Positions 1-64,000 of a stretch of DNA of 64,000 nucleotides are shown here, piece after piece; position 1 is the stretch's first letter; each line of letters opens with the position of its first letter. The translations under genes and the position numbers were made by a program. The notes below the pieces were generated by a model, which saw only the letters and a program-made list of their open reading frames with translations, ran no database searches and was not told the DNA's origin. Source of the stretch: Streptomonospora nanhaiensis (GTDB lineage Bacteria > Actinomycetota > Actinomycetes > Streptosporangiales > Streptosporangiaceae). Location of the stretch: NCBI RefSeq assembly GCF_013410565.1, contig NZ_JACCFO010000001.1, forward strand, positions 3,596,001-3,660,000, given 5' to 3'.

Positions 1-1556
1 CACAGGTGCGGGCCCAGGACGTAGGGGTTGGCGGGGTCGATGACGGTGGCCTCGACGGGGCGGCCGAACACGGCCTCGGGGTGGTGCACCAGGTAGGTGT
101 CGAGCGGGTCGTCGCGGGCGATGAACACCGCGAGCGCGTCGCGCCCGGTGCGCCCGGCCCGGCCGGCCTGCTGCCACAGCGAGGCCAGCGTGCCCGGCCA
201 GCCGGTGATCAGCACGGCGTCCAGGCCGGTGATGTCCACCCCGAGTTCGAGCGCGTTGGTGGTGGCCAGCCCCAGGAGGTCGCCGGTGCGCAGCGACTCC
301 TCCAGACCGCGCCGGTCGGTGGCGAGGTAGCCCGCGCGGTAGGCGGCGACGCGTTCGGCGAGGCGGCCGCGGAGCTCGGCGGACCCGGCGGTGCCGTCGG
401 GGGCGGTGCCCTCCGTGGGGGAGGCGGCGGCCGCGCCCTCGGTGGGCGGGTCCGGCTCGGCGGCCGCGGCCTCGGCGCCGGGCTCGGGCAGCAGCCAGGG
501 GTCGTCGGGCGGCGGGGCCGAGCGGGCGCGGGCGTCGCGTTCGCGCAGGATGCGCTGGGCCGTCAGCGCGACGACCTCCGAGGCCTGGCGCGAGCGGACG
601 AACGCCAGCGTGCGCACGCCCTCGCCGACGAGGTCGGCCAGCACCGCGGCGGCCTCGGCGGTGGCCGTGCGCCGCACCGGGGCGCCGTGCTCGCCGGTGT
701 CGTCGGTGAGTTCGGGTTCGACCAGCGCGAAGCTGAGCGCAGGGCGGGGCGAGGCGTCCTCGGTGACGGCGGCCACCGGCGCGCCGATCAGCCGGCACGC
801 GCTCTCCTCGGGCGTGCCGGTGGTGGCCGAGGCCAGGATGAACACGGGGTCGCGGCGGTAGCGGGCGCACACCCGGCGCAGGCGGCGCAGGATCTGGGCG
901 ACGTGGGAGCCGAACACGCCCCGGTAGCGGTGCGCCTCGTCGACCACCACATAGCGCAGCCGGCGCAGGAAGCCCGACCACGCCGCGTGCCGCCCCAGCA
1001 CGGCGTGGTGCAGCATGTCGGGGTTGGTGAGCACGTAGTTGGCGTTGGCCCGCACCCAGGCGCGTTCGGCCTGGGGGGTGTCGCCGTCGTAGGTGGCGGC
1101 GCGCAGCCCGGGCAGGCCCAGCGCGGTCAGGGAGCGCAGCTGGTCGGCGGCCAGGGCCTTGGCCGGGGACAGGTACAGCACCGTGCCGCCCTCGCCGAGG
1201 GCTTCGGCGCAGGGCAGGAGGTATCCCAGTGATTTCCCCGAGGCGGTGCCCGTGGCTATGATCACATTGCTACCGGAGCGCGCGAGATCCGCGGCGGCGA
1301 CCTGGTGGGACCACGGAGCCGTGATCCCCTGCTCAGCCAGCCGCTCCCGTACGGAGGGCGGTGTCCACGCTGGCCAGTCTTCACTTACTCCGCGGACACC
1401 CGGCAGGTGCTCAACATGTGTCACCTGGGAGTTGCGGGTATGGTCACGCCACAAGCGTCGGAGTGTGGACTCCCAGTGGGCCGCGCCCCCCTGTGCACGG
1501 GGCTCCGCTCCAAACACCCCGACACCCTCCTCGACAGGCAGCTCATGCGATGACAC
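1..1556 (-). CDS. DEAD/DEAH-box helicase (YprA/MrfA-like), C-terminus beyond the left edge
   Basis: About 518 residues are visible and the gene runs off the left edge. Superfamily 2 helicase motifs are in order: Walker A ATGTASGKS (about 101-109), DEAH (206-209), SAT (243-245), then a second RecA-like domain with ALELGVDI and QQAGRAGR. The last two are typical of the Lhr/YprA group that carries a C-terminal DUF1998 domain, which would lie outside the window. Such enzymes unwind or repair DNA. A GTG start at 1556 is preceded by AGGGG seven bases upstream and by an in-frame stop at 1572-1574. It is divergent from bldG, an arrangement also known in Streptomyces. Confidence 0.9.
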   Translation of the reverse strand, partial: MSSHELPVEEGVGVFGAEPRAQGGAAHWESTLRRLWRDHTRNSQVTHVEHLPGVRGVSEDWPAWTPPSVRERLAEQGITAPWSHQVAAADLARSGSNVIIATGTASGKSLGYLLPCAEALGEGGTVLYLSPAKALAADQLRSLTALGLPGLRAATYDGDTPQAERAWVRANANYVLTNPDMLHHAVLGRHAAWSGFLRRLRYVVVDEAHRYRGVFGSHVAQILRRLRRVCARYRRDPVFILASATTGTPEESACRLIGAPVAAVTEDASPRPALSFALVEPELTDDTGEHGAPVRRTATAEAAAVLADLVGEGVRTLAFVRSRQASEVVALTAQRILRERDARARSAPPPDDPWLLPEPGAEAAAAEPDPPTEGAAAASPTEGTAPDGTAGSAELRGRLAERVAAYRAGYLATDRRGLEESLRTGDLLGLATTNALELGVDITGLDAVLITGWPGTLASLWQQAGRAGRTGRDALAVFIARDDPLDTYLVHHPEAVFGRPVEATVIDPANPYVLGPHL

Positions 1557-1727
1557 CGATCGACCCCTGTTTCAGTGTGGCATCCGGGGGAAGAGACCCG
1601 CGCTGTCGTGGTTTTGTTGTGCATAAACAGGCAGAGACGAAGGCCGAGCGTGGTTGAATGCCGCACTGTGGGGTAACGCCCGGCAGAGATCACCCGCGGC
1701 CATTCGCGGTTCGGCGCTGGAGGACTA
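1557..1727. promoter_or_regulatory. divergent promoter region, helicase / bldG
   Basis: These 171 bases separate two divergent genes and must carry both promoters. The only element I can place firmly is the bldG ribosome binding site GGAGG at 1719-1723. No -10/-35 pair stands out. Confidence 0.4.
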
Positions 1728-2075
1728 GTGGACTTGAAGCTTGATCACCACACACAGGACGACACCGAGATCGTCGTCGTCGAGGGTGAGATCGACGTCT
1801 ATACCGCGCCCCGGCTGCGTGAGCTCCTGATCGACCTGGTCAACAAGGGCAACTTCCACCTGGTCGTGAACATGGAGAAGGTGGAGTTCCTCGACTCCAC
1901 CGGCCTCGGGGTGCTCGTGGGCGGCCTGAAGCGGGTGCGTGCGCACGACGGCACGCTCGACCTGGTCTGCACCCAGGAGCGCATCCTGAAGATCTTCCGG
2001 ATCACCGGGCTGACCAAGGTCTTCGGCATCTACGAATCGGTGCAGGACGCCATCGACAAACGCAAGTCGAAGTAG
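1728..2075 (+). CDS. bldG: anti-sigma factor antagonist BldG (STAS domain)
   Basis: This 115-residue single STAS-domain protein is nearly the same as Streptomyces BldG along its length, including the phosphorylation-site segment [16 protein letters not shown] (the serine of DSTGLG) and the tail [14 protein letters not shown]. In Streptomyces BldG is needed for aerial growth and antibiotic production and works by partner switching with anti-sigma kinases. The start is GTG 1728 with GGAGG at 1719-1723. The next gene begins 19 bases downstream and encodes a likely partner, as in the Streptomyces bldG locus. Confidence 0.95.
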
Positions 2076-2094
2076 TTTCCGTTCGAGCGAAACC

Positions 2095-2646
2095 ATGGCA
2101 CTCGTCCAGCTCACGATCAGCGCGCTGCCCGCCCACGTCCGGACCGCCCGACTGATGGCCACGGCCGTGGCCCGGCGGGCGGGCATCGCGGAATCCGCCC
2201 TCGACGAGATCCGCCTGGCGGTCGGCGAGGCGTGCTCCCGCGCGGTCGAGGCGCATCGCCTGCACTGCCCCAGCCAGCCCATCCAGCTCGACCTGATCGA
2301 CGGCGGAGGGCCGCGCGGCGCGGCCGCGGCGCCGGCGGGCCCCACGCGCGCACCGCACAACGGCCACCGCGGCCAGCGGTTCGAGGTGGTGGTCTTCGAC
2401 CGGGCCCCGGCCAAGGAGCCGGCCGCCGACCTCGGCGGCTCCGCCGCCCACGGCGAGGTCCGCCTGGGCGACGAACCCACCCCGCCCGGCGGGGTCTCGG
2501 GGCTGTCGCCCGATGTCGGGCTCGCCGTCATCCTCGGCCTGGCCGACGAGGTCAGCATCGAACCCAACGAGGACGGCACCGTCGTCCGGATGAGCTGGCC
2601 CCTGGAGCGCACCGACCCGGAGGCGGACTCCGAACTCGTCGGGTGA
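2095..2646 (+). CDS. anti-sigma regulatory factor, HATPase_c-like, BldG partner
   Basis: The 183-residue protein has the N-terminal pattern of RsbW/SpoIIAB-type ATP-binding domains: a helix with ALDEIRLAVGEACSRAVEAH (about 40-60), containing the N-box region with Ser in place of the usual Asn. A poorly conserved Ala/Pro-rich middle follows, then a closing strand (EDGTVVRMSWPL). Its position directly after bldG matches the anti-sigma gene that is co-transcribed with bldG in Streptomyces, so BldG is the probable antagonist. Kinase activity is uncertain because the N-box asparagine is not clear. No good Shine-Dalgarno is seen; translation may be coupled to bldG. Confidence 0.75.
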   Translation: MALVQLTISALPAHVRTARLMATAVARRAGIAESALDEIRLAVGEACSRAVEAHRLHCPSQPIQLDLIDGGGPRGAAAAPAGPTRAPHNGHRGQRFEVVVFDRAPAKEPAADLGGSAAHGEVRLGDEPTPPGGVSGLSPDVGLAVILGLADEVSIEPNEDGTVVRMSWPLERTDPEADSELVG

Positions 2647-2677
2647 TCCGCCCCGCCCGCGCGGGCGCGGATCACCC
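2641..2677. terminator. hairpin between convergent genes
   Basis: An 11-bp perfect inverted repeat, GGGTGATCCGC (2641-2651) and GCGGATCACCC (2667-2677), overlaps the stop codon of the anti-sigma gene and is followed by CCCTTCCTCT. It lies between convergent genes and probably terminates the bldG transcript. Confidence 0.6.
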
Positions 2678-2781
2678 CCTTCCTCTCGGCGGCCGTGCGC
2701 CGGGGCGCGGCAGGCGCCGCCCCCGGCCCGGCCGCCGACGCGTTCCCCGCCGCGGCGCCGCGCGCCCCCGCACGCCGCCCG

Positions 2782-3972
2782 CTAGTCGCACTCCTGGGTG
2801 GACACCGGCTCGGTGGCCTCGGCGCCCCGGCGCGCGTTCTCGGCGACCTCGTGCGCGGTGAGCACGTAGCCGGTCTCGTCCTCGTTGGTGGCGGCGGCGA
2901 ACACCACGCCGTAGACCGTGCCCCGCGGCGAGATCAGCGGTCCGCCGGAGTTGCCCGGGCGGACCTCGGCGCGGATCTGGTAGATCTCGCGGCTGACCTG
3001 CTGGGAGTGGTAGAAGTCGGGCCCCTGCGCGGTCTGCTCGGCACGGATGCGCGCCGGCACCGCCGTGAACCCGTTGTTGCGGGGGAAGCCCGCCACGACC
3101 GCGCTGTCGCCCTTGTCGGCCTCGGTCTCGAACTCCAGCGGGTCGAGGTCGAGCCCCTCCACCTCCAGCACGGCGATGTCCTGCTGGGGGTCGTAGAGCA
3201 CCACCTCGGCGGGCACCTGCTGGCCCGAGCGGGTCACCACCCGCAGGTCCTGGGTGACCCCGGCGACCACGTGGGCGTTGGTCATGACCCGGCCGTCCTC
3301 GTAGACGAACCCGGTGCCCTCGACCCGCCGCTGGCAGGACGGCGCGGTGCCCAGCACCTTGACCACGCTCTGGCTGGCCTCGCGCAGCCCGGCGGTGTTG
3401 AGGACGGAGGGGTCGGGCGGGCGCACCTCGGCCGGCTCGCCCGAGCCCAGACCGCTGAAGACCTGCGGGAACGCGCTCTGGTCGACGATGCGGCGGAAGG
3501 TGGAGAACCAGGTCTGGGCGACCTCGGGCATGGCGCGGTCCACCGCGTGCAGCACGCGGGAGTCCTGCACCTGGGTGTTGATCACGGGGATGGCGGAGTT
3601 GGCCACCGCGCTGCCCACCAGCCAGGCCACCAGCAGTACCGAGGCGCCGCTGACGAGCGCGCCGCCCATTGCGTCGAGCACCCGCGCGGAGTCGCCGGTG
3701 ACGCGGTTGCGCATGACCGCGCCGAGGTAGGAGGCGCAGAACTGGCCCATCGCCGCGCACAGGAACACCACGGCGACCGCGAGCAGGGCCTGGCGGCTGG
3801 GGTCGGTGACCAGGCGCTGGATGAGGGGCGGCGCGCCGAGCGCGGCGGCGATCCCGCCGCCGAGGAACCCGGCGAAGCTCATGACGCCGACGATGAAGCC
3901 CTGCCGGTATCCCGAGACGGCGAACAGCACGACCAGGACGACGAGGACCGCGTCCAGCAGGATGCCGTCCAT
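2782..3972 (-). CDS. marP: MarP-like membrane-anchored periplasmic serine protease
   Basis: The 396-residue protein has four predicted membrane helices in an N-terminal CvpA-like domain (residues 1-125), then a trypsin-like domain with the triad His234 (TNAHVVAG), Asp265 (DIAVLEV) and Ser342 (GNSGGPL). M. tuberculosis MarP has the same design and nearly the same triad numbering, and is needed there for acid resistance. Two cysteines (in APSCQRR and the C-terminal QECD) could form the redox-controlled disulfide known in MarP. ATG 3972 is preferred over GTG 3978 because GAGG lies five bases before it. It is the last gene of an nth-nudix-marP operon, 18 bases after the Nudix stop. Confidence 0.9.
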   Translation of the reverse strand: MDGILLDAVLVVLVVLFAVSGYRQGFIVGVMSFAGFLGGGIAAALGAPPLIQRLVTDPSRQALLAVAVVFLCAAMGQFCASYLGAVMRNRVTGDSARVLDAMGGALVSGASVLLVAWLVGSAVANSAIPVINTQVQDSRVLHAVDRAMPEVAQTWFSTFRRIVDQSAFPQVFSGLGSGEPAEVRPPDPSVLNTAGLREASQSVVKVLGTAPSCQRRVEGTGFVYEDGRVMTNAHVVAGVTQDLRVVTRSGQQVPAEVVLYDPQQDIAVLEVEGLDLDPLEFETEADKGDSAVVAGFPRNNGFTAVPARIRAEQTAQGPDFYHSQQVSREIYQIRAEVRPGNSGGPLISPRGTVYGVVFAAATNEDETGYVLTAHEVAENARRGAEATEPVSTQECD

Positions 3973-3990
3973 CACCACCTCACGATCGCA

Positions 3991-4731
3991 TCAGCTCCCC
4001 GGGCCGCGCGGCGCCCGTGCCCTGGAGCGCTCCGCGGCGCCCGCGCCGGGAAGCGGCAGGGGCTCCACGGCGGCGCCGTCGAGCCACGGGCGCTCCCACC
4101 CGCCCAGGACGAGCAGCCGGTTCAGGATCGCGGCGGTGAACCCCCACACCAGCAGGCCGCGCACCCGGAACGCCGGGCCGGTGCCGCCGTTGGGGTGGCG
4201 CACCCGGACCCGGTTGGCGGGGTCGGCGAGTTCGGCGACGGGCACCCGCACGACCTCGGCGACCTCGTGGGTGTCGGCCGGGTGGACGGCGGAGGGCTCG
4301 CGCCACCACGCCAGGACCGGGACCACGCGGAACCCGCTGTGGCGGATGTACAGCTCGGGCAGCCGGCCCAGGAGTTCGATGCCGGCGGGGTCGACCCCGG
4401 TCTCCTCGACGGCCTCGCGCACGGCGCACGCCTCGGCGCTCTCGTCGTGGGGCTCGAAGGACCCGCCGGGGAACGCGGGCTGGCCGGCGTGCCGGCGCAG
4501 GTTGTCGTTGCGCTGGATCAGCAGCACGTCCGGGCCGTGCTCGCCCTCGCCGAAGAGGATGAGCACCGCCGAGCGGCGCCCGCCGGTCTCGGGCGGGCGC
4601 ATCGCGGCGGGCACGGCCATGCGGGTGCCGGCCCGCGCCAGCGACGCCAGCCACTCGGGCGTGCTGATCTCGGGCGCGCCCGGACGCCCCCTCAACGCGC
4701 CGTCCGCCTCACCGCTGTGTCCATCGGTCAT
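3991..4731 (-). CDS. NUDIX hydrolase, CoA pyrophosphatase-like
   Basis: The 246-residue protein contains a Nudix box with GGSFEPHDESAEACAVREAVEETGVD (about 90-115) and the neighbouring motif LLIQRNDNLRRHAGQPAFPGG typical of the CoA-pyrophosphatase (NudL/NUDT7-like) group, which cleaves CoA or acyl-CoA. The substrate is inferred. The ATG start at 4731 follows GGGGA. It sits between nth and marP, as in mycobacteria, where the CDS has the same orientation. The C-terminal 20 residues are Arg/Pro-rich and of no recognised function. Confidence 0.85.
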   Translation of the reverse strand: MTDGHSGEADGALRGRPGAPEISTPEWLASLARAGTRMAVPAAMRPPETGGRRSAVLILFGEGEHGPDVLLIQRNDNLRRHAGQPAFPGGSFEPHDESAEACAVREAVEETGVDPAGIELLGRLPELYIRHSGFRVVPVLAWWREPSAVHPADTHEVAEVVRVPVAELADPANRVRVRHPNGGTGPAFRVRGLLVWGFTAAILNRLLVLGGWERPWLDGAAVEPLPLPGAGAAERSRARAPRGPGS

Positions 4732-4781
4732 GCTGTCCCCGTCCCTCCCCGGCCATGGTGCCCTGCGAACAACCGAACCGC

Positions 4782-5579
4782 CTAGGAGAACGGCCCATTC
4801 CGGACGAGCGCGGCGGCGGTCTCCTCGTCGGTGGGCCCCTCGCCGAACGACGGGCACCAGCGGGCCAGCGCGCAGGCCCCGCACGCGGGCCGGCGCGAGT
4901 GGCAGATCCGGCGGCCGTGCCAGATCAGGCGGTGCGACAGCAGGGTCCAGTCCTTGGGCGGGAACAGGTCGCCGATCTCGTGCTCGACCTTCACGGGGTC
5001 GGTGTGGGCGGTCCAGCGGAAGCGCCGCACCAGCCGCCCGAAGTGGGTGTCGACGGTGATACCGGGCACACCGAAGGCGTTGCCCAGCACCACGTTGGCG
5101 GTCTTGCGGCCCACCCCGGGCAGCCGCACCAGCGCGTCGAGGTCGCCGGGGACCTCGCCGCCGTGCTCGTCGCACAGCCGGCGGCCCAGCCCGATGATGC
5201 TGTTGGCCTTGGACCGGTAGAACCCCGTGGAGCGGATCAGCCCCTCCAGCTCCTCGCGGTCGGCGCCGGCGTAGTCGGCCGCGCTGGTGTAGCGCGCGAA
5301 GAGCTTGGGCGTGACCATGTTGACCCGCTTGTCGGTGCACTGGGCCGACAGGATGGTCGCGACCAGCAGCTCCAGCGGATTGGTGAAATCAAGCTCACAG
5401 TGCGCGTCGGGATACAACCGGGCCAATTCCCGGTTTATCCGTCGGGCACGTCTCACCAGTGCGAGGCGTGACTCACCCGTGGGAGTCGCGGAGGTGTCGG
5501 AGGGCCGGACGCGCCGCTCCGGGGTCGGCGCCGGCCGCGCGGCGGGCGTGGGGGTTGACTGGGCAGGATCACCGGGCAC
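4782..5579 (-). CDS. nth: endonuclease III, DNA glycosylase/AP lyase
   Basis: This base-excision repair enzyme removes oxidised pyrimidines. Numbering from GTG 5579 gives 265 residues, with the helix-hairpin-helix [11 protein letters not shown] carrying the catalytic Lys159, the catalytic Asp177 in VDTHFGRL, and a 4Fe-4S cluster loop with Cys226, Cys233, Cys236 and Cys242 (C-X6-C-X2-C-X5-C). Homologous sequence begins near [16 protein letters not shown], so the start is uncertain: the frame stays open to 5792 and no upstream start has a convincing ribosome binding site. It heads the nth-nudix-marP operon and is divergent from the crp-type gene. Confidence 0.93.
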
Positions 5580-5845
5580 GCCCCACAGACTACGTACCCG
5601 CCGCCGCGCATCGATCCGGAACGGCCGGTCCGGCCGCCGCGACGCCTGCGGTCGATGTCGGCAATATCCACACATCGGCGGGCCGCACGCGGTCCAACAC
5701 GCCGGAGGAACTAGGATCGACGTACTGACGCCGACCGTGGCGGTCGGCTTGTCACCCCGACGACAAGCCGAGATAACAGCTTCGTTTCCCATCGGGGTGC
5801 GATATACGTCACACTGTTGGCGGGCAGGCGTGCAAGGAGGAAGTG

Positions 5846-6529
5846 GTGGACGAGACCAACGAGGTGCTGCGGAAAGCCCCTCTTTTCGAGGCGCTCGACG
5901 AGGAGGGCGCCGCGGCGCTGCGCGCCTCGGTCAGTGAGGTCCGGCTGGGCCGCGGCCAGACCCTCTTCTCCGAGGGCGACGAGGGCGACCGCCTCTACGT
6001 CATCCTCAGCGGGAAGATGAAGCTGACCCGCGCCGCCGTCGACGGCCGCGAGAACCTGCTGAGCGTGCTCGGCCCGGGCGAGATGTTCGGCGAGCTGTCG
6101 CTGTTCGACCCGCGCCCGCGCACCGCCAGCGCCGTCGCCGTCACCGACGCCGTGCTCGCCGGGCTGGGCCACGACGACCTGCGCCCCTTCCTCGCCCAGC
6201 AGCCGCAGGTCTCCCTGCAGCTGCTCAAGGCGCTCGCCAGCCGGCTGCGGCGCACCAACGACGTCATGAGCGACCTGGTGTTCACCGACGTCCCCGGGCG
6301 CGTGGCCGGTCAGCTCCTGGACCTCGCCGAGCGCTTCGGCAAGGAGGGCGAGGACGGCCTGCACGTGCACCACGACCTCACCCAGGAGGAGCTGGCCCAG
6401 CTCGTCGGCGCCTCCCGTGAGACCGTGAACAAGGCGCTGGCGGAGTTCGCGCTGCGCGGCTGGCTGCGGATCGAGGCCAAGGCCGTGGTGCTGCTCGACG
6501 TCGAGCGCATGCGCCGCCGCGCCCGCTGA
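5846..6529 (+). CDS. crp: CRP/FNR-family transcriptional regulator
   Basis: The 227-residue protein has an N-terminal cyclic-nucleotide-binding domain with the phosphate cassette [19 protein letters not shown], a dimer helix, and a C-terminal winged helix ([20 protein letters not shown] as recognition region). It is strongly similar to Streptomyces and mycobacterial Crp, which act with cAMP on development and central metabolism. GTG 5846 is preferred to GTG 5843 because AAGGAGG (5834-5840) is then five bases away. It stands alone between nth and the MBL gene, as in mycobacteria. The arginine and threonine of the cassette suggest cAMP binding, but this is inferred. Confidence 0.92.
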
Positions 6530-6562
6530 CCCGCGGGCGCCCCGCGGCGCCGAGACGACCGG

Positions 6563-6586
6563 GCCCGGCCGCGCGCCGGGCTTTGT
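6563..6586 (+). terminator. intrinsic terminator after crp
   Basis: The perfect stem GCCCGGC (6563-6569) / GCCGGGC (6575-6581) with loop CGCGC is followed by TTTGT, 33 bases after the crp stop. Confidence 0.65.
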
Positions 6587-6640
6587 CGTGTCGGCCCTCC
6601 GCGGTGGCGCGCCCGCGCGCTCAGTCCTGCGCCCGCGTGC

Positions 6641-7450
6641 TCAGTCCTGGCCGAGTCCGGCGGGGATGTCGCCGCGCTTGGCCAGGTAGCGCAACTGCGC
6701 CCGCACCGAGGCCTCCGCGGCCGGGCGCACCGCGTCGTCGATCCCGGCGTAGACCCGCGCCACGATCCGCGCGGGGGTGTCGGCGCCCGCGCGCACCGCG
6801 TCGGTCACCTGCGCCAGCCGCGACTCCCGGTGGTCGATGTACTCGGTCAGCTTGGCCAGCGGCTCGGTGCAGATTGGGCCGTGGCCCGGCAGCAGCGCCC
6901 GCACGTCGGCGGTCACCACGAGGTCGCGCAGCCGGTACAGCGACTCCATGTACGCCGACAGGCCGTCCTCGTCGGCGATGACGGTGGTGCCCGTGCCGAG
7001 CACGGTGTCGCCCGTCAGCACGACGTCGTCGGCCGGCAGATGGAAGCTGAGGGAGTCGGCGGTGTGCCCGGGGGTGGCCAGGACCCGCAGCTCCAGGCCG
7101 TCGACCTCGATCACCTCACCGTCGGTCAGCCCCTCGCCCTCGATCCGCAGCGCGGGGTCGACCGCGCGCACCGGCGCCCCGGTCAGTTCGGTGAAGTAGC
7201 GCGCGCCGTCGCTGTGGTCGCCGTGGTGGTGGCTCAGCAGCGCCACCGCCACCTGCGCGCCCTGCTCCTGCACCGTGCGGGCGACCCGTTCGAGGTGGCG
7301 CTCGTCGTGCGGTCCGGGGTCGACCACGACCACGCCGCGCGACCCCGGCTCGCGCAGCACCCAGGTGTTGGTGCCGTCGAGGGTCATGGGCCCGGGGTTG
7401 GGGCACAGGACGCAGTTGGCGCGCAGGGTTCCAGAGCCGTCGATCCTCAT
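6641..7450 (-). CDS. metallo-beta-lactamase-fold hydrolase (LACTB2/glyoxalase II-like)
   Basis: The 269-residue protein has the binuclear metal motif SHHHGDHSDG near residue 75, the downstream ligands ATPGHTADS and LTGDTVLG, and LLPGHGP. The pattern fits the hydrolytic MBL branch related to RNA-cleaving LACTB2 and thioester hydrolases rather than true beta-lactamases; the substrate is unknown. ATG 7450 is chosen over GTG 7453 because GAGG lies four bases before it. It is 64 bases downstream of the Nudix gene and probably in the DUF4177-RidA-Nudix-MBL operon. M. tuberculosis has an orthologue at the same place. Confidence 0.88.
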   Translation of the reverse strand: MRIDGSGTLRANCVLCPNPGPMTLDGTNTWVLREPGSRGVVVVDPGPHDERHLERVARTVQEQGAQVAVALLSHHHGDHSDGARYFTELTGAPVRAVDPALRIEGEGLTDGEVIEVDGLELRVLATPGHTADSLSFHLPADDVVLTGDTVLGTGTTVIADEDGLSAYMESLYRLRDLVVTADVRALLPGHGPICTEPLAKLTEYIDHRESRLAQVTDAVRAGADTPARIVARVYAGIDDAVRPAAEASVRAQLRYLAKRGDIPAGLGQD

Positions 7451-7514
7451 CACACCTCGGTCTCTCTCGCCGGCCGGAGCCGGCGGGGGGTTGTCAGCGG
7501 GACGGGAGGGGGTG

Positions 7515-8300
7515 TCACGGCGTGTCGGGGGCCGCGCCGGGCACGACGACGCGGACGCGGCCGTCGACCTCGCGCAGCTCGGGCCGGACGGGGCTGAGGT
7601 CGCGCGGGGCCGCCATGACCGCGGCCAGCGACCCGCACTCGGCGAGCGAGGCGCAGGAGTAGGCGGTGGGCGGCAGCATGGCGAGGTCGCCGCGCCGCCA
7701 GGCGGCCACCGCCTCGGCGGGGTCGAGCCAGGCCACGCGGTCGGCCTCGCCGCCGACGTCGCGGGTGGACTGGCCGTCGGGCAGCGCGGCGGCGAAGAAG
7801 CGGGTGTCGTAGCGGCGGGGCTCGCCCTCGGGGGTGATCCAGCGCGACCACGCCCGCAGCAGGTCGGTGCGCAGCACCAGGCCCCGGCGGTCCAGGAACG
7901 CGCTGAACGCCAGGGAGCGGTCGACCAGCGCGGCGCGGTCGGCCTCCCAGTCGGGGCCGCGGGTGTCGGCGACCGGGCCGGACTCCGCGGGCCCGGCCAG
8001 CAGCACGCCGGACTCCTCGAAGGTCTCGCGGACCGCCGCGCAGACCAGCGCCCGGGCGAGGGGCTCGGCGGTGCCCAGGACCTCGGCCCACGCCGCGGGC
8101 GAGGGGCCGGCCCAGCGGACGCCGCGGTCGGTGTCGCGGTCGTCGACCCCGCCGCCGGGGAACACGTAGACCCCCGGGGCGAACGGCATGGAGCGCACCC
8201 GCCGCAGCAGGTACACCTCCAGGCCGGGGCGCTCGCGCAGCAGCATTACGGTGGCGGCCGGGCGGACCGGCACACCGCCGCCGGAGTCCGTGTTGGTCAT
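7515..8300 (-). CDS. NUDIX hydrolase, NUDT19-like
   Basis: The 261-residue protein has a split Nudix signature: VYVFPGGGVDDRD, an insertion of about 30 residues, then RALVCAAVRETFEESGVLLAG. This long-insert form is typical of NUDT19/RP2-like enzymes, which act on CoA esters. ATG 8300 follows GGAGGG. The neighbouring MBL-fold and RidA genes suggest a metabolite repair role, but that is inference. This gene is not in the mycobacterial version of the block as I recall it. Confidence 0.82.
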   Translation of the reverse strand: MTNTDSGGGVPVRPAATVMLLRERPGLEVYLLRRVRSMPFAPGVYVFPGGGVDDRDTDRGVRWAGPSPAAWAEVLGTAEPLARALVCAAVRETFEESGVLLAGPAESGPVADTRGPDWEADRAALVDRSLAFSAFLDRRGLVLRTDLLRAWSRWITPEGEPRRYDTRFFAAALPDGQSTRDVGGEADRVAWLDPAEAVAAWRRGDLAMLPPTAYSCASLAECGSLAAVMAAPRDLSPVRPELREVDGRVRVVVPGAAPDTP

Positions 8301-8354
8301 GAGCGCCCTCCCCGGGGGTCTGGTGAACGAGCGCCGCCGCGGCCGGTGGCCGGG

Positions 8355-8816
8355 TCAGTCGGCCTCGACGATCATCTCCACTTCGACCGGGACGTCCAGC
8401 GGGAGCACGGCGACGCCGACGGCACTGCGTGCGTGTGTACCCGCCTCGCCGAAGATCTCGCCGAGCAGTTCGCTGGCGCCGTTGACCACCTGCGCCTGGC
8501 CGGTGAAGGAGGGGTCGCTGGCGACGAACCCCAGCAGCTTCACCACGCGCCGCACCCGCGACAGCTCGCCGAGTTCGGCCTTGAGGGCGGCCACGGCGTT
8601 GAGCGCGCAGACGGCGGCCAGCTCCTTGGCGCGTTCCGGGGTGACCTCGGCGCCGACCTTGCCGGTGCCGGCCGGGCTGCCCTGGACCATCGGGACCTGT
8701 CCGGAGACGTAGACGTGGTCGCCGGTGCGCACCGTGGGGCGGTAGGCCGCCACCGGCGCCACCACCTCGGGCAGGGTCAGGCCGAGTTCGGCGATGCGGT
8801 CCTCGGGGGTGGCCAT
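8355..8816 (-). CDS. RidA/YjgF-family protein
   Basis: The 153-residue protein belongs to the longer, YjgH/TdcF-like RidA branch, with VYVSGQVPM, a central VVKLLGFVASD and a C-terminal VPVEVEMIVEAD. Classical RidA hydrolyses reactive enamine/imine intermediates to ketoacids. The usual active arginine of the C-terminal segment (RSAVG region) is present as HARSAVGV. ATG 8816 overlaps the TGA of the DUF4177 gene by one base (TGATG), so the two are translationally coupled. Confidence 0.88.
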   Translation of the reverse strand: MATPEDRIAELGLTLPEVVAPVAAYRPTVRTGDHVYVSGQVPMVQGSPAGTGKVGAEVTPERAKELAAVCALNAVAALKAELGELSRVRRVVKLLGFVASDPSFTGQAQVVNGASELLGEIFGEAGTHARSAVGVAVLPLDVPVEVEMIVEAD

Positions 8817-8989
8817 CACGCCTTCTCCCGCTTCATGTAGGCGACCAGCTGCTGGTTGCGCGGATCACCGTCGACCGAGGGGCCGGGGATGACCGAGACC
8901 AGCTCCCAGCCGTCCTGCCCCCAGTTGTCGAGAATCTGCTTCGTCGCGTGCGACAGCAACGGCACGGTCGCGTACTCCCACTTCGTCAT
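8816..8989 (-). CDS. DUF4177 small protein
   Basis: The 57-residue protein has the signature KWEYATVPL and WGQDGWELVSVIP, characteristic of DUF4177 proteins of unknown function. A homologue lies beside the RidA gene in mycobacteria. The ATG at 8989 has only a weak AGTGA upstream. It is the first gene of the leftward operon and is divergent from the ATPase pair. Confidence 0.85.
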   Translation of the reverse strand: MTKWEYATVPLLSHATKQILDNWGQDGWELVSVIPGPSVDGDPRNQQLVAYMKREKA

Positions 8990-9107
8990 AGCGGTCACTT
9001 TACTGACCGCCGCCGTCACCACCGGCCCTCGCCCGGGCGTTGCGCCAACCCCGTCGTCCCGCCGGCGCGCAGGCGCGGCGGCCGATCACCGCCCGGCGGC
9101 CGTTACA

Positions 9108-9123
9108 TACACTCCGAGGAGTG
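9108..9123 (+). promoter_or_regulatory. -10 element of a leaderless ATPase transcript
   Basis: TACACT at 9108-9113 matches TANNNT and ends seven bases before GTG 9121, so transcription could start at the GTG itself. GAGGA directly abuts the GTG, too close to act as a Shine-Dalgarno. No clear -35 is seen. Confidence 0.45.
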
Positions 9124-10146
9124 AGTGCACGCGATCGCGGCGGGGCCCCCGTGCGGCTCCACGTCGTCACCGGCAAGGGCGGTACCGGCAAGACCACGGC
9201 CGCCGCCGCCCTCGCCGTCGCGCTGGCCTCCGGCGGGCGGCGGGTGCTGCTGGTCGAGGTCGAGGGCCGCCAGGGGATCGCCCAGCTCTTCGGGATCCCC
9301 CCGCTGCCCTACGCCGAGCGGCCGGTGGCCGACGCGCCCGGCGGCGGCCGGGTGTACGCGCTGGCGGCCGACCCCGAGGCCGCGCTGCTGGAGTACCTGG
9401 AGATGTTCTACGGCATGCGCCGGGCCGGGCAGGTGCTGACCCGGTTCGGGGCCGTCGACTTCGCCACCACGATCGCGCCCGGCGTGCGTGACGTCCTGCT
9501 GACCGGCAAGGCCACCGAGGCGGTGCGCCGCCGCGAGGGCGCGGGGCGGCGCGGCGGCCGGGAGCCCGCCGACCGCCCCTACGCCTACGACTCCGTGGTG
9601 CTGGACGCCCCGCCCACCGGTCGTGTCGCCCAGTTCCTCAACGTCAACGCCGAGGTCGCCGGGCTGGCGCGCGTGGGCCCGATCCGCAACCACGCCGACA
9701 AGGTGATGGCGGTGATCCGCTCGCCCCAGACCGCGGTCCACTTCGTGACCGTGCTGGAGGAGATGCCCGCGCAGGAGACCGTCGACGGGATCGCCGAGGT
9801 CCGCGCCGCCGGGCTCGCCGTGGGCTCGATCCTGGTCAACATGGTCCGCCCGCCGCTGCTTGACCCCGCCGCGCTGGCCGGCGCCGCCGCCGGCGGCCTC
9901 GACCTCGACGCGCTGGCGCGGGGGCTGAAGGCGGTCGGCCTGGCCGACCCCGAGGACACCGCGCGCGGCCTGGCCGAGGAGGTGCGCGACCACGCCGTCC
10001 GGGTGGCGGTGGAGGAGCGCATCCGCGCCCGGCTCGACGCGGTCGACCTGCCCCGGCTGGAGCTGCCGCTGCTGCCCGACGGCGTGCGCGCGGGCGACGT
10101 GGGCGCGCTCGCGGCACGCCTGGCCGAGCAGGGGGTGGGCCGGTGA
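9121..10146 (+). CDS. ArsA/GET3-family ATPase, subunit 1
   Basis: The 341-residue protein has a deviant Walker A VTGKGGTGKTT near residue 17, the conserved VEVEGRQGIAQLFG, a switch region VVLDAPPTGRVAQFLNV, and long helices. It corresponds to the first of the paired actinobacterial anion-transporter-like ATPases (Rv3679 in M. tuberculosis). The family includes ArsA and GET3; here no cysteine metal site is evident, so an arsenic role is unlikely. In actinobacteria the pair lies beside whiB and PBP genes; the function is unsettled. GTG 9121 is chosen from the promoter; GTG 9151 is an alternative. It overlaps the second ATPase by four bases. Confidence 0.85.
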   Translation: MSARDRGGAPVRLHVVTGKGGTGKTTAAAALAVALASGGRRVLLVEVEGRQGIAQLFGIPPLPYAERPVADAPGGGRVYALAADPEAALLEYLEMFYGMRRAGQVLTRFGAVDFATTIAPGVRDVLLTGKATEAVRRREGAGRRGGREPADRPYAYDSVVLDAPPTGRVAQFLNVNAEVAGLARVGPIRNHADKVMAVIRSPQTAVHFVTVLEEMPAQETVDGIAEVRAAGLAVGSILVNMVRPPLLDPAALAGAAAGGLDLDALARGLKAVGLADPEDTARGLAEEVRDHAVRVAVEERIRARLDAVDLPRLELPLLPDGVRAGDVGALAARLAEQGVGR

Positions 10147-11321
10147 GCCCCGCCGATCCCGCGGGCGGCGCCGCGCCCCCCGCCGCCGCGCCGCCCTTCG
10201 ACGTCGACGCGCTCCTGGCCGACCGCGCGACCCGCATCATCGTCTGCTGCGGCTCGGGCGGGGTGGGCAAGACCACCACCGCCGCCGCGCTGGGGGTGCG
10301 GGCCGCCGAGCACGGGCGCGGCGCCGTGGTGATCACGGTCGACCCCGCGCGCCGGCTGGCGCAGTCGATGGGCCTGACCGAGCTGGACAACACCCCGCGC
10401 CCGGTGCCGCTGCCGGCCGTGGACGGCGCCGCGCCGCCCGGCACGCTGCACGCGATGATGCTGGACATGAAGCGCACCTTCGACGAGATCGTCGAGGCGC
10501 ACGCCGACCCCGAACGCGCGCGGCAGATCCTGGCCAACCCGTTCTACCAGTCGCTGTCCTCCAGCTTCTCCGGCACGCAGGAGTACATGGCCATGGAGAA
10601 GCTGGGCCAGCTGCGGCAGTCCGGCGACTGGGACCTGATCATCGTCGACACCCCGCCGAGCCGGTCGGCGCTGGACTTCCTGGACGCGCCCAAGCGCCTG
10701 GGGCGGTTCCTGGACAGCCGGCTGATCCGCATCCTGGGGGCGCCGCCCGCCACCGGCGCCTTCAAGCTGCTGGGCGCCGGGGTGGGCATGGTCACCGGGA
10801 TCATCGCCAAGGTGGTGGGCGCCCAGGTGCTCTCCGACGTGCAGCGGTTCGTGGGGGCCTTCGACGCGGTGTTCGGCGGGTTCCAGGAGCGCGCGGAGCG
10901 CACCTACCGGCTGCTCCAGGCGCGCGGTACCGGGTTCGTCGTGGTGGCGGCGCCCGAGGGCGACGCGCTGCGCGAGGCGGCGTACTTCATCGAGCGGCTG
11001 CGCCGGGACCGCATGCCGCTGGCCGGGGTGGTGCTCAACCGCGTGCACCGCACGGGCGTGCCCGGACTGGCCGAGGACACCGCGCGGGCCGCCGCGGCGG
11101 AGCTGGCGGCCTCGGGCGAGCACCCGCTGGCCGGGGCCGCCCTGCGGCTGCACGCCGAGCGGATGCGGGTGGCCGCGCGTGAGCGGCACCTGATGGACCG
11201 GCTGGCGGCGGCCCACCCCCAGGTGCCCGCGGTGGAGGTTCCGGCCCGTCCCGAGGACGTGCACGACCTCGCCGGGTTGGCCGAAATCGGCCGCGCGCTG
11301 GCGGGCCGCCCGGCGGGGTAG
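10143..11321 (+). CDS. ArsA/GET3-family ATPase, subunit 2
   Basis: The 392-residue protein has Walker A GSGGVGKTTTAAALG near residues 37-48, the switch II segment IIVDTPPSRSALDFLDAP, and a C-terminal helical part. It starts within the stop of the preceding ATPase (GTGA), so the two are made together and may form a heterodimer, as proposed for Rv3679-Rv3680. A Pro/Ala-rich N-terminal extension of about 20 residues precedes the domain. The client is unknown: membrane-protein targeting (GET3-like) or redox-linked transport are possible. Confidence 0.85.
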   Translation: MSPADPAGGAAPPAAAPPFDVDALLADRATRIIVCCGSGGVGKTTTAAALGVRAAEHGRGAVVITVDPARRLAQSMGLTELDNTPRPVPLPAVDGAAPPGTLHAMMLDMKRTFDEIVEAHADPERARQILANPFYQSLSSSFSGTQEYMAMEKLGQLRQSGDWDLIIVDTPPSRSALDFLDAPKRLGRFLDSRLIRILGAPPATGAFKLLGAGVGMVTGIIAKVVGAQVLSDVQRFVGAFDAVFGGFQERAERTYRLLQARGTGFVVVAAPEGDALREAAYFIERLRRDRMPLAGVVLNRVHRTGVPGLAEDTARAAAAELAASGEHPLAGAALRLHAERMRVAARERHLMDRLAAAHPQVPAVEVPARPEDVHDLAGLAEIGRALAGRPAG

Positions 11322-11520
11322 CCGGGCGGGGCGGCCCGGTGTTGAGCGGCAGCGCCGGCGGCACGCGCGCCCGAGGTGTTTACCGGCGGCCCCGCGGGAA
11401 AGCGGGACCGCACCGCCGTGCGGCTGCGGCTGCCGCGCCGCACGGCGGGACCCACGGTTCCTCCGGTCCGGCGCGCCAGGCGCGCCCGGCGGTGCGAGGG
11501 TCCACCGCCGGTCCGGGCCG

Positions 11521-11856
11521 TCAGCGCGAGAGGAGGTCGCCGGTGCCGTCGCGCGGCGCGGAGAGCGCGGGCCGGGGCTCGCGCCGCTCGTACTCGCGGC
11601 GGGCATTGGACAGCAGCTCCGCCCACGAGGAGACGTCGGGGCGGCGGCGCAGCAGCGCGCGGCGCTCGCGCTCGGTCATTCCCCCCCACACGCCGAACTC
11701 GATCCGGTTGTCGAGGGCGTCGGCCAGGCACTCCGTGCGCACGGGGCAGCCCCGGCAGATGAGTTTCGCCCGGTTCTGCGCTGCGCCCTGGACGAAAAGC
11801 GCGTCAGGGTCGGTCTTTCGGCACAGGCCGCGCGCGGCCCACCCCGGCGTCCACAT
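11521..11856 (-). CDS. WhiB-family iron-sulfur transcriptional regulator (WhiB4-like)
   Basis: The 111-residue protein has the four cluster cysteines Cys12, Cys34, Cys37 and Cys43 (the last three C-X2-C-X5-C), followed by the G[V/I]WGG turn (EFGVWGGMTERERRALL) and a basic C-terminus for DNA binding. Position next to the ATPase pair and the PBP matches mycobacterial whiB4, an oxygen- and NO-responsive regulator. ATG 11856 (MWTPGWAARGLC) follows GGGGAG at suitable spacing; upstream ATGs would add residues not usual for the family. It is convergent with the ATPases and divergent from the PBP. Confidence 0.92.
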   Translation of the reverse strand: MWTPGWAARGLCRKTDPDALFVQGAAQNRAKLICRGCPVRTECLADALDNRIEFGVWGGMTERERRALLRRRPDVSSWAELLSNARREYERREPRPALSAPRDGTGDLLSR

Positions 11857-12302
11857 GAATCCCACTCCCCAATTCCCCATTGACCCGATGCGGCCGACGG
11901 GTCGGCGGGCGCGGTCGCCGACCCGGGCGCTGCGGAAGGTGCGGCTTTTCGGCGCGCCGCCCGCGAACCGCCGAGAGCGACCGCGCGGTTGCGGAGAGCG
12001 ACGTCGCGCGGGTGCCGCATACCCTCGCGATCGCTGGGGACGAAGATACGGTCCGCAAGTCTCGATCAACAGCCCCATCCGGCCCATTTCCGATCTAGTC
12101 CGGGTGGGTCATTGCACCCGGCGGACCACCCTCGGTCCGCCGTTTCGGTCCGGCTGAAAGCCCTTGCCGGTCCCGACCGCTCCGCGGTGCATCCACAATG
12201 GAATGCGGCTTGGTGCCGCAGGTGTCCACGGCGTCCTCCCCTCCCCGAAAACACCCGGCGCTCGCGACACCACTCATCGCGGTTCACACGTAATCTGAGG
12301 GG
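11857..12302. promoter_or_regulatory. whiB / PBP divergent promoter region
   Basis: This 446-base region has no convincing gene. It holds the whiB promoter (not located) and, at its right end, TAATCT at 12291-12296, a good -10 element for the PBP gene. That box ends six bases before GTG 12303, suggesting a leaderless mRNA. The middle is locally less GC-rich than the genes around it. Confidence 0.5.
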
Positions 12303-14684
12303 GTGGGTCAGGGGACAATGCTGCAAAAAATCGGTCAACTCCTAGGCGTCGGAATCGTCGCCGGTGTGCTCGTGGCGGCGCTGGCGCTGCCGGCCATCGG
12401 CGGGCTCGGCATCACCGCCCGCAACGTCGCCACCGGCTTCTTGAACATGCCCAGCGAACTGGAGACCCCGCCTCCCCCGCAGCGGTCGGTCATCCTCGAC
12501 CGCGATGGCGAGGTCATCGCCGAGATCTACGACCAGAACCGGGAGCTGGTCGAACTCGACGACATGGCCCCGGTCATGCGCGAGGCCATCATCGCCATGG
12601 AGGACTCCCACTTCTACGAGCACGGCGGCATCGACATCGGCGGCACGTTCCGCGCCGCGCTGCGCACCCTCAGCGGCGACGTCGAGGGCGGTTCGTCGCT
12701 CACCCAGCAGTACGTCAAGAACGTGCTGGTGGAGAGCGCCGACACCCAGGCCGAGCAGGAGGAGGCGCGCGAGACCACCCTCGGCCGCAAGATCCGCGAA
12801 CTCCGCTACGCCGTCGCCCTCGAACAGCGCATGACCAAGGACGAGATCCTGGAGGGCTACCTCAACATCGCGTACTTCGGCGACGGCGCCTACGGCGCGG
12901 AGTCCGCCGCCAAGCACTTCTTCGGGGTCAGCGCCGACGAACTCAACCTCGCCCAGGCCGCCACCCTGGCCGGGACGGTCCGCTACCCCTACCTGTACAA
13001 CCCGCGCCTCAACCCCGAGGACGCGACCGACCGCCGCAACGTGGTGCTCGACCGCATGGTCGAGACCGGCTACATCACCCAGGCCGAGGCCGACGAGGCC
13101 AAGGCCACCGAACTCGACCTCGACGTCAGCACCCCCAGCAACGGCTGCATGCCCAGCAAGATGCCGTTCTTCTGCGACTACGTCGTGCAGGAGATCGAGC
13201 AGAACGAGCGCTACGGCGAGAACGAGACCGAGCGCGCCCGCTGGCTGCGCACGGCCGGTCTGCGCATCCACACCACGGTCGACTCCGACATGCAGGAGGC
13301 CGCGCAGGACGCGGTCGACAAGTGGGTGCCGCGCCGCAACGAGTCCCGCAAGGTGGCCGCCGAGGTCCTGGTCGAGCCCGGCACGGGCGAGATCCGCGCC
13401 ATGGCGCAGAGCCGCAACTACGGCCCCGACGAGTCCAACCTCGGCGAGACCTCGATCAACTTCGCCACCGACATGAACCACGGCGGCAGCACCGGCTTCC
13501 AGGCGGGCTCGACCTTCAAGCCGATCACGCTGGCCGCCGCGCTGGACCAGGGCATGGGCTTCGGCACGTCCTACAGCTCGGGCAACACCACGACCATCAC
13601 CGGCCAGCGCAACTGCAACGGCGGGACCCTGGCCGACTGGACGCTGAGCAACTCCGGCGACACCAAGGGCGGCAGCAGCCACAACATGATCAGCGGCACG
13701 AAGGGGTCGGTGAACACCTACTTCGCGCACCTGCAGGCCGACGTCGGGCTGTGCAACGTCATCAAGATGGCCGAGCGGCTGGGCATCCACCGGGCCGACG
13801 GCACGTCGTTCGACAACGACCGCACCCAGGCCAACAACTCCTTCACCCTGGGCAGCGAGGAGGTCTCCCCCCTGACCATGGCCAACGCCTACGCGGTGTT
13901 CGCCTCGGGCGGCAAGCTGTGCGAGCCGCAGGCCATCACCTCCATCGAGGACCGCCAGTCCGGCGAGACCATCGAGATCAAGCCGGAGTGCGAGCAGGTC
14001 ATCGACAAGGACGTCGCGGCGGGCGTGAGCTACCTGCTGCAGCAGACGTTCAACGGCGGCACCACCTCCGGTCTGGAGATCGGCCGCCCGGCCGCCGCCA
14101 AGACCGGCACCACCGACGGCTCGGCGAGCGCCTGGTTCGCGGGCTACACCCCCAACCTGGCGGGCACCGTGTTCGTCGGCGACCCGCGCGGGCCGCAGAA
14201 CTACCCGCTGCGCAACGTCACCATCGGCGACCGCTACTACAGCGAGGTGTTCGGGGCCACCATCCCCGGCCCGATCTGGCAGGAGACCATGGCCCGGGCC
14301 ACCGAGGAGCTGCCGGCCGAGAGCTTCCCGTCGGCGCCGCCGCAGTTCGGCGGCACGTCGCAGGCGCCGCCGCGGCCCAACGCCGACGAGGCGGCCAACA
14401 TCGAGGGCGGCGTGCCCGACGTGGTGGGGCTCTCGGAGGCCGATGCGGTCGCGGCCCTGGAGGACGCCGGGTTCGAGCCCAACGTGTCCTCCGCCCGGGT
14501 GCCCTCCGGCGAGGCCGAGGGCACCGTCGCGGCGGTCAACCCCGACCCCGGGTCGGAGCTGCCGCGGGGCGCCACCGTCAACGTGTTCCTCAGCGCCGGC
14601 GGCGGCTCCGAGGAGCGCAGCGGCGACCTTCCCGGCGGGGGGCTGTTCGCCCCGGGCCGGCTGGAGGACGTCGACGGCGACTGA
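12303..14684 (+). CDS. bifunctional penicillin-binding protein with PASTA domain (PonA2-like)
   Basis: The 793-residue class A PBP polymerises and cross-links peptidoglycan. It has one N-terminal membrane helix (about 13-35), a GT51 glycosyltransferase with catalytic Glu100 in EDSHFYEHGG and GGSSLTQQYVKN, then a transpeptidase with Ser403 and Lys406 (STFK), SVN, and KTGTTDGSASAWFAGY. One C-terminal PASTA domain follows (VPDVVGLSEADAVAALEDAG) and a Gly-rich tail. This matches mycobacterial PonA2. GTG 12303 fits a leaderless start; ATG 12318 with AGGGGA is an alternative. Confidence 0.95.
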   Translation: MGQGTMLQKIGQLLGVGIVAGVLVAALALPAIGGLGITARNVATGFLNMPSELETPPPPQRSVILDRDGEVIAEIYDQNRELVELDDMAPVMREAIIAMEDSHFYEHGGIDIGGTFRAALRTLSGDVEGGSSLTQQYVKNVLVESADTQAEQEEARETTLGRKIRELRYAVALEQRMTKDEILEGYLNIAYFGDGAYGAESAAKHFFGVSADELNLAQAATLAGTVRYPYLYNPRLNPEDATDRRNVVLDRMVETGYITQAEADEAKATELDLDVSTPSNGCMPSKMPFFCDYVVQEIEQNERYGENETERARWLRTAGLRIHTTVDSDMQEAAQDAVDKWVPRRNESRKVAAEVLVEPGTGEIRAMAQSRNYGPDESNLGETSINFATDMNHGGSTGFQAGSTFKPITLAAALDQGMGFGTSYSSGNTTTITGQRNCNGGTLADWTLSNSGDTKGGSSHNMISGTKGSVNTYFAHLQADVGLCNVIKMAERLGIHRADGTSFDNDRTQANNSFTLGSEEVSPLTMANAYAVFASGGKLCEPQAITSIEDRQSGETIEIKPECEQVIDKDVAAGVSYLLQQTFNGGTTSGLEIGRPAAAKTGTTDGSASAWFAGYTPNLAGTVFVGDPRGPQNYPLRNVTIGDRYYSEVFGATIPGPIWQETMARATEELPAESFPSAPPQFGGTSQAPPRPNADEAANIEGGVPDVVGLSEADAVAALEDAGFEPNVSSARVPSGEAEGTVAAVNPDPGSELPRGATVNVFLSAGGGSEERSGDLPGGGLFAPGRLEDVDGD

Positions 14685-14714
14685 GGGGTCCTGAGCCCCC
14701 GGCAACCGCGTGAG

Positions 14715-14747
14715 GAAGGGGCGGGCGACCTGGCCGCCCGCCCCTTC
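14715..14747 (+). terminator. strong hairpin after the PBP gene
   Basis: The perfect 13-bp stem GAAGGGGCGGGCG (14715-14727) / CGCCCGCCCCTTC (14735-14747) has a seven-base loop and lies 31 bases after the stop. There is no T-run, which is common in GC-rich actinobacteria. Confidence 0.65.
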
Positions 14748-14874
14748 GGCGTGTGCGCCGCCGCGTCCGCGCGGTGTGCGGGGAGCGGCCGCGGTCGGAA
14801 GGGGTCCGGGTGCGCGGCGCCCCGGCGGCCCCGGCGGCGCCGGCGGCCCCGGCGGACCCGCGCGCCCGGCGGCC

Positions 14875-15330
14875 TCAGCCGGTGAGCTGGCGCTTGACCT
14901 CGGCCGAGATCCGCTTGCCGTCGGCGCGGCCGGCCGCGCGCGGGGTGACGGTCTTCATGACCTGGCCCATGGCCTTGGGGCCCTCGGCGCCGGTCTCGGC
15001 GATGGCGGCGGCGACCAGGTCGCGCAGCTCGTCGTCGCTCAGCGGCTCGGGCAGGTACTCGGCCAGCACCTCGCCCTCGGCCCGCTCGGCGGCGGCCTGG
15101 TCGGCGCGCCCGCCCGCCTCGAACGCCTCGGCGGCCTCGCGGCGCTTCTTGGCCTCGCGGGTGATGAGCCGGACGACCTCTTCGTCGGTGAGCTCCCGCA
15201 CCGCCTCGCCGGCGACCTCTTCGGTGGAGATCGCGGTGAGCACCATGCGCAGGGTCCGCGTCCGCACGTCGTCGCGCGCCTTCATGGCGGCGGTGAGGTC
15301 GGCTTTCAGGCGGTCTTTGTATTCGGCCAT
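14875..15330 (-). CDS. GatB/YqeY-domain protein
   Basis: The 151-residue protein is a full-length YqeY-like protein, with LKADLTAAMKARD at the start, a central EVVRLITREAKKRREAAEAFEAGGR, EYLPEPLSDDEL, and the C-terminal GQVMKTVTPRAAGRADGKRISAEVK. The domain is the tRNA-binding tail domain of GatB, and stand-alone versions have no settled function. ATG 15330 is preferred over GTG 15336: TAAGAT (15339-15344, minus strand) ends eight bases before it and no Shine-Dalgarno is visible, so the transcript may be leaderless. Confidence 0.9.
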   Translation of the reverse strand: MAEYKDRLKADLTAAMKARDDVRTRTLRMVLTAISTEEVAGEAVRELTDEEVVRLITREAKKRREAAEAFEAGGRADQAAAERAEGEVLAEYLPEPLSDDELRDLVAAAIAETGAEGPKAMGQVMKTVTPRAAGRADGKRISAEVKRQLTG

Positions 15331-15405
15331 GGGCACAGATCTTAGGCTCGCGGCGTGCCGGGCGGCGAGTCGATTACCCCGGACACGCCGCGGCGCCCCG
15401 CGGGC

Positions 15406-16377
15406 TCAGCCCGCCGTTCCGTCGAGCCGGGCGCGGAAGGCGGCCCGGGCGGCGTCGGAGTCGTCCAGCGTGCCCAGGGCCCGCATGAGGTCGGCCTCGG
15501 GGTCGGGCAAGTCCAGGCGCGCCAGTGCCACGCCGAGGTCCTCGGGGGTCCAGGGCTCCTCGCGGGCGACCTCGTCCTGGACACGCCAGGTGGCGGCAAC
15601 GCCGATGGAGCGGTCGCGCACCCGCAGCACCTGGCCGGTCAGCGGGCAGTCGGCGGCGGCCAGCCAGACCAGCAGCGGGGAGCTGGCGGCGGGGTCGTAG
15701 GGGTCGCGGCCGCCGGCGCCGCGCGGGCGGTCCATGCCGGGCACGCCCTGGGTGAGGCGGGTGCGGTGCGCCGAGGGGGCGTAGCAGTTGACCCGCACGC
15801 CGTGGCGGCGCAGTTCGAGCGCCGCCACCGAGGTCAGCGCGGCGATCCCGGCCTTGGCGGCGGCGTAGTTGGCCTGGGTGGGCAGCGGGGTGAACAGCCC
15901 GGAGCCCGAGGAGGTGTTGATGACGCTGCGGTCCTGTGCGGCCCCGGCGGCGGCGCGGTCGCGCCAGTAGCGGCCGGCGGCGCGCGTGACGTGGAAGGTG
16001 CCGGCCAGGTGCACGTCCAGCACGGCGGAGAAGTCGTCGTCGGACATCTCCAGCAGCGGTGCGTTGCGCAGGATGGCGGCGTTGTTGACGACGACGTGCA
16101 GGTCGCCGAAGGCGGAGACGGCGGTGTCGACGATCCGGCGCGCGCCGTCGGGGTCGGCCACGCTGTCGGTGCTGGCGACCGCACGGCCGCCTTGCGCGGT
16201 GATCTCGGCGGCGACCGACGCGGCCACGCCGGTGTCGCGGCCCGTGCCGTCGGGCTCGGTGCCGGTGTCGTTGACGACGACCGCGGCGCCCGCGCGGGCG
16301 AACGCCAGCGCGTGCTCGCGGCCGATGCCGCGCCCGGCCCCGGTGATGAGGGCGATCCGCCCGTCCAGCAGTCCCAT
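15406..16377 (-). CDS. short-chain dehydrogenase/reductase
   Basis: The 323-residue protein has a Rossmann motif TGAGRGIGREHALAFARAGA, NNAAIL, a catalytic serine in NTSSGSG and the Tyr-X3-Lys site NYAAAKAG. The opening GLLDGRIALITGAGRGIGREHA and a long C-terminal extension resemble the dehydrogenase part of multifunctional beta-oxidation (HSD17B4-like) enzymes. The substrate is therefore probably a hydroxyacyl-CoA or similar alcohol (inference). ATG 16377 follows AGGAAGG. It is divergent from a TetR gene with a shared operator-like region. This pair interrupts the mycobacteria-like gene order. Confidence 0.85.
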   Translation of the reverse strand: MGLLDGRIALITGAGRGIGREHALAFARAGAAVVVNDTGTEPDGTGRDTGVAASVAAEITAQGGRAVASTDSVADPDGARRIVDTAVSAFGDLHVVVNNAAILRNAPLLEMSDDDFSAVLDVHLAGTFHVTRAAGRYWRDRAAAGAAQDRSVINTSSGSGLFTPLPTQANYAAAKAGIAALTSVAALELRRHGVRVNCYAPSAHRTRLTQGVPGMDRPRGAGGRDPYDPAASSPLLVWLAAADCPLTGQVLRVRDRSIGVAATWRVQDEVAREEPWTPEDLGVALARLDLPDPEADLMRALGTLDDSDAARAAFRARLDGTAG

Positions 16378-16425
16378 GGTGATCCGGCCTTCCTGTGGTG
16401 TCCGTCCGTGCGCCCCCAGAAAACC

Positions 16426-16478
16426 GCAATCACTGCAAAAATGCAATCGCTGCATTTACTTGGTGGAGCGTGTAGTCT
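16426..16478. promoter_or_regulatory. operator-like repeats and leaderless promoter between SDR and TetR genes
   Basis: A 12-base direct repeat, GCAATCACTGCA (16426-16437) and GCAATCGCTGCA (16443-16454), recurs at 17-base spacing; the second copy forms an ATGCA-N5-TGCAT palindrome. TAGTCT at 16473-16478 ends six bases before ATG 16485, and CTGCAT at 16450-16455 sits 17 bases upstream of it as a possible -35. The repeat would then block the tetR promoter, a usual autoregulation layout. Confidence 0.55.
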
Positions 16479-16484
16479 CACCCC

Positions 16485-17189
16485 ATGACCACGCGGGACA
16501 CCGACGCGGCGGCCGGTACGCGGCCCGGCGAGCGGGACGGCGCGGCGGGCGCTGCGGCCGAGGGCGGAGGCTGGCGGCGGCGCAAGAAGGAGCTGACCCG
16601 CCGGGCGCTGATCGAGGCGGGGCTGCGCCTCTTCCGCGAGCGCGGCTACCAGGAGACGACCATCGCGCAGGTGTGCGCCGAGGCCGGGATCGCGCCGCGG
16701 ACGTTCTTCAGCTACTTCTCCGGCAAGGAGGAGCTGGTCTTCGCCGACACCGCCGAGCGGCTGGACCTCGCGCTGCGCGTCATCGAGGGGCGCGGGCCCC
16801 ACGACACCGTGGCCGACGTCTGCCGGCGCATCGCCGAGGAGACGTTCGCGCTGGCGCCCGGCGGGTTCGACCTGCTGGGCCTCACCGGCGACCGGATGGA
16901 GCTGGTGCTGTCCACCCCGGCGCTGCAGGCCGCCGCGATGCGGGCGGTGGGGCAGGCCGAGGCGCGGATGGCGCGGGCCCTGGCCCGCGCCTTCCCCGGC
17001 GAACTGGACGCGGTGTCGGCGGGCGCGGCCGTGGGCGCCCTGGTGGGGGCGGTGATGGGCGCGGCCCGCATGGAGTTCGCCGCCGGCCGCACCGACGCGC
17101 GGGCCGGGCGCGCCGCCATGCGCCGCGCGGTGGACATCGCGGTGCGCGGCCTGGAGCGCGCGGAGCCCGCCGCCGGGCACGGCGGCTGA
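16485..17189 (+). CDS. TetR-family regulator
   Basis: The 234-residue protein has a 35-residue disordered N-terminus, then a TetR helix-turn-helix (RALIEAGLRLFRERGYQETTIAQVCAEAGIAPRTFFSYFSGKEELV). The C-terminal ligand-binding domain is of the MftR-like type, in which the FFSYF form of the HTH is common. It is divergent from the SDR gene and probably represses it and itself through the repeats at 16426-16454. Confidence 0.88.
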   Translation: MTTRDTDAAAGTRPGERDGAAGAAAEGGGWRRRKKELTRRALIEAGLRLFRERGYQETTIAQVCAEAGIAPRTFFSYFSGKEELVFADTAERLDLALRVIEGRGPHDTVADVCRRIAEETFALAPGGFDLLGLTGDRMELVLSTPALQAAAMRAVGQAEARMARALARAFPGELDAVSAGAAVGALVGAVMGAARMEFAAGRTDARAGRAAMRRAVDIAVRGLERAEPAAGHGG

Positions 17190-17310
17190 CCCCGGGCCCC
17201 GCAGGGGGCGCGCGGGCCGGCGTGAGCGATCACCGCCCGGCGAAAGGGTCCGGACCGTCACATCCGGTGCGGATGTCTGACACCATCGGAAGTCGGGAGG
17301 TGCGGAGACG

Positions 17311-18228
17311 GTGACGACATTGCGGAAGGCGCTGCGGACGGCCGGCACGGCCGCCGCCATCACGGGCGCGGTGGGCCTGGCGGGGATCGGCTACGCGGCG
17401 GTGATCGAGCGGAACTGGTTCCGCCTGCGCCGCTACGAGATCCCGCTGCTGGACCCCGGCAGCCCGCGCCTGCGCGTCCTGCACATCTCCGACGCCCACC
17501 TCACCCCGGGCCGCCGCATGCTGCTGGACTGGCTGCGCGGGCTCGCCGACCACGAACCCGACTTCGTGGTGAACACCGGCGACTCCCTGGCCCACCCCGA
17601 CGCGGTCGAGCCGTTCATCTCGGCGCTGGGCCCGCTGCTGGAGCGCCCGGGCGCGTTCGTCTACGGCTCCAACGACATGTACTCGCCGCAGTTCAAGAAC
17701 CCCGCGCGGTACCTGTGGCGCAGCAGCCGCGCCGACTACTCCAAGCGGACCGTGCCCGACCTGCCGTGGCGCGAACTGGGCACGGCCATGACCGACGCCG
17801 GCTGGCTGGACCTGAACAACCGCAAGGGCGTGATCAAGGCCGGCGACCGCCGGGTCGCGGCCGCGGGCGTGCACGACTCCCACATCGGCCTGGACCGCTA
17901 CGACAAGGTCGCGGGCACCGCCGACGCCGACGCCGACCTTCGCCTGGGCGTGCTGCACTCCCCCGAGCCGGCCAACCTCAACCGCTTCGCCGCCGACGGC
18001 TACCAGCTCCTCCTGGCCGGCCACACCCACGGCGGCCAGCTCTGCCTGCCGTTCTACGGCACGCTGGTGACCAACTGCGGCATCGACCGCCGCCGCGCCT
18101 GGGGCCTGCACCGCTACGCCGGCACCTGGCTCCACGTCTCCGGCGGCCTGGGCACCTCGCCCACGGCCCCCGTCCGCTTCGCCTGCCGCCCCGAGGCCAG
18201 CATCATCGACCTCGTCGCCCAGGACTGA
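17311..18228 (+). CDS. metallophosphoesterase, membrane-anchored
   Basis: The 305-residue protein has one N-terminal hydrophobic segment (about 10-32) and the calcineurin-like metal motifs in order: ISDAHL, NTGDSLAH, GSNDMYSP (the GN[H/D] site, with Ser before Asn), GVLHSPEP and GHTHGGQL. Such proteins cleave phosphodiesters such as UDP-linked lipids or cyclic nucleotides; the substrate is not known here. GTG 17311 follows GGAG. The homologue in M. tuberculosis is Rv3683, next to ponA2. Confidence 0.88.
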   Translation: MTTLRKALRTAGTAAAITGAVGLAGIGYAAVIERNWFRLRRYEIPLLDPGSPRLRVLHISDAHLTPGRRMLLDWLRGLADHEPDFVVNTGDSLAHPDAVEPFISALGPLLERPGAFVYGSNDMYSPQFKNPARYLWRSSRADYSKRTVPDLPWRELGTAMTDAGWLDLNNRKGVIKAGDRRVAAAGVHDSHIGLDRYDKVAGTADADADLRLGVLHSPEPANLNRFAADGYQLLLAGHTHGGQLCLPFYGTLVTNCGIDRRRAWGLHRYAGTWLHVSGGLGTSPTAPVRFACRPEASIIDLVAQD

Positions 18229-18250
18229 GCCCGAAGTCCTCCCCCGCGGA

Positions 18251-19060
18251 TCACCCGCGCCACGCCCGCTCCCACCAGCGCCGCGGCTCCCGCCGCGCCT
18301 TCAGCACCCGGACCACCGCGACCCCGCCCCCGACGGCCGCGGCTCCCGCCGCGAAGGCCGCGAGGAGCCGTCCGCCCCCGACGCGGGAGCGACCGTCGCA
18401 CACGGGACCGGCGGGCGCGCCCGGCTTGGCGGCAGGGCCCCGCCGCGCGGCGTCCTCGCGGCCGTCCCGCCGAGGGGCCGCCGACGCGGTGGCGGCCGCT
18501 GAGCGATAGGCGCTGTCAAGGATCTCGTTGAAGCGCCGCTCGGCTCGGCCCGCCGGGTTGGCGAGCCGCCGCTCCCGCGCGGCGCCCCAGTAGGCGCGGC
18601 CCACCGGTCCGCTGAACATCTCCTTGGCGATGGCGTGCAGCCGCGCCTCGGGCAGCGCTCCGGAGCGGAACGCGGTACCCCACTGGGTGACGATCATGTT
18701 GGTGTAGAGCTGCTGCTTGCGGGCCCGCGGATCGTCGCCCTCGGGGATGGGCCCCCAGCACTCGTCGAGGTCGGGATCCTCCATGGCCATGCGCAGGAGT
18801 TCGGCCATGGCCTGACGCCGGTTCTCGTCCACGGCCCGCCTGCTCTCCCGTGCCTGGAACACCAGCGACACCGCGACGCCGACCAGCGCCAGTCCCGCGA
18901 CGAGCGCGGAGACCGCGCCGTAGGTCTGCCCGATGAAGCTCAGCCGCTCCCACTCGCCGTCCTGCCCGCCGAACACCCGCAGCCCCAGGGGCGAGACGCC
19001 GATCAGGGCGACGGCCAGGATCGCCAGCAGGAGCACGATCGTGGTGGGGAGCGGCCGCAC
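18251..19060 (-). CDS. membrane protein of DUF6082-like type
   Basis: The 269-residue protein has two N-terminal membrane helices (about 4-26 and 40-62), then a cytoplasmic part with AMAELLRMAMEDPDLDECWGP and MIVTQWGTAF, typical of the DUF6082 proteins common in actinomycetes (recognised from these motifs). A third hydrophobic segment lies near the C-terminus. GTG 19060 follows GAGG. It is the last gene of a three-gene operon, 10 bases after the DUF6879-like gene. The function is unknown. Confidence 0.7.
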   Translation of the reverse strand: MRPLPTTIVLLLAILAVALIGVSPLGLRVFGGQDGEWERLSFIGQTYGAVSALVAGLALVGVAVSLVFQARESRRAVDENRRQAMAELLRMAMEDPDLDECWGPIPEGDDPRARKQQLYTNMIVTQWGTAFRSGALPEARLHAIAKEMFSGPVGRAYWGAARERRLANPAGRAERRFNEILDSAYRSAAATASAAPRRDGREDAARRGPAAKPGAPAGPVCDGRSRVGGGRLLAAFAAGAAAVGGGVAVVRVLKARREPRRWWERAWRG

Positions 19061-19070
19061 CGCGCCTCGG

Positions 19071-19682
19071 TCAGTCGCCGACGGGCGCCGCCGTCCCGAC
19101 CTCCCGGTGGAAGAAGTCGAGGAACGGCTGCGAGCGCGCGTAGAGCCCTGAGATGAAGTCCGCGGCCCAGTTCGCGAGCACGGGGTCGTCGATGCGCTTG
19201 GCGCCGGCGGGGGCCCAGCGGTCGTCGTAGTGGACGTGGTAGATGACCTGGCGCCCGTAGACCATGAGCTCGGGAAGGGGTGACCGGCGTTCGTGGTGGC
19301 GTACCGCTTCGGCTTCGAGAACACCGATCTCGTACCCGCTTTCGACGAAGACCCGATGGCTCTGCATCTCCCATCGTAGGTACGGCGACAGCGGGCGCTC
19401 GACTATGCGCAGGCGACGCAGGCGAAGTCCCTGGCGCTCATAGGTCTTCACCTGCTGTTCGAGGTCGGAGCGCTCACCCTCGAAAATGTCGATGACGCGG
19501 TTCCAGTCGCCGCGCAGGAACGCCTCCCACGCCGGATCGCCGGACTCCTCGAAGTGCTGCGCGCGTTCCAGCTTCCACACGTCGCCCGTGATCCGGGGGT
19601 CCTCGCGGAGTTCGGCGGCGTCGGCGTGGTAGGCCCGGCGGTCGAAGACGCGGCCCTCGGCGGACCTGATCGCGTCAAGCAT
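19071..19682 (-). CDS. DUF6879-like protein
   Basis: The 203-residue soluble protein has WEAFLRGDWNRVIDIFEGERSDL, LRRLRIVERPLSPYLRWEMQSHRVFVESG and a C-terminal ANWAADFISGLYARSQPF, a pattern I associate with DUF6879 proteins of actinomycetes, which often lie near small regulators of the DUF397/Scr1 HTH type. ATG 19682 overlaps the upstream gene by eight bases, so the two are coupled. The function is unknown. Confidence 0.65.
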   Translation of the reverse strand: MLDAIRSAEGRVFDRRAYHADAAELREDPRITGDVWKLERAQHFEESGDPAWEAFLRGDWNRVIDIFEGERSDLEQQVKTYERQGLRLRRLRIVERPLSPYLRWEMQSHRVFVESGYEIGVLEAEAVRHHERRSPLPELMVYGRQVIYHVHYDDRWAPAGAKRIDDPVLANWAADFISGLYARSQPFLDFFHREVGTAAPVGD

Positions 19683-19944
19683 CGGCGATGTCCGGCTTCG
19701 CGGAGCGCAGCATGACCCCGGGGATGACGACGAGCCGTTCGTCGGCGCCGATGCGGACCCCCGAGGGGAGACGGTCGGCGAACCGGGCGGTGGCGTCGCG
19801 GCCCACGACCGCGATGTCGCCGTTGTCCAACTCCCAGATCTCCGGGCAGTCGTCGTCGACACGGCTCTTGTCCAGTTCGGCGGCGGTCTTACCGAGGCGG
19901 CGTTTGAAACCGGCGGTGGGATCGACGTCCCAAAGGCGCTCCAT
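19675..19944 (-). CDS. small hypothetical protein heading a DUF6879/DUF6082 operon
   Basis: The 89-residue acidic protein, not recognised, includes CPEIWELDNGDIAVVGRDATARF and a closing hydrophobic strand (LVVIPGVML). It could be a small beta-rich immunity-, chaperone- or sensor-like partner. ATG 19944 follows GAGGAG. Tight overlap with the next gene suggests the products act together. Confidence 0.6.
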   Translation of the reverse strand: MERLWDVDPTAGFKRRLGKTAAELDKSRVDDDCPEIWELDNGDIAVVGRDATARFADRLPSGVRIGADERLVVIPGVMLRSAKPDIADA

Positions 19945-20236
19945 GCGAACTCCTCAGTCCGTGGACGGGTTAGGAGATGTTCCCGCTCCCGCCGAAGCAA
20001 CGCAGCGTAGCCGGAATGTGGCAGGAAGCGGCCACCCCGGTTGACAACGACGGTACTACCCTACGCCGCCCGTTGATCGGAAACCCCGTTTCCACAGGGG
20101 TTTGCGACTTCGGAGAAACAGCACCAGAACACCACATAGCACTCGGCGCCGGCGCCGACACCCCGGAGCCGCTGTCACTCTCCGTATCGACCGCGCGGGC
20201 GAGAACCCGGTTCCGGGGCGGTGGCAGACTGAAGGG

Positions 20237-20920
20237 GTGTACCGGGAACGCGCGTCTTCGGTGGTGGGGGCCGTGGTGTGGCGGGGGACGGCCTCCGCCG
20301 GTGGGGCGGCGGTGCAGCGGGTGGTGCCCGACGGCTGCATGGACCTGCTCTGGTGCGCGGGGCGGCTCGTGGTGGCCGGGCCCGACACGGCGGCGCACTT
20401 CGCGGAGTGGGCGGTGGAGGGTGCCAACGTGGGCCTGCGGCTGCCGCCCGGGATGGGGCCCGCCGTGCTGGGGGTGCCCGCGCGGGAGTTCCGGGACCGG
20501 CGCGTGGCGCTGGAGGACGTCTGGCCGGCGGGCGAGGTGCGGCGCATCGCCGAGAAGGCCGCGGAGTCCCGTCCGGGTGCGGTGCTTGAGGCCGTGGCCG
20601 CCGAGCGGCTGCGGGAGTCGGGCGGCGTCGACCCCGTGATGGCGGCGGTCGCCGACCGGCTGGCCGAGGGCGCGACCGTGGCCGCCGTCGCCGCCGACAC
20701 CGGACTGGACGCGCGGCGGCTGCACCGCAGGAGCGTGGCGGCTTTCGGGTACGGCCCCAAGACCCTGGCGCGGATCCTGCGGTTCACCCGCGCCCTGGAC
20801 GCCGCGCGCGCCGGCACGCCCTATGCCGAGGTCGCCGCCACCACCGGGTACGCCGACCAGGCCCACCTCGCGCGCGAGGTGCGGGCCCTGGCCGGCGCGA
20901 CGTTGAGTACGCTTACGTAG
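20237..20920 (+). CDS. AraC-family transcriptional regulator (DUF6597 N-terminus)
   Basis: The 227-residue protein has an N-terminal beta-rich domain with RVVPDGCMDLLWCAGRLVVAGPDT, typical of DUF6597 AraC regulators, and a C-terminal double HTH (VAADTGLDARRLHRR and EVAATTGYADQAHLAREVRALAGAT). GTG 20237 is chosen because CAGACT (20225-20230) ends six bases before it, a leaderless layout. Its 3' end overlaps the convergent VOC gene by eight bases. Confidence 0.85.
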   Translation: MYRERASSVVGAVVWRGTASAGGAAVQRVVPDGCMDLLWCAGRLVVAGPDTAAHFAEWAVEGANVGLRLPPGMGPAVLGVPAREFRDRRVALEDVWPAGEVRRIAEKAAESRPGAVLEAVAAERLRESGGVDPVMAAVADRLAEGATVAAVAADTGLDARRLHRRSVAAFGYGPKTLARILRFTRALDAARAGTPYAEVAATTGYADQAHLAREVRALAGATLSTLT

Positions 20921-21314
20921 CGGCGCCGGGCAGCGGCGCGAACAGGTCGACGTGGTTGCCGTCGGGGTCGACCACCACCGCGTAGCGCTGCCCCCAGAAC
21001 GCGTCCCACGGCTCCTTGTCACCGGTGTGGCCCGCGCCGACGAGGTCGGCGTAGACCCGGTCCACGTCGGCGGCGTCCGCGCAGGCGAACGCCATGCCGA
21101 CCCCGCCGCCGGCCGACGGCCGGTAGTCCGGGTCGATGGACCGGGCGACCTCCACGGTGTCCCACAGGATGCGGACCCCGCCCCCCACCTCGTACTCCAC
21201 GTGCGGCTCGCCGTCGGCCTCCGCGGGGATGTCCAGCCCGAGGCGCCGGTAGAACGCGAGCGACTTCCCCATGTCCGCGGCCACAATCCCGACCGCGCTG
21301 AATCGTGCTGTCAT
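20913..21314 (-). CDS. VOC/glyoxalase-superfamily protein
   Basis: The 133-residue protein has two beta-alpha-beta-beta-beta units, with MGKSLAFYRRLGLDIP and a C-terminal YAVVVDPDGNHVDLFAPLPG. The latter is the family's metal-ligand region (NHVDLF), here with Asp rather than Glu. The substrate is unknown. ATG 21314 is the only clear start. It is convergent with the AraC gene, overlapping at 20913-20920. Confidence 0.85.
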   Translation of the reverse strand: MTARFSAVGIVAADMGKSLAFYRRLGLDIPAEADGEPHVEYEVGGGVRILWDTVEVARSIDPDYRPSAGGGVGMAFACADAADVDRVYADLVGAGHTGDKEPWDAFWGQRYAVVVDPDGNHVDLFAPLPGAAT

Positions 21315-21503
21315 ACGCCCCACGCTAGGCGCCCTGCCCACCGGCGGTCTTGAAGCTTTCGGACACCTTTCCCCGGTCTTTTCCTCCCCTGTCCGCGCCG
21401 GCGCCCTCCGCCGCGCCCGGCTGCCCGTCGGCTCCCCGCTCCCGCCCCCGCGATCCCCCTGTCCCGTCCCCGTCCTCGCCCAACCCGTGAAGGAGACACC
21501 GCC

Positions 21504-22103
21504 ATGGCCGCCGACACCCCCGGACTCCCGGTCGCCCCCGCCGACCACCGCCGCACCGACCGGTTCTTCGTCGTCACCGGAGGCCCCGGGGCGGGCAAGA
21601 GCACCCTGCTGGCCCACCTGCGCCCCCTGGGCCTGGCCTGCGCGCCCGAGGCGGGCCGCGCCGTCATCCGCGACCAGCGGGCCGTGGGCGGGCGCGGGCT
21701 GCCCTGGGTCGACCCCGCCCTGTTCGCCGAGCTGATGCTGTCGTGGGACCTGCGCTCCCACCGCGAGGCCGCCGCGCACGAGGGCGCGGTGGTGTTCGAC
21801 CGGGGTGTGGTCGACGTCCTGGGCTACCTGCGGCTGTCCGGCCTGGCCGTGCCCGACCACGTGCGGACCGCCGCCCGCGCCGTCCGCTACCACCCGCGGG
21901 TGTTCGTCGCCCCGCCCTGGCCGGAGATCTACCGCACCGACGGCGAGCGCCGGCAGTCCCGCGCCGAGGCCGAGCGCACCCACGAGGCCATGGTCGCCGC
22001 CTACACCGAGTACGGCTACGAACCGGTGGAGCTGCCGCGCGTTCCCCCGGCCGAACGCGCCGCCTTCGTGGCCGACGCCGTCGCCGCCTGGGGGCGGGGG
22101 TGA
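21504..22103 (+). CDS. AAA_28-like P-loop ATPase/kinase
   Basis: The 199-residue protein has Walker A TGGPGAGKSTLL near residue 25, a second acidic strand (GAVVFDRGVVDVLGYL) and the lid-like RTDGERRQSRAEAERTHEAM. The order fits the AAA_28 group of small P-loop proteins, often annotated as ATP/GTP-binding or nucleotide kinases; the substrate is unknown. ATG 21504 follows AAGGAGA. The preceding 189 bases (21315-21503) hold nothing I recognise besides its promoter. Confidence 0.8.
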   Translation: MAADTPGLPVAPADHRRTDRFFVVTGGPGAGKSTLLAHLRPLGLACAPEAGRAVIRDQRAVGGRGLPWVDPALFAELMLSWDLRSHREAAAHEGAVVFDRGVVDVLGYLRLSGLAVPDHVRTAARAVRYHPRVFVAPPWPEIYRTDGERRQSRAEAERTHEAMVAAYTEYGYEPVELPRVPPAERAAFVADAVAAWGRG

Positions 22104-22128
22104 CCCCGGGGGCGCCGCCCGAGCTTCT

Positions 22129-22767
22129 TCAGCGCGGGCGCAGGCCGTCCAGCACGGCGGCGACGAGGTCGTCCACCACCTCGGGCGCGACCTCGGGCGG
22201 CGGCGCGTCGGGCATCGGCGCCGGCGGCGGGAAGACGAGTTCGTGGCAGGCGCCGACCAGCATCACGGCCACGGCGTCGGGCCGGGCCTCCGCCGCCACC
22301 CGCCCCAACCGCAGCTCGGCCCGCAGGTAGTCGGCGATCCCGGCGCGCAGCCCGCGCCCGTCGGCGAGCGGGTTGGGCAGCGCGGCGAAGCGCTCCAGCA
22401 CCTTGGGCCGGGCTGCCAGGCCCGCGAAGGCGGGGAGGATCTCGCGGTGCAGTTCGATCCCGTGCAGCAGGATCGCGCGCAGGTTCTCGGCGACGGTGGC
22501 GGTGCCGGCCACGGGCAGCGGGCCCCGCGCGCGCTCGGCGGCGCGCACGTGGGCGTGCAGCCCCAGGGCCAGCAGCTCCTCCTTGTCGGCGAAGTGGTTG
22601 TAGAGCACCCCGGCGGCCACCTGGGCCTCGCGCGCGATGTCGCGGACGGTCAGCCCGGCGGCGCCGCGCTCGGCGACCAGGCGTTCGGCGGCGGCGACGA
22701 GGTGGTCGCGCAGCGACAGCTCGCCGCCGCCGTCGCGCAGGACGGCCGCTCTTCTGGGTGACATCAC
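22129..22767 (-). CDS. TetR-family regulator
   Basis: The 212-residue protein has a TetR HTH (RDHLVAAAERLVAERGAAGLTVRDIAREAQVAAGVLYNHFADKEELL) and a C-terminal ligand domain rich in Ala and Arg. It lies 41 bases after a methyltransferase gene in the same direction. Either GTG 22767 or ATG 22764 is the start. TACGAT lies just upstream, so it may also have its own leaderless promoter. It is the best candidate to bind the triple palindrome at 23691-23734. Confidence 0.85.
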   Translation of the reverse strand: MMSPRRAAVLRDGGGELSLRDHLVAAAERLVAERGAAGLTVRDIAREAQVAAGVLYNHFADKEELLALGLHAHVRAAERARGPLPVAGTATVAENLRAILLHGIELHREILPAFAGLAARPKVLERFAALPNPLADGRGLRAGIADYLRAELRLGRVAAEARPDAVAVMLVGACHELVFPPPAPMPDAPPPEVAPEVVDDLVAAVLDGLRPR

Positions 22768-22808
22768 CGGTCATCGTATGCGGCGCCCGGCGGTCGTAAC
22801 CGCCCGAC

Positions 22809-23654
22809 TCAGCCCTCGGGCAGGCGCGCGGTGGCGAGCCAGGCGGAGCCGGTCAGGCGCACGGCGCCGCCGGCCTCGAAGCCGCGCAGCGCCTCGGTGA
22901 TCGCGGCGCGCGCCTTGGCCGCCGCGGCGGCGTCGACCTGGTCGAGGAGGTGGCGCACCGGCCCCCACCCCGAAAGGAAGGCCCCGGCGTCGTCGGCGTC
23001 GGCGCCCCACACCTGCGGCGCGCGGACCTCGCGGACGCCGATCCCGGTGAACCCGGCGGCGGCGAGGACCTCGCGGACGCGGTCGGGGTCGGCCATGGAC
23101 ACCGCGCCGCGCACGCCGTCGTCGCCGGTCTCCACCGGCAGGTGCGGCGCCGCCGCCGCGAACACGGTGCCGAGGTCGTTGTGCTCCATGCCGCGCAGGA
23201 ACAGCAGCGCGAGCCGGCCGCCGGGGCGCAGCGCGCGGGAGATGTTGGCGAAGGCGGCCACCGGGTCGGCGAAGAACATCACCCCGAACCGGCTGAGGGC
23301 GGCGTCGAAGCCGCCGGGCGCGAACGGGTGCACCTGGGCGTCGCCCTGCTCGAACGCGACGTTGGCGACCCCCTCCTCGGCCGCGGTGGCCCGCGCGCGG
23401 GCCAGCATCGGGCCGGACAGGTCGACGCCGAGGGCGCTCCCGCCGGCCGCCCGGCGCGCGGCCAGCCGGGTGAGCTGGCCGTTGCCGCAGCCGATGTCCA
23501 GGACGCGATCGCCCGCGCCGATGGCGGCGGCCGCCAGCAGGGGCTCGTTGAACCCGCTGTTGACGGCGTCGTAGCGGGCCTGGTGCTCGGCCCAGTGGGT
23601 GCCCTCGTAGCCGTTCCAGGCGCGGGCCTGCTCGGTGTTGACGACTGTGCTCAT
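22809..23654 (-). CDS. class I SAM-dependent methyltransferase
   Basis: The 281-residue protein has motif I VLDIGCGNGQLTRLA near residue 51, motif II LGVDLSGPML and the later segments FEQGDAQ and LRPGGRLALLFL. It resembles the broad methyltransferase group acting on small molecules; the target is unknown. ATG 23654 follows GGAAGG. The upstream palindromes and the following tetR suggest control by an inducer, perhaps a toxic compound that is methylated (inference). Confidence 0.85.
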   Translation of the reverse strand: MSTVVNTEQARAWNGYEGTHWAEHQARYDAVNSGFNEPLLAAAAIGAGDRVLDIGCGNGQLTRLAARRAAGGSALGVDLSGPMLARARATAAEEGVANVAFEQGDAQVHPFAPGGFDAALSRFGVMFFADPVAAFANISRALRPGGRLALLFLRGMEHNDLGTVFAAAAPHLPVETGDDGVRGAVSMADPDRVREVLAAAGFTGIGVREVRAPQVWGADADDAGAFLSGWGPVRHLLDQVDAAAAAKARAAITEALRGFEAGGAVRLTGSAWLATARLPEG

Positions 23655-23690
23655 GGGTGGCCTTCCGCCGTTGGGGGATGTGGACGTGTC

Positions 23691-23734
23691 ATGAACGGAT
23701 GTTCATGAACCATCGTTCATGAACGTACGTTCAT
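23691..23734. repeat. three tandem TetR-type operators, ATGAAC-N4-GTTCAT
   Basis: Three copies of ATGAAC-N4-GTTCAT lie at 23691-23706, 23705-23720 and 23719-23734, with centres GGAT, CATC and GTAC. Neighbours share their AT, giving a period of 14 bases. The third copy is a perfect 16-base palindrome. The array lies 37 bases upstream of the methyltransferase start, where it would cover its promoter. The regulator is probably the TetR encoded at 22129-22767. Confidence 0.75.
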
Positions 23735-23827
23735 AATGACCGCGCGGTGGCCCGGCGTCAACCGCTCCGGACAGCCGAACGGGCGGCCGCCGCCGGGAGC
23801 GGGCCGCCCGTGGAGCACAGTCGGGGC

Positions 23828-24337
23828 CTAGCTCGGCCGGGGGTCGAGCCGGGTGGACGCCTTGCGCACCGTGCGGCCCGCCCGCCTGCGCGCGCGGGCG
23901 GTGGAGCGGCGGGCGTGGCGCACCGCGTGCTGGGCGTCGTAGACGACCTTGGGCGGACGGCGCCGGGGCTCGGTGGCCAGCAGCACCAGGGCGCCGAGCA
24001 GGCCGAGGTCCTTGATCGCGCCCTCGCGCGCCGAAGGGGCGGTGTGCCCCTGGGCGGCCGCGACGATCGAGGGCACGGCCTGGGCGGCCATGACGACGCA
24101 GGCGAGCCGGGTGCCCTTGCCGAACAGCAGCAGGGTGCCGGCGCCGATCCCGGCGGCGGCCTGCGCCCGCACCACCAGAACGGGGTTGTCGGGCACCCAC
24201 GGGTACCTCTTGGAGAGCCGGCTCACCATGGGCGCGAGCGCTTCGGCCCGCGGCTCCGGGTCTCGCAGGGTCTCCACCGAGTCCACGATGAACGGGGCGG
24301 CGAGCAGCCGCTGAAGCTGTATGCGTAGCACTCCCAT
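23828..24337 (-). CDS. DoxX-family membrane protein
   Basis: The 169-residue protein has DoxX-like membrane helices: LQRLLAAPFIVDSVETLRDP, an LVVRAQAAAGIGAGTLLLFGKG segment and AIKDLGLLGALVLLATE. A basic tail of about 45 residues follows. DoxX proteins are linked to quinone or thiol redox chemistry in the membrane. ATG 24337 is chosen; TATACG lies just upstream and no Shine-Dalgarno is visible, again suggesting a near-leaderless transcript. It is divergent from the SDR gene. Confidence 0.75.
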   Translation of the reverse strand: MGVLRIQLQRLLAAPFIVDSVETLRDPEPRAEALAPMVSRLSKRYPWVPDNPVLVVRAQAAAGIGAGTLLLFGKGTRLACVVMAAQAVPSIVAAAQGHTAPSAREGAIKDLGLLGALVLLATEPRRRPPKVVYDAQHAVRHARRSTARARRRAGRTVRKASTRLDPRPS

Positions 24338-24482
24338 GCCCAGCCGTATACCCGGGTCGTCCCCAAAGATCCGGCGCGGCCGCGACTTTTGCCCGCCCGG
24401 CGGGCGGGGCGCGCGCCGGCCTGCGAATTCGACGGCGGCTTCCCGCCAGACGCCGCAGCGCGCGGACGCCAGGATTCTCGGT

Positions 24483-25280
24483 ATGGATCTCAACCTCAAG
24501 GACAAGGTCGCGGTCGTCACCGGCGCGAGCAAGGGCATCGGGCTGGCCGTGGCCCAGGGGCTGGCCGAGGAGGGCGCGCGGGTCGTCACCGCCAGCCGCA
24601 CGGTCACCCCCGAACTGGCCGAACTGCGCGACACCTACGGCGCCACGGTCGTCACCGCGGACCTCTCCGTCCCCCAGGGCGCCGCCGACCTGGTGCGCGC
24701 CGCCACCGACGCGCACGGCGGGATCGACATCCTCGTCAACAACGCGGCCGCCAGCCGGCCGGCCCCGGACTTCGTCGGCGCCGACGACGCCGCCTGGCGG
24801 CGCGTCTTCGACCTCAACCTTTTCGGCGTGGTGCGCGTGACCCGGGCGGCCATCCCCGTGATGACCGCGCGCGGCGGCGGCGCGATCGTCAACGTCAGCT
24901 CGATCAACGCCCGCATGCCGGCCCCGAGCATCGTGCACTACTCCGCCTCCAAGGCGGCCCTGACCAATGTCGGCCGGGCGCTGGCCGAGGAGCTGGGCGC
25001 GAGCGGAATCCGGGTCAACACGGTGTCGCCGGGACCCGTGCGCACGCCGATGTGGACGGCAAAGGAGGACGGGTTCGCCAACGTCTTCGCCGCGCAGGCG
25101 GGGATCACCGTGGAGGAGGTCATGGACCGGCTGCTGCCGGAGACCTTCGCCGCGACAACGGGGCGGATCAGCGAGCCGCGCGAGGTGGCCGACGTGGTGA
25201 TCTTCCTCGCCTCGCCGCGCGCCGGCAACATCACCGGCTCCGACTACGTGATCGACGGCGGCGTGCTCAAGACCGCGTAA
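24483..25280 (+). CDS. short-chain dehydrogenase/reductase
   Basis: The 265-residue classical SDR has TGASKGIGLAVA near residue 13, NNAAA, the catalytic Ser in VNVSSINARMP, YSASK and a C-terminal GSDYVIDGGVLKTA. NAD(P)-dependent oxidation of an alcohol is the likely reaction; the substrate is unknown. ATG 24483 is the start; no strong ribosome binding site is seen. Confidence 0.9.
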   Translation: MDLNLKDKVAVVTGASKGIGLAVAQGLAEEGARVVTASRTVTPELAELRDTYGATVVTADLSVPQGAADLVRAATDAHGGIDILVNNAAASRPAPDFVGADDAAWRRVFDLNLFGVVRVTRAAIPVMTARGGGAIVNVSSINARMPAPSIVHYSASKAALTNVGRALAEELGASGIRVNTVSPGPVRTPMWTAKEDGFANVFAAQAGITVEEVMDRLLPETFAATTGRISEPREVADVVIFLASPRAGNITGSDYVIDGGVLKTA

Positions 25281-25304
25281 GCCCCGGCCGGCCAGGCCGC
25301 GGTG

Positions 25305-25505
25305 TCAGCCGTCGTAGTCGCCGTAGCAGCGGGTGAGCACGTTCATGTTCACCCCGACGAGGCCGGAGGACTCCTGGGCGGTGTTGCAGGCGCTGTAGGC
25401 GTCGTCGTGGAACGTCCCGGCCGCGGCGGTGCCGCCCGCCGCCCCGGCGAGCGCGAAGGCGAGGGGGAGCAGACCGGCCGCGAGGAACCGGCGGCGAAGA
25501 CGCAT
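25305..25505 (-). CDS. small secreted protein of unknown function
   Basis: The 66-residue protein has a signal peptide (MRLRRRFLAAGLLPLAFALAG, cleavage probably near AAG-TFHDD), leaving about 38 residues with two cysteines (SACNTAQ and TRCYGD) that could pair, and a C-terminal YGDYDG. ATG 25505 follows AAGGA, a good ribosome binding site. No family is recognised; it is not a chaplin by sequence. Confidence 0.65.
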   Translation of the reverse strand: MRLRRRFLAAGLLPLAFALAGAAGGTAAAGTFHDDAYSACNTAQESSGLVGVNMNVLTRCYGDYDG

Positions 25506-25618
25506 GGGGGTGTCCTTTCAGACGGGAGCCGGGGGTGAGGCACCGGGGAACGGGCGGGAGCCACGCAACCTGACAGTTCGTGGTTGAGCGATTACCCTAC
25601 GCCATGAACACGGAGGTA

Positions 25619-26356
25619 TCAGCCGGTCGGCCCCTCCGGCCGCACCGTCCGACGGCGCCACAGCCACACCACGTCGCGCCCGAACGACCAGCACAGCAGC
25701 GCGAGCGCGGCCCCGGCGGCCGCTGCCCCCGCCGGCGGGGGCAGCACCCCGGCGGCCAGCACCACCAGCACGACCCCCTGCACCGCCGCGACCGCCTTGC
25801 GCGCCGTCGAGTGGGGCAGCGGCGCGCGCAGCCACGGCAGCGCCCGGCCCGCCCCGGCGAACACGTAGCGCATCGCGCCGATGGCCAGCACCCAGGGGCC
25901 CGTCGGCCCCGCCGCCGCGTCCGCGCTGAGCAGCAGGAGCAGCACGGAGTCGACCTCCATGTCGAACCGCGCCCCCAGCGGCGACTCCGTGCGGGTGCAC
26001 CGGGCCACCCGGCCGTCGAGCGCGTCCAGCGCCAGGGCCGACGCCGCCAGTGCCACCAGCACCCACCGCGCTCCGCCCGGCTCCGCCGCCAGGCCGCCCG
26101 CCAGCGCGTCGGCGACCAGGGCGGCTACCCCGCCCACCAGTACGGCGCGCACCAGGGTGACCACGTCGGCGGGTCCGAACGTGCCGCCCGCGCGCCGCAG
26201 CGCCGCGCCGAGGGTCAGCCACAGGACGAGCGCGTAGCCGGCGCCCGCCGCGCCGCCCGCCGGTCCCAGGCCGGGCCACGCCCACAGCGCGGCGGCCGAC
26301 CCCGCCACCGCCAGGGCCGCCAGCCCCGGCGCGCGGCGCGCCGCGACCCCGCCCAC
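25619..26356 (-). CDS. CDP-alcohol phosphatidyltransferase-family membrane enzyme
   Basis: The 245-residue protein has six or more hydrophobic segments and the complete family signature D-X2-DG-X2-AR-X8-G-X3-D-X3-D in [18 protein letters not shown] and RFDMEVD. Such enzymes move an alcohol onto a CDP-activated group in the membrane. GTG 26356 is the only standard start in the right area, but it lacks a ribosome binding site; GGGGAGG sits six bases before an in-frame ATC at 26422. It is divergent from the dehydrogenase and shares its cluster, which suggests a non-housekeeping lipid product. Confidence 0.85.
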
Positions 26357-26547
26357 GCCGGTGGCCGGGCCGCCGCGCGCGGCGCCCGTGCGGCCCGCGC
26401 GCCGACCTGTGCTCTCGCCGATGGCCCGCCTCCCCGCGTATGACCGGGATCACCTTGCACCAGGTATCGTACCGAGCGGCGCCGGATTCGGCCCGGTCCG
26501 CGCCCCGCTGAGCCCCGGCGGACGCCGCACGAGGAAGGGGGCCGCCC
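26357..26547. promoter_or_regulatory. divergent promoter region of the GTP-derived cluster
   Basis: This 191-base stretch lies between the CDP-alcohol transferase and dehydrogenase genes. A TATCGT/TACGAT-like element around 26466 could act as a -10 in either direction. GTG 26548 has GAGGAAGGGG upstream. Confidence 0.35.
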
Positions 26548-27525
26548 GTGCCCGAAGCACGCGCCTACTGGCTGCGCCGGCCCGGCCACGGCGCCGTCGA
26601 GCCCGTCGACCTGCCCGATCCCGGCCCCGGCGAGGTGCTGGTGCGCACCCGCTACTCGGCGGTGAGCCGGGGCACCGAGGGCGTGGTGTTCCGCGGCGGC
26701 GTGCCCGAGAGCCAGTACGACGCCATGCGCGCGCCGTTCCAGGAAGGCGACTTCCCGGGCCCCGTCAAATACGGCTACCTCAACGTCGGCGTGGTCGAGC
26801 GCGGCCCCGACCACCTGCTCGGCCGCACCGTCTTCTGCCTCTACCCCCACCAGACCCGCTACGTGGTGCCGGCCGAGGCGGTGACCCCCGTGCCCGCCGA
26901 CGTCCCGGCCGGGCGCGCCGTGCTGGCCGGCACGGTCGAGACCGCCGTCAACGCGGTGTGGGACGCCGCGCCGCTGATCGGCGACCGGATCGCGGTGGTG
27001 GGCGCCGGCATGGTCGGCGCGAGCGTCGCGGCGGTCCTGGCGGGGCTGCCCGGCGCCCGCGTCCAGCTCGTGGACGTCTCGCCCGACCGCGCCGCCGTGG
27101 CCGCCGCGCTGGGGGTGGACTTCGCCGCACCGGAGGACGCCGCCGAGGACTGCGACCTGGTCGTGCACGCCAGCGCCACCGAGGCGGGGCTGCGGCGCTC
27201 GCTGGAGCTGCTGGCCGCCGAGGGTACGGTCGTCGAGCTGAGCTGGTACGGCGACCGCACCGTCAGCCTGCCGCTGGGCGCGCACTTCCACCCGCGTCGG
27301 CTCACCGTGCGCGGCAGCCAGGTCGGCACCGTCTCGCCCGCGCGCGGCGCGCGGCGCGGGTTCGCCGGACGGATGGAACTCGCCCTGCGGCTGCTCGCCG
27401 ACGACCGGTACGACGCCCTCATCACCGGGGAGAGCCCGTTCGAGGAGCTGCCCGAGGTGCTGCCGCGCCTGGTCGGCGGCGACCTGCCGGGGCTGGCCCA
27501 CCGCGTCGCCTACCCGCCGGACTGA
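26548..27525 (+). CDS. MDR-superfamily dehydrogenase (BchC-like, no zinc site)
   Basis: The 325-residue protein has a GroES-like N-terminal domain and a Rossmann motif [15 protein letters not shown] near residue 149. Instead of the Cys-rich zinc site it reads [16 protein letters not shown], as in BchC-like MDR enzymes. An NAD(P)-dependent alcohol oxidation or ketone reduction is likely. Followed after 83 bases by the PTPS-like gene. Start GTG 26548 has GAGGAAGGGG upstream. Confidence 0.85.
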
Positions 27526-27608
27526 CCGCCGGCCCCGGCCGCCCCCGCTCGACCGACCACCGCCCGCTTAGACCCGCCGACCCACCACGACCCCACTCGG
27601 GAGCAGCC

Positions 27609-28007
27609 TTGTTCAGCATCACCGTCCGCGACCACGTCATGATCGCCCACAGCTTCCGCGGCGCGGTCTTCGGCCCGGCGCAGCGGCTGCACGGCGCCAC
27701 CTACGTCGTGGACGCCACGTTCCGCCGGCCCGAACTCGACGCCGACAACCTGGTCGTGGACATCGGCCTGGCGACCCGCGAACTCGCAGCGGTGCTGGGG
27801 GAGCTGAACTACCGCAACCTCGACGAGGAGCCCGACTTCGCCGGCGTGAACACCTCCACCGAGTTCTTGGCGCGGGTCGTGGCCGACCGCCTGGCCGACC
27901 GGATCGCGGCCGGGGCCCTCGGCGAGGGTGCGCGCGGGCTGACCGCGCTGGAGGTGACGCTGCGGGAGTCCCACGTCGCCTGGGCCACCTACGAGCGCGG
28001 CCTGTGA
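27609..28007 (+). CDS. divergent 6-pyruvoyl-tetrahydropterin synthase (PTPS/QueD)-like protein
   Basis: The 132-residue protein has the family length and framework ([35 protein letters not shown], and a closing [10 protein letters not shown]). However, the usual zinc motif HGH is HGA, the catalytic Cys of the loop is absent (VFGPAQ), and the DH pair before LN is NY. The two other His (IAHS and RLHG) and the C-terminal Glu remain. Binding of a pterin-like ligand is plausible; normal PTPS chemistry is not. TTG 27609 follows GGGAG by five bases. The stop overlaps the glycosyltransferase start. Confidence 0.8.
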
Positions 28008-29155
28008 GCCCCCAGCGCGGCCCCGACCCGCACGGGATGCACGGGATGCACCAGGTGCACGCCGTGCTGCCCGGCGGGGTGGACGACCTCGCCTCGCCCA
28101 GCGGCGGCAACGCCTACGACCGGCACGTCTGCGCGGGCCTTGCCGCGCGGGGCCGGCCGGTGCGCCGCCTGGTCCTCTCCGGCGCCTGGCCCCAGCCCGC
28201 ACCCGCCGACCGGGCGCGGCTGGACCGCGAACTGGCCGCGCTGCCCGACGGCGCCCTCGTCCTCGCCGACGGCCTGGTGGTCTGCGGTGTGCCCGAGGCC
28301 GTCGTGCCGCACGCGGCCCGCCTGCGGCTGGTGGTCGTGGCGCACATGCGGCTGGCCGACGAGACGGGACTGCCCCCGGACACCGCCGCCCGGCTCGACG
28401 CGGCCGAGCGCGCCGTACTGCGGTCGGCCGCCGCGGTGGTGGCCACCAGCGGGTGGGCCGCGCGCCGCCTGGCCGCCCACCACGGCCTCGCGGCCGACCG
28501 GGTGCACGTCGTCGCGCCGGGCACCGCGCCCGCGCCGGTCGCCGAGGGCACCGACGGGCGCACGCGGCTGCTGTCCGTCGCGGCCGTGACTCCGCGCAAG
28601 GGGCACGACCTGCTGGTCGACGCCCTGGCGCGGGTGGCCGACCGGCCGTGGGAGTGCGACTTCGCCGGTCCGCTGGACCGCGCCCCCGAGCACGTCGCCC
28701 GGCTGCGCGCCGCCATCGCCCGGCACGGCCTGGCCGGGCGCGTGCGGCTGCGCGGCCCGCTGGCCGGCGCGGCGCTGGAGGACGCCTACGCCGCCGCCGA
28801 CCTCGCCGTGCTGGGCTCGCGCGGCGAGACCTTCGGCATGGTGGTCGCCGAGGCGCTGGCCCGCGGCATCCCGGTGCTCGCTCCGGGTCTGGACGCCCTG
28901 CCCGACACCCTGGGCCGCGCGCCCGACGGAACGGTCCCCGGAATCCTGGTGCCCGCCGCCGATTCCGCCGCGCTGGCCGAGGGCCTGCGCGCGTGGCTGG
29001 ACGGCGCCGCGCTGCGGCGGCGGCTGCGGGGTGCGGCCCTGGCCCGGCGGGGAATGCTGGAGTCATGGGAGGAGGCGGTGGCGCGCATGGACCACGTCCT
29101 GGACACGGTGGCCGGGCGGCCGCGCCCCGACGCGGCGCGGGAGGCGGCCGGGTGA
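28004..29155 (+). CDS. GT4-family glycosyltransferase
   Basis: The 383-residue GT-B-fold protein has an N-terminal acceptor domain ([20 protein letters not shown]), then the donor domain with [19 protein letters not shown] and the EX7E motif [17 protein letters not shown] near 270-285. It transfers a sugar from a nucleotide donor; the acceptor is unknown and may be the cluster's heterocycle or a lipid. GTG 28004 overlaps the PTPS stop (GTGA); a [10 protein letters not shown] stretch at the start is odd. It overlaps the methyltransferase by four bases. Confidence 0.88.
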
Positions 29156-30825
29156 GCCCCGGGTTCGCCGAGTGGCTGGCGCTGCGCGAGGCCGCCGACG
29201 CGGCGGCGCGTTCGGCGGACCTGCTGCCGGCGCTGCGCGCCGCCCTGCCCCCGGCCGGAGGCGGCCCGCTGGTCGTGCACGACCTCGGCTGCGGCACCGG
29301 GTCGATGGGCCGCTGGCTGGCGCCCGCGCTGGTCGGCCCGCAGCACTGGGTGCTGCGGGACCGCGATCCCGGCCTGCTCGACCGCGCGCGGGCCGACCTG
29401 CCGCGCGCGGGCGGCGGCGGCGCGCCGGTCACGGTGGAGGTGCGCGCCGGCGACCTCACGCACCTGCGCCCGGCCGACCTCGCCTCGGCCGACCTGGTGA
29501 CGGCCTCGGCCCTGCTGGACCTGCTGACGGCGGCGGAGGTGGCGGCGCTCGCCGAGGTCTGCGTCGCGGCGGGGTGCCCGGTGCTGTGGAGCCTGTCGGT
29601 GGTGGGCCGGGTGGAACTGGACCCGTCCGATCCACTGGACGGCGCGATCGCGGCGGCCTTCGACGCCCACCAGCGGCGCGCCGACGGCGGCGGCCGCCGC
29701 CTGCTCGGCCCCGACGCGCCCGCCGCTGCGGCGGCGGAGTTCCGCCGGCGGGGCGCTCGGGTGACGACGCGCTCCAGCCCGTGGCGGCTGGGGCCCGGCG
29801 ACGCGGCGCTGACCGCGGAGTGGCTGCGGGGGTGGGTGGCCGCCGCCGTGGAGCAGCGCCCCGACCTCGCCCCCGCGGCCGGCGCCTACCTGCGCGACCG
29901 GTTGGACCTGTGCGCGCGGGGCGGCCTGCGGGTGGTGGTGCACCACAGCGACCTGCTGGTGCTCCCCGCACCCGGCGGAGCTGCCGGCCGCGCCCCCGCC
30001 GCGCGGACACGCGCGTCGGCGGTCGCGGCGGTCGAGGGGACCGCGGCGGTCGAGGTCGAGGCGACTGTGAGCGGCGCGCCGGAGCCGGCGGCGGGCGCTC
30101 CCGCTTCCGGGTTGGCGGAGGGCGCACCGCGAGCGGTGCTCCCCGAGGCACCTGGGACAGCGGAGACGCGTCTCCAGTGGGCGGCGAGCACGAGCGCTCC
30201 CAGCGCGGCGGAGGGCGTGCGGGCGAACGCGGCAGGAGCCGAGTCCCCCGGAACGGCAGGCGCACGAGTCCAGACGGCGGCGGGCACGGTCACCCCCCGG
30301 TTGCCGGAAAACGGGTCGAGGACGGCGGGCACGGCCGCCCGCAGCACGACGGGGCACGCGCGGAAGGCGGCGACCGCCGGGGCCGCCCGAGCGGCGGGCG
30401 CCGCGAACACCTCGCACCCAGACGGCCGGGAGGCACCGGACGCAGGACCTCCCACGGCAGCGGGCACGGCCACCCCCGGCACGGCGGAGGGCGCGTGGCG
30501 GGCCGCGAGGGCTGAGGCCCCGAGGGCTGTTGGCTCGGCGGGAGCCCTGGAGACGACGACGCCGCACTCGGCAGGTCCGGCCGACACCCCGGGACCGGCA
30601 GACGGCGAGGTCCCGTGCGCGGTCGGCGCGCGGACGCCCGGGGCGGCAGAAACCGTGCCGCGAACGGTCCGTGCGGGCGTTTCCGGGATGCCGGAAGGGG
30701 ACCCGGAGGCCGCGAAGGCCGGGACCCTGGGGGCGGCGGGCTCGGCGGTATCGGCGGACGCAGACGTTCGGGAGACACCGGGCGCGGGCGGCTCCGGCAC
30801 GGCGGAGGGCGTGCCGGGGCCGTGA
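29152..30825 (+). CDS. class I methyltransferase with a long Ala/Gly/Thr-rich tail
   Basis: The 557-residue protein has a methyltransferase domain in residues 1-280: VVHDLGCGTGSMGRWLA near residue 40, LRDRDPGLLDRARADLP, LVTASALLDLLT and VVVHHSDLLVLP. The remaining ~275 residues are low-complexity, with repeated short phrases such as PGTAE, GTAEG and AAGT, and a lower GC3 than the rest. Motif I and the acidic loop suggest SAM binding. The stop overlaps the following membrane-protein start (GTGA), so the tail is kept in frame by coupling. Confidence 0.8.
   Translation: MSPGFAEWLALREAADAAARSADLLPALRAALPPAGGGPLVVHDLGCGTGSMGRWLAPALVGPQHWVLRDRDPGLLDRARADLPRAGGGGAPVTVEVRAGDLTHLRPADLASADLVTASALLDLLTAAEVAALAEVCVAAGCPVLWSLSVVGRVELDPSDPLDGAIAAAFDAHQRRADGGGRRLLGPDAPAAAAAEFRRRGARVTTRSSPWRLGPGDAALTAEWLRGWVAAAVEQRPDLAPAAGAYLRDRLDLCARGGLRVVVHHSDLLVLPAPGGAAGRAPAARTRASAVAAVEGTAAVEVEATVSGAPEPAAGAPASGLAEGAPRAVLPEAPGTAETRLQWAASTSAPSAAEGVRANAAGAESPGTAGARVQTAAGTVTPRLPENGSRTAGTAARSTTGHARKAATAGAARAAGAANTSHPDGREAPDAGPPTAAGTATPGTAEGAWRAARAEAPRAVGSAGALETTTPHSAGPADTPGPADGEVPCAVGARTPGAAETVPRTVRAGVSGMPEGDPEAAKAGTLGAAGSAVSADADVRETPGAGGSGTAEGVPGP
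30030..30822 (+). repeat. degenerate GC-rich repeats within the methyltransferase tail
   Basis: Short phrases such as GGCACGGCGGAGGGCG recur near 30478 and 30796 with weaker relatives near 30113 and 30206. The tail DNA looks like diverged minisatellite-type units that keep the reading frame open. Confidence 0.45.
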
Positions 30826-31883
30826 GCGCGCGGGTGCGGGCCTGGAGCCGGCTGGTCATCAGCGCGGGGATTGTGGCGCTGCTGGCATGGCGGCTGGGTG
30901 ACGACGCGCTGCGGGCGGGCCTCGCGGCGCTCGGCCCGGGGCCGGTGCTGGCCGCGCTGGCGATCGGCGCGGCGACCACGGTGTGCAGCGCGGGGCGCTG
31001 GACGGTGGTGGCGCGCGGACTGGGCCTGCGGCTGCCGTTCCCGGCGGCTGTGGCCGACTACTACCGGGCGCTGCTGCTCAACTCGGTCCTGCCCACGGGC
31101 GTCCTGGGCGATGTGCACCGGGCGTTCCGCCACGGCCGCCGAGTGGGGGCCACGGGACGGGCGGCGCGGGCGGTGCTGCTGGAGCGCCTGGCCGGGCAGG
31201 CGGTGCTGATCGGCGCCGCCCCGCTGGTGCTGCCGACAGCCGCACCGGCGGTGGCGGCCGTCCTGGGCCGGGCGGAGCCGCCCGGCCCCGCGGGAACGGC
31301 GGTGCTCACCGGTGCGGCGGTGGTCGCGGGCGGCGCGCTGGTCTGGGCCGTGTCCGGCGGGCACGGGCGGCGGCTCGCCCGGACGGGGGCGGCGGTCGTC
31401 CGGGAGGCCCGCGCGGTCGCGTGCGCGCCCAGGATCTGGCTCGGTGTCCTCGGCCTGTCGGCGGTGGCGCTGGCGGGGTATCTCGCGCTGTTCGTGGTCG
31501 CCGCCCGGGCGGTGGGCGCGCAGGCACCGGTTCCCGTGCTGCTGCCCGTCCTGGTAGCGGCCCTCATGGCGATGAGCGTCCCGGTGGGCTTCGGCGGCTG
31601 GGGTCCGCGCGAGTCGGCGGCGGCCGTGGGGTTCGCGGCGGTGGGCCTCGACGCCGCCCAGGGGTTCGGCGCCGCCGTGGCCTACGGACTGCTGGCCCTG
31701 GTGAGCACCCTGCCCGGCGCGGGCGTCCTGCTGGCGGACCGCCTCCGAGACCGGCACCCACACGGCCATGGCGATCGCCACTCGAACCCGTACCGGCACC
31801 GGCGGCGGTCGGAGGACTCCGCGCGGGAGGGCACACGCGAGACGGCCGGAGAACAGCCGTCCGCCCCGACGCGCCGGTCCTGA
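30822..31883 (+). CDS. UPF0104 / lysylphosphatidylglycerol-synthase-type membrane protein
   Basis: The 353-residue integral membrane protein has about eight helices. Signature segments are RWTVVARGLGLRLPFPAAVADYYRALLLNSVLPTG, VHRAFRHGR, LLERLAGQ and MSVPVGFGGWGPRESAAA, all typical of UPF0104/AglD-like and LPG-synthase membrane domains (flippase- or transferase-like). The soluble aminoacyl-transferase domain of true MprF is absent. Its place after the glycosyl- and methyltransferase suggests handling of a lipid-linked product. A hydrophilic His/Arg-rich tail ends the protein. Confidence 0.85.
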   Translation: MSARVRAWSRLVISAGIVALLAWRLGDDALRAGLAALGPGPVLAALAIGAATTVCSAGRWTVVARGLGLRLPFPAAVADYYRALLLNSVLPTGVLGDVHRAFRHGRRVGATGRAARAVLLERLAGQAVLIGAAPLVLPTAAPAVAAVLGRAEPPGPAGTAVLTGAAVVAGGALVWAVSGGHGRRLARTGAAVVREARAVACAPRIWLGVLGLSAVALAGYLALFVVAARAVGAQAPVPVLLPVLVAALMAMSVPVGFGGWGPRESAAAVGFAAVGLDAAQGFGAAVAYGLLALVSTLPGAGVLLADRLRDRHPHGHGDRHSNPYRHRRRSEDSAREGTRETAGEQPSAPTRRS

Positions 31884-32974
31884 CGGCGTTACGGCTGGGT
31901 GACGTGGGGACGGCGGCGCGACGCGACGCCAGGGCGTTGCAGCCGACAGGTCGGCAAGGGGAGCCGCCGGTTCTGTAGGCGGTGCTTGGGCCGCGACGGG
32001 GCGCCAAAGGCAGCGGGTGCCGGGCCCGGCGGGCAGCGGTGCCGTCGGCGGCGGCTGGTGTTTGCGACGAGGCGGCAACGGAAGCGAGCGGCCAGGCTCG
32101 GCGATCACCGCTGATCACGGCGGACGGCGGGGGTCGCGACGGAAGGGCGCCGAAGCCGGGTGGGTGGTTGAGCCCGGCGGTGCTCGAAGCCCGTGGCGGG
32201 TGGTTGAGGCGCGGACGGCGCTGAGCGCCACCACGCGCGGCTCGGCGGGCAGCGGCTCCCGGCTCCAAACGAACCGGGTGACGAGAATCGCAATATCGTT
32301 GGCACACCAGGACGCCATTTGAGGTGTTTGTCTGTTTTAAGACGCGCACAGCGGCCGAGATGGTGGACCCCTGACCCTATCCGGCCTGATTGTCCACACC
32401 GTGAGACGCCTTGGAGCCTTCGGGCACCCTTTTTTCCCATATGTCCTTTTCTTTCGGCGACGATCTCGCGTTTTCAACGGGCGGGACGACCGTGGATGCT
32501 AGATCGTCGCAGCGGGCGCCCTTATGTCTCACATGGTGAGACAAACAGGGGTACGCAAGCGCTTTCCCATGCCCTGGGCCGGGCGGGCCGATGCGGAGGG
32601 CGGAATCGTCGCCGGATCGCGGCCCCGACCACCGGCCAGGGGGCGCGACCGCCCTGCCAACCACCAACGGATCGAGGACCGGCGCGCCCGGCCACCCACT
32701 GCCGTTGCCGCCGCGTCTCGACCCGGCGCCCGCCAACGGAACCGCCGACCGCCGAGCCCCGCCACCCGCCGCCGTCGACACAGGCCAACGCCGAGGGGCA
32801 TCACCGTCAACACCAAGCTCGCCCCCCGCCGCCGTCGGCGCCACCGTCGCGGCCGACGCACCCCATCTCCGGAGCCGATGACCGCGACGCCCGGCCGCCC
32901 GCCGCCCTCGCCGCCCCCGCCCCCGTCCCAGGCCCGGTACGCCGCGCACACCCGTATCCGCACCCGTCCGCGAG
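31884..32974. other. 1.1-kb stretch without a convincing gene
   Basis: No reading frame here has actinobacterial codon pattern or a recognisable domain. About 32280-32530 is notably AT-richer (with CCTTTTTTCCC and TTTTCTTTC-like runs); 32600-32960 is C-rich. An inverted repeat lies at 32525-32543. It separates two convergent genes of the cluster and may hold terminators, a degenerate gene or an unrecognised RNA. Confidence 0.5.
32525..32543. repeat. 8-bp inverted repeat TGTCTCAC-ATG-GTGAGACA
   Basis: A perfect palindrome with a three-base centre lies in the AT-richer part of the gene-free stretch. CCGTGAGACGCC near 32399 resembles one arm. It could be an operator or the stem of a small RNA; no associated promoter is clear. 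Confidence 0.5.
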
Positions 32975-33703
32975 CTAGGAGTCCTCCAGGGCTCGGCGGT
33001 AGGTCTCGAACGCCCGGACCAGGGCGGACAGCGCCGCCTCGCCCTTCTCGGCCGTGGCCAGGGACGGGCGGCCGACCACGCCCGACGGCGTGTACGCCTC
33101 CAGTCCGAGGGTGAGCATGTGGCGGCGGTCGCCGGTGAGGTGGTCGGCTGACGTGTAGTCCTCCCCCACCAGGTGGGGGTGGGCGTGGAGGAGGATCGAG
33201 GTCTCCAGCTCCCCGGCGTGCATGTCGGCGTCGTTGGTGGTCAGCACGCCGGCGGACGTACGGGCGTCCGCCCAGTCCTCGAACGCCGGGAACAGCGCCA
33301 TGCGGTGGCCCAGCCGGTTCACCTCCTGGACCAGGTTGCCCAGCACGTAGTTGCCGCCGTGGCCGTTGACCAGGACCAGCCCGGTGGCGCCGGACGCCCG
33401 CACCGACTCGGCGATGTCGCGTACCAGCGCGTACAGGGTCGCCGCCGACACGCTGACCGTTCCCGGCCACGCCGCGTGCTCCTGGGAGCAGGAGAACGCC
33501 ACCGGCGGCAGCACGCGCAGGCCGTGGGCCTCGGCGATCTCGGCGGCCAGGGTGGCGGCGATGACGGTGTCGGTGGCCAGCGGCAGGTGCGGGCCATGCT
33601 GCTCATGGCTGCCGATGGGTAGCAGGGTGAGTCCGGCACCGCGTGCCCGCACGTCCGACGTCGTCTCCGTCGGCAGCGCGAAGGCGGTGGGGGCGTACCG
33701 CAC
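32975..33703 (-). CDS. creatininase-family amidohydrolase (ArfB/MftE-like)
   Basis: The 242-residue protein has every family motif: LLPIGSHEQHGPHLPLATD (metal Glu, His and Asp), VLVNGHGGN and DMHAGELETS. Members include creatininase, mycofactocin MftE and the archaeal formamide hydrolase ArfB, which deformylates the FAPy product of GTP cyclohydrolase III. The last role suits the neighbouring GTP cyclohydrolase (inference). GTG 33703 follows GGAGG at longer-than-usual spacing. It is divergent from the cyclohydrolase gene. Confidence 0.88.
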   Translation of the reverse strand: MRYAPTAFALPTETTSDVRARGAGLTLLPIGSHEQHGPHLPLATDTVIAATLAAEIAEAHGLRVLPPVAFSCSQEHAAWPGTVSVSAATLYALVRDIAESVRASGATGLVLVNGHGGNYVLGNLVQEVNRLGHRMALFPAFEDWADARTSAGVLTTNDADMHAGELETSILLHAHPHLVGEDYTSADHLTGDRRHMLTLGLEAYTPSGVVGRPSLATAEKGEAALSALVRAFETYRRALEDS

Positions 33704-33833
33704 CGGTGGTCACCCCCTCCGCTCGAACGCCGCCGCCCGGCTCACGGCGTGATCGCCAGGGGGCATCCCCTGGCCGCGCGGCGGCCGGGCGAACGTGGAA
33801 ATCCATGGGCAAGCCTACCGTGAGGACGTTCAC

Positions 33834-34577
33834 ATGGCGCAGGACAGCAAGACGCCGCGCGGCGGTCACCGCGGCATCGATCCCTCCGACATCGCGGAAT
33901 CCGACCTGGTGACGACGCGCGGGACCTTCCGCATGGTCGCGTTCCGGGCCGACGGCGAGGAGCATCTGGCCCTCGTGTACGGCCGGGCGCGCGGGCGCGA
34001 CGGCGTGCTGGTCCGGATGCACTCCGAGTGCCTGTCCGGTGACGTGTTCGGCGCACTGCGCTGCGAGTGCGGCAGCCAGCTCGACCTGGCGCTGAACGCG
34101 ATCGTGCGCGAGGGCAGCGGTGTCCTGGTCTACCTGCGCGGCCACGAGGGGCGGGGCATCGGACTCGTGGACAAGGTGCGGACCAACCTGCTGCAGGACG
34201 AGCGCGGCCTGGACACGGTCGACTCCGCCACCGCGCTCGGCCTGCCGGTCGACGTGCGCGACTACGGCCCGGCGGCGCGGGTCCTGGCCTACCTGGGCAT
34301 CGGATCGGTGCGGCTGCTGTCCAACAACCCCCACAAGATCCGCTCCCTGGAGTCGCACGGGATCCGGGTGGCGGCGCGCGTGCCGCTGCTGGCGGCGCCC
34401 AACGACGAGAACCTCGCCTACCTGACCGCCAAGCGCGACCGGCTGGGCCACGACCTGCCGCAGGTGCCCATGGTGCCCGCCCCGCGCGAGCGCGCGGAGC
34501 CGGAGGGCGCGGCGGTGCTGGACGACGCCGCGGCGACGGCCCCGAGCCCGCTGTCGGGCACCCCGCTCACCCCCTGA
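33834..34577 (+). CDS. GTP cyclohydrolase II paralogue with altered active site
   Basis: The 247-residue protein has the zinc cysteines Cys66, Cys77 and Cys79 (HSECLSGDVFGALRCECG), YLRGHEGRGIGL, and NNPHKIRSLESHGI. Aligned with E. coli RibA, K101-I-R-A-Y105 becomes K114-V-R-T-N118, so the tyrosine required for loss of formate is asparagine. A paralogue in S. coelicolor with methionine at this position was reported to release the formylated pyrimidine FAPy. The gene is therefore probably not for riboflavin. ATG 33834 follows GAGG. A Pro/Ala-rich tail ends the protein. Confidence 0.88.
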   Translation: MAQDSKTPRGGHRGIDPSDIAESDLVTTRGTFRMVAFRADGEEHLALVYGRARGRDGVLVRMHSECLSGDVFGALRCECGSQLDLALNAIVREGSGVLVYLRGHEGRGIGLVDKVRTNLLQDERGLDTVDSATALGLPVDVRDYGPAARVLAYLGIGSVRLLSNNPHKIRSLESHGIRVAARVPLLAAPNDENLAYLTAKRDRLGHDLPQVPMVPAPRERAEPEGAAVLDDAAATAPSPLSGTPLTP

Positions 34578-34798
34578 CGCGCATCGGATCCCACCCCGGG
34601 GCCCGGCGCGGCGCGCACGGGTCCCGGGCGGCGGGCCGCCGGAGCCGGCGGCCGGGCGGGCCCATCCGGTGGGACACACCGCTCGCGCGCCCCACCGGGG
34701 CCGGCGCTGGTGTTCCGGCTAGTGCGCCGGCGAAAGGCCGCCCCGGCTCACGTCCACCCGGGCCGCCTCCCCACCCCGGCCACCGGGACGCGGCGGTG

Positions 34799-35434
34799 TC
34801 ACACTCGGCGCACGCGGGCCAGCCACGCCGCCTGGTCGACGGGTTCGCCCGGGGTGAGGCCCAGGGAGTCGGCGACCCCCTCGATGGCGATGCACCGGTA
34901 GCGGGCCGGGCGCAGCTCCTCCAGTTCCCAGCCCTCGCCGAAGGCGTCGCGGATGACGGAGTCGCTGATGCGCGGGCCGAACCCGGGTTCGGCGTCGGAC
35001 AGGGCGAGCACGTGCACCACCCCGCCGGGGCGGCACACCGCGTGCAGGTTGCGGACGTATTCGGCGCGGTCGTCGGGGTCGCTGAACACGTGGAACAGGG
35101 CGCTGTCGACGACGGTGTCGACCCGGCGCCCGGATTCGGCGAGCGCGAAGGCGTCGGCCACCTCGAACCGGGCCTCGACGCCCTTCTCGGCGGCGTTGGC
35201 GCGGGCGAGTTCGACGGCGCGCGGCGCGAAGTCGAATCCGACGACGTCGTAGCCGAGCCGCGCCAGGTGGATGGTGTGCTCACCGGTGCCGCACCCGGGG
35301 TCGAGCACGGTGCCGGTGATCGCTCCGGCGCGCTCCAGGGCGACGACCTCGGGCTGGGGTTCGCCGATCACCCACGGCGCGGACCGGTGCTGGTAGGCGG
35401 AGTCGAACAGGTCGGCGGGCAGGGCGCCGGACAT
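34799..35434 (-). CDS. class I SAM-dependent methyltransferase
   Basis: The 211-residue protein has motif I VLDPGCGTGEHTIHLARLG near residue 42, GFDFAPRAVELARANA, and VVDSALFHVFSD. It resembles the thiopurine-like/TehB group; the target is unknown. ATG 35434 follows GAGGAG. It is convergent with the cyclohydrolase gene, with 221 bases between; no evidence places it in that cluster. Confidence 0.85.
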   Translation of the reverse strand: MSGALPADLFDSAYQHRSAPWVIGEPQPEVVALERAGAITGTVLDPGCGTGEHTIHLARLGYDVVGFDFAPRAVELARANAAEKGVEARFEVADAFALAESGRRVDTVVDSALFHVFSDPDDRAEYVRNLHAVCRPGGVVHVLALSDAEPGFGPRISDSVIRDAFGEGWELEELRPARYRCIAIEGVADSLGLTPGEPVDQAAWLARVRRV

Positions 35435-35622
35435 GGGCTGCTCCTCGCGGCTAGATGGTGGGGCCGGGTCCCGGGCCGGGGTTCCGGTGCCCGCCATTGT
35501 GCGACCTGAAGCGCACTGGAGGTCAACGGGTTTCCGGCCCGGCACGGCGCCCGGGTGCGGCCAGGTGCCACGCCCGGGGGCTCGGCCGGGCACGCCGCCT
35601 GAAGAGCGCCCGGGTGCGGCGG

Positions 35623-35964
35623 CTATGCGGGGCCATGCCCGCTGCTCGACGGCTCCGGAAGCTCCACACCCGCCCCCGCCGCGATGTCGCGCAGCGCCTG
35701 GACGTGGCGTTCGAACGCCTCGCGCCCCTGCGGGGTGAGGGCGAGGAACGTGCGCGGCCGGCGGCCGACGAACGTCTTGCGGACCCGCACATAGCCGGCT
35801 CCCTCCAGCGTGGAGAGCTGCTTGGACAGCGCGGAGTCGGAGACCTCGACGGTGTCGCGGAGGAACCGGAAGTCGGCCTCGTCGGCGGCGGCCAGCGCCG
35901 CCATGATCGAGAAGCGCACCGGCGCGTGGATGGTGTCGTCGAGGCGCGCGCGGGGATGGGTCAT
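35623..35964 (-). CDS. winged-helix transcriptional regulator
   Basis: The 113-residue protein has a winged helix: IHAPVRFSIMAALAAADEADFRFLRDTVEVSDSALSKQLSTLEGAGYVRVRKTFVGRRPRTFLALTPQGREAFERH. This matches the PadR/MarR-like one-domain regulators often encoded with a small membrane protein. ATG 35964 overlaps the stop of the membrane protein by four bases (ATGA). It probably regulates its own operon. Confidence 0.88.
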   Translation of the reverse strand: MTHPRARLDDTIHAPVRFSIMAALAAADEADFRFLRDTVEVSDSALSKQLSTLEGAGYVRVRKTFVGRRPRTFLALTPQGREAFERHVQALRDIAAGAGVELPEPSSSGHGPA

Positions 35965-36389
35965 GCCCGCGGCTCCGCCGTGCGCGCCAGGGTGTACAGC
36001 GCCGCCGCGAACGGCGGGAGGGCGCAGACCAGGGCCCCGGGAACCCACCACGCCGCCGATCCGGGGAACGCCGTGGCGCCCACCACCAGGACGGCGACGT
36101 AGGCGGCCGACCAGAACCCCATGGAGGTCAGGTGGACGGCGGCGTGCCGCCGCGGGCTCATGGGCCGGCGCAGGCAGTAGACCGTGAGCGCGGCGAAGCC
36201 CGCGACCGCCAGGGGCGTGGCCACGACGGCGCCCATCGGAGAGGGCCACAGGCCCACGGCGAGTACGAGCGCCACGGTGATCACCCCGAACCCGGCCGAG
36301 TAGCCGGCGTACCAGCGCCCGCGGCGCCGCACGCGCTCGGTGATGTCCTGCGCCGCCACCAGGGCTTCGAGTGCTTCTTCGCGCCGCAT
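35961..36389 (-). CDS. small four-helix membrane protein, partner of winged-helix regulator
   Basis: The 142-residue protein has an N-terminal cytoplasmic EEALEALVAAQDITERVRRR and four hydrophobic helices. No named family is certain. It resembles membrane partners co-encoded with one-domain regulators, perhaps as a signal-sensing or sequestering subunit. ATG 36389 follows GGGAGG. CCACT-CTGGCA-AGTGG at 36470-36485, about 80 bases upstream, is a possible operator. Confidence 0.7.
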   Translation of the reverse strand: MRREEALEALVAAQDITERVRRRGRWYAGYSAGFGVITVALVLAVGLWPSPMGAVVATPLAVAGFAALTVYCLRRPMSPRRHAAVHLTSMGFWSAAYVAVLVVGATAFPGSAAWWVPGALVCALPPFAAALYTLARTAEPRA

Positions 36390-36514
36390 GCGACCTCCCT
36401 GCCGGTGGAGTGGGCGGAGCGGCGGCCCGGCCGACCGGTCGCTCCACAGGACAGCATGGCAACTACTTTCCACTCTGGCAAGTGGCTTCTCCACCCGCAA
36501 GGGTTCCACCTTTT

Positions 36515-36539
36515 AATTCGAACCGTATCGTCTCGAATT
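36515..36539. promoter_or_regulatory. operator-like inverted repeat upstream of the SDR
   Basis: AATTCGA (36515-36521) and TCGAATT (36533-36539) form a perfect 7-bp inverted repeat with an 11-base spacer, in an AT-rich island 81 bases before the SDR start. Spacing suggests a dimeric regulator. Confidence 0.5.
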
Positions 36540-36619
36540 CGGCTAGCATGGGCCGCGCGGGTCCGGCCCGCCTCCGCGGCGGCCGGCGCCCCCTCCTTCC
36601 CCGACCCAAGGGACCACGC

Positions 36620-37455
36620 ATGGCCAACGCACCCACCGTGCTCATCACCGGGGCCACCGACGGCCTCGGCCGGGCCCTCGCCCACCGCCTGGCGCGCGAC
36701 GGCGCCGCCCTGCTCCTGCACGGCCGCGACCCCGACCGCCTCGCCCGCACCGCCGCCGAGGTCGGCGCCTCCCACCCCGCGGGCGCGGCACCCGCCACCT
36801 TCCGCGCCGACCTCGCCGACCTTGCGCAGGCCCGCCGGCTCGCGGCCGAGGTGCGCGAGCACACCGACCGCCTCGACGTCCTGGTCAGCAACGCGGGGAT
36901 CGGCGCGGGCGAACCCGACGGCCGCGACCGCCGCACCAGCGCCGACGGCCACGAACTCCGCTTCGCCGTGAACTATTTGGCGGGGTTCGCGCTCACCCTC
37001 GACCTGCTGCCCCTGCTGCGCGCCTCGGCGCCCGCCCGCGTCGTCAACGTCACCTCGCTGGGCCAGCACGCCCTGGACTTCGACGACCTCATGCTGGAGC
37101 GCGGCTACCACGGCATCCGGCCTACGGCCAGAGCAAGCTGGCCCAGATCATGTCGGGCATCGAGTTCGCGCGCCGCGTCCCGGCCGAGGAGGTCACCTTC
37201 AACAGCCTCCACCCCTCCACCTACATGCCGACCAAGATGGTCCTCACCGAACTCGGCCACCACGTCGACACCCTGGAGGCGGGCGTCGAGGCCACGTACC
37301 GGCTGGTCACCGACCCGGACCTGGCGAACACGACCGGCGCGTTCTTCGACCGCACCCGCCCGGCCCGTCCCGACCCCCAGGCCCAGGACCCCGCGGCCCG
37401 CGCCCAACTGTGGCGGCGCAGCCTCGACCTGGTCGGCCACCCGGGCATCGACTGA
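36620..37455 (+). pseudogene. SDR gene with single-base frameshift
   Basis: The sequence encodes a complete SDR only if one base is added near 37119-37121. Frame 1 gives LITGATDGLGRALAHRLARDG, VLVSNAGIG and VNVTSLGQH, then breaks at GYHGIR. Frame 2 continues with the catalytic site, to be read AYGQSKLAQIMSGIEFARRV, and ends at 37455. The missing base lies in CCGG-CCTAC, expected CCGGGCCTAC, exactly before the Tyr-X3-Lys site. The restored protein would be 278 residues. It may be a real mutation or a sequencing error in a GC run. ATG 36620 follows AAGGGA. Confidence 0.8.
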
Positions 37456-37521
37456 CCCGAGCGGCGGCCCGCCGGCGAGCCGCCGCGGGCGGGCCGCCCG
37501 CCACCCCCTCCCGCGCGTACC

Positions 37522-37533
37522 TACCAGTCGGTA
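37522..37533. promoter_or_regulatory. TACC-N4-GGTA operator-like site before acyl-CoA ligase
   Basis: TACCAGTCGGTA is a TetR-type palindrome of the kind bound by FadR/KstR-like regulators of lipid metabolism. It lies 60 bases upstream of the acyl-CoA ligase start. Confidence 0.5.
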
Positions 37534-37592
37534 TCCTTCTCTGCCACTATGGCACTCGACACACCCCGTGCCGTACGGAGGAGGGACCCCCC

Positions 37593-39134
37593 ATGCTCAA
37601 CCTCGCCGTCCTGCTGGAGGACAGCGCCCGCAACAACCCCGACCGCGTCGCCCTCGTCCAGGGCGACCTGCGCGTCCCCTACGCCATGCTCGACGCGCTG
37701 GCCAACCAGGTGGCCAACCTGCTGGTGGCGCGCGGCGTCGGCCCCGGCGACAAGGTCGCGCTGGCGTGTCCGAACCTGCCCTACTTCCCGGCCGTCTACT
37801 TCGGCGCGCTCAAGGCGGGCGCGGTGGTGGTCCCGCTCAACGTGCTGTCGCAGGCCCGCGAGATCGCCTACTTCCTGGAGGACTCCGACGCCAAGGCGCT
37901 GTTCTGCTTCGAGGGCACGCCCGAACTGCCCCTGGGCCGGCGCGGCAAAGAGGCGTTCGACGCCGCGCCCAAGACCGAGCACTTCCTCGTGCTCCCGGCC
38001 GCGCCGCTGGCCACCGAGTCCTCCATCGAGGGCGCGGAGACCCTGTGGGCCGCCCTCGACGGCGTCTCCGACCGGTTCGAGTCCGTGCAGACCCGCGCCG
38101 ACGACACCGCCGTCATCCTCTACACCAGCGGCACCACCGGCCGCCCCAAGGGCGCCGAGCTGACGCACCAGAACATGCTGATGAACGCGATCGTCTCCGA
38201 CGAGATGACCGAGCGCTCCCCCGAGGGCGACGTCACCCTCTCGGTGCTGCCGATGTTCCACTCCTTCGGGCAGAGCTCGGTGATGAACGTCGCCGTGCGC
38301 CGCGCCGGGACGCTGGTGCTGATGCCGCGCTTCGAGCCGGCCGAGGCGGTGGAGCTGATGCGCCGGGAGAAGGTCACGATCTTCGCCGGGGTGCCCACCA
38401 TGTACTGGGCGATGCTGTCGGCGGTGCGCGCCGGCGGCCTGGAGGTGCCCACCACCCTGCGCACGGCGGTATCGGGCGGCTCGGCCATGCCGCTGGAGGT
38501 GCTCAAGGACTTCGAGGCGACGTTCGGCGTGCGGATCCTGGAGGGCTACGGCCTGTCCGAGACCGCGCCCACGGCCAGCTTCAACCAGCCGCACCGGCCC
38601 ACCAAGCCGGGCTCGATCGGGTTCCCCATCTGGGGCGTGCAGATGAAGCTGATCGACCACGACTGGAACACGGTCGAGGGCGAGGGCCCCGGCGAGATCG
38701 CCGTGCGCGGCCACAACGTGATGAAGGGCTACTACAACCGGCCCGAGGCCACGGCCGAGGTGATACGCGACGGCTGGTTCCGCACCGGCGACATCGCCCG
38801 GCGCGACTCCGACGGCTACTACTACATCATCGACCGCGCCAAGGACCTCATCATCCGGGGCGGGTTCAACGTCTACCCGCGCGAGGTCGAGGAGGTCCTG
38901 ATGACCCACGAGGCGGTCTCGCTCGCGGCGGTCGTGGGGGTGCCGCACGAGACCCACGGCGAGGAGGTCAAGGCGTTCGTGGTGCGCGAGCCCGGCGCCG
39001 CCATCACCGAGGAGGAGCTGGTGGCGTGGTGCCGGGAGGCCATGGCCGCCTTCAAGTACCCGCGGATCGTGGAGTTCCGCGACGAGTTGCCGATGAACGC
39101 CACCGGCAAGATCCTCAAGCGGGAACTGCGCTAG
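37593..39134 (+). CDS. long-chain fatty acid-CoA ligase (AMP-binding)
   Basis: The 513-residue protein activates a carboxylic acid as acyl-AMP and then acyl-CoA. It has the AMP-binding loop YTSGTTGRPKGAELTHQN near residue 180, the A5 motif GYGLSETAP, the A7/A8 motifs RTGDIARRDSDGYYYIIDRAKDLIIRGGFNVYP and the catalytic lysine motif NATGKILKREL at the C-terminus. Length fits medium/long-chain ligases. ATG 37593 follows GGAGGAGGG. It lies 137 bases downstream of the broken SDR and converges on a TetR gene. Confidence 0.93.
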   Translation: MLNLAVLLEDSARNNPDRVALVQGDLRVPYAMLDALANQVANLLVARGVGPGDKVALACPNLPYFPAVYFGALKAGAVVVPLNVLSQAREIAYFLEDSDAKALFCFEGTPELPLGRRGKEAFDAAPKTEHFLVLPAAPLATESSIEGAETLWAALDGVSDRFESVQTRADDTAVILYTSGTTGRPKGAELTHQNMLMNAIVSDEMTERSPEGDVTLSVLPMFHSFGQSSVMNVAVRRAGTLVLMPRFEPAEAVELMRREKVTIFAGVPTMYWAMLSAVRAGGLEVPTTLRTAVSGGSAMPLEVLKDFEATFGVRILEGYGLSETAPTASFNQPHRPTKPGSIGFPIWGVQMKLIDHDWNTVEGEGPGEIAVRGHNVMKGYYNRPEATAEVIRDGWFRTGDIARRDSDGYYYIIDRAKDLIIRGGFNVYPREVEEVLMTHEAVSLAAVVGVPHETHGEEVKAFVVREPGAAITEEELVAWCREAMAAFKYPRIVEFRDELPMNATGKILKRELR

Positions 39135-39164
39135 CGGCGGCACGCGCGGCGGCGCCGGCCGGCC

Positions 39165-39809
39165 TCACGCCGACGGCGCCGCGTCCAGCCCCGCGATGAC
39201 GACGTCCAGCCCGGCCTCGAACTCCGCGCCGGGGTCGCTGCCCGACGCCGCGGCCGCGGCGTCGATCAGCCGCGGGAACCGCTCGGGGGGCAGCGCGCGC
39301 ACCCGGTCGGTGATCTCCGCGACGCTCTCGCCGCGGCCGGCCGACAGCGGACCGGCCAGCTCCGCCTGGGCGAACCCCATGACGTAGCCGGTGACCACGC
39401 GCAGGCCCACGAGCAGATCCCGCCCCGTCCGCCCGCCGCGCGCCAGCGCGTCCAGCAGCGCCTCGCCCTGGAGCAGGGTGGGCTCGTCGAAGGTGCGGCG
39501 GGTGAGGATCAGCGGGATCACGTCGGGGTGCGCCCGCACCGACCGCCACGTCGCCCGCGCCAGGGCCCGCACGTCGGCGCGCCAGTCGTCGCTGGGCACG
39601 CCCTCGCAGACCGCCTCGGCCATGACCGCCTCGACGAGCAGGGCCTCCAGCCCCTCGCGCCCCTCGACGTAGTTGTAGAGGGTCATCGCCCCGGTCCCCA
39701 GCGCCGCCGCCAGGGAGCGCATGCTCAGGGCGTCCAGACCCTCGGCGTCGACCAGCGCCAGGGCCGCCTCCTGGAGCCGGGCCCGGCTGAACCTGCGCGG
39801 TGCGGGCAT
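39165..39809 (-). CDS. TetR-family regulator
   Basis: The 214-residue protein has an N-terminal HTH (RLQEAALALVDAEGLDALSMRSLAAALGTGAMTLYNYVEGREGLEALL) and a C-terminal domain of the TetR_C_1 type. ATG 39809 follows AAGGGG at six bases; GTG 39815 abuts it. It is divergent from the hemerythrin gene with an inverted repeat between, so it probably controls both. Confidence 0.88.
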   Translation of the reverse strand: MPAPRRFSRARLQEAALALVDAEGLDALSMRSLAAALGTGAMTLYNYVEGREGLEALLVEAVMAEAVCEGVPSDDWRADVRALARATWRSVRAHPDVIPLILTRRTFDEPTLLQGEALLDALARGGRTGRDLLVGLRVVTGYVMGFAQAELAGPLSAGRGESVAEITDRVRALPPERFPRLIDAAAAASGSDPGAEFEAGLDVVIAGLDAAPSA

Positions 39810-39825
39810 GGCCACCCCCTTGACT

Positions 39826-39840
39826 ACGTACGTCGTACGT
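39826..39840. promoter_or_regulatory. ACGTACG-T-CGTACGT operator between TetR and hemerythrin
   Basis: A perfect 7-bp inverted repeat with a one-base centre lies 16 bases upstream of the tetR start. A second, weaker GTAC-ACC-GTAC element follows near 39861-39871, closer to the hemerythrin gene. Confidence 0.6.
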
Positions 39841-39905
39841 GTTGAACTACGAACTCTTCACGTACACCGTACCGAAAAGGCCGCGGCCTTGGACAGGGAG
39901 CACCC

Positions 39906-40424
39906 ATGGCAGACCGACCCGCCGACGGCACCGCACAGCGCCTCGTGGCGTGGGGCGACGAACTGGTCCGACTGCACGACGGCTTCCGACGGGACCTCGC
40001 GGCCCTGCGCGAGGACGCCGACCGGCTCCGCCGCGGCCTGGCACCGCGCGGACGCGGCGCGCCGCCGCTCGCCGAGCAGCTGCGCGGCCACTGCCTCGCC
40101 TTCTGCGACCGGCTGCACGAGCACCACGGCGAGGAGGACACCGCGCTGTTCCCCGCCCTGGGCGCCGACTTCCCCGAGCTGACCGCCGCCCTGGAGCGGC
40201 TGCGCCGCGAGCACGCCGTGGTGGCGCGGCTGCTCGCCCGAATCCGCGCCGCGGTCGCCGAACTGGAGGACGGCCCCGACCATGACGGCCCCGACGGCGG
40301 GCGCACCGCCCGCCTCGCCGACGACCTCGACCGCCTCTCGGCCGAACTGACCGCCCACCTGGACTACGAGGAGGCCCAACTCGTCCCGGTGCTCAACCGG
40401 CTCACCACCCTGCCGGGGCACTGA
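39906..40424 (+). CDS. hemerythrin-like domain protein
   Basis: The 172-residue four-helix protein has the hemerythrin pattern of metal-binding residues: His in VRLHDGF, CLAFCDRLHEHHGEEDTALFPAL, LRREHAVVARLL and AHLDYEEAQLVPVL. It probably binds a di-iron centre that senses or stores O2, NO or iron. Divergent from tetR (39165-39809); the shared palindrome suggests it is repressed. ATG 39906 follows GGGAG. Confidence 0.88.
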   Translation: MADRPADGTAQRLVAWGDELVRLHDGFRRDLAALREDADRLRRGLAPRGRGAPPLAEQLRGHCLAFCDRLHEHHGEEDTALFPALGADFPELTAALERLRREHAVVARLLARIRAAVAELEDGPDHDGPDGGRTARLADDLDRLSAELTAHLDYEEAQLVPVLNRLTTLPGH

Positions 40425-40435
40425 CCCCCGGCGCC

Positions 40436-41149
40436 TCAGCCCTGGGGGAACCGGGGGAAGAGGTCGGGGCGGTGGTGGCGCGCCGCGCGCAGCAGCGGGT
40501 TGTCGGGACCGGCGGCGCCCGCCGCGCCGAACCCCACGGCCACCAGGAAGCGGCCGGTGGCGAGGTCGCGCGGCTGGGCGGCCAGGCGGCGGCGCACGAA
40601 GCGCGGGGCGCGGGCCGGGACCACCCGCTCGCCCCAGCCGATCAGGCCGCGGGAGCGGAACTCCGGCGCCCGCACCACCGGGGCGCCCGGATCGGCGCGG
40701 TCGCCCAGGCGCACACCCCGGGCCGGGCTGAAGCGGTCCACCACGGTGTCGACCGCGACCACGTCGGTCCAGGCCAGCCGCACCTCGAACCCCAGGCTGT
40801 CGCGCAGCTCCACGCCCCGGGGCGACACCACCACGGCGGTACCGGTGAACATGCGCCGCAGCTTCCACACCAGGTGGGCCGCCATCGGCACCACCACCAG
40901 CAGGCCCACCGCGATCCCGCCGGCCGTGCCGGTGCCCTCGGCGGCGGTCTCGAAGAACACGGCGCCCAGCAGCAGCACGACCACGAACAGCGCGGCCAGC
41001 AGCGGCAGGTAGCCCAGCAGGAACCGCAGGTAGTCGGCAGCCCCGGCGCTCGGCCGCAGGACCTGGGCGCCGGCCTGGCCGGGCACCGGCCAGCCGCCCG
41101 GCGCGGGCCGCCAGATAGGGCCGGGTGCGCCGTGGGAGAACGGAGGCAT
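40436..41149 (-). CDS. membrane protein with PH-like (bPH) domain
   Basis: The 237-residue protein has a Pro-rich start, two membrane helices (about 42-65 and 75-98), then a beta-rich part (GTAVVVSPRGVELRDSLGFEVRLAWTDVVAVDTVV) typical of bacterial PH domains. Role unknown. The ATG start at 41149 lacks a Shine-Dalgarno; TAGGCT lies seven bases before it. It ends 11 bases from the hemerythrin stop, convergent. Confidence 0.7.
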   Translation of the reverse strand: MPPFSHGAPGPIWRPAPGGWPVPGQAGAQVLRPSAGAADYLRFLLGYLPLLAALFVVVLLLGAVFFETAAEGTGTAGGIAVGLLVVVPMAAHLVWKLRRMFTGTAVVVSPRGVELRDSLGFEVRLAWTDVVAVDTVVDRFSPARGVRLGDRADPGAPVVRAPEFRSRGLIGWGERVVPARAPRFVRRRLAAQPRDLATGRFLVAVGFGAAGAAGPDNPLLRAARHHRPDLFPRFPQG

Positions 41150-41589
41150 GGGGGGCAGCCTACCCCGCGCCGCCCCGGCCGCCCGGGAGCGGGAACGCCG
41201 CGGGGACCGGTCCCAGACCGCCTGGGCCCGGGACCGGTTCGCGACCGGCGCGGGCGCGCCCTCCCCTCACCGGCGGCCCCACCGGTCCGTCCTCGCGCCC
41301 GGCTCCCGAGGGCGCCGTTCGAAAGTGTCGGCGCCCGGGGTGGAGCAAGTTGATATCGGCGGCCGCGCGCGTGTCAAGGCCCCCAACGCCGGTGACCGGG
41401 GGTAACAGGGCCGCGGGCCGCCGCGCGGAGGCCCTCCGGCGCCGCGGCCGGTGCGGCGCGGCGGCCGCGCGCCGCACCGCCCCGCGCACCGGCGCGCTTG
41501 ACAATCCGCCCGTACTTCGCGAATGCTCGCGGCTCAACCGATGCCGCGCGGGACGGCACGCACCCCCCGCACTCCGTTCGGAGGTCCCC
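41150..41589. promoter_or_regulatory. divergent intergenic region with TTGACA promoter
   Basis: TTGACA at 41498-41503 followed after about 18 bases by AATGCT (near 41522) is the best -35/-10 pair of the window and points to the gene at 41590. The rest of this 440-base stretch is GC-rich and shows nothing recognisable. Confidence 0.45.
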
Positions 41590-42327
41590 GTGCAAGACCT
41601 GCTGCTCGTCCTGACGGGCGCCGCGGTCAGCCTCGTCACCAGCGTCGTGGTGACCTGGCTGCAGGCGCGGCACGTCCGCCGGGGCGAGGTCCGGATCGCC
41701 ACCCGCGACTCCACGCGCCGGCTCACCAGCCTGTTCATCGCCGAACGCGAGGCCGCCGACGCCGACGGCGCCGAGCCCACCGACGCCCTCGCCGAGGCCG
41801 AGGTGATGTGCGTGGCCATCGCCGACCGCCGCACGCGCGAGCGGATGCGCGCCCTGGTCCGGCTGATGCGCGAGATCCGGCTGCCCGAACTGCAGCGGCT
41901 CAGCGGCGTGACGCCGGCCCTGGGCCGGCGGGCGCTGTGCGACCACGCGCTGGAGGTGCTGGGCGCGCACTTCCGCGGCGAGCGGCTGCCCGCCGTGCCC
42001 GCCTCGGTGCAGCGGATGCTCGACGTGGAGGACGAGGCGCTGAACATCCACGCCGGAGGCGGCCGGGCGGCCGCCGCCGACGACACCGGCGCCGCACCGG
42101 CCATCGCCGCCAAGACCGGCCCGATCGCCGTCCCCGAGAGCGGGCCCGCCGCCGAGGAGCCCGCCGCCCCCGCACCGCGCGGACGCATCCGGCGCAAGCC
42201 GCGCGCCGAGGACGGCAAGGGCGAGACCGCGGCCGAGCCCGCCAAGCCCGCCCGGCGGTCCAAGGCCAAGGCGGCCGCCGAGCCGGACACCGAGGACGAC
42301 GCCCACAGCGCGTTCTGGAACGACTAG
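41590..42327 (+). CDS. membrane-anchored hypothetical protein
   Basis: The 245-residue protein has one N-terminal membrane helix (about 2-24, VQDLLLVLTGAAVSLVTSVVVTWLQARHV), a helical cytoplasmic domain to about residue 155 and an Ala/Pro/Lys-rich disordered tail ending HSAFWND. No family is recognised. GTG 41590 follows GGAGG. It is transcribed from the TTGACA promoter at 41498. Confidence 0.65.
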   Translation: MQDLLLVLTGAAVSLVTSVVVTWLQARHVRRGEVRIATRDSTRRLTSLFIAEREAADADGAEPTDALAEAEVMCVAIADRRTRERMRALVRLMREIRLPELQRLSGVTPALGRRALCDHALEVLGAHFRGERLPAVPASVQRMLDVEDEALNIHAGGGRAAAADDTGAAPAIAAKTGPIAVPESGPAAEEPAAPAPRGRIRRKPRAEDGKGETAAEPAKPARRSKAKAAAEPDTEDDAHSAFWND

Positions 42328-42338
42328 CCGCGCGCGAG

Positions 42339-42369
42339 GGCGGCCCCGGTGCCGGGCACCGGGGCCGCC
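42339..42369. terminator. bidirectional hairpin
   Basis: A 15-bp perfect stem, GGCGGCCCCGGTGCC (42339-42353) / GGCACCGGGGCCGCC (42355-42369), lies between convergent genes, 12 bases after one stop and 21 before the other. It probably ends both transcripts. Confidence 0.7.
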
Positions 42370-42390
42370 GCCGTGTTCACGCGGAGAGGG

Positions 42391-43521
42391 TCAGCCCCTG
42401 ACGAGGGTCAGGCCCCACCGCTGGAGGATCGGGTTGACCTCCTGGTAGTAGGTGGTGCCGCCGGTCCGGCAGTTGCCGGAGCCGCCGGAGGTCACACCCT
42501 GGGCCTGGCTGCCGCTGACCCAGGAGCCGCCGGAGTCGCCCGGCTCGGCGCAGACGTTGGTGCGGGTGAGTCCGCGCACGGTGCCCTGGGCGTAGACGAC
42601 CGTCTGGTTGCGGGCCTGGATGGTCCCGCAGCGCCAGCCCGTGGTGGAGCCGGAGCGGCAGATGGAGGAGCCGAGGGTGGCCTGGCTGGAACCGGTGACG
42701 GTCACCGTTCCGCCGGAGTAGTTGTTGACGCGGGGGGTGGGCGTCCAGTTGCTGGTGGCGGTGACGTAGCCCATGTCGCTGCCGGGGAACACCGAGCCGG
42801 AGAACCGGCCGGTACCGCCGTTGGCGCCGGTGGCCGTGGCGCCGGTGCTGCCGCAGTGGCCGGCGGTCACGAACCCGACGGTCACGGCGAACCCGATGGA
42901 GCACCGGGAGCTGTTGTTGATGTAGTAGGCGTTGCCGCCGATGATGTCGGCGAAGGTCTTGGGTGCCTCCGCGCTCTCCTCGATGCGCACCGCCTCGGGC
43001 GAGACTCCGGCCTCGGCGATCAGCGCCTCGCCGGCCGCCTCCTCGCCGCGCTCGACCGTCATGACGACGGTGTCGGCGGCGACGTCGACGTACCATCCGG
43101 TGACACCGGTGCCCGGCTTGGGCGCGGAGTCGTTGAGGTCGGCCACGACGGCGTCGAGGGCTCGCTCGCCGTGCTCGACCACCTCGGCCTGGGCTCCGGC
43201 GTCCTCGACGGCCTCCACCGCCGACGCGTCGGTGACCGAGACGGTGAGTTCGCCGGAGTCGCTGTCGAAGACCGCGCCGCCGAAGTCGGCGCCGAGGTCG
43301 GCCCGCAGCTCACGTTCGAGCGAGCGGGCGCGGTCCTCCTGCTGGAGCAGGGTCTGGGCCTCGGCGGCGGTCAGGCCGAGGTCGCTCTGCATGGCCGCGA
43401 ACTGCTGCGGGGCCGCGGTCGCGGGGGCGGGGTCGGCCGATGCCGCGGTGGTGGCGGCGGCGACGAGGCCGAGGGACAGGGTTACGCCGCCGATTGCCGT
43501 GATAAGGGGGGATTTTCGCAC
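42391..43521 (-). CDS. secreted S1 serine protease (streptogrisin/alpha-lytic type)
   Basis: The 376-residue prepro-protein has a signal peptide (1-29), a pro-domain needed for folding (about 30-190) and a mature domain starting ADIIGG (191). The triad is His222 (TAGHC), Asp249 (GSDMGYV) and Ser330 (GDSGGSW). The mature part is closely similar to Nocardiopsis alkaline proteases, including SSICRSGSTTGWRCGTIQAR and AQGVTSGGSGNCRTGGT. Such proteases degrade external protein. GTG 43521 follows AAGGAG at eight bases. Confidence 0.95.
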   Translation of the reverse strand: MRKSPLITAIGGVTLSLGLVAAATTAASADPAPATAAPQQFAAMQSDLGLTAAEAQTLLQQEDRARSLERELRADLGADFGGAVFDSDSGELTVSVTDASAVEAVEDAGAQAEVVEHGERALDAVVADLNDSAPKPGTGVTGWYVDVAADTVVMTVERGEEAAGEALIAEAGVSPEAVRIEESAEAPKTFADIIGGNAYYINNSSRCSIGFAVTVGFVTAGHCGSTGATATGANGGTGRFSGSVFPGSDMGYVTATSNWTPTPRVNNYSGGTVTVTGSSQATLGSSICRSGSTTGWRCGTIQARNQTVVYAQGTVRGLTRTNVCAEPGDSGGSWVSGSQAQGVTSGGSGNCRTGGTTYYQEVNPILQRWGLTLVRG

Positions 43522-44166
43522 GTGCCGTACTCCTTGAGCGGGGTGAACAAGGGAATAGGCGTGCCCGGGCGTGCATCCCGGTCACGAACCCCCGGCGGGC
43601 GGGGTCTTGTGGACCCGGACCCGCCGCATCCACCGAACCAACGGTGAATGACTCGAAACCCTAAGTGAAGATCACGCCCTGCGACAGACCAGCCACATAC
43701 CGGGAAATACCGGATCTCTCGCCCACGATGATCGACAGGGGGCATCAGGTCATCCGACGACAGCGGGTGACATGCCTCTTCACCAATGCGAAACAATGAA
43801 AAAACCGCTCATCTTCTCCGTTAAACCCAAATCCATGGCCGAAGACGGCCAATTCTCGGCGGGCCGGTAAGACGCCCGGAGACCAAACCAGGTATCCGGC
43901 GAGACGATCGCGGCCGCCCGGGCCGGTTCGGCTCGACACCGGCCCCGGCCCCCGCGCGGGCGGCCCGCGGCCCCGGCACGGGGCGCCTCCGGGGGCCCGG
44001 ACACCGGGGGCGACCGGGGTCCGCGCCGACCGCGGCACCCCGCCCCGGCGCCGTCCGCGCAGGTCAGGAGCGCCCGGCGGCCAGGAAACCGGCAAACCCA
44101 CGCATCCTACGACGCATTCGGGAAATAACCGTTCGTGATGGCATTCCAATCCGGAGGGGGACCATC
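43522..44166. other. 645-base gene-free region
   Basis: This region contains the protease promoter and the GlsB promoter. An AT-rich patch at 43665-43850 is conspicuous. A 24-codon frame (43796-43870, MKKPLIFSVKPKS...) has no ribosome binding site. No RNA gene is recognised. Confidence 0.5.
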
Positions 44167-44439
44167 ATGGAGATCATCCTCAGCATCATCAGCGCGCTGA
44201 TCATCGGTCTGATCATCGGTGTGCTGGCACGGCTCATCCTGCCGGGCAAGCAGAACATCTCGATCTGGCTCACCATCCTCGTGGGCATGGTGGCGGCCAT
44301 CATCGGCACGCTCATCGCGGGCCTGTTCGGCTACGCCGACACTCCCGGCGTCGACTGGTGGGAGCTGATCACCCAGCTCGTCCTGGCGATCATCGGCGTG
44401 GGCCTGGTGTCGGGGTTCTGGTCCCGCCCGCGGACCTGA
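44167..44439 (+). CDS. GlsB/YeaQ/YmgE-family membrane protein
   Basis: The 90-residue protein has three membrane helices (IILSIISALIIGLIIGVLARLILPG, ISIWLTILVGMVAAIIGTLIAGLFG, ITQLVLAIIGVGLVSGFW), matching the transglycosylase-associated GlsB family, often stress-induced; no catalytic residues are known. ATG 44167 follows GGAGGGGG. Confidence 0.88.
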   Translation: MEIILSIISALIIGLIIGVLARLILPGKQNISIWLTILVGMVAAIIGTLIAGLFGYADTPGVDWWELITQLVLAIIGVGLVSGFWSRPRT

Positions 44440-44809
44440 CGCGGCCCGCCGGCCACGCCGGCCGCGACCGGAACCCGGGGGACGCCGGAGCATCGCACCA
44501 CACCACCGCCCCGGGTTTCGGTCACGGGTAATCCCGCGAGAACAGTGGACGAATTCCCCCTGCCATAACCGGACACCACACCTGAAAGCCCCAGAAAACC
44601 CCGCGAGTCGCACGCGCGCTTCCGCGCGCGTTCTCGTAGGATCACCCCTGCACCGCGGCGGCCCCTTTCCCTTTCCGCCGCCCGCGGCCTCGCCCCGCGC
44701 GCGCTTTGCGCCGCCCCTTTCGCTGACACGCTGACACCGAACGCCAGCGCCTCCTGCCCCGCGCACGGCCCCTGACCGCGCGCCAGCCCTCCCGACGGGA
44801 AGACCGCGC
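44440..44809. other. intergenic region before the LCP gene
   Basis: This 370-base stretch is GC-rich, with short hairpins (for example GCGCGC-TTCC-GCGCGC near 44616). No gene is supported. It must hold the LCP promoter. Confidence 0.4.
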
Positions 44810-46186
44810 ATGCCCGACGACGCCTCCGCCGACGACGCCGCCTCCACCGCCCCGGAGGCCGAGAACCCCGGCGACACCTCCGAATCCGGCACGCCCGGCG
44901 GCGCGGACACCCCCGCGCCCCCGCGCCGCCGCCGCCGGCGGGCGCTGGCGTGGACCGCCGCGGCCGTGGCGGCGCTCCTGGTGGCGGGCACCGGCACCTC
45001 CTACGCCTACTACCGGTCGCTGCGCGCCAACATGGTCCGCCACGACCTGGACGCCGCTCTGGTGGAGGAGGAGCGCCCGGACAAGATCGGCGACGACCTC
45101 AACATCCTGTTCATCGGCTCCGACGGCCGCGAGGGCGGAAACGCCGCCTACGGCGGCCGGGACTTCGTCGGCGAGCGCTCCGACGCGCTGATGCTCGCCC
45201 ACATCTCCCCCGACGGCGGCGTGCAGGTGGTCAACTTCCCCCGCGACTCCCTCGTGCAGATCCCCGACTGCGCGCCCTACGGCGAGACCGAGGGCACCGA
45301 GAGCTACTACGGCATGATCAACGCCGCGCTCTTCCACGGCGGCCCGCCGTGCGTCGTCAAGACCATCGAGTCGCTGACCGACGTCCGCATCGACCACTTC
45401 GCCCACCTGAGCTTCGTGGGCTTCCGCGACATGGTGGAGGCCATCGGCGGCGTCGAGATGTGCATCCCCGAGCCCATGCGCGACGTGCGCGCCCAGCTCG
45501 ACCTGGAGGCCGGCCGCCAGCGGCTCGACGGCGAGGAGGCGCTGGCGTTCGTCCGCGCCCGCTACGAGATCGGCGACGGCGGCGACATCGGCCGCATCGA
45601 CCGCCAGCAGATGTTCCTCGGCGCCCTCGCCGACGAGGTCACCGGCAGCGGGGTCCTCACCGACCCGCGCAAAACCACCGCGCTGCTGGAGGCGGTCACC
45701 GAGCACACCGGCACCGACGACGACTTCGACCTGCCGACGATGATCTCGATCGGCTCCACGCTCGCCGGGGTGGAGCTGTCCGACATCGCGTTCTACACCG
45801 TGCCCTGGCAGCAGGCCCCCTTCGACCCCAACCGCGTGGTGTGGGACCCCGAGCTCTCGGCCGAGCTCTTCGCCGCCATCAAGAACGACCGGCCCGTGGA
45901 CGACCAGTTCCTGGTGACCGGCGGCGGCGCCGAGGAGGAGCGGGACGGCGCGGCGGCGCCGGCGCCCCCCGCCCCCGGTGCCGAGCCGGTCGCCCCCGGG
46001 GAGTCCACCGAGGCGGCGGCACCGTCCGAGGCGGCGGTGTCGCCGGTGAGCGGCCAGGCCGACGGCACCGATCCGGCCGGCCGGGTCCAGGGCCGCGACG
46101 CAACGTCGAACCCGTGCGCCAACGGGCTGGGCGACGGCACCGGGGACGCGGCGGACACCGCCGGCGCGGCGGGCGCACGGCACTAG
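44810..46186 (+). CDS. LCP (LytR-CpsA-Psr) family wall-polymer ligase
   Basis: The 458-residue protein has a disordered acidic N-terminus, an Arg-rich stretch before one membrane helix (about 44-66), then the LCP domain: NILFIGSDGREGG, RSDALMLAHISP, VVNFPRDSLVQIPD, IDHFAHLSFVGF and GEEALAFVRARYEIGDGGDIGRIDRQQMFL. Such enzymes attach teichoic acid or arabinogalactan-type glycans to peptidoglycan. A 90-residue Ala/Pro/Glu-rich tail ends with DATSNPCANGLGDGTGDAAD, seen in many actinobacterial LCP proteins. Confidence 0.92.
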   Translation: MPDDASADDAASTAPEAENPGDTSESGTPGGADTPAPPRRRRRRALAWTAAAVAALLVAGTGTSYAYYRSLRANMVRHDLDAALVEEERPDKIGDDLNILFIGSDGREGGNAAYGGRDFVGERSDALMLAHISPDGGVQVVNFPRDSLVQIPDCAPYGETEGTESYYGMINAALFHGGPPCVVKTIESLTDVRIDHFAHLSFVGFRDMVEAIGGVEMCIPEPMRDVRAQLDLEAGRQRLDGEEALAFVRARYEIGDGGDIGRIDRQQMFLGALADEVTGSGVLTDPRKTTALLEAVTEHTGTDDDFDLPTMISIGSTLAGVELSDIAFYTVPWQQAPFDPNRVVWDPELSAELFAAIKNDRPVDDQFLVTGGGAEEERDGAAAPAPPAPGAEPVAPGESTEAAAPSEAAVSPVSGQADGTDPAGRVQGRDATSNPCANGLGDGTGDAADTAGAAGARH

Positions 46187-46202
46187 CCGGGGGACGGGCG
46201 AG

Positions 46203-46220
46203 ACGGGCGGTTCCGCCCGT
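46203..46220 (+). terminator. hairpin after LCP gene
   Basis: ACGGGCGG-TT-CCGCCCGT forms an 8-bp stem 16 bases after the stop. With only two unpaired bases the real loop must be larger, so it is weaker than other terminators in the window. Confidence 0.4.
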
Positions 46221-46436
46221 TACGGCCCGTCACCAGCACGGACTTCCCGATAATTCCCAACAAAAACCGAGTTTCCGCGAACCAAACCACCCTGTCCGCG
46301 CGTCACAATGTCGGGCACCATCGGTCCCGCACCGCACAGCGGCCCCGCGCGCCCCCGCTCCCCTCGCGATGGCACCCTCCCCACCGCCACGACCGGGAGC
46401 ACACCCCCGCTCACGACGACCTGGAGGACCCCCGAC

Positions 46437-47696
46437 GTGACCTTCCGCATCTCCCGCTCTCCGGCCGCCGCGCTGTGTGTGGCCGCCACCGTCCTGCTCG
46501 CGGCCTCGGCCTGCAGCACCGGCGAAGGCGACCTCGCCAACGAGGAGCCCTCGGCCCCGCAGGCCGAGGTCACCATCACCCCCGAGGACGGCGGCTCCGA
46601 GGTCCGCCCGGACTCCCCCATCGTGGTCAGCGCGCAGGGCGGCACCATCACCGACGTCCAGGTCGAGCAGTCGGTCGCCGAGGGCCAGGGCGACTCCGGC
46701 ATGACCGGCACGCTCAACAAGGACAAGACCGAGTGGGTGAGCGACTGGACGCTGACCCCCGGCAGCGAGGTCACCGTGACCGCCGTCGCCGAGAACGAGG
46801 CGGGCAAGGAGACCGAGGTGATCAGCGAGTTCAGCACCGCGCCCGCCGTCGAGGGCCAGCGGCTGGAGATCGCCAACGTCGTGCCCGCCGCCGACGAGGA
46901 GGTCGGCGTGGGCATGCCGATCATCGTCGACTTCGACCTGCCGGTCGAGAACAAGGCGCAGGTCGAGGCGGCCATGGAGGTCACCTCCGAGAAGCCCGCC
47001 CAGGGCGCGTGGAACTGGGTCACCGACCAGCAGGCGGTGTTCCGGCCCGAGAAGTACTGGGAGCCCGGCCAGCGGGTCGACGTCAACCTGCACCTGGCCG
47101 GCGTCGCGGCCGCCGAGGGCGTCTACGGCGTCGAGGACCGCGAGTTCTCCTTCCAGGTGGGCCGCGAGCAGATCACCACGATCGACGAGGACGAGCACCA
47201 CATGACCGTGGAGCGCGACGGCGAGGTGATCAAGGAGTTCCCGGTCAGCCTGGGCATGGCCACCACCGAGGCGTACACCACCACCAGCGGAACCCACGTG
47301 ACCATGGAGTTCCAGACCAACTACCGCATGAGCAACGACACCCTCGGGGTCTCCCCCGACTCCCCCGAGTACTACGAGGAGTTCGTCGCCTACGCGGTCC
47401 GCATCTCCAACTCCGGCGAGTTCCTGCACACCGCCGACTGGAACTACCAGCTCGGCGAGGCCAACACCAGCCACGGCTGCGTCAACATGAGCACGGCCGA
47501 CTCCCAGTGGTTCTACGAGAACAGCCTCCTGGGCGACCCGGTGGACATCACCGGCACCGCCCGCGAGCTGGAGTGGAACAACGGCTGGGGCTTCTGGCAG
47601 CGCTCGTGGGACGACTGGGTCTCCAACAGCGCCACCGGCGAGGCCGACGACACCTCCAAGCCGGGCACCCCGGGCTCGCCCCACTTCCAGGAGTAG
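46437..47696 (+). CDS. L,D-transpeptidase lipoprotein (YkuD)
   Basis: The 419-residue protein has a lipoprotein signal with Cys26 (VLLAASAC), two Ig-like domains (about 50-250) as in mycobacterial LdtMt2, and a YkuD domain with His346 and Cys348 in the SHGCVNMS motif and an upstream HTADWNYQLGEANT. It makes 3-3 cross-links in peptidoglycan. A WGFWQRSWDDWV tail follows. GTG 46437 follows GGAGG at longer spacing. Confidence 0.93.
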   Translation: MTFRISRSPAAALCVAATVLLAASACSTGEGDLANEEPSAPQAEVTITPEDGGSEVRPDSPIVVSAQGGTITDVQVEQSVAEGQGDSGMTGTLNKDKTEWVSDWTLTPGSEVTVTAVAENEAGKETEVISEFSTAPAVEGQRLEIANVVPAADEEVGVGMPIIVDFDLPVENKAQVEAAMEVTSEKPAQGAWNWVTDQQAVFRPEKYWEPGQRVDVNLHLAGVAAAEGVYGVEDREFSFQVGREQITTIDEDEHHMTVERDGEVIKEFPVSLGMATTEAYTTTSGTHVTMEFQTNYRMSNDTLGVSPDSPEYYEEFVAYAVRISNSGEFLHTADWNYQLGEANTSHGCVNMSTADSQWFYENSLLGDPVDITGTARELEWNNGWGFWQRSWDDWVSNSATGEADDTSKPGTPGSPHFQE

Positions 47697-47731
47697 CGCC
47701 CGGCGGCCCCGCCGCCGCACCGACCGGACAG

Positions 47732-47762
47732 GGCCCGGTCCCCGCCACGGGGACCGGGCCTT
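47732..47762 (+). terminator. strong hairpin after the L,D-transpeptidase
   Basis: A 12-bp perfect stem GGCCCGGTCCCC (47732-47743) / GGGGACCGGGCC (47749-47760) with loop GCCAC is followed by TT. Confidence 0.7.
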
Positions 47763-48102
47763 GCGCCGTTCACGCCCGGTGCCGAAGGACCGGCCGGGCG
47801 GCGGCGCCCGCGGGCGCCGGGCACGAAGAAGGGGGCCTCGGGCGGCGCCGGCTCCGCTCACCCCGCCCCGGACGACCCCCACAGTCTCCGGGGCTTCCCA
47901 CGGGTCGGAACCTGCTACCGCTGCGCCCGAGGCCCCCGCACTCCGCCCACCAGGGGTGGGGGAGGCTGGGCGGCGGGGCCGCGCCAGGGCGGCCCGGGAA
48001 CCCCCACAGTTCCCAGGACGCCCCCGCGGCGCGGCCACCGCGCGCCCGGTTCGGCGCCCCCTCCGCCGCCGGAGGCGGACCGGAGGGGCGGCGCCTCCAG
48101 GG
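47763..48102. other. 340-base gene-free stretch
   Basis: The stretch is GC-rich and lies between convergent genes. The phrase CCCCCACAGT occurs twice (near 47876 and 48003), about 127 bases apart. Nothing else is recognised. Confidence 0.4.
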
Positions 48103-49233
48103 TTAGATCGTGGGCAGGCCGACGCCCTGGGCCGCGTCCACCACGCCGGTCGCGCCGGCGCCGGTGCCGGCCGACTCCACGACGTCGGCCACGGCCTGCT
48201 CGGTGTCGACCTGCTGGGCCACCTCCTCGACCGAGGGGGCCTGCTGGTTGACGGTCTCGACGCCCTGGTTCACCTCGGCCGCGCCGGGCACGCCGGCCTC
48301 CTCCAGTGCGCCGAGGTCGCCGCCCTGGGCGTCCAGGGTCACCGGGACCTCGGGCAGGGCGTCGGTCACGGCGGCGGTGGAGGGCTCGGGCAGCTCCGGC
48401 AGCTGGGCGGCCAGCTCGCGCGTCTGCTCGGTGGTGCGCGGCAGCAGCGTGCCGACGGTGCGCTCGACGGCCAGGCCGGTCGCCGCACCGGCGATCTCGG
48501 CGGGCGTGCCGTCCACGGCGACCGGCACCTCGCGGGTGCCGGGGACCTCGTTGCTCATGGGCAGCGTGCCCCCGGCGGGCAGCAGCCGGTTGGCGGTGCT
48601 GTGCACGGTCCCGTTCACCCCGTTGACCGGCAGCCCCGGCAGCTCGGCGGTCCGGTGGACCTCGTGGCTCAGCGGCAGCGTGCCGCCCTCGTGCAGCAGC
48701 TGGTTGGCCGTGCTGTGCACGGTGCCGGTCACGCCGTGCACGGCGGGCAGCAGCTCGGTGGCCTGGGGCAGGGGCAGCGGGCCGCGGGAGTCGGGCACGA
48801 CGTCGGCCGCGGGCAGGGTCTGGGCGGTCGGCAGCTCGGACTCACCCGGCAGCGGCGCCGTCTGCGGGAGGGTGGCCCCGCCCGTGCCGACGAGCCGCCC
48901 CACGCGGTCGACGTGGCCCTGGGTGGTGTCGAGGTGCCGCTGGACCTGCGGTCCCACGTGGGACATGTCGCCCAGCGGGGTCGCCACGTTCTCGGTGCCG
49001 GGCGCGGGCAGCGCGGTCGCCAGGTCCGCGTTCTCGGCCAGGTGGGTGACGGTGCCGCCGAGGCCGGCGGGCAGCCCCACCACGGCGGGCGAGTCGGTGA
49101 CGGGGAGGGAGTCAGTTGCGCTCATGGCGCCCGTGACGTCGGCTCCGGCCACACCCGCGCCGAACGCGACGAAACCTGCGGCACCGACCGCCACCAGAGC
49201 GGCCTTGGCGGAGCTGCGAGCGAACTGGAACAT
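48103..49233 (-). CDS. secreted protein with internal repeats, unknown function
   Basis: The 376-residue protein has a signal peptide (about 1-31, ending AGVAGAD) and a Pro/Leu/Thr-rich mature part with no known domain. Two copies of GTVHSTAN-X-LL-X2-GGTLP-X-S-X-EV (spaced by 38 residues) and frequent ELP/LPE phrases suggest a repetitive extracellular structure. ATG 49233 follows GGAAGGA. No cell-wall anchor or lipobox is seen. The style resembles secreted proteins of sporulating actinomycetes, but I cannot assign a family. Confidence 0.75.
   Translation of the reverse strand: MFQFARSSAKAALVAVGAAGFVAFGAGVAGADVTGAMSATDSLPVTDSPAVVGLPAGLGGTVTHLAENADLATALPAPGTENVATPLGDMSHVGPQVQRHLDTTQGHVDRVGRLVGTGGATLPQTAPLPGESELPTAQTLPAADVVPDSRGPLPLPQATELLPAVHGVTGTVHSTANQLLHEGGTLPLSHEVHRTAELPGLPVNGVNGTVHSTANRLLPAGGTLPMSNEVPGTREVPVAVDGTPAEIAGAATGLAVERTVGTLLPRTTEQTRELAAQLPELPEPSTAAVTDALPEVPVTLDAQGGDLGALEEAGVPGAAEVNQGVETVNQQAPSVEEVAQQVDTEQAVADVVESAGTGAGATGVVDAAQGVGLPTI
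48547..48733 (-). repeat. two direct repeat units inside the secreted protein gene
   Basis: The units at 48547-48620 and 48661-48733 repeat at 114 bases (38 codons) and encode near-identical GTVHSTAN motifs. The period is a multiple of three, so the repeat keeps frame. Confidence 0.6.
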
Positions 49234-49666
49234 GGAAAACGTCCTTCCGAGTGGTCTGTTCGTGCGGTCTGCGTTGCCTGTGGGCGGACCCGGAGTCCGC
49301 CCGCCGCGTCCGGAGCCCTGGCCGGGGGCCCGTGCGCGGTGCGTTGTCTTGTGGGGTCTTGCTCTCCCGGGTGCGCCGCGACCGTGCGTGGCGCGCACGG
49401 AGACGGGACACCGGGATCAGCCTGAGTGTCTGGCGGACCTCGGACTGACGTGAACCTCGCGGTCGGTGCGCCCGCTGTGCCGTGCCGGGCGCCGTGATGG
49501 CGCGGGGCCGGGGAGCGCGGGGCTCACGTCAGCCTCCAGAGGGCGGGGTGCGGCCGGGCCGTTGGAGGGCCGGGCGCAGCGCCGCTGGAGCCGGTCGCCG
49601 GAGAGGGCGCGCGTGCCGGACCGGGGCGCGGGGACACCGGTGCGCGAACGCGGCGGGGCGGGCCGG
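49234..49666. other. intergenic region, 433 bases
   Basis: No gene is supported. It is very GC-rich and lies between two same-direction secreted-protein genes. It must contain the promoter of the gene ending at 48103. Confidence 0.4.
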
Positions 49667-50749
49667 CTAGTCGGGCGAGAAGGTGGGCTCGCCGCCGAGG
49701 TCGCGGGGAGCCGCGGCCAGGGCGCGGCGGTCGCAGGGCAGCAGCCCGGCGGCCGGCGCGGCCGAGGAGGCCACCGGGAGGTAGGCCGCGCAGAAGCCGC
49801 CGTACTGGGGGGCCTGCGGGGCGGAGCCGACCGTGGCGGCGGAGGCTGGCGGGTCGGCGGCGTCGGGCACCGAACCGGTCTCCGCGCCGTCGGCGGGCTC
49901 GGCCGCCGCGTCGGCGGCGGGCACGGTGAGAGCGGCGGCGCCGGCGGACGGGGCCGTCCCGCCGCGCGGGGCGGTCCGGGCGTGCCGGTCGTCGTCCGCG
50001 CGGCCGGCGGAGTCGCCGGCGGTGCGCCGGGCGGTGTCGCCGTCCGGCTGGGCGGCGGGCGCGCCGGTCAGGTCGAGCCCGGGGAGCACGGCCGCGCCGC
50101 GGCCCAGGCCGGGCGCGAAGGGGCTCATGCCCAGGTCGGGCAGGCCGGCGGACGGGCGGCCGGAGGCCGCGGCGACGGAGTCGGCGGCGGCGTGGTCGGG
50201 CGGTCCGACGGAGAGCGGGACCGCGCGGCCGGCGTCGCGGCCGATACCGCGCACCGCGTCCACGGCGGTGCCCAGGTCCGCGGAGCCTCCCTTGCCGGCG
50301 CCGGAGGCGCGCGAGGGGCCGCCGGATCCCGGAGCCGGGTCCGTGTCGGCCGGGTCCACCGCGTCCGCGGCCGGAGCCGGGGCGGAGGCCTCGGGAACGG
50401 CGGGGGGTTCGGGCGCGGGAGGCTCCACCGGCACCGCGGTGTCGGCGGATGCCGGCTGCGGCGGTGTCTCGGCGGCGGGCGCGCCGGCGGCCGGGACGGG
50501 CGCCTCGGCGCCGGCTCCGGCGCCGTGGGCGCCGGCGGGGGTGTCCGCCACCCGCTCGCTCACGGCGTTCGCTCCGGCGCCCAACTGCCCCTGGAGCGCG
50601 GCGTCGGCCGCGGCCGGAGCCGCGCCGGCGAACCACGCGCCGGCGAGCACCCCGGCGACCAGCAGCCACCGGCGCGCGGGAGTCCGCCCGGCCGCGCGCA
50701 CGGCCGCGGCGACGCGCGCTGCGCGTCCCGTGCGGCCGGTGGTCGGCAT
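49667..50749 (-). CDS. secreted Ala/Pro-rich protein, unknown function
   Basis: The 360-residue protein has a twin-arginine-less signal region after a basic start (ARRWLLVAGVLAGAWFAGAAPAAADA, about 25-50) and a long Ala/Pro/Gly-rich mature chain. Only the C-terminal segment YGGFCAAYLPVASS...LLPCDRRAL has two cysteines. The low complexity prevents assignment. ATG 50749 follows AAGGG. Confidence 0.65.
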   Translation of the reverse strand: MPTTGRTGRAARVAAAVRAAGRTPARRWLLVAGVLAGAWFAGAAPAAADAALQGQLGAGANAVSERVADTPAGAHGAGAGAEAPVPAAGAPAAETPPQPASADTAVPVEPPAPEPPAVPEASAPAPAADAVDPADTDPAPGSGGPSRASGAGKGGSADLGTAVDAVRGIGRDAGRAVPLSVGPPDHAAADSVAAASGRPSAGLPDLGMSPFAPGLGRGAAVLPGLDLTGAPAAQPDGDTARRTAGDSAGRADDDRHARTAPRGGTAPSAGAAALTVPAADAAAEPADGAETGSVPDAADPPASAATVGSAPQAPQYGGFCAAYLPVASSAAPAAGLLPCDRRALAAAPRDLGGEPTFSPD

Positions 50750-51505
50750 GGCGGTCCCTTCGCCGTGGCGGTGGAGTGCTGTGCGCCGCGGTCTCCCGCG
50801 GTGCCCCAGGGTGGGCCGGTGGGGCCGGCGGTCTCGAAGAAGACGCCGGACGCCACTGGATCGGGGCGGCGGGATGCCCCGGTTTCGGACACCGGGGCCC
50901 ACACGGATTCCGGACCCGAAACCAGGGTCCGTATCCCCGACAGAACGCGACCGTAGCACGACAGCTACAGATCACAACCGTGATCCGCGAAATTTCTCGC
51001 ACCGTACACGCCGTATGCCCCCGCGTATCCGGTTCGTTCTCCGGGGAGTCTCCCGGGAAGACGGCCGCGCGGCGAGGTGAATCGGCCCTCGGCGCCCGCC
51101 CGGACCGGCATGTCCGCCCGGGCCCCCGGACGGGCCGGTCCGGCGCCGCCCGGAGCGGCGGCCTCCGGCGGCCGCGCCGGGCGGGCCACCCGGAGCCCGG
51201 CCGCCCGGCCGGCGCCCCCCGCACGCGGACGGCACCCCTTCCCTCGCACTGACCTGGGGGCTCCGGCGGCGCCCCGGCGGCCCTCGCGGCACCGCCACAG
51301 CGGCGGCCGCCGCTGTGAAACCGCTTCCCCGAACCGGTGCCGTATCCTGCCCTGAACCCGGTCCGTCGCCCCGCGGAAACCGGTAACGCCGGACGATCGC
51401 CCCTGGGCCGGTCGCGGTGGGTACACCCCTCAGCCCGTCCGCGCCGCCACCGGCCGCACCCGATCGGCCGCAGCGAGTACGTATGCACCCGGAGGTGTGC
51501 ATCCG
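50750..51505. promoter_or_regulatory. divergent promoter region of secreted protein and sensor kinase
   Basis: This 756-base region has an AT-richer patch (50880-51020) and the palindrome GATCAC-AACC-GTGATC (50970-50985). The rest is GC-rich with no gene. GGAGG at 51491-51495 serves the kinase gene. Confidence 0.45.
50970..50985. promoter_or_regulatory. GATCAC-N4-GTGATC palindrome
   Basis: A perfect 6-bp inverted repeat lies in the AT-richer patch upstream of the secreted protein gene. The binding protein is unknown; half-site orientation is opposite to a Crp site. Confidence 0.45.
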
Positions 51506-53275
51506 ATGTCCGATACCCCGGAACGTTCCTTCCTCCCCCACATGGGCCTGGACGAGTTGATCTCCGAACTGCACGTCCGCCTCGAATCGGCGCTGTCGAC
51601 CCGCGACCGCGTGCACTCCCTGCTGGAGGCCGTCCTCTCCATCGGCAGCGACCTCGACCTGGCCACGGTCCTGCGGCGGCTCACCCAGGCCGCGGCCAAC
51701 CTGGTCGACGCCCGCTACGCCGGACTCGGCGTCATCGGCGAGGACGGCCGCTTCGCCGAGTTCATCCCCGTCGGGCTCACCGAGGAGGAGACCGGCCGCA
51801 TCCCCGTCTTCCCCTTCGGCACCGGCATCCTCGCGGTCCCCACCCGCGACCGCGCCAGCCTGCGCCTGCGCGACCTGGGCGAGCACCCCGACTTCCAGGG
51901 CTTCCCCAAGGGCCACCCGCCGATGACCTCGTTCCTGGGCGTGCCCGTGCAGGTCCGCGACGAGGTGTTCGGCAACCTCTACCTCACCGAGAAGCGCAAC
52001 GGCGAGGAGTTCGACGAGGAGGACGAGGCCGTCGTCACCGCGCTGGCCACCGCGGCCGGCGTGGCCATCGAGAACGCCCGGCTGTATGAGGAGACCCGGC
52101 TGCGCGAGCGCTGGCTGGCGGCCTCCACCGAGGTCACCACGCGGCTGCTGTCGGGCGACGACACCGACGAGGTCCTCGGCTACCTCGCGCGGCAGTCGCG
52201 CGAGATGTCGGGCGCCGACATCGCGGTGGTCCTGCTCCCCGACAGAAGCGAACGCAACCTCATCGCCAAGATCGCCGACGGAGCGGTGGCCGAGGAGATC
52301 CTGAACACGCCGATCGACATGTCCGACACCAAGTGCGGCTGGGTCTACCGCAACGGCGAGGCGGTGGCCATCTCCGACCTGCGGCACGCCAACTGCCCGA
52401 TGCTGACCCACCGCGGGTTCGGCCCCGGCCTGCTCGTGCCGATCGGCACGCCCGAGCACACCCGCGGCGTGCTGCTGCTGGGCAAGCACGACGCGCTCTC
52501 CCCGTTCAACGAGGCCACCCGCCGCATGATCGACGCGTTCTCCGCGCAGGCCGCGGTGGCCCTGGAGCTGGCCGAGACCCGGCGCGACGCCGAGCGGCTG
52601 GTGGTGCTGGAGGAGCGCGACCGCATCGCCAAGGACCTGCACGACGTGGTGATCCAGCGGCTCTTCGCCTCGGCCATGACGCTGATGAGCACGCTGCGGC
52701 TGATCGCCGACGCCGAGGCCGGCGACCGGGTGCAGCGCACCGTGGACGAACTGGACGAGACCATCCGCGAGATCCGCTCGACCGTGTTCGCGCTGCGCCA
52801 GCCCCCGCCGCCGCAGAACCTGACGCTGCGCGACCGGGTCCTGGCCACCACCGAGGGCGCCGCGCGCTCCCTGGGCTGCCAGCCGGGCGTGCGCCTGGAG
52901 GGCGCCATCGACACGTCGGTGCCCGAGGAGGTCGGCGACCAGCTCCTGGCGGTGCTCGGCGAGGCCCTGGCCAACGTGGCGCGGCACGCGCGCGCCTCGG
53001 AGGTGCACGTGTCGGTGGAGGCCGACCGCTGGCTCACCCTCCAGGTCCAGGACAACGGGCGCGGCATCTCCGAGAACGGGCGGCGCAGCGGCCTGCTCAA
53101 CCTGGCCGAGCGCGCCGACGCCCTCAGCGGCGAGTTCGCGGTGGAGTCGCGGCCCACCGGCGGCACCGCGCTGCGCTGGAGCGTTCCGCTGCACCCGGAG
53201 GAGCGGCGGCGCGCCGAGCAGCGGGCGGCGCGGCGCTCCCAGCGGGCCGGCCACGCCTCGCGGCGGGCGGGCTGA
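51506..53275 (+). CDS. DosS/DevS-like GAF sensor histidine kinase
   Basis: The 589-residue protein has two GAF domains (about 60-200 and 220-370), then a HisKA_3 dimerisation helix with His379 (ERDRIAKDLHDVVIQRLF) and a HATPase_c domain (EALANVARHARASEVHVSV, DNGRGI, GLLNLAERA). In the first GAF domain, GFPKGHPPMTSFLGVPV keeps His137, aligning with the haem ligand His149 of M. tuberculosis DosS. It may therefore sense O2, NO or redox (inference). ATG 51506 is ten bases from GGAGG. The cognate regulator gene is convergent, 30 bases downstream. Confidence 0.9.
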   Translation: MSDTPERSFLPHMGLDELISELHVRLESALSTRDRVHSLLEAVLSIGSDLDLATVLRRLTQAAANLVDARYAGLGVIGEDGRFAEFIPVGLTEEETGRIPVFPFGTGILAVPTRDRASLRLRDLGEHPDFQGFPKGHPPMTSFLGVPVQVRDEVFGNLYLTEKRNGEEFDEEDEAVVTALATAAGVAIENARLYEETRLRERWLAASTEVTTRLLSGDDTDEVLGYLARQSREMSGADIAVVLLPDRSERNLIAKIADGAVAEEILNTPIDMSDTKCGWVYRNGEAVAISDLRHANCPMLTHRGFGPGLLVPIGTPEHTRGVLLLGKHDALSPFNEATRRMIDAFSAQAAVALELAETRRDAERLVVLEERDRIAKDLHDVVIQRLFASAMTLMSTLRLIADAEAGDRVQRTVDELDETIREIRSTVFALRQPPPPQNLTLRDRVLATTEGAARSLGCQPGVRLEGAIDTSVPEEVGDQLLAVLGEALANVARHARASEVHVSVEADRWLTLQVQDNGRGISENGRRSGLLNLAERADALSGEFAVESRPTGGTALRWSVPLHPEERRRAEQRAARRSQRAGHASRRAG

Positions 53276-53305
53276 GGCGGGCGCCGGGCCGGGCGCGCGG
53301 AGGCC

Positions 53306-53977
53306 TCAGCGGCGCCTGCTGCGCAGCTCCGCCACGAGGATCGCGGCCTGGGTGCGGCGCTGGAGGTCCAGCTTGGACAGCAGGCTGGAGACGTAGTTCT
53401 TGACCGTCTTCTCGGCGAGGTAGAGCCGCTCGCCGATCTGCCGGTTGGTCAGGCCCTCGCCGATCAGGTCGAGGATCTGCCGCTCCTGGGGGCTCAGCTC
53501 GGCCAGGGGGTCGGGCTCGGGCGGGCCCTCGCGCAGCCGGTCGAGCATGCGCCCGGCGCTGGCGGGGTCGAGCAGGGAGCCCTCGGCGGCCACGGTGCGC
53601 ACGGCGCCCACGAGGTCGGCGCCGTGGATCTGCTTGAGGACGTAGCCCGCGGCCCCGGCCATCACCGCGTCGTAGAGGGCCTCGTCGTCGGCGAAGGAGG
53701 TCAGCATCAGGCAGGCGATCTCGGGGTGGCCGGAGCGGATCTCCCGGCACACGCTCACCCCCGACCCGCCCGGCAGCCGGACGTCGAGGACGGCGACGTC
53801 GGGGGCGGCCAGCGGGATGCGCGCGATGGCCTGCTCGGCGGTGCCGGCCTCGCCGACGACCACCATGTCCCCCTCGCCCTCCAGCATCGCGGCCACGCCG
53901 CGCCGGACGACCTCGTGGTCGTCGACCAGGAAGACCCGGATGGGGGTGGACTCCTCGCCCGGCTCGCCCGCCGTCAT
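53306..53977 (-). CDS. DosR/DevR-like NarL-family response regulator
   Basis: The 223-residue protein has a receiver domain with acidic pocket DD (19-20), phospho-acceptor Asp65 (VAVLDVRLPG), Lys115 (GYVLKQI), and a LuxR-type HTH (LSPQERQILDLIGEGLTNRQIGERLYLAEKTVKNYVSSLLSKLDLQRRTQAA). It closely resembles DosR/DevR. ATG 53977 follows GAGGG. A GGGAC-N4-GTCCC box 89 bases upstream of its start suggests autoregulation, as in M. tuberculosis. Confidence 0.92.
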   Translation of the reverse strand: MTAGEPGEESTPIRVFLVDDHEVVRRGVAAMLEGEGDMVVVGEAGTAEQAIARIPLAAPDVAVLDVRLPGGSGVSVCREIRSGHPEIACLMLTSFADDEALYDAVMAGAAGYVLKQIHGADLVGAVRTVAAEGSLLDPASAGRMLDRLREGPPEPDPLAELSPQERQILDLIGEGLTNRQIGERLYLAEKTVKNYVSSLLSKLDLQRRTQAAILVAELRSRRR

Positions 53978-54065
53978 GGTGGCCCTCGCTTCGCTCGTGT
54001 CCGCCGTTGGTACGACGGTAGTCCGCCGACGCGGAGCATATGCCGACAAAGGCCACGAATCGCCT

Positions 54066-54079
54066 GGGACCAAGGTCCC
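54066..54079. promoter_or_regulatory. DosR-box-like palindrome GGGACC-AA-GGTCCC
   Basis: This perfect 14-base palindrome matches the core of the mycobacterial DosR consensus (GGGACT-N2-AGTCCC) in GGGAC-N4-GTCCC. It lies upstream of the DosR-like regulator gene. An overlapping repeat AAGGT-CCCG-ACCTT follows at 54072-54085. Confidence 0.65.
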
Positions 54080-54220
54080 GACCTTGTTCGGGCCGGGCCG
54101 TAACGCCCCCGCCGCGCGGCCGGAGGCGCGCGGGCGCGCACCGGCCGCCGCGGGCCGGTGCGCGCCGGGCGTTCCGGCGCGCCCGTCCACAGCCTGTGGA
54201 CCGACTCCGCGCGGGCGGGG

Positions 54221-55687
54221 TCAGGGCCGCAGGTGCGCCCAGGGCCGCGCCGTCTCGAACGCCCGGGCGGCCGCCAGGACCAGCGCGTCGCCGTGGCGGG
54301 GCCCGACGATCTGCAGGCCCACCGGGAGTCCCGCCGCCGTGAACCCGCACGGCACGCTCGCGGCCGGCTGCTGGGTCATGTTGAACGGGTAGCTGAACCC
54401 GGCCCAGCTGGTCCAGCGGCGCTCGGCCGACCCGGGCGGCACCTCCAGCCCGGCGTCGAACGCCGCGATCGGCATGGTGGGCGTGAGCAGGAGGTCGTAG
54501 TCGGCGTGGAAGCGGCCCATCGCCTCGCCCATGGCCATCCGGGTGGCCATGGCGGTGAGGTAGTCCTGCGCGGAGTGGTGCCGCCCCTCCTCGATGATCT
54601 CGCGCAGCCCGGGGTCGAGGAGCTCGCGCCGCTCGCCGGTGATGTGCTCGGTCGCCTTGGCCGCGCCGGAGTACCACAGGATGTGGAAGTGCTCCAGGCA
54701 GTCGGGGATCGGCGGGTCGACCTGCTCGACCACGGCGCCCAGCTCCTCGAAGGCCGTGACCGCCGCGGCGACCACGCGCGCGACCTCGGGGTCGACCGCC
54801 AGGCGGCCGAGGTCGGGGCTGTAGGCGACGCGCAGGCCGCGCACCGGGCGGTCCAGCGACGCGGTGAAGGAGTGGGCGGGCGGGGCCAGCGCCGCCCAGT
54901 CGCGGGGGTCGGGCCCGGTGATGACGTCGAGCATGAGCGCGGCGTCGGCCACGGTGCGGGTCATCGGCCCGGAGTGGGCCAGGCTGCCGAAGGCGCTGGC
55001 CGGGTAGTGCGGCACCAGGCCCCACGTGGGCTTGAGCGCGACAATGCCGGTGAAGCTCGCCGGGATGCGCACCGACCCGCCGCCGTCGGTGCCGGTGGCC
55101 AGGGGGCCCATGCCGGCGGCCACGGCAGCGGCGGCGCCGCCGCTGGAGCCGCCGGGGGTCTTGGCGGGGTCCCACGGGTTGCGGGTGACGCCCGTCAGCG
55201 GGCTGTCGGTGACGCCCTTCCAGGCCAGTTCGGGCGTGGTGGTCTTGCCGACGAACACCGCGCCGTGCTCGCGCAGGCGCGCCACGGCCGGGGAGTCCTC
55301 GGCCCACTCCTGGTCGGGCGGGGTGGTGGCCGATCCGCGCAGGGTGGGCCAGCCCCGGGTGAACATGACGTCCTTGATCGAGGTGGGCACGCCGTCGAGC
55401 CGGCCCAGGGGCTCGCCGCGCCGCCAGCGCTCCTCGGAGGCGCGCGCGGCGGCGCGGGCCTCGTCTTCCGCCACCAGGCAAAACGCGTTGAGCACGGGGT
55501 TCTCGCTCGCGATGCGGTCGAGCACCGCGTCGGTCGCCTCCACCGGGGAGAGGTCGCCGCGGGCGTAGGCGGCGAGCAGCTCGGTGGCCGGCAGCCAGGC
55601 CGGGGAGTCGTCGGGGGCGGCCGGGCGCGCCTGCTCCGGGCGCGGTGCGGCGCCGGTGTGGGCCGGCCCGTCGAACTTGGTACTCAC
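54221..55687 (-). CDS. amidase (amidase signature family)
   Basis: The 488-residue protein has the triad motifs: catalytic Lys in PTSIKDVMF, Ser in TPGGSSGGAAAAVAAG, and Ser of TDGGGSVRIPASFTGIVALKPTWG. It hydrolyses an amide, perhaps in the catabolic pathway of this region; the C-terminal QQPAASVPCGFTAAGLPVGLQIVGP is family-typical. GTG 55687 follows AAGGA. It lies 81 bases after the hydroxyacid dehydrogenase, in the same operon. Confidence 0.92.
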   Translation of the reverse strand: MSTKFDGPAHTGAAPRPEQARPAAPDDSPAWLPATELLAAYARGDLSPVEATDAVLDRIASENPVLNAFCLVAEDEARAAARASEERWRRGEPLGRLDGVPTSIKDVMFTRGWPTLRGSATTPPDQEWAEDSPAVARLREHGAVFVGKTTTPELAWKGVTDSPLTGVTRNPWDPAKTPGGSSGGAAAAVAAGMGPLATGTDGGGSVRIPASFTGIVALKPTWGLVPHYPASAFGSLAHSGPMTRTVADAALMLDVITGPDPRDWAALAPPAHSFTASLDRPVRGLRVAYSPDLGRLAVDPEVARVVAAAVTAFEELGAVVEQVDPPIPDCLEHFHILWYSGAAKATEHITGERRELLDPGLREIIEEGRHHSAQDYLTAMATRMAMGEAMGRFHADYDLLLTPTMPIAAFDAGLEVPPGSAERRWTSWAGFSYPFNMTQQPAASVPCGFTAAGLPVGLQIVGPRHGDALVLAAARAFETARPWAHLRP

Positions 55688-55768
55688 GTGTGCGTCCTTC
55701 CTGCTGTGCGGTTGCGCGCGGAGGGCGGTACGGCGCCGGGCCGCCGGACGGCGGTGCGGCGGGGGGTG

Positions 55769-56779
55769 TCAGGGGCCGGACACGTAGCCGCGCCGCTTGT
55801 CCACGACGTTGCGCAGCTCGCGCCCCTGGAGGAAGCGGTCCAGGTTGTCGGCGAACAGCGCGACCAGCTCCTCGCGCCAGCCGACCACGTCGCCGGACAT
55901 GTGCGGCGAGACGATGACGTTGGGCAGGTCCCACAGCGGGGACGAGCCGGGCAGCGGCTCGGTCCGCGCGACGTCGAGCGCGGCACCGGCGATGGCGCCC
56001 TCGCGCAGCGCCCGCACCAGGGCGTCCTCGTCGACCATGGGGCCGCGGGCGACGTTGATCAGCCGCGCGGTGGGCGCCATGGCCGCCAGGAAGCGGGAGT
56101 CCACCAGGCCGCGGGTGGCGTCGGTGAGCGGCGCGGCGAGCACGACGAAGTCGGCGCGCGGCAGGGCGTCGGCCAGTCCCGGGCCCGAGGCGGGCGCCAG
56201 GGCCGCCTCGACCACGGTGCCGAAGTCGGGGTCGCCGGTGCGGGCGGTGCGGCCCGCGCCCTCGACCTCCAGGCCGGCGGCGCGCAACTGGCGGGCGATG
56301 GCGCGGCCGATGGGCCCGGTGCCCACGACCAGCGCGCGCCGGCCGGCGACGCGCTCGGTCTCGCGGTGCCGCCAGACGCGCTCGCGCTGGCGGTCGCGGG
56401 TGCCGTGGAGGTCCTTGGCGAAGCTGATGACCAGGCCCAGGACGTACTCGGCCATGGGCTGGTCGAACACCCCGCGCGAGTTGGTGAGGACGACGTCGGA
56501 GGCCACCAGGTCGGCGAACATGAGGTTGTCGACACCGGCGGTGGCGGCGTGCACCCAGCGCAGGGAGTCGGCCTTGGGCCAGGCGGTGCGCAGGGCCGCG
56601 GAGAACAGGTCCCAGACGAACAGGGCGGTGGCGCCGGGCAGGGCCTCGCCGAGGGTGTCGGCGGTGGCGTAGCGGACCGACGCCAGGCGGGGGTCGGAGT
56701 CGAGGGCCCCGTGGCCGGGCGGGAGGTCGCCGCCGTGCAGGACGGCGAGGTGGACGGGCTGCGGTGGTCCGGTGGTCAC
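55769..56779 (-). CDS. D-2-hydroxyacid dehydrogenase
   Basis: The 336-residue protein has a Rossmann GTGPIGRAIARQL near residue 152, catalytic Arg in NVARG, Glu in ARTEPLP and His in SPHMSGDVVGWREEL. It oxidises or reduces D-2-hydroxyacids with NAD(P). GTG 56779 follows GGGAG. Two FadR/GntR-like palindromes lie upstream (56941-56952 and 57101-57114). Confidence 0.9.
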   Translation of the reverse strand: MTTGPPQPVHLAVLHGGDLPPGHGALDSDPRLASVRYATADTLGEALPGATALFVWDLFSAALRTAWPKADSLRWVHAATAGVDNLMFADLVASDVVLTNSRGVFDQPMAEYVLGLVISFAKDLHGTRDRQRERVWRHRETERVAGRRALVVGTGPIGRAIARQLRAAGLEVEGAGRTARTGDPDFGTVVEAALAPASGPGLADALPRADFVVLAAPLTDATRGLVDSRFLAAMAPTARLINVARGPMVDEDALVRALREGAIAGAALDVARTEPLPGSSPLWDLPNVIVSPHMSGDVVGWREELVALFADNLDRFLQGRELRNVVDKRRGYVSGP

Positions 56780-56940
56780 TGCGGGCGGCTCCCGGTTCGC
56801 GGTGTGGACGGCCAGGTTCGCGGTGGGCGGCCGCGGGGGCCGGCCGCCGCCTACCCGGTACCCGCGCCCGCCCGGGAGGACACCCTCCCGGCAGAGGCCG
56901 GATCCGCGCGGCGGATGAAACGCTAGGCAGCGCCCGTACG

Positions 56941-56952
56941 ATTGTCAACAAT
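56941..56952. promoter_or_regulatory. GntR-type operator ATTGTCAACAAT
   Basis: The perfect arms ATTGT and ACAAT with a CA centre match the TTGT-N2-ACAA form bound by FCD-type GntR regulators. It is 161 bases before the dehydrogenase start. Confidence 0.6.
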
Positions 56953-57100
56953 ATCCAGAGCGGCCCACCGGCGGCGGGGTACGCCCGGGCCTCGGCCCTT
57001 CTCTCGCTCGGCCACCGCCGAAGGCGCCCGCCCCGGCGTCACGGACACGTAACACCCCGGTGCCGCGCGGCCATTGATCCACCCGGCTCCGCGATCGTAT

Positions 57101-57114
57101 GATTGTCGACAATC
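57101..57114. promoter_or_regulatory. GntR-type operator GATTGTCGACAATC
   Basis: A perfect 14-base palindrome with the same TTGT-N2-ACAA core as the other site, 325 bases before the DUF3830 start. Confidence 0.65.
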
Positions 57115-57439
57115 AGCGCCCGCCGGGCGGCCGTCTCCGGCGCCGGCGGGGCTGGGGCGATGGCGCGTTGGCAGATCGGCACGGCGGAAAGCGAATCCGC
57201 GAGAGAGCGTCACACATACCAGGGTTGTCACCGGCGTCCATCAGCGTTGCCCATTAGTCCGATCATCGGTTGTCTTCCGCTCCCAGGGTGGTCCGCGCCC
57301 GCGTCCGGGCCGGCTCCCCGTCCCGCCACCGCGGCCGGTCCCTTCCGCCCCCGCTGCCCGACCACCGACATCCCCCGCCCGCGGCGGCCCGCCCGGCCCG
57401 CCGCGCCCGCTCGACCAACGGAAAGGCCGTGATACGACG

Positions 57440-57934
57440 ATGCCCAGGTACATGTCCATCAGCCTGGAGAAGCGCGGCGTCTCCTGCGTGGCCGAACTCC
57501 TCGACAAGGACGCCCCGCGCACCTGCGACGCCGTGTGGAACGCGCTGCCGCAGGGCGGCGACATCTACCACGCCAAGTACGCCCGCAATGAGGTGTACGC
57601 GATGGTGCCGCGCTTCGCCGAGGAGGAGCCCGGCCAGGAGAACCCCACGGTCACCCCCATCCCGGGCGACGTCGTCTACTTCTCCTTCAACGGCGGCATG
57701 CTCGACCGCCGCTTCAAGGAGGAGAAGGGGATCGACCACCTGCCGGGCGTCATCGACCTCGCCATCTTCTACGGCCGCAACAACCTGCTGCTCAACGGCG
57801 ACGTCGGCTGGGTGCCCGGCAACGTCTACGCCACCATCGTCGAGGGCCTGGCGCCCATGGCCGAGGCGTGCAACGACGTCTGGCGCTCGGGAAGCATCGG
57901 CGAGCGCCTCGTCTACCGGCGCCTGGAGCGCTGA
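57440..57934 (+). CDS. DUF3830 (cyclophilin-like fold) protein
   Basis: The 164-residue protein has PRTCDAVWNALPQGGDIYHAKYARNEVYAMVPRF, PGDVVYFSFNGG, AIFYGRNN and VPGNVYATIVEG, the pattern of DUF3830 proteins with a cyclophilin-like fold. They occur beside Asp/Glu-racemase-family genes; the activity is unknown. The ATG start at 57440 has a weak ribosome binding site (AAAGG at long spacing). A hairpin (57951-57971) follows, before the racemase gene. Confidence 0.85.
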   Translation: MPRYMSISLEKRGVSCVAELLDKDAPRTCDAVWNALPQGGDIYHAKYARNEVYAMVPRFAEEEPGQENPTVTPIPGDVVYFSFNGGMLDRRFKEEKGIDHLPGVIDLAIFYGRNNLLLNGDVGWVPGNVYATIVEGLAPMAEACNDVWRSGSIGERLVYRRLER

Positions 57935-58015
57935 GCCGCCCCGTCCGACCGGGGCCGCACGCGGCGGCCCCGCCCCGCACACCCGAGAACACGAAGAGAA
58001 GGAGGTGAGTGACCA

Positions 58016-58882
58016 ATGCGGACCGATCGGACCGCCGGAGCACCGGTGAGCGGCGACGACCAGGGAGAGCGGGTCATCCTCGACAAGCACGTGAAGCCCG
58101 CCGGCCATACCCCCGACCCCGCGCCCACGGTGGTGGAGCTGTCGGCGGTGGCCGAGACCCCGTGGCAGTCGGGCGTGGGCATCGTGGCGCCCTACGACTT
58201 CGCGCTGGACCGCGAGCTGTGGCGCTGGGCCCCCGACGACGTCTCGCTGTACGTCACGCGGCTGCCGTTCGTCCCCGTCCCGGTGACGGTCGACCAGGCG
58301 TCGGCGCTCAGCGACGGCGCCAACGTCGCCCGCGCCACCCGCGACCTGCTGGCGCCCGAACCCCTGGTCGTGGGCTACGCGTGCGCCTCGGGCAGCTTCG
58401 TCCACGGCGCCGACGGCCAGCGGCGGCTGCGGCAGTGCATCCTCGACGCCGGCGCGCCCGAGGCGGTCACCACCTCCGGCGCGCTGATCCAGGCCCTGGA
58501 GGCGCTGGACCTCCGGCGGATCGCGGTTGTCACGCCCTACGTCGACAGCGTCACCGGCCGCCTCCTCAACTACCTGGCCGAGCACGGCGTGGAGTCCGTC
58601 TCCAGCGTCGGGCTGGGGCTGCTCGGGCACATCTGGAAGACCACCTACTCCGAGGTCGTCCAGGCCGTGCGCGACGCCGACCGCCCCGACGCCCAGGCCG
58701 TGTTCATCAGCTGCACCAACGTGCTGACCTACGACATCATCGCGCCGCTGGAGCGCATGCTCGGCAAGCCCGTGATCGCCGCCAACCAGGTGACCATGTG
58801 GGCCGCCCTCCAGGCGATGGGCCGCCAGCCCGTCGCCCACGGCCAGCACCTCGTCGACGCCACCGCGCGCACCGCCGCCTGA
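58016..58882 (+). CDS. maleate isomerase / Asp-Glu racemase family, two-cysteine form
   Basis: The 288-residue protein has both family cysteines: Cys123 in YACASGSF and Cys233 in ISCTNVLTYD. The fold group includes maleate cis-trans isomerase, Asp/Glu racemase and arylmalonate decarboxylase. The two cysteines suggest isomerase or racemase chemistry; the substrate is unknown. ATG 58016 follows AAGGAGG. Neighbours (DUF3830, a second paralogue, GntR) suggest one operon. Confidence 0.85.
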   Translation: MRTDRTAGAPVSGDDQGERVILDKHVKPAGHTPDPAPTVVELSAVAETPWQSGVGIVAPYDFALDRELWRWAPDDVSLYVTRLPFVPVPVTVDQASALSDGANVARATRDLLAPEPLVVGYACASGSFVHGADGQRRLRQCILDAGAPEAVTTSGALIQALEALDLRRIAVVTPYVDSVTGRLLNYLAEHGVESVSSVGLGLLGHIWKTTYSEVVQAVRDADRPDAQAVFISCTNVLTYDIIAPLERMLGKPVIAANQVTMWAALQAMGRQPVAHGQHLVDATARTAA

Positions 58883-58914
58883 CGGCCGCGCCGATCCACA
58901 CCGAAGGGAGGGTC

Positions 58915-59667
58915 GTGCCGCACATGACCCGTGTCGGATTCCTCTACCCCGGCTACAGCGCCGAGGACGACTACCCCGCGTTCCAGCGGCTGCTGGGCGA
59001 CGACGTCGAACTCCACCTGGTGCACACGCTGATGCGCGAGGACGCGCACCGGGTCGACGCCCTGCTCGACGTCGGCGGCGCCGACGTCCTAGGCGAGGGC
59101 GCCCGCGAACTGCGCGCACGCGGCGTCGACTCCGCCGTGTGGGCGTGCACCAGCGGCAGCTTCGTGTTCGGCTGGGAGGGCGCCCGCGCCCAGGCCGAGG
59201 GCGTGGCCGCCGAGGCGGGCGCGCCCGCCTCCAGCACCTCGTTCGCGTTCGTGCACGCCGTGCGGGCGCTGGGGCTGAGCCGGGTGGCGGTCGCGGCCAC
59301 CTACCCCGACGACGTCGCGAGCCGGTTCGCCGACTTCCTCGGCGCCGCCGGGATCGAGGTCGCGGCGTGGTCGGGACGCGGCATCGTCACCGCCGCCGAG
59401 GTCGGCACCCTGCCGGCCGACGACGTGCTCGACTTCGTCGCCGCCAACGACCACCCCGACGCCGAGGCCGTCCTGGTGCCCGACACCGCGCTGCACAGCG
59501 CCGGCGTCCTGGACGCCCTGGAGGACCGGCTGGGCAAGACCGTGCTGACCGCCAACCAGGTCAGCGTGTGGGAGGGCCTGCGCCTGGCCGGTGCGACCGC
59601 CCCCCGCGAGGGTCTGGGCTCGCTGTTCCGCGCCGGGGCCGGGGCAGCGGCGGCGGTCGAGCGCTAG
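58915..59667 (+). CDS. Asp/Glu racemase-family paralogue lacking the second cysteine
   Basis: The 250-residue protein has Cys78 in WACTSGSFVFG, but the second site reads VLVPDTALHS with Asp190 where the first paralogue has Cys. Arylmalonate decarboxylases also have a single cysteine, though of the other position. The activity may therefore differ or the protein may be a partner. GTG 58915 follows GGGAGGG; ATG 58924 is an alternative. It lies 32 bases after the first paralogue. Confidence 0.82.
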   Translation: MPHMTRVGFLYPGYSAEDDYPAFQRLLGDDVELHLVHTLMREDAHRVDALLDVGGADVLGEGARELRARGVDSAVWACTSGSFVFGWEGARAQAEGVAAEAGAPASSTSFAFVHAVRALGLSRVAVAATYPDDVASRFADFLGAAGIEVAAWSGRGIVTAAEVGTLPADDVLDFVAANDHPDAEAVLVPDTALHSAGVLDALEDRLGKTVLTANQVSVWEGLRLAGATAPREGLGSLFRAGAGAAAAVER

Positions 59668-59688
59668 AGCGCGGCCCGTGGCACAGCC

Positions 59689-59726
59689 GGCGCGGCCGGA
59701 ACCCGTTGGCGGGTTCCGGCCGCGCC
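59689..59726 (+). terminator. 17-bp perfect hairpin after the racemase operon
   Basis: GGCGCGGCCGGAACCCG (59689-59705) and CGGGTTCCGGCCGCGCC (59710-59726) pair fully around a TTGG loop, 21 bases after the stop. It separates the operon from the gntR gene. Confidence 0.75.
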
Positions 59727-59826
59727 GCGCGGTACCGCCCGCCGGGCGGGCCGCGCGACCATGAGAGGGCGCGCCGCCGCCGCGGACGCGCCATCATAAA
59801 AGAAGAGACAGAGGAGTACGGATGCC

Positions 59827-60504
59827 ATGAACTCGCCCGGCCGACTCGAACCCGTCCCGCGGCGGTCCACCGCCGAACTGATCGCCGACCAGCTGCGCTC
59901 GGCCATCATGCACGGCGCCCTGGCCCCCGGCGACCAACTCGGCGAGACCGACCTCGCCGCCCAGCTCGGGGTGAGCCGCGGCCCGCTGCGCGAGGCCATG
60001 CAGCGCCTGGTGCAGGAAGGGCTGCTGCGCAGCGAGCGGCACCGCGGGCTGTTCGTGCGCGAACTCGGGCCCGAGGACGTGCACGACATCTACGTGGCGC
60101 GGCTGGCGGTCGAACGCGCCTCCTGCGAGCTGATCATGCGCGGCAACCGGGGCGAGGCGCTGGCCCGGCTCACGGCCGCGCTGAACGACCTCGTGGCCGC
60201 CGCCCGGACCGGCGACCGCACGGCCATGAGCGACGCCGACCAGGCGTTCCACCGCGCGCTGGTGAGCTGCTCGGGCAACCACCGGCTGGAGCGCATGGCC
60301 GAGACCCTGCTGGTCGAGGCGCGCATGTGCCTCACGGTGATGCAGGAGGTCTACCCCGAAGCCGACGAACTCGTGGAGGAGCACCAGAAGCTGCTCGACG
60401 CCATAACCGACGGCGACGAGGAGCTCCTGCTGCGTCTCATCGAGTCGCACATGCTCGACACGGTCGAGCGGATCAACGCGGGCGCGCCGACCGCCCGCAA
60501 CTGA
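59827..60504 (+). CDS. GntR-family regulator with FCD domain
   Basis: The 225-residue protein has an N-terminal GntR winged helix (TAELIADQLRSAIMHGALAPGDQLGETDLAAQLGVSRGPLREAMQRLVQEGLL) and a C-terminal FCD ligand domain with metal-type residues (DADQAFHRALVSCSGNHRL, EEHQKLLDAI, SHMLDTVERI). It probably binds an organic acid and the TTGT-N2-ACAA sites of the region. ATG 59827 follows GAGGAG at long spacing. Confidence 0.9.
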   Translation: MNSPGRLEPVPRRSTAELIADQLRSAIMHGALAPGDQLGETDLAAQLGVSRGPLREAMQRLVQEGLLRSERHRGLFVRELGPEDVHDIYVARLAVERASCELIMRGNRGEALARLTAALNDLVAAARTGDRTAMSDADQAFHRALVSCSGNHRLERMAETLLVEARMCLTVMQEVYPEADELVEEHQKLLDAITDGDEELLLRLIESHMLDTVERINAGAPTARN

Positions 60505-60531
60505 CCCGCCGACCCGCACCGACGGCCCGAA

Positions 60532-60570
60532 CGGCCCGCGCCGCCCGCACGGAGGGGGCGGCGCGGGCCG
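60532..60570. terminator. 15-bp perfect hairpin after gntR
   Basis: CGGCCCGCGCCGCCC (60532-60546) / GGGCGGCGCGGGCCG (60556-60570) with a nine-base loop lies between convergent genes. Confidence 0.7.
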
Positions 60571-60640
60571 CTGCCGTGATGGCTCCGCCGCCCGCGCCGC
60601 CCGGCGGCCTATCTCCTGTAGCCGGCCCGCCGGCCCGGCC

Positions 60641-61372
60641 TCACTTCAGGTGCCGGGCGAAGAACCGGTCCCCGGCCTCCCACTCGAAGTGCGGGACGCC
60701 GGTGTACCCGCCCATGTTGGCGTGCAGTGTCTTCTCGCTGGAGCCGAAGGCGTCGAACAGGTCCAGGGCCGCCTGCCGGTCGTTTCCCTCGTCGTCCCAC
60801 TGCAGCAGCACCTGCAGCGGAATGGTGACCTGCCGGGCCTCCTCGAACACGCCGGCGGGCACGAAGCTCCCGGCGAACAGAAGGGCCGCCGCGATGCGCG
60901 GCTCGACCACCGCCAGCCGGACGCCGATGGAGATCACTCCCCCCGAGAACCCCACCGGGCCGCCGATCTCGGGCAGGGCGAGGAGGGCGTCCAGGGCGGC
61001 CCGCCACTCCGGGACCGCCTGCTCCACCAGGGGGAGGACGAGCCGGTCGACGATCTCGCCGCTGACCGGCTCGCCGGCCGCCAGGGCCCGGAGCAGGTCG
61101 GCGCGGGCCTCCTCGGCGGCGGCCAGCCGGGGCCGGTCACCGCCCCCGGGCAGCTCGATGGTGGCCGCGGCGAAGCCCTCCGCCACGGAGTGCCGGGCCC
61201 GGGCCGCCAGCCGGGGGTACATCCGGCGCAGGCCGCCGGGGTGGCCGACCAGGATCAGCGGGGCCGGTGCGGAGGCGGATCCGGGCGTCCACAGGATGCC
61301 GGGGATCTCGCCGAGGGTGAATTCGCGCTCGAGGACGCCGCCGTCGAGGCGCTGTTCGGAGGTGAATCGCAC
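60641..61372 (-). CDS. alpha/beta hydrolase
   Basis: The 243-residue protein has the nucleophile elbow GFSGGVIS, PLILVGHPGGLRR and a C-terminal His in GVPHFEWEAGDRFF. It resembles dienelactone hydrolase-like or DUF-type hydrolases; the substrate is unknown. GTG 61372 follows AAAGG. It is convergent with gntR. Confidence 0.8.
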   Translation of the reverse strand: MRFTSEQRLDGGVLEREFTLGEIPGILWTPGSASAPAPLILVGHPGGLRRMYPRLAARARHSVAEGFAAATIELPGGGDRPRLAAAEEARADLLRALAAGEPVSGEIVDRLVLPLVEQAVPEWRAALDALLALPEIGGPVGFSGGVISIGVRLAVVEPRIAAALLFAGSFVPAGVFEEARQVTIPLQVLLQWDDEGNDRQAALDLFDAFGSSEKTLHANMGGYTGVPHFEWEAGDRFFARHLK

Positions 61373-61980
61373 GGTCGTGCCTTTCGGGAGTGCTCGTAAA
61401 CGGCGCTCCCGGACGACCTATCGCCCGACCGCGACCCCGGAGGGGAGCACCCATGTCGAAACGTTCACGGGTACCACCTCCTCGGTCTCTCGCGCGGCCT
61501 CCGGGAAAGTACCAGTGGCCGCCGTGGGCCGCCAACAGGTTTTCGCGGGCTCGGCCGCGGGCGCCCGGAAGGGCCCGCCGAAGGCGAGCCGGTCGGCGGT
61601 CGCCGCGCGGAGGCCGGGGCGGTGCCGGTCCGGACCGGCCGGTCGAACACGCGCCGGGCTGTGAACCTGTACGGACACCTTCACACCGGCCCACGCGGGC
61701 CCGCCCCGCCCGGCTCCGCCGCCGCGCGGCGCCCCGTGGGGCCGCCCGCCCGCGCCGCGGAGTGGAAGAAATCCCAGTTCACCGGGGTTTTCGACCGGTG
61801 GAGACCCCACCGCGCCGGACCCGCCCGCCGCGCGCCGCCCCCACGCCGAGGGCCGCGGTGTTGCCCGATGTGAAGCCGGTGTCGCACTCTCCCAGAATTG
61901 TACGTACACTCTGTCCGTACAATGATGGTATTCACACGCGTGGGGAAGGATCCGCATCCCGCCCCCGGAGAGGAGCAGCC
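61373..61980. promoter_or_regulatory. divergent region before the permease gene
   Basis: This 608-base stretch has no supported gene. Near its right end is the inverted repeat ATTGTACG-N11-CGTACAAT (61897-61923), 58 bases before the permease start. The left part holds a CGGGAG...CTCCCG repeat near 61390-61415. GGAGAGGAGC precedes ATG 61981. Confidence 0.45.
61897..61923. promoter_or_regulatory. ATTGTACG-N11-CGTACAAT operator-like repeat
   Basis: Perfect 8-bp arms with an 11-base spacer; each half contains a TGT-N4-ACA element. The half-sites recall the TTGT/ACAA operators at 56941 and 57101 but with wider spacing, so the same GntR or a relative may bind. Confidence 0.55.
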
Positions 61981-62991
61981 ATGCGCGACGGCCATGGCAC
62001 GCTGGTCCCGCTGTTTCGGACCATGAACCGCCTGCCCGGGGGGCTCATGCTGATCCCGCTGCTGCTGGGGTCGGTGATCGGCACCTTCGCGCCCGGCGCG
62101 CTGGAGATCGGCGGGTTCACCACCGCCCTGTTCAAGGACAGCGCGCTCCCGCTGATCGCGCTGCTCATCTTCGCCACCGGCACCCAGGTCACCATGCGCA
62201 CCGGCGGCCCCGTGCTGGCCACCACCGGCGTGGTGCTGCTGGCCAAGAGCGTCATCCCCGGCCTGCTCGTGATCGCCCTGGGCGCCGTGACCGGCGCCGA
62301 CGGCGTCCTCGGCGTGTCGATCCTGGCCCTGCTGGCCGCCGCCACCAACTCCAACGGCGGCCTGTGGCTGGCGGTGACCGGCCAGTACGGCCGCGCCCGC
62401 GACCGCGGCGCCTACATCGCCGGCGCCATCAACGACGGCCCGTTCTTCGCCCTGCTGTTCCTGGGCGCCTCCGGCCTCGGCGAGATCCCGTTCCTGGCGC
62501 TGCTGGCGGCCGTGCTGCCGTTCGTGCTCGGCGTCATCGTCGGCAACGTCGACGCCAAGTGGCGCGAGGTCCTGACCCCCGTGCCCAACATCGTGATCCC
62601 GTTCTTCTCGTTCTCGCTGGGCACCGGCATCAACCTCGCCGACGTCGCCGCGGGCGGCCTCAGCGGGATCCTGCTGGGCGTGCTGCTCACCGTGGTCACC
62701 GGCGGCCTGGTCTACCTGGGCTACCGGGTGCTGCTGCGCCGCGGCGCCGAGAGCGGCATCGGGTTCGCCGCCGGCACCACCTCCGGCAACTCCGTGGCCA
62801 CCCCCGCCATCGTCGCCGCCGCCGACCCCTCCTTCCAGCAGTACGTGGGCACCGCGACCTCCCAGATCGCCGCCTGCGTCCTGGTCACCGCGATCCTGGC
62901 GCCGCTGCTGGCCACCTGGCTGCTCAAGCGCAGCGGAGCCGCCGACACCCTGGCCAAGGAGTCCGCCGCCGAGCAGGAGGCCGCCGCATGA
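61981..62991 (+). CDS. 2-keto-3-deoxygluconate permease (KdgT family)
   Basis: The 336-residue protein has about ten membrane helices and the KdgT signature segments: MNRLPGGLMLIPLLLGSVIGTF, TNSNGGLWLAVTGQYG, INDGPFFALLFLG, IPFFSFSLGTGINL and GTTSGNSVATPAIVAAADP. It imports a sugar acid by symport. ATG 61981 follows GGAGAGGAGC. The stop overlaps the start of the kinase (ATGA), so uptake and phosphorylation are coupled. Confidence 0.92.
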   Translation: MRDGHGTLVPLFRTMNRLPGGLMLIPLLLGSVIGTFAPGALEIGGFTTALFKDSALPLIALLIFATGTQVTMRTGGPVLATTGVVLLAKSVIPGLLVIALGAVTGADGVLGVSILALLAAATNSNGGLWLAVTGQYGRARDRGAYIAGAINDGPFFALLFLGASGLGEIPFLALLAAVLPFVLGVIVGNVDAKWREVLTPVPNIVIPFFSFSLGTGINLADVAAGGLSGILLGVLLTVVTGGLVYLGYRVLLRRGAESGIGFAAGTTSGNSVATPAIVAAADPSFQQYVGTATSQIAACVLVTAILAPLLATWLLKRSGAADTLAKESAAEQEAAA

Positions 62992-64000
62992 GCCCCGTCA
63001 TCGCCCTGGTCGCCGACGACCTGACCGGCGCCAACGACACCGCCGTGCGCTTCCTGCGCGCCGGGTGGTCCACCGAGCTGCAGCTGGGCTCCGCCGGCGG
63101 CACCGCCGACGTGGTCGCGGTCAGCACCGACTCCCGCGCGCTGGGCGCCGAGGACGCCGCCGCCGCGGTCGCCGAGCAGGTGCGCCGCCTGCACGGCGCG
63201 CGCCACCTCTACAAGAAGGTCGACTCCACACTGCGCGGGCGGATGGCCGCCGAGATCGAGGCCGCCCGCCGCGCGTGGGCGCCCGACGCGGTGGCCGTGG
63301 TCTGCCCCGCCTTCCCCGAGGCCGGGCGCACCGTCGTCGACGGCGTGCTGCTGGTCGACGGCACCCCGGCCCACGAGACCCCGGTGGGCACCGACCCCGT
63401 CACCCCGGTGCGCGAAAGCCACATCCCCACCCTGCTGGGCGCCGGGCACGTGCGACTGACCGGCGACGGCACCGCCGAGGACGCCGCGCTCATCGCCGCG
63501 GCCGGGCCCGTGGTGGTGGTCGACGCCCGTACCGACTCCGACCTGGAGCGCCTGGCCGCCGCCATCGCCCACCTGGGCCCGCGCGCCGTGCCCGTCGGCT
63601 CCGCCGGGCTGGCCGCGCCGATGGCGGGCGCCTGGGCCGCCGGCGCCGCGCCCGGCACCGCGCTGGTGGTCGTCACCTCGCTGCACGCCGCCACCCGCGG
63701 CCAGGTCGAGCGGCTGGCCGGCGGCGCGCCGGTGGAGTACTGCCCGGCCGCCGCCATCGCCGACACCGCCGCGTGGCAGGCGTGGCACGACCGCGTGGCC
63801 GACCGCCTCGCCGAGGGGCCCGAGGTCCTGGCCGTGGTCGCGCCCGAGGACCGCGCGCTCGGGCTGGACCCCGCCGAGGTCGCGCACCGGTTCGGCGCGC
63901 TGACCGCCGAACTCGCCCACCGCCACGGGCTCGCCGGGCTCGTGGTGACCGGCGGCGACGGCGCCCGCGCGGTCGTCGACGCCCTCGGCGCCACCGGCAT
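62988..64000 (+). CDS. four-carbon acid sugar kinase (DUF1537/OtnK-like), cut by the right edge
   Basis: About 337 residues are visible. The N-terminal ADDLTGANDTAVRFL, the KKVDSTLRGRM segment, and the C-terminal VVTGGDGARAVVDALG identify the family, which phosphorylates 3-oxo-tetronate, D-threonate or D-erythronate. ATG 62988 overlaps the permease stop by four bases. The gene continues beyond 64000, so downstream pathway genes are not seen. Confidence 0.92.
   Translation, partial: MSPVIALVADDLTGANDTAVRFLRAGWSTELQLGSAGGTADVVAVSTDSRALGAEDAAAAVAEQVRRLHGARHLYKKVDSTLRGRMAAEIEAARRAWAPDAVAVVCPAFPEAGRTVVDGVLLVDGTPAHETPVGTDPVTPVRESHIPTLLGAGHVRLTGDGTAEDAALIAAAGPVVVVDARTDSDLERLAAAIAHLGPRAVPVGSAGLAAPMAGAWAAGAAPGTALVVVTSLHAATRGQVERLAGGAPVEYCPAAAIADTAAWQAWHDRVADRLAEGPEVLAVVAPEDRALGLDPAEVAHRFGALTAELAHRHGLAGLVVTGGDGARAVVDALGATG

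Follow-up and report, generated by a model that had tools for sequence, protein, structure and literature searches.

Two proteins of Streptomyces coelicolor, SCO6655 and SCO6650, have been studied before, in Biochemistry in 2006 (cited in PMC3509567) and reportedly in a structure paper from 2008. SCO6655 is reported to form a formylaminopyrimidine because a tyrosine is replaced by methionine, and SCO6650 to have neither zinc nor PTPS activity. SCO6650 (PDB 3d7j) is matched over its full length (1e-68) by the PTPS-fold protein of the window, i.e., of the 64,000-nt stretch of Streptomonospora nanhaiensis analysed here. SCO6655 is named as a GTP cyclohydrolase II in PMC2853524, and its locus number fits the gene order of the window. 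The archaeal entry into riboflavin synthesis (GTP cyclohydrolase III, ArfB and a reductase) follows the logic proposed below, i.e., a formylamino intermediate, a separate deformylase and a reductase acting on the 2,5-diamino compound. Sinorhizobium BrbF, annotated as a creatininase, deformylates the formylaminopyrimidine (PMC9478397, section 5) and thus resembles the role proposed here for a creatininase-family protein. Our literature search found no paper that assigns a product to the gene set.

Here, we study eight genes (Table 1) that a sequence-only reading had interpreted as a pathway from GTP to a possibly lipid-linked product, an idea that is supported overall. In our version, the eight genes would form one pathway from GTP to a glycosylated, methylated pteridine-type (2-amino-4-oxo-pyrimidine-derived) headgroup, which would be joined to a phospholipid and translocated to the other side of the membrane. 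As a whole, we place this reading slightly short of an even chance. Our own analysis, described below, yielded the cross-domain gene set, the switch between Tyr and creatininase, the link to RibD and the CDPOH-sulfatase protein.

Gene content and arrangement

All eight genes named by the sequence-only reading are present, at coordinates that equal those given earlier or differ by a few bases, and each product matches a Pfam family above the family cut-off. MDR, PTPS, GT4, MT and LPG run in the same direction (26548-31883). As had been claimed, four of these five genes overlap by 4 bases, i.e., three exact overlaps join PTPS/GT4, GT4/MT and MT/LPG. An 83-base gap lies between MDR and PTPS.

Table 1. 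Features of the locus in window coordinates, with protein length and Pfam score or other evidence.
Feature	Position	Strand	Evidence
CDPOH, CDP-alcohol phosphatidyltransferase family membrane protein	25619..26356	-	245 aa; CDP-OH_P_transf 45.3 bits
MDR, zinc-less medium-chain dehydrogenase/reductase	26548..27525	+	325 aa; ADH_zinc_N 35.3 bits
PTPS, PTPS-fold protein of SCO6650 type	27609..28007	+	132 aa; TTG start; Pfam PTPS 82 bits
GT4, family-4 glycosyltransferase	28004..29155	+	383 aa; Glyco_trans_1_4 78.8 bits
MT, class I SAM methyltransferase	29152..30825	+	557 aa; Methyltransf_25 37.8 bits
LPG, LPG_synthase_TM / UPF0104 membrane protein, flippase-like	30822..31883	+	353 aa; LPG_synthase_TM (PF03706) 87.5 bits
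LPG-CREA interval without convincing gene	31884..32974	.	sequence and gene calls
CREA, creatininase-family amidohydrolase, proposed formylaminopyrimidine deformylase	32975..33703	-	242 aa; Creatininase 212.7 bits
GCH2, altered GTP cyclohydrolase II with formylaminopyrimidine as proposed end product	33795..34577	+	260 aa; GTP_cyclohydro2 193.6 bits

Conservation of the gene set

The best-sampled set comprises 79 actinobacterial loci (L030-L108), a second one 35 whole-genome loci. Over both sets, MDR is found in 114/114 and GT4 in 113/114 loci. The order and strands of the window (CDPOH-, MDR+, PTPS+, GT4+, MT+, LPG+, CREA-, GCH2+) are kept in 63/80 actinobacterial loci, and the 4-base PTPS/GT4 overlap is seen in 80/109. 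The MDR-PTPS pair, often together with GT4 and MT, recurs in proteobacteria and haloarchaea. As a control, 19 random 20-kb stretches yielded 0 matches to any of 12 families. The co-location of the eight genes is not chance. The sequence-only reading had named conserved co-occurrence across actinobacteria as a check, which is passed strongly given the conserved order and the controls, and the core even reaches proteobacteria and haloarchaea. Together with the fused proteins (see below), these observations make it practically negligible that the eight are chance neighbours with unrelated jobs, even if they are not inseparable: among five cluster-bearing genomes of the same genus, GCH2 and CREA are at the locus in one and absent from it in the other four.

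Smaller sets occur as well. MDR, PTPS and GT4 are the only members found in the stretches examined for L028, L110 and L201, while L188-L191 show matches only to RibD, MDR, PTPS and GT4, all four side by side. Linkage of the lipid enzymes and of GCH2 to the core is thus not universal. Furthermore, in the whole-genome set of 35 loci, MT, LPG and CDPOH were not found in 10, 6 and 8 cases, respectively. Such patterns would suit a product that stays soluble, i.e., a glycosylated pteridine or pyrimidine serving as a cofactor or as a secreted metabolite. GT4 would then provide the last essential step, and the membrane enzymes would act as lineage-specific exporters or have a separate envelope job. 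Part of the absences, however, is due to contig ends or unlinked genes, and within the best-sampled set CDPOH is present in 79/79 and LPG in 75/79 loci (whole-genome set: 27/35 and 29/35). CDPOH is also annotated in 5/8 haloarchaeal loci (unlisted in the other three), and in L116 a single protein combines a CDPOH domain with a weak Sulfatase match. We consider a soluble product somewhat unlikely.

GTP cyclohydrolase and creatininase-family protein

The genome has two GCH2 genes, including the one of the cluster. The cluster GCH2 has Cys at the zinc positions C54, C65 and C67 of the E. coli enzyme. At the position of E. coli RibA Tyr105, it carries Asn131 (KVRTN), whereas the housekeeping RibBA of the genome keeps Tyr there (KLRAYRLQ), in line with the altered GTP cyclohydrolase II that the sequence-only reading had recognized. 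We take the Tyr105 equivalent to be required for formate release.

Among 97 GCH2-bearing loci, 82 encode a non-Tyr GCH2, and a creatininase-family gene is found in 82/82 of these. The Tyr-type GCH2 of the other 15/97 loci is accompanied by CREA in 0/15 and by a RibD-type (RibD_C) reductase in 15/15 cases. Three further loci have a Tyr GCH2 without CREA match (L199, L202 and L187, the latter known from a 3.8-kb contig only). The 97 loci are not independent, because the split is clustered on the tree, with at least 4 changes. Since the loss of Tyr in GCH2 partitions with the creatininase gene, the earlier claim that GTP is opened to a formylated pyrimidine and then separately deformylated gains support. 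Based on this co-occurrence, we propose that CREA may act as the formylaminopyrimidine deformylase. The comparison points to a putative route from GTP via formylaminopyrimidine to 2,5-diamino-6-ribosylaminopyrimidinone phosphate and (often) its ribityl form.

CREA shows the motifs GSHEQHGPH, NGHGGN and DMHAGELET. Neither ArfB (NF033501; 36.8 bits, cut-off 180) nor MftE of mycofactocin synthesis (TIGR03964; 137.2 bits, cut-off 172) is a valid assignment by family, MftE being the nearer one; the NCBIfam creatininase model scores 109 bits (cut-off 235). In three haloarchaeal loci, a GTP cyclohydrolase IIa gene adjoins MDR (one checked against NCBIfam). In some haloarchaeal clusters, a different enzyme family for the proposed first step thus replaces GCH2.

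Each of GCH2, the creatininase-type deformylase and the RibD-type reductase belongs to a step of riboflavin type (PMC9478397), such that the genes could also form a spare riboflavin or flavin-precursor branch that, in some conditions, supplies the synthesis or secretion of riboflavin. This is highly improbable given that deaminase, lumazine synthase and riboflavin synthase are absent among the eight genes, that RibBA is encoded separately in this genome, and that the expression of S. coelicolor SCO6655 opposes the predicted riboflavin flux (r = -0.61; PMC2853524). Because the genome has both the separate RibBA and a QueD-like gene, a housekeeping role in riboflavin or queuosine synthesis is unlikely, which for riboflavin agrees with the initial reading. 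Furthermore, we know of no riboflavin role for MDR, PTPS, GT4 or MT. A partial survey of relatives for deaminase candidates revealed one RibD-like gene (L021) and, by eye, TadA-like genes beside L028 and L110.

RibD-type reductase, MDR and PTPS-fold protein

No RIBD match of 60 bits was found within the window, and a linked RibD was not seen in 63/79 loci of the best-sampled set. A RibD-type gene sits between LPG and CREA in 12/80 loci; 7 of these genes are clear of LPG and the other 5 share 3 to 180 bases with the end of LPG. GCH2 is fused to RibD_C in L111 (Pfam) and L112 (sequence reading). For the RibD_C protein of L117, the top NCBIfam model is the archaeal 2,5-diamino-6-ribosylaminopyrimidinone 5'-phosphate reductase, with a score below cut-off. 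Both the RibD-type reductase and a sulfatase-fold partner (see below) are frequent in relatives and absent from the window.

MDR is not a zinc-dependent alcohol dehydrogenase: it has no ADH_N (PF08240) match, and SRGTE and KYGYL are found (by eye) at what we take to be the canonical zinc-ligand places. Its GAGMVG motif spans residues 152-157, its AlphaFold2 model has a pLDDT of 86.8, and among solved folds the closest ones include those of threonine, idonate, alcohol and polyol dehydrogenases as well as that of an acryloyl-CoA reductase. The BchC model is matched with 38.7 bits (cut-off 291). Alcohol oxidation by a zinc-less MDR would be unusual.

The PTPS-fold protein reads AQRLHGAT and LNYRNLD where the QueD-like protein of the genome has CARLHGHS and LDHYYLN, i.e., it has neither the catalytic Cys nor the third His of the zinc site nor the Asp-His, such that it does not qualify as a standard PTPS/QueD. 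Thus, the divergent PTPS-like protein and the zinc-less MDR of the sequence-only reading both hold. Over 18 aligned bacterial and archaeal proteins, H14, H28, E85 and E120 are invariant, while the four archaeal members retain H-x-H. Glu120 is presumably the pterin-anchoring residue; together with the 3d7j match, its conservation in 18/18 proteins identifies a T-fold with a candidate pterin Glu.

Glycosyltransferase, methyltransferase and membrane proteins

GT4 has an EX7E motif at residues 275-283. Its nearest solved relatives are Tll1590, an inositol-phosphate glycosyltransferase and PimA, and its top NCBIfam match is MshA (61 bits vs. a cut-off of 462). MT carries DLGCGTG at residues 44-50; its methyltransferase part (about residues 1-285) is followed by a lineage-specific low-complexity tail, shared only by the window and S. 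mangrovi among seven loci compared.

CDPOH shows D..DG..AR(8)G...D...D at residues 111-136, a motif that presumably marks its family; NCBIfam matches of 22 and 20 bits are far below the cut-offs. LPG has 7 hydrophobic segments and passes the PF03706 cut-off. Rhizobia have CDPOH, flippase-like and sulfatase genes together in a single block. Pfam Sulfatase scores are 26 bits in L124 and 22 bits in L116 (cut-off 25), and we assume a likeness of this sulfatase-fold partner to LtaS. Instead of remaining a free lipid, the GTP-derived compound could be carried by an envelope polymer, with CDPOH and a sulfatase-fold (LtaS-like) transferase handing phospho-headgroups over to a glycan or to a polymer of teichoic type. 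This would accommodate the CDPOH-sulfatase protein of L116, the sulfatase-fold genes in 5/79, 12/35 and 3/15 loci, and the MdoH glucan synthase gene that adjoins MDR in L129 and L138. Yet 74/79 best-sampled loci show no sulfatase-fold gene, nor is one among the eight genes of the window, and haloarchaea, to our knowledge, do not have such cell walls. We regard the polymer as quite improbable.

Proposed pathway

For the lipid-linked headgroup, we suggest the following order of events. GCH2, lacking the deformylation Tyr, would convert GTP to 2-amino-5-formylamino-6-ribosylamino-4(3H)-pyrimidinone 5'-phosphate (step 1), which CREA would deformylate to the 2,5-diamino compound (step 2). Both predicted steps are strongly supported by the comparison of loci. 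A RibD-type reductase would then turn the ribosyl into a ribityl chain (step 3), for which the window organism would need an unlinked reductase; this putative step is supported in relatives. Work on the side chain and ring closure (step 4) may fall to MDR, which is dehydrogenase-like, and to the zinc-less PTPS-fold protein. Our guess is an oxidation at C2'. The resulting ketone would be the same as in the Amadori product formed by GTP cyclohydrolase I and would condense with the freed 5-amino group. GT4 would add a sugar and MT a methyl group (step 5). Finally, CDPOH would couple the product to a CDP-lipid and LPG would flip the lipid (step 6); in some taxa, a sulfatase-fold transferase might act on the product outside. 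Steps 4 to 6, including the pterin ring, the sequence of late steps and the attachment to a lipid, we infer from protein families and gene linkage.

A broader proposal is that bacteria and haloarchaea share an unrecognised class of membrane lipids with a GTP-derived glycosylated pteridine headgroup. Here, the RibD-type reductase and MDR would form a reduce-then-oxidise pair in place of the Amadori step that GTP cyclohydrolase I carries out, a zinc-less T-fold protein would be the cyclase, and the front end would switch between a one-enzyme solution (Tyr GCH2) and a two-enzyme one (either non-Tyr GCH2 with creatininase-family deformylase or GTP cyclohydrolase IIa). In this generality, we consider it fairly unlikely.

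Comparison with known systems

Across actinobacteria, proteobacteria and haloarchaea, the core genes have stayed together, and their product is probably used by these organisms; if the lipid reading is true, it would be a new GTP-derived membrane component. The comparison also converts a vague cluster into directly testable roles for GCH2, the creatininase-family protein, the RibD-type reductase with MDR, and the lipid. At 48 and 72 h, the second mycelium of S. coelicolor shows an increase of SCO6652 of about 17- to 20-fold (log2 4.3 and 4.1; PMC3610822, Table 3). By position, SCO6652 would be the methyltransferase of the S. coelicolor cluster. Given its increase, aerial growth and sporulation phenotypes are a sensible place to look.

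Unlike the archaeal riboflavin entry and BrbF, the eight genes include no deaminase, lumazine synthase or riboflavin synthase and add MDR, the PTPS-fold protein, GT4, MT and the membrane enzymes. With QueD and 6-pyruvoyltetrahydropterin synthase (COG0720), the window protein has the fold, the family and the Glu120 position in common, while it differs from QueD in the Cys and His/Asp-His positions given above. GT4 shares its fold with MshA and PimA of mycothiol and phosphatidylinositol mannoside glycosylation; in contrast to these pathways, it scores far under the MshA cut-off and their partner genes are absent among the eight. With respect to LtaS-like and CDP-alcohol transferases, the eight genes of the window include no sulfatase-fold membrane protein, whereas some relatives join CDPOH to one.

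Conservation of the gene set

The eight genes of the cluster, i.e., those for a CDP-alcohol phosphatidyltransferase family protein (CDPOH), a zinc-less dehydrogenase/reductase (MDR), an SCO6650-type PTPS-fold protein (PTPS), a glycosyltransferase (GT4), a methyltransferase (MT), an LPG_synthase_TM membrane protein (LPG), a creatininase-family protein and proposed deformylase (CREA) and an altered GTP cyclohydrolase II (GCH2), form a real, widely conserved and uncharacterised pathway. A scan with a PTPS alignment confirmed at least 586 relatives in named genomes, of which the best 80, mostly from Streptomyces, were analysed. The sequence-only reading had treated the genes as one unit. Their conserved co-occurrence across actinobacteria is borne out by the gene order and strands, which equal those of the window in 63 of these 80 top-ranking loci, and by 19 control stretches of 20 kb each, in which the tblastn queries used below gave no match.

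Individual genes were tallied by tblastn with a threshold of at least 50 bits. Among the 79 loci L030-L108, which belong to the same top-ranking 80, MDR, MT and CDPOH were each found 79 times, followed by GT4 (78), LPG (75), GCH2 (71), CREA (70), RibD (a linked reductase, 16) and a sulfatase-fold gene (5). The respective numbers for 35 whole-genome loci are MDR 35, GT4 35, LPG 29, CDPOH 27, MT 25, GCH2 21, RibD 14, sulfatase-fold 12 and CREA 10. In both tallies and in the 131-locus scan described below, some queries (RibD, sulfatase, IMPase, the second MT, and proteins of L132 and L139) originate from loci that also enter the counts. All loci were collected via PTPS or MDR, so that recurrence is informative for the other genes alone. 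Locus L029, from the same species as L011, was excluded from both tallies and from the tree, and included in the 80-locus order count and the 131-locus GCH2 scan; GCH2 is absent from both L029 and L011. The near-copies L134 and L142 were both retained. Exact 4-base overlaps recur between PTPS and GT4 (80/109 loci), GT4 and MT (57/103) and MT and LPG (48/98). GT4 and MT are fused in L112; another seeming fusion of the two was discarded, since it runs across masked sequence.

A class-wide PTPS profile matched 45/296 genomes, two of them weakly, and the PTPS gene of the cluster is present in 5/6 genomes of the genus; the gene set is therefore accessory. In a search of the phylum, 74/197 genomes matched and 14 loci were fetched: 5 hold MDR, one ends at PTPS, and the 8 without MDR were excluded as cluster members. 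We also set aside L136, where a plasmid of Streptomyces anthocyanicus carries a lone PTPS gene of the SCO6650 type in another context (MEKHLA-domain and cupin genes as neighbours, no MDR).

Genes in the window

The gene coordinates and the three 4-base overlaps of the sequence-only reading were confirmed in the sequence, and each of the eight window proteins exceeds its Pfam cut-off. Further features are listed in the table.

Features of the window and its genome (G000)
Feature	Position	Size	Remark
PTPS start codon	27609		TTG
MT low-complexity tail	29990-30825	~270 aa	Ala/Gly/Glu/Thr-rich
No convincing gene	31884-32974	~1.1 kb	between LPG and CREA
AT-richer patch	~32290-32550		inside the gene-poor place; by eye
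Second methyltransferase gene	34799-35434		downstream of cluster; by eye
Acyl-CoA-ligase-like gene	37593-39134		downstream of cluster; by eye
Third PTPS-family gene	G000:C1:5904211-5904660		besides QueD-like and cluster copies

Among the matches listed, the closest PTPS in a named record is that of S. mangrovi (93%). The MT tail is shorter in S. mangrovi (protein of 451 aa) and missing from three other same-genus loci; MT homologs mostly have 255-410 aa. The two downstream genes recur with the cluster in the same-genus loci L011, L019, L022 and L025.

The GCH2 residue and CREA

We aligned GCH2 with E. coli RibA, read the Tyr105 position, and re-read it on the tblastn matches. GCH2 is present in 97/131 loci scanned, and the position is non-Tyr in 82 of these 97 (Met 64, His 15, Asn 1, Gln 1, Leu 1). 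All 82 non-Tyr loci hold a creatininase-family gene according to tblastn, while the 15 loci with Tyr show no creatininase (0/15) and always a RibD_C match (15/15). Sixteen non-Tyr loci without CREA by gene calls turned out to be gene-caller misses, as tblastn found CREA in 16/16. Three loci fetched later (L187, on a very short contig, L199 and L202) have a Tyr GCH2 and no creatininase match. The housekeeping RibBA of the genome keeps the Tyr.

The Tyr/CREA labels are clustered on a tree of MDR and PTPS (51 labelled rows of 76, one being the archaeal L139 without GCH2), with at least 4 changes compared to a shuffled mean of 13.1; the loci therefore cannot be counted as independent. Well-supported branches force at least 2 label changes. 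Pseudonocardia nevertheless contains both types: L037 and L077 have His and a creatininase, and L076 has Tyr and RibD but no creatininase.

In a study of SCO6655, loss of the Tyr reportedly halts GCH2 at the formylamino stage. In Sinorhizobium, deformylation of this intermediate has been demonstrated for BrbF, a protein that carries a creatininase annotation (PMC9478397). As predictions from residues and gene pairing, the early pathway steps are well supported. The GCH2/CREA pair is dispensable, since four same-genus genomes keep the core although a search of them gave no close CREA and, for GCH2, a single match of 52-55% identity within a long frame that resembles RibBA.

The RibD-type reductase

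RibD_C occurs in 13/82 creatininase-type loci, namely L021 and 12 relatives that carry it after LPG and before CREA, i.e., at the gene-poor place of the window; 5 of these 12 genes overlap the LPG end by 3 to 180 bases. GCH2-RibD_C fusions are present in L111 (Pfam) and L112 (read from sequence). The best model for RibD_C of L117 is the archaeal 2,5-diamino-6-ribosylaminopyrimidinone 5'-phosphate reductase (113 bits, cut-off 186), an enzyme that works ahead of deamination; a RibD-like deaminase candidate was found in L021 alone. RibD, MDR, PTPS and GT4 adjoin on one strand in L188-L191, i.e., four genomes of one family outside the class. No linked RibD was found in the window. Unlinked RibD homologs of cluster-bearing genomes were given no weight, because actinobacteria may commonly have reductases of this kind.

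PTPS and MDR

The window PTPS is almost identical in kind to the solved SCO6650 (1e-68). Of the residues present in the QueD-like protein of the genome, the Cys, one of the zinc His and the Asp-His pair are missing from it; Glu120 and Glu85 are retained. The four haloarchaeal PTPS members aligned retain H-x-H. In MDR, the zinc ligands expected of such enzymes are missing. The closest folds to its model (pLDDT 86.8) are threonine, idonate and alcohol dehydrogenases; sorbitol and xylitol dehydrogenases and an acryloyl-CoA reductase follow lower in the first 50 fold matches (TM ~0.7-0.8). Given the PTPS residues and these fold neighbours, our guess is that MDR might act on the ribityl chain and that the T-fold PTPS protein might close the ring.

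Inositol-monophosphatase-type genes adjoin the cluster in L013, L014, L017, L018, L023 and L133, as does, by eye, a HAD-type gene in L111. Such neighbours could remove the 5'-phosphate.

Membrane end and product

CDPOH has a complete catalytic motif. One protein of L116 combines a CDPOH domain with a Sulfatase match that is weak (22 bits against a cut-off of 25), in rhizobia CDPOH shares a block with sulfatase and flippase-like genes, and CDPOH is annotated in 5/8 haloarchaeal loci and not in the other 3. Taken together, this favours a lipid-linked product, and on such genomic grounds the lipid link is likely. A soluble product without lipid is kept alive as an explanation by L028, L110 and L201, in which MDR, PTPS and GT4 were the only cluster genes found.

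Proteobacteria and haloarchaea

MDR adjoins PTPS also in alpha- and gammaproteobacteria and in haloarchaea (plasmid records). The order MDR-PTPS-GT4-annotated methyltransferase is found in Thiodictyon, Agrobacterium, Rhizobium, Peteryoungia, Halomicrococcus and Haladaptatus as well as in the actinobacterium Microbacterium, and in Natronorubrum with one opposite-strand gene inserted. The fourth gene of Haloarcula sinaiiensis is annotated as hypothetical and is a methyltransferase by eye. In L131, L133, L134 and L142, no GT4 gene stands directly after PTPS. A 'RibD family protein' is present in 7/8 proteobacterial loci examined, Neorhizobium being the exception.

Upstream of MDR, Haloarcula GH36 (whose protein exceeds the NCBIfam cut-off), Haloarcula halophila and Natrarchaeobaculum carry a GTP cyclohydrolase IIa gene; in Natrarchaeobaculum, PTPS was not seen beside MDR. 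GTP cyclohydrolase IIa/III is a different enzyme family catalysing the same first step (excerpts of PMC9478397).

In two Haloarcula plasmid clusters, L139 and L203, a gene of the creatininase family lies within a few kb of MDR, and in L139 MDR also adjoins a gene that matches Sulfatase weakly. These genes may be the archaeal equivalents of CREA and the sulfatase-fold partner. The L139 creatininase matches the window CREA with only 77 bits and was counted through its own sequence as query.

A gene annotated as cytochrome b is present in 4/8 proteobacterial clusters (L128, L130, L132, L202), hinting at a redox-active membrane product. The L130 protein matches a b561 model below the cut-off.

Comparison with known systems

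Among the matches listed (titles and abstract openings), we found no paper assigning a product to the gene set. By its position between SCO6650 and SCO6655, we take SCO6652 to be the methyltransferase of the cluster. In excerpts of PMC3610822, SCO6652 is upregulated in the second mycelium (log2 4.3 at 48 h, 4.1 at 72 h), and in those of PMC2853524 SCO6655 expression opposes the predicted riboflavin flux (r = -0.61).

A mycofactocin pathway was considered, as CREA is closest to MftE, but it scores below the MftE cut-off, and the other seven genes match no mycofactocin family (Pfam, NCBIfam). A housekeeping role in riboflavin or queuosine synthesis is unlikely, since RibBA and a QueD-like protein that shows the standard motif are encoded elsewhere in the genome.
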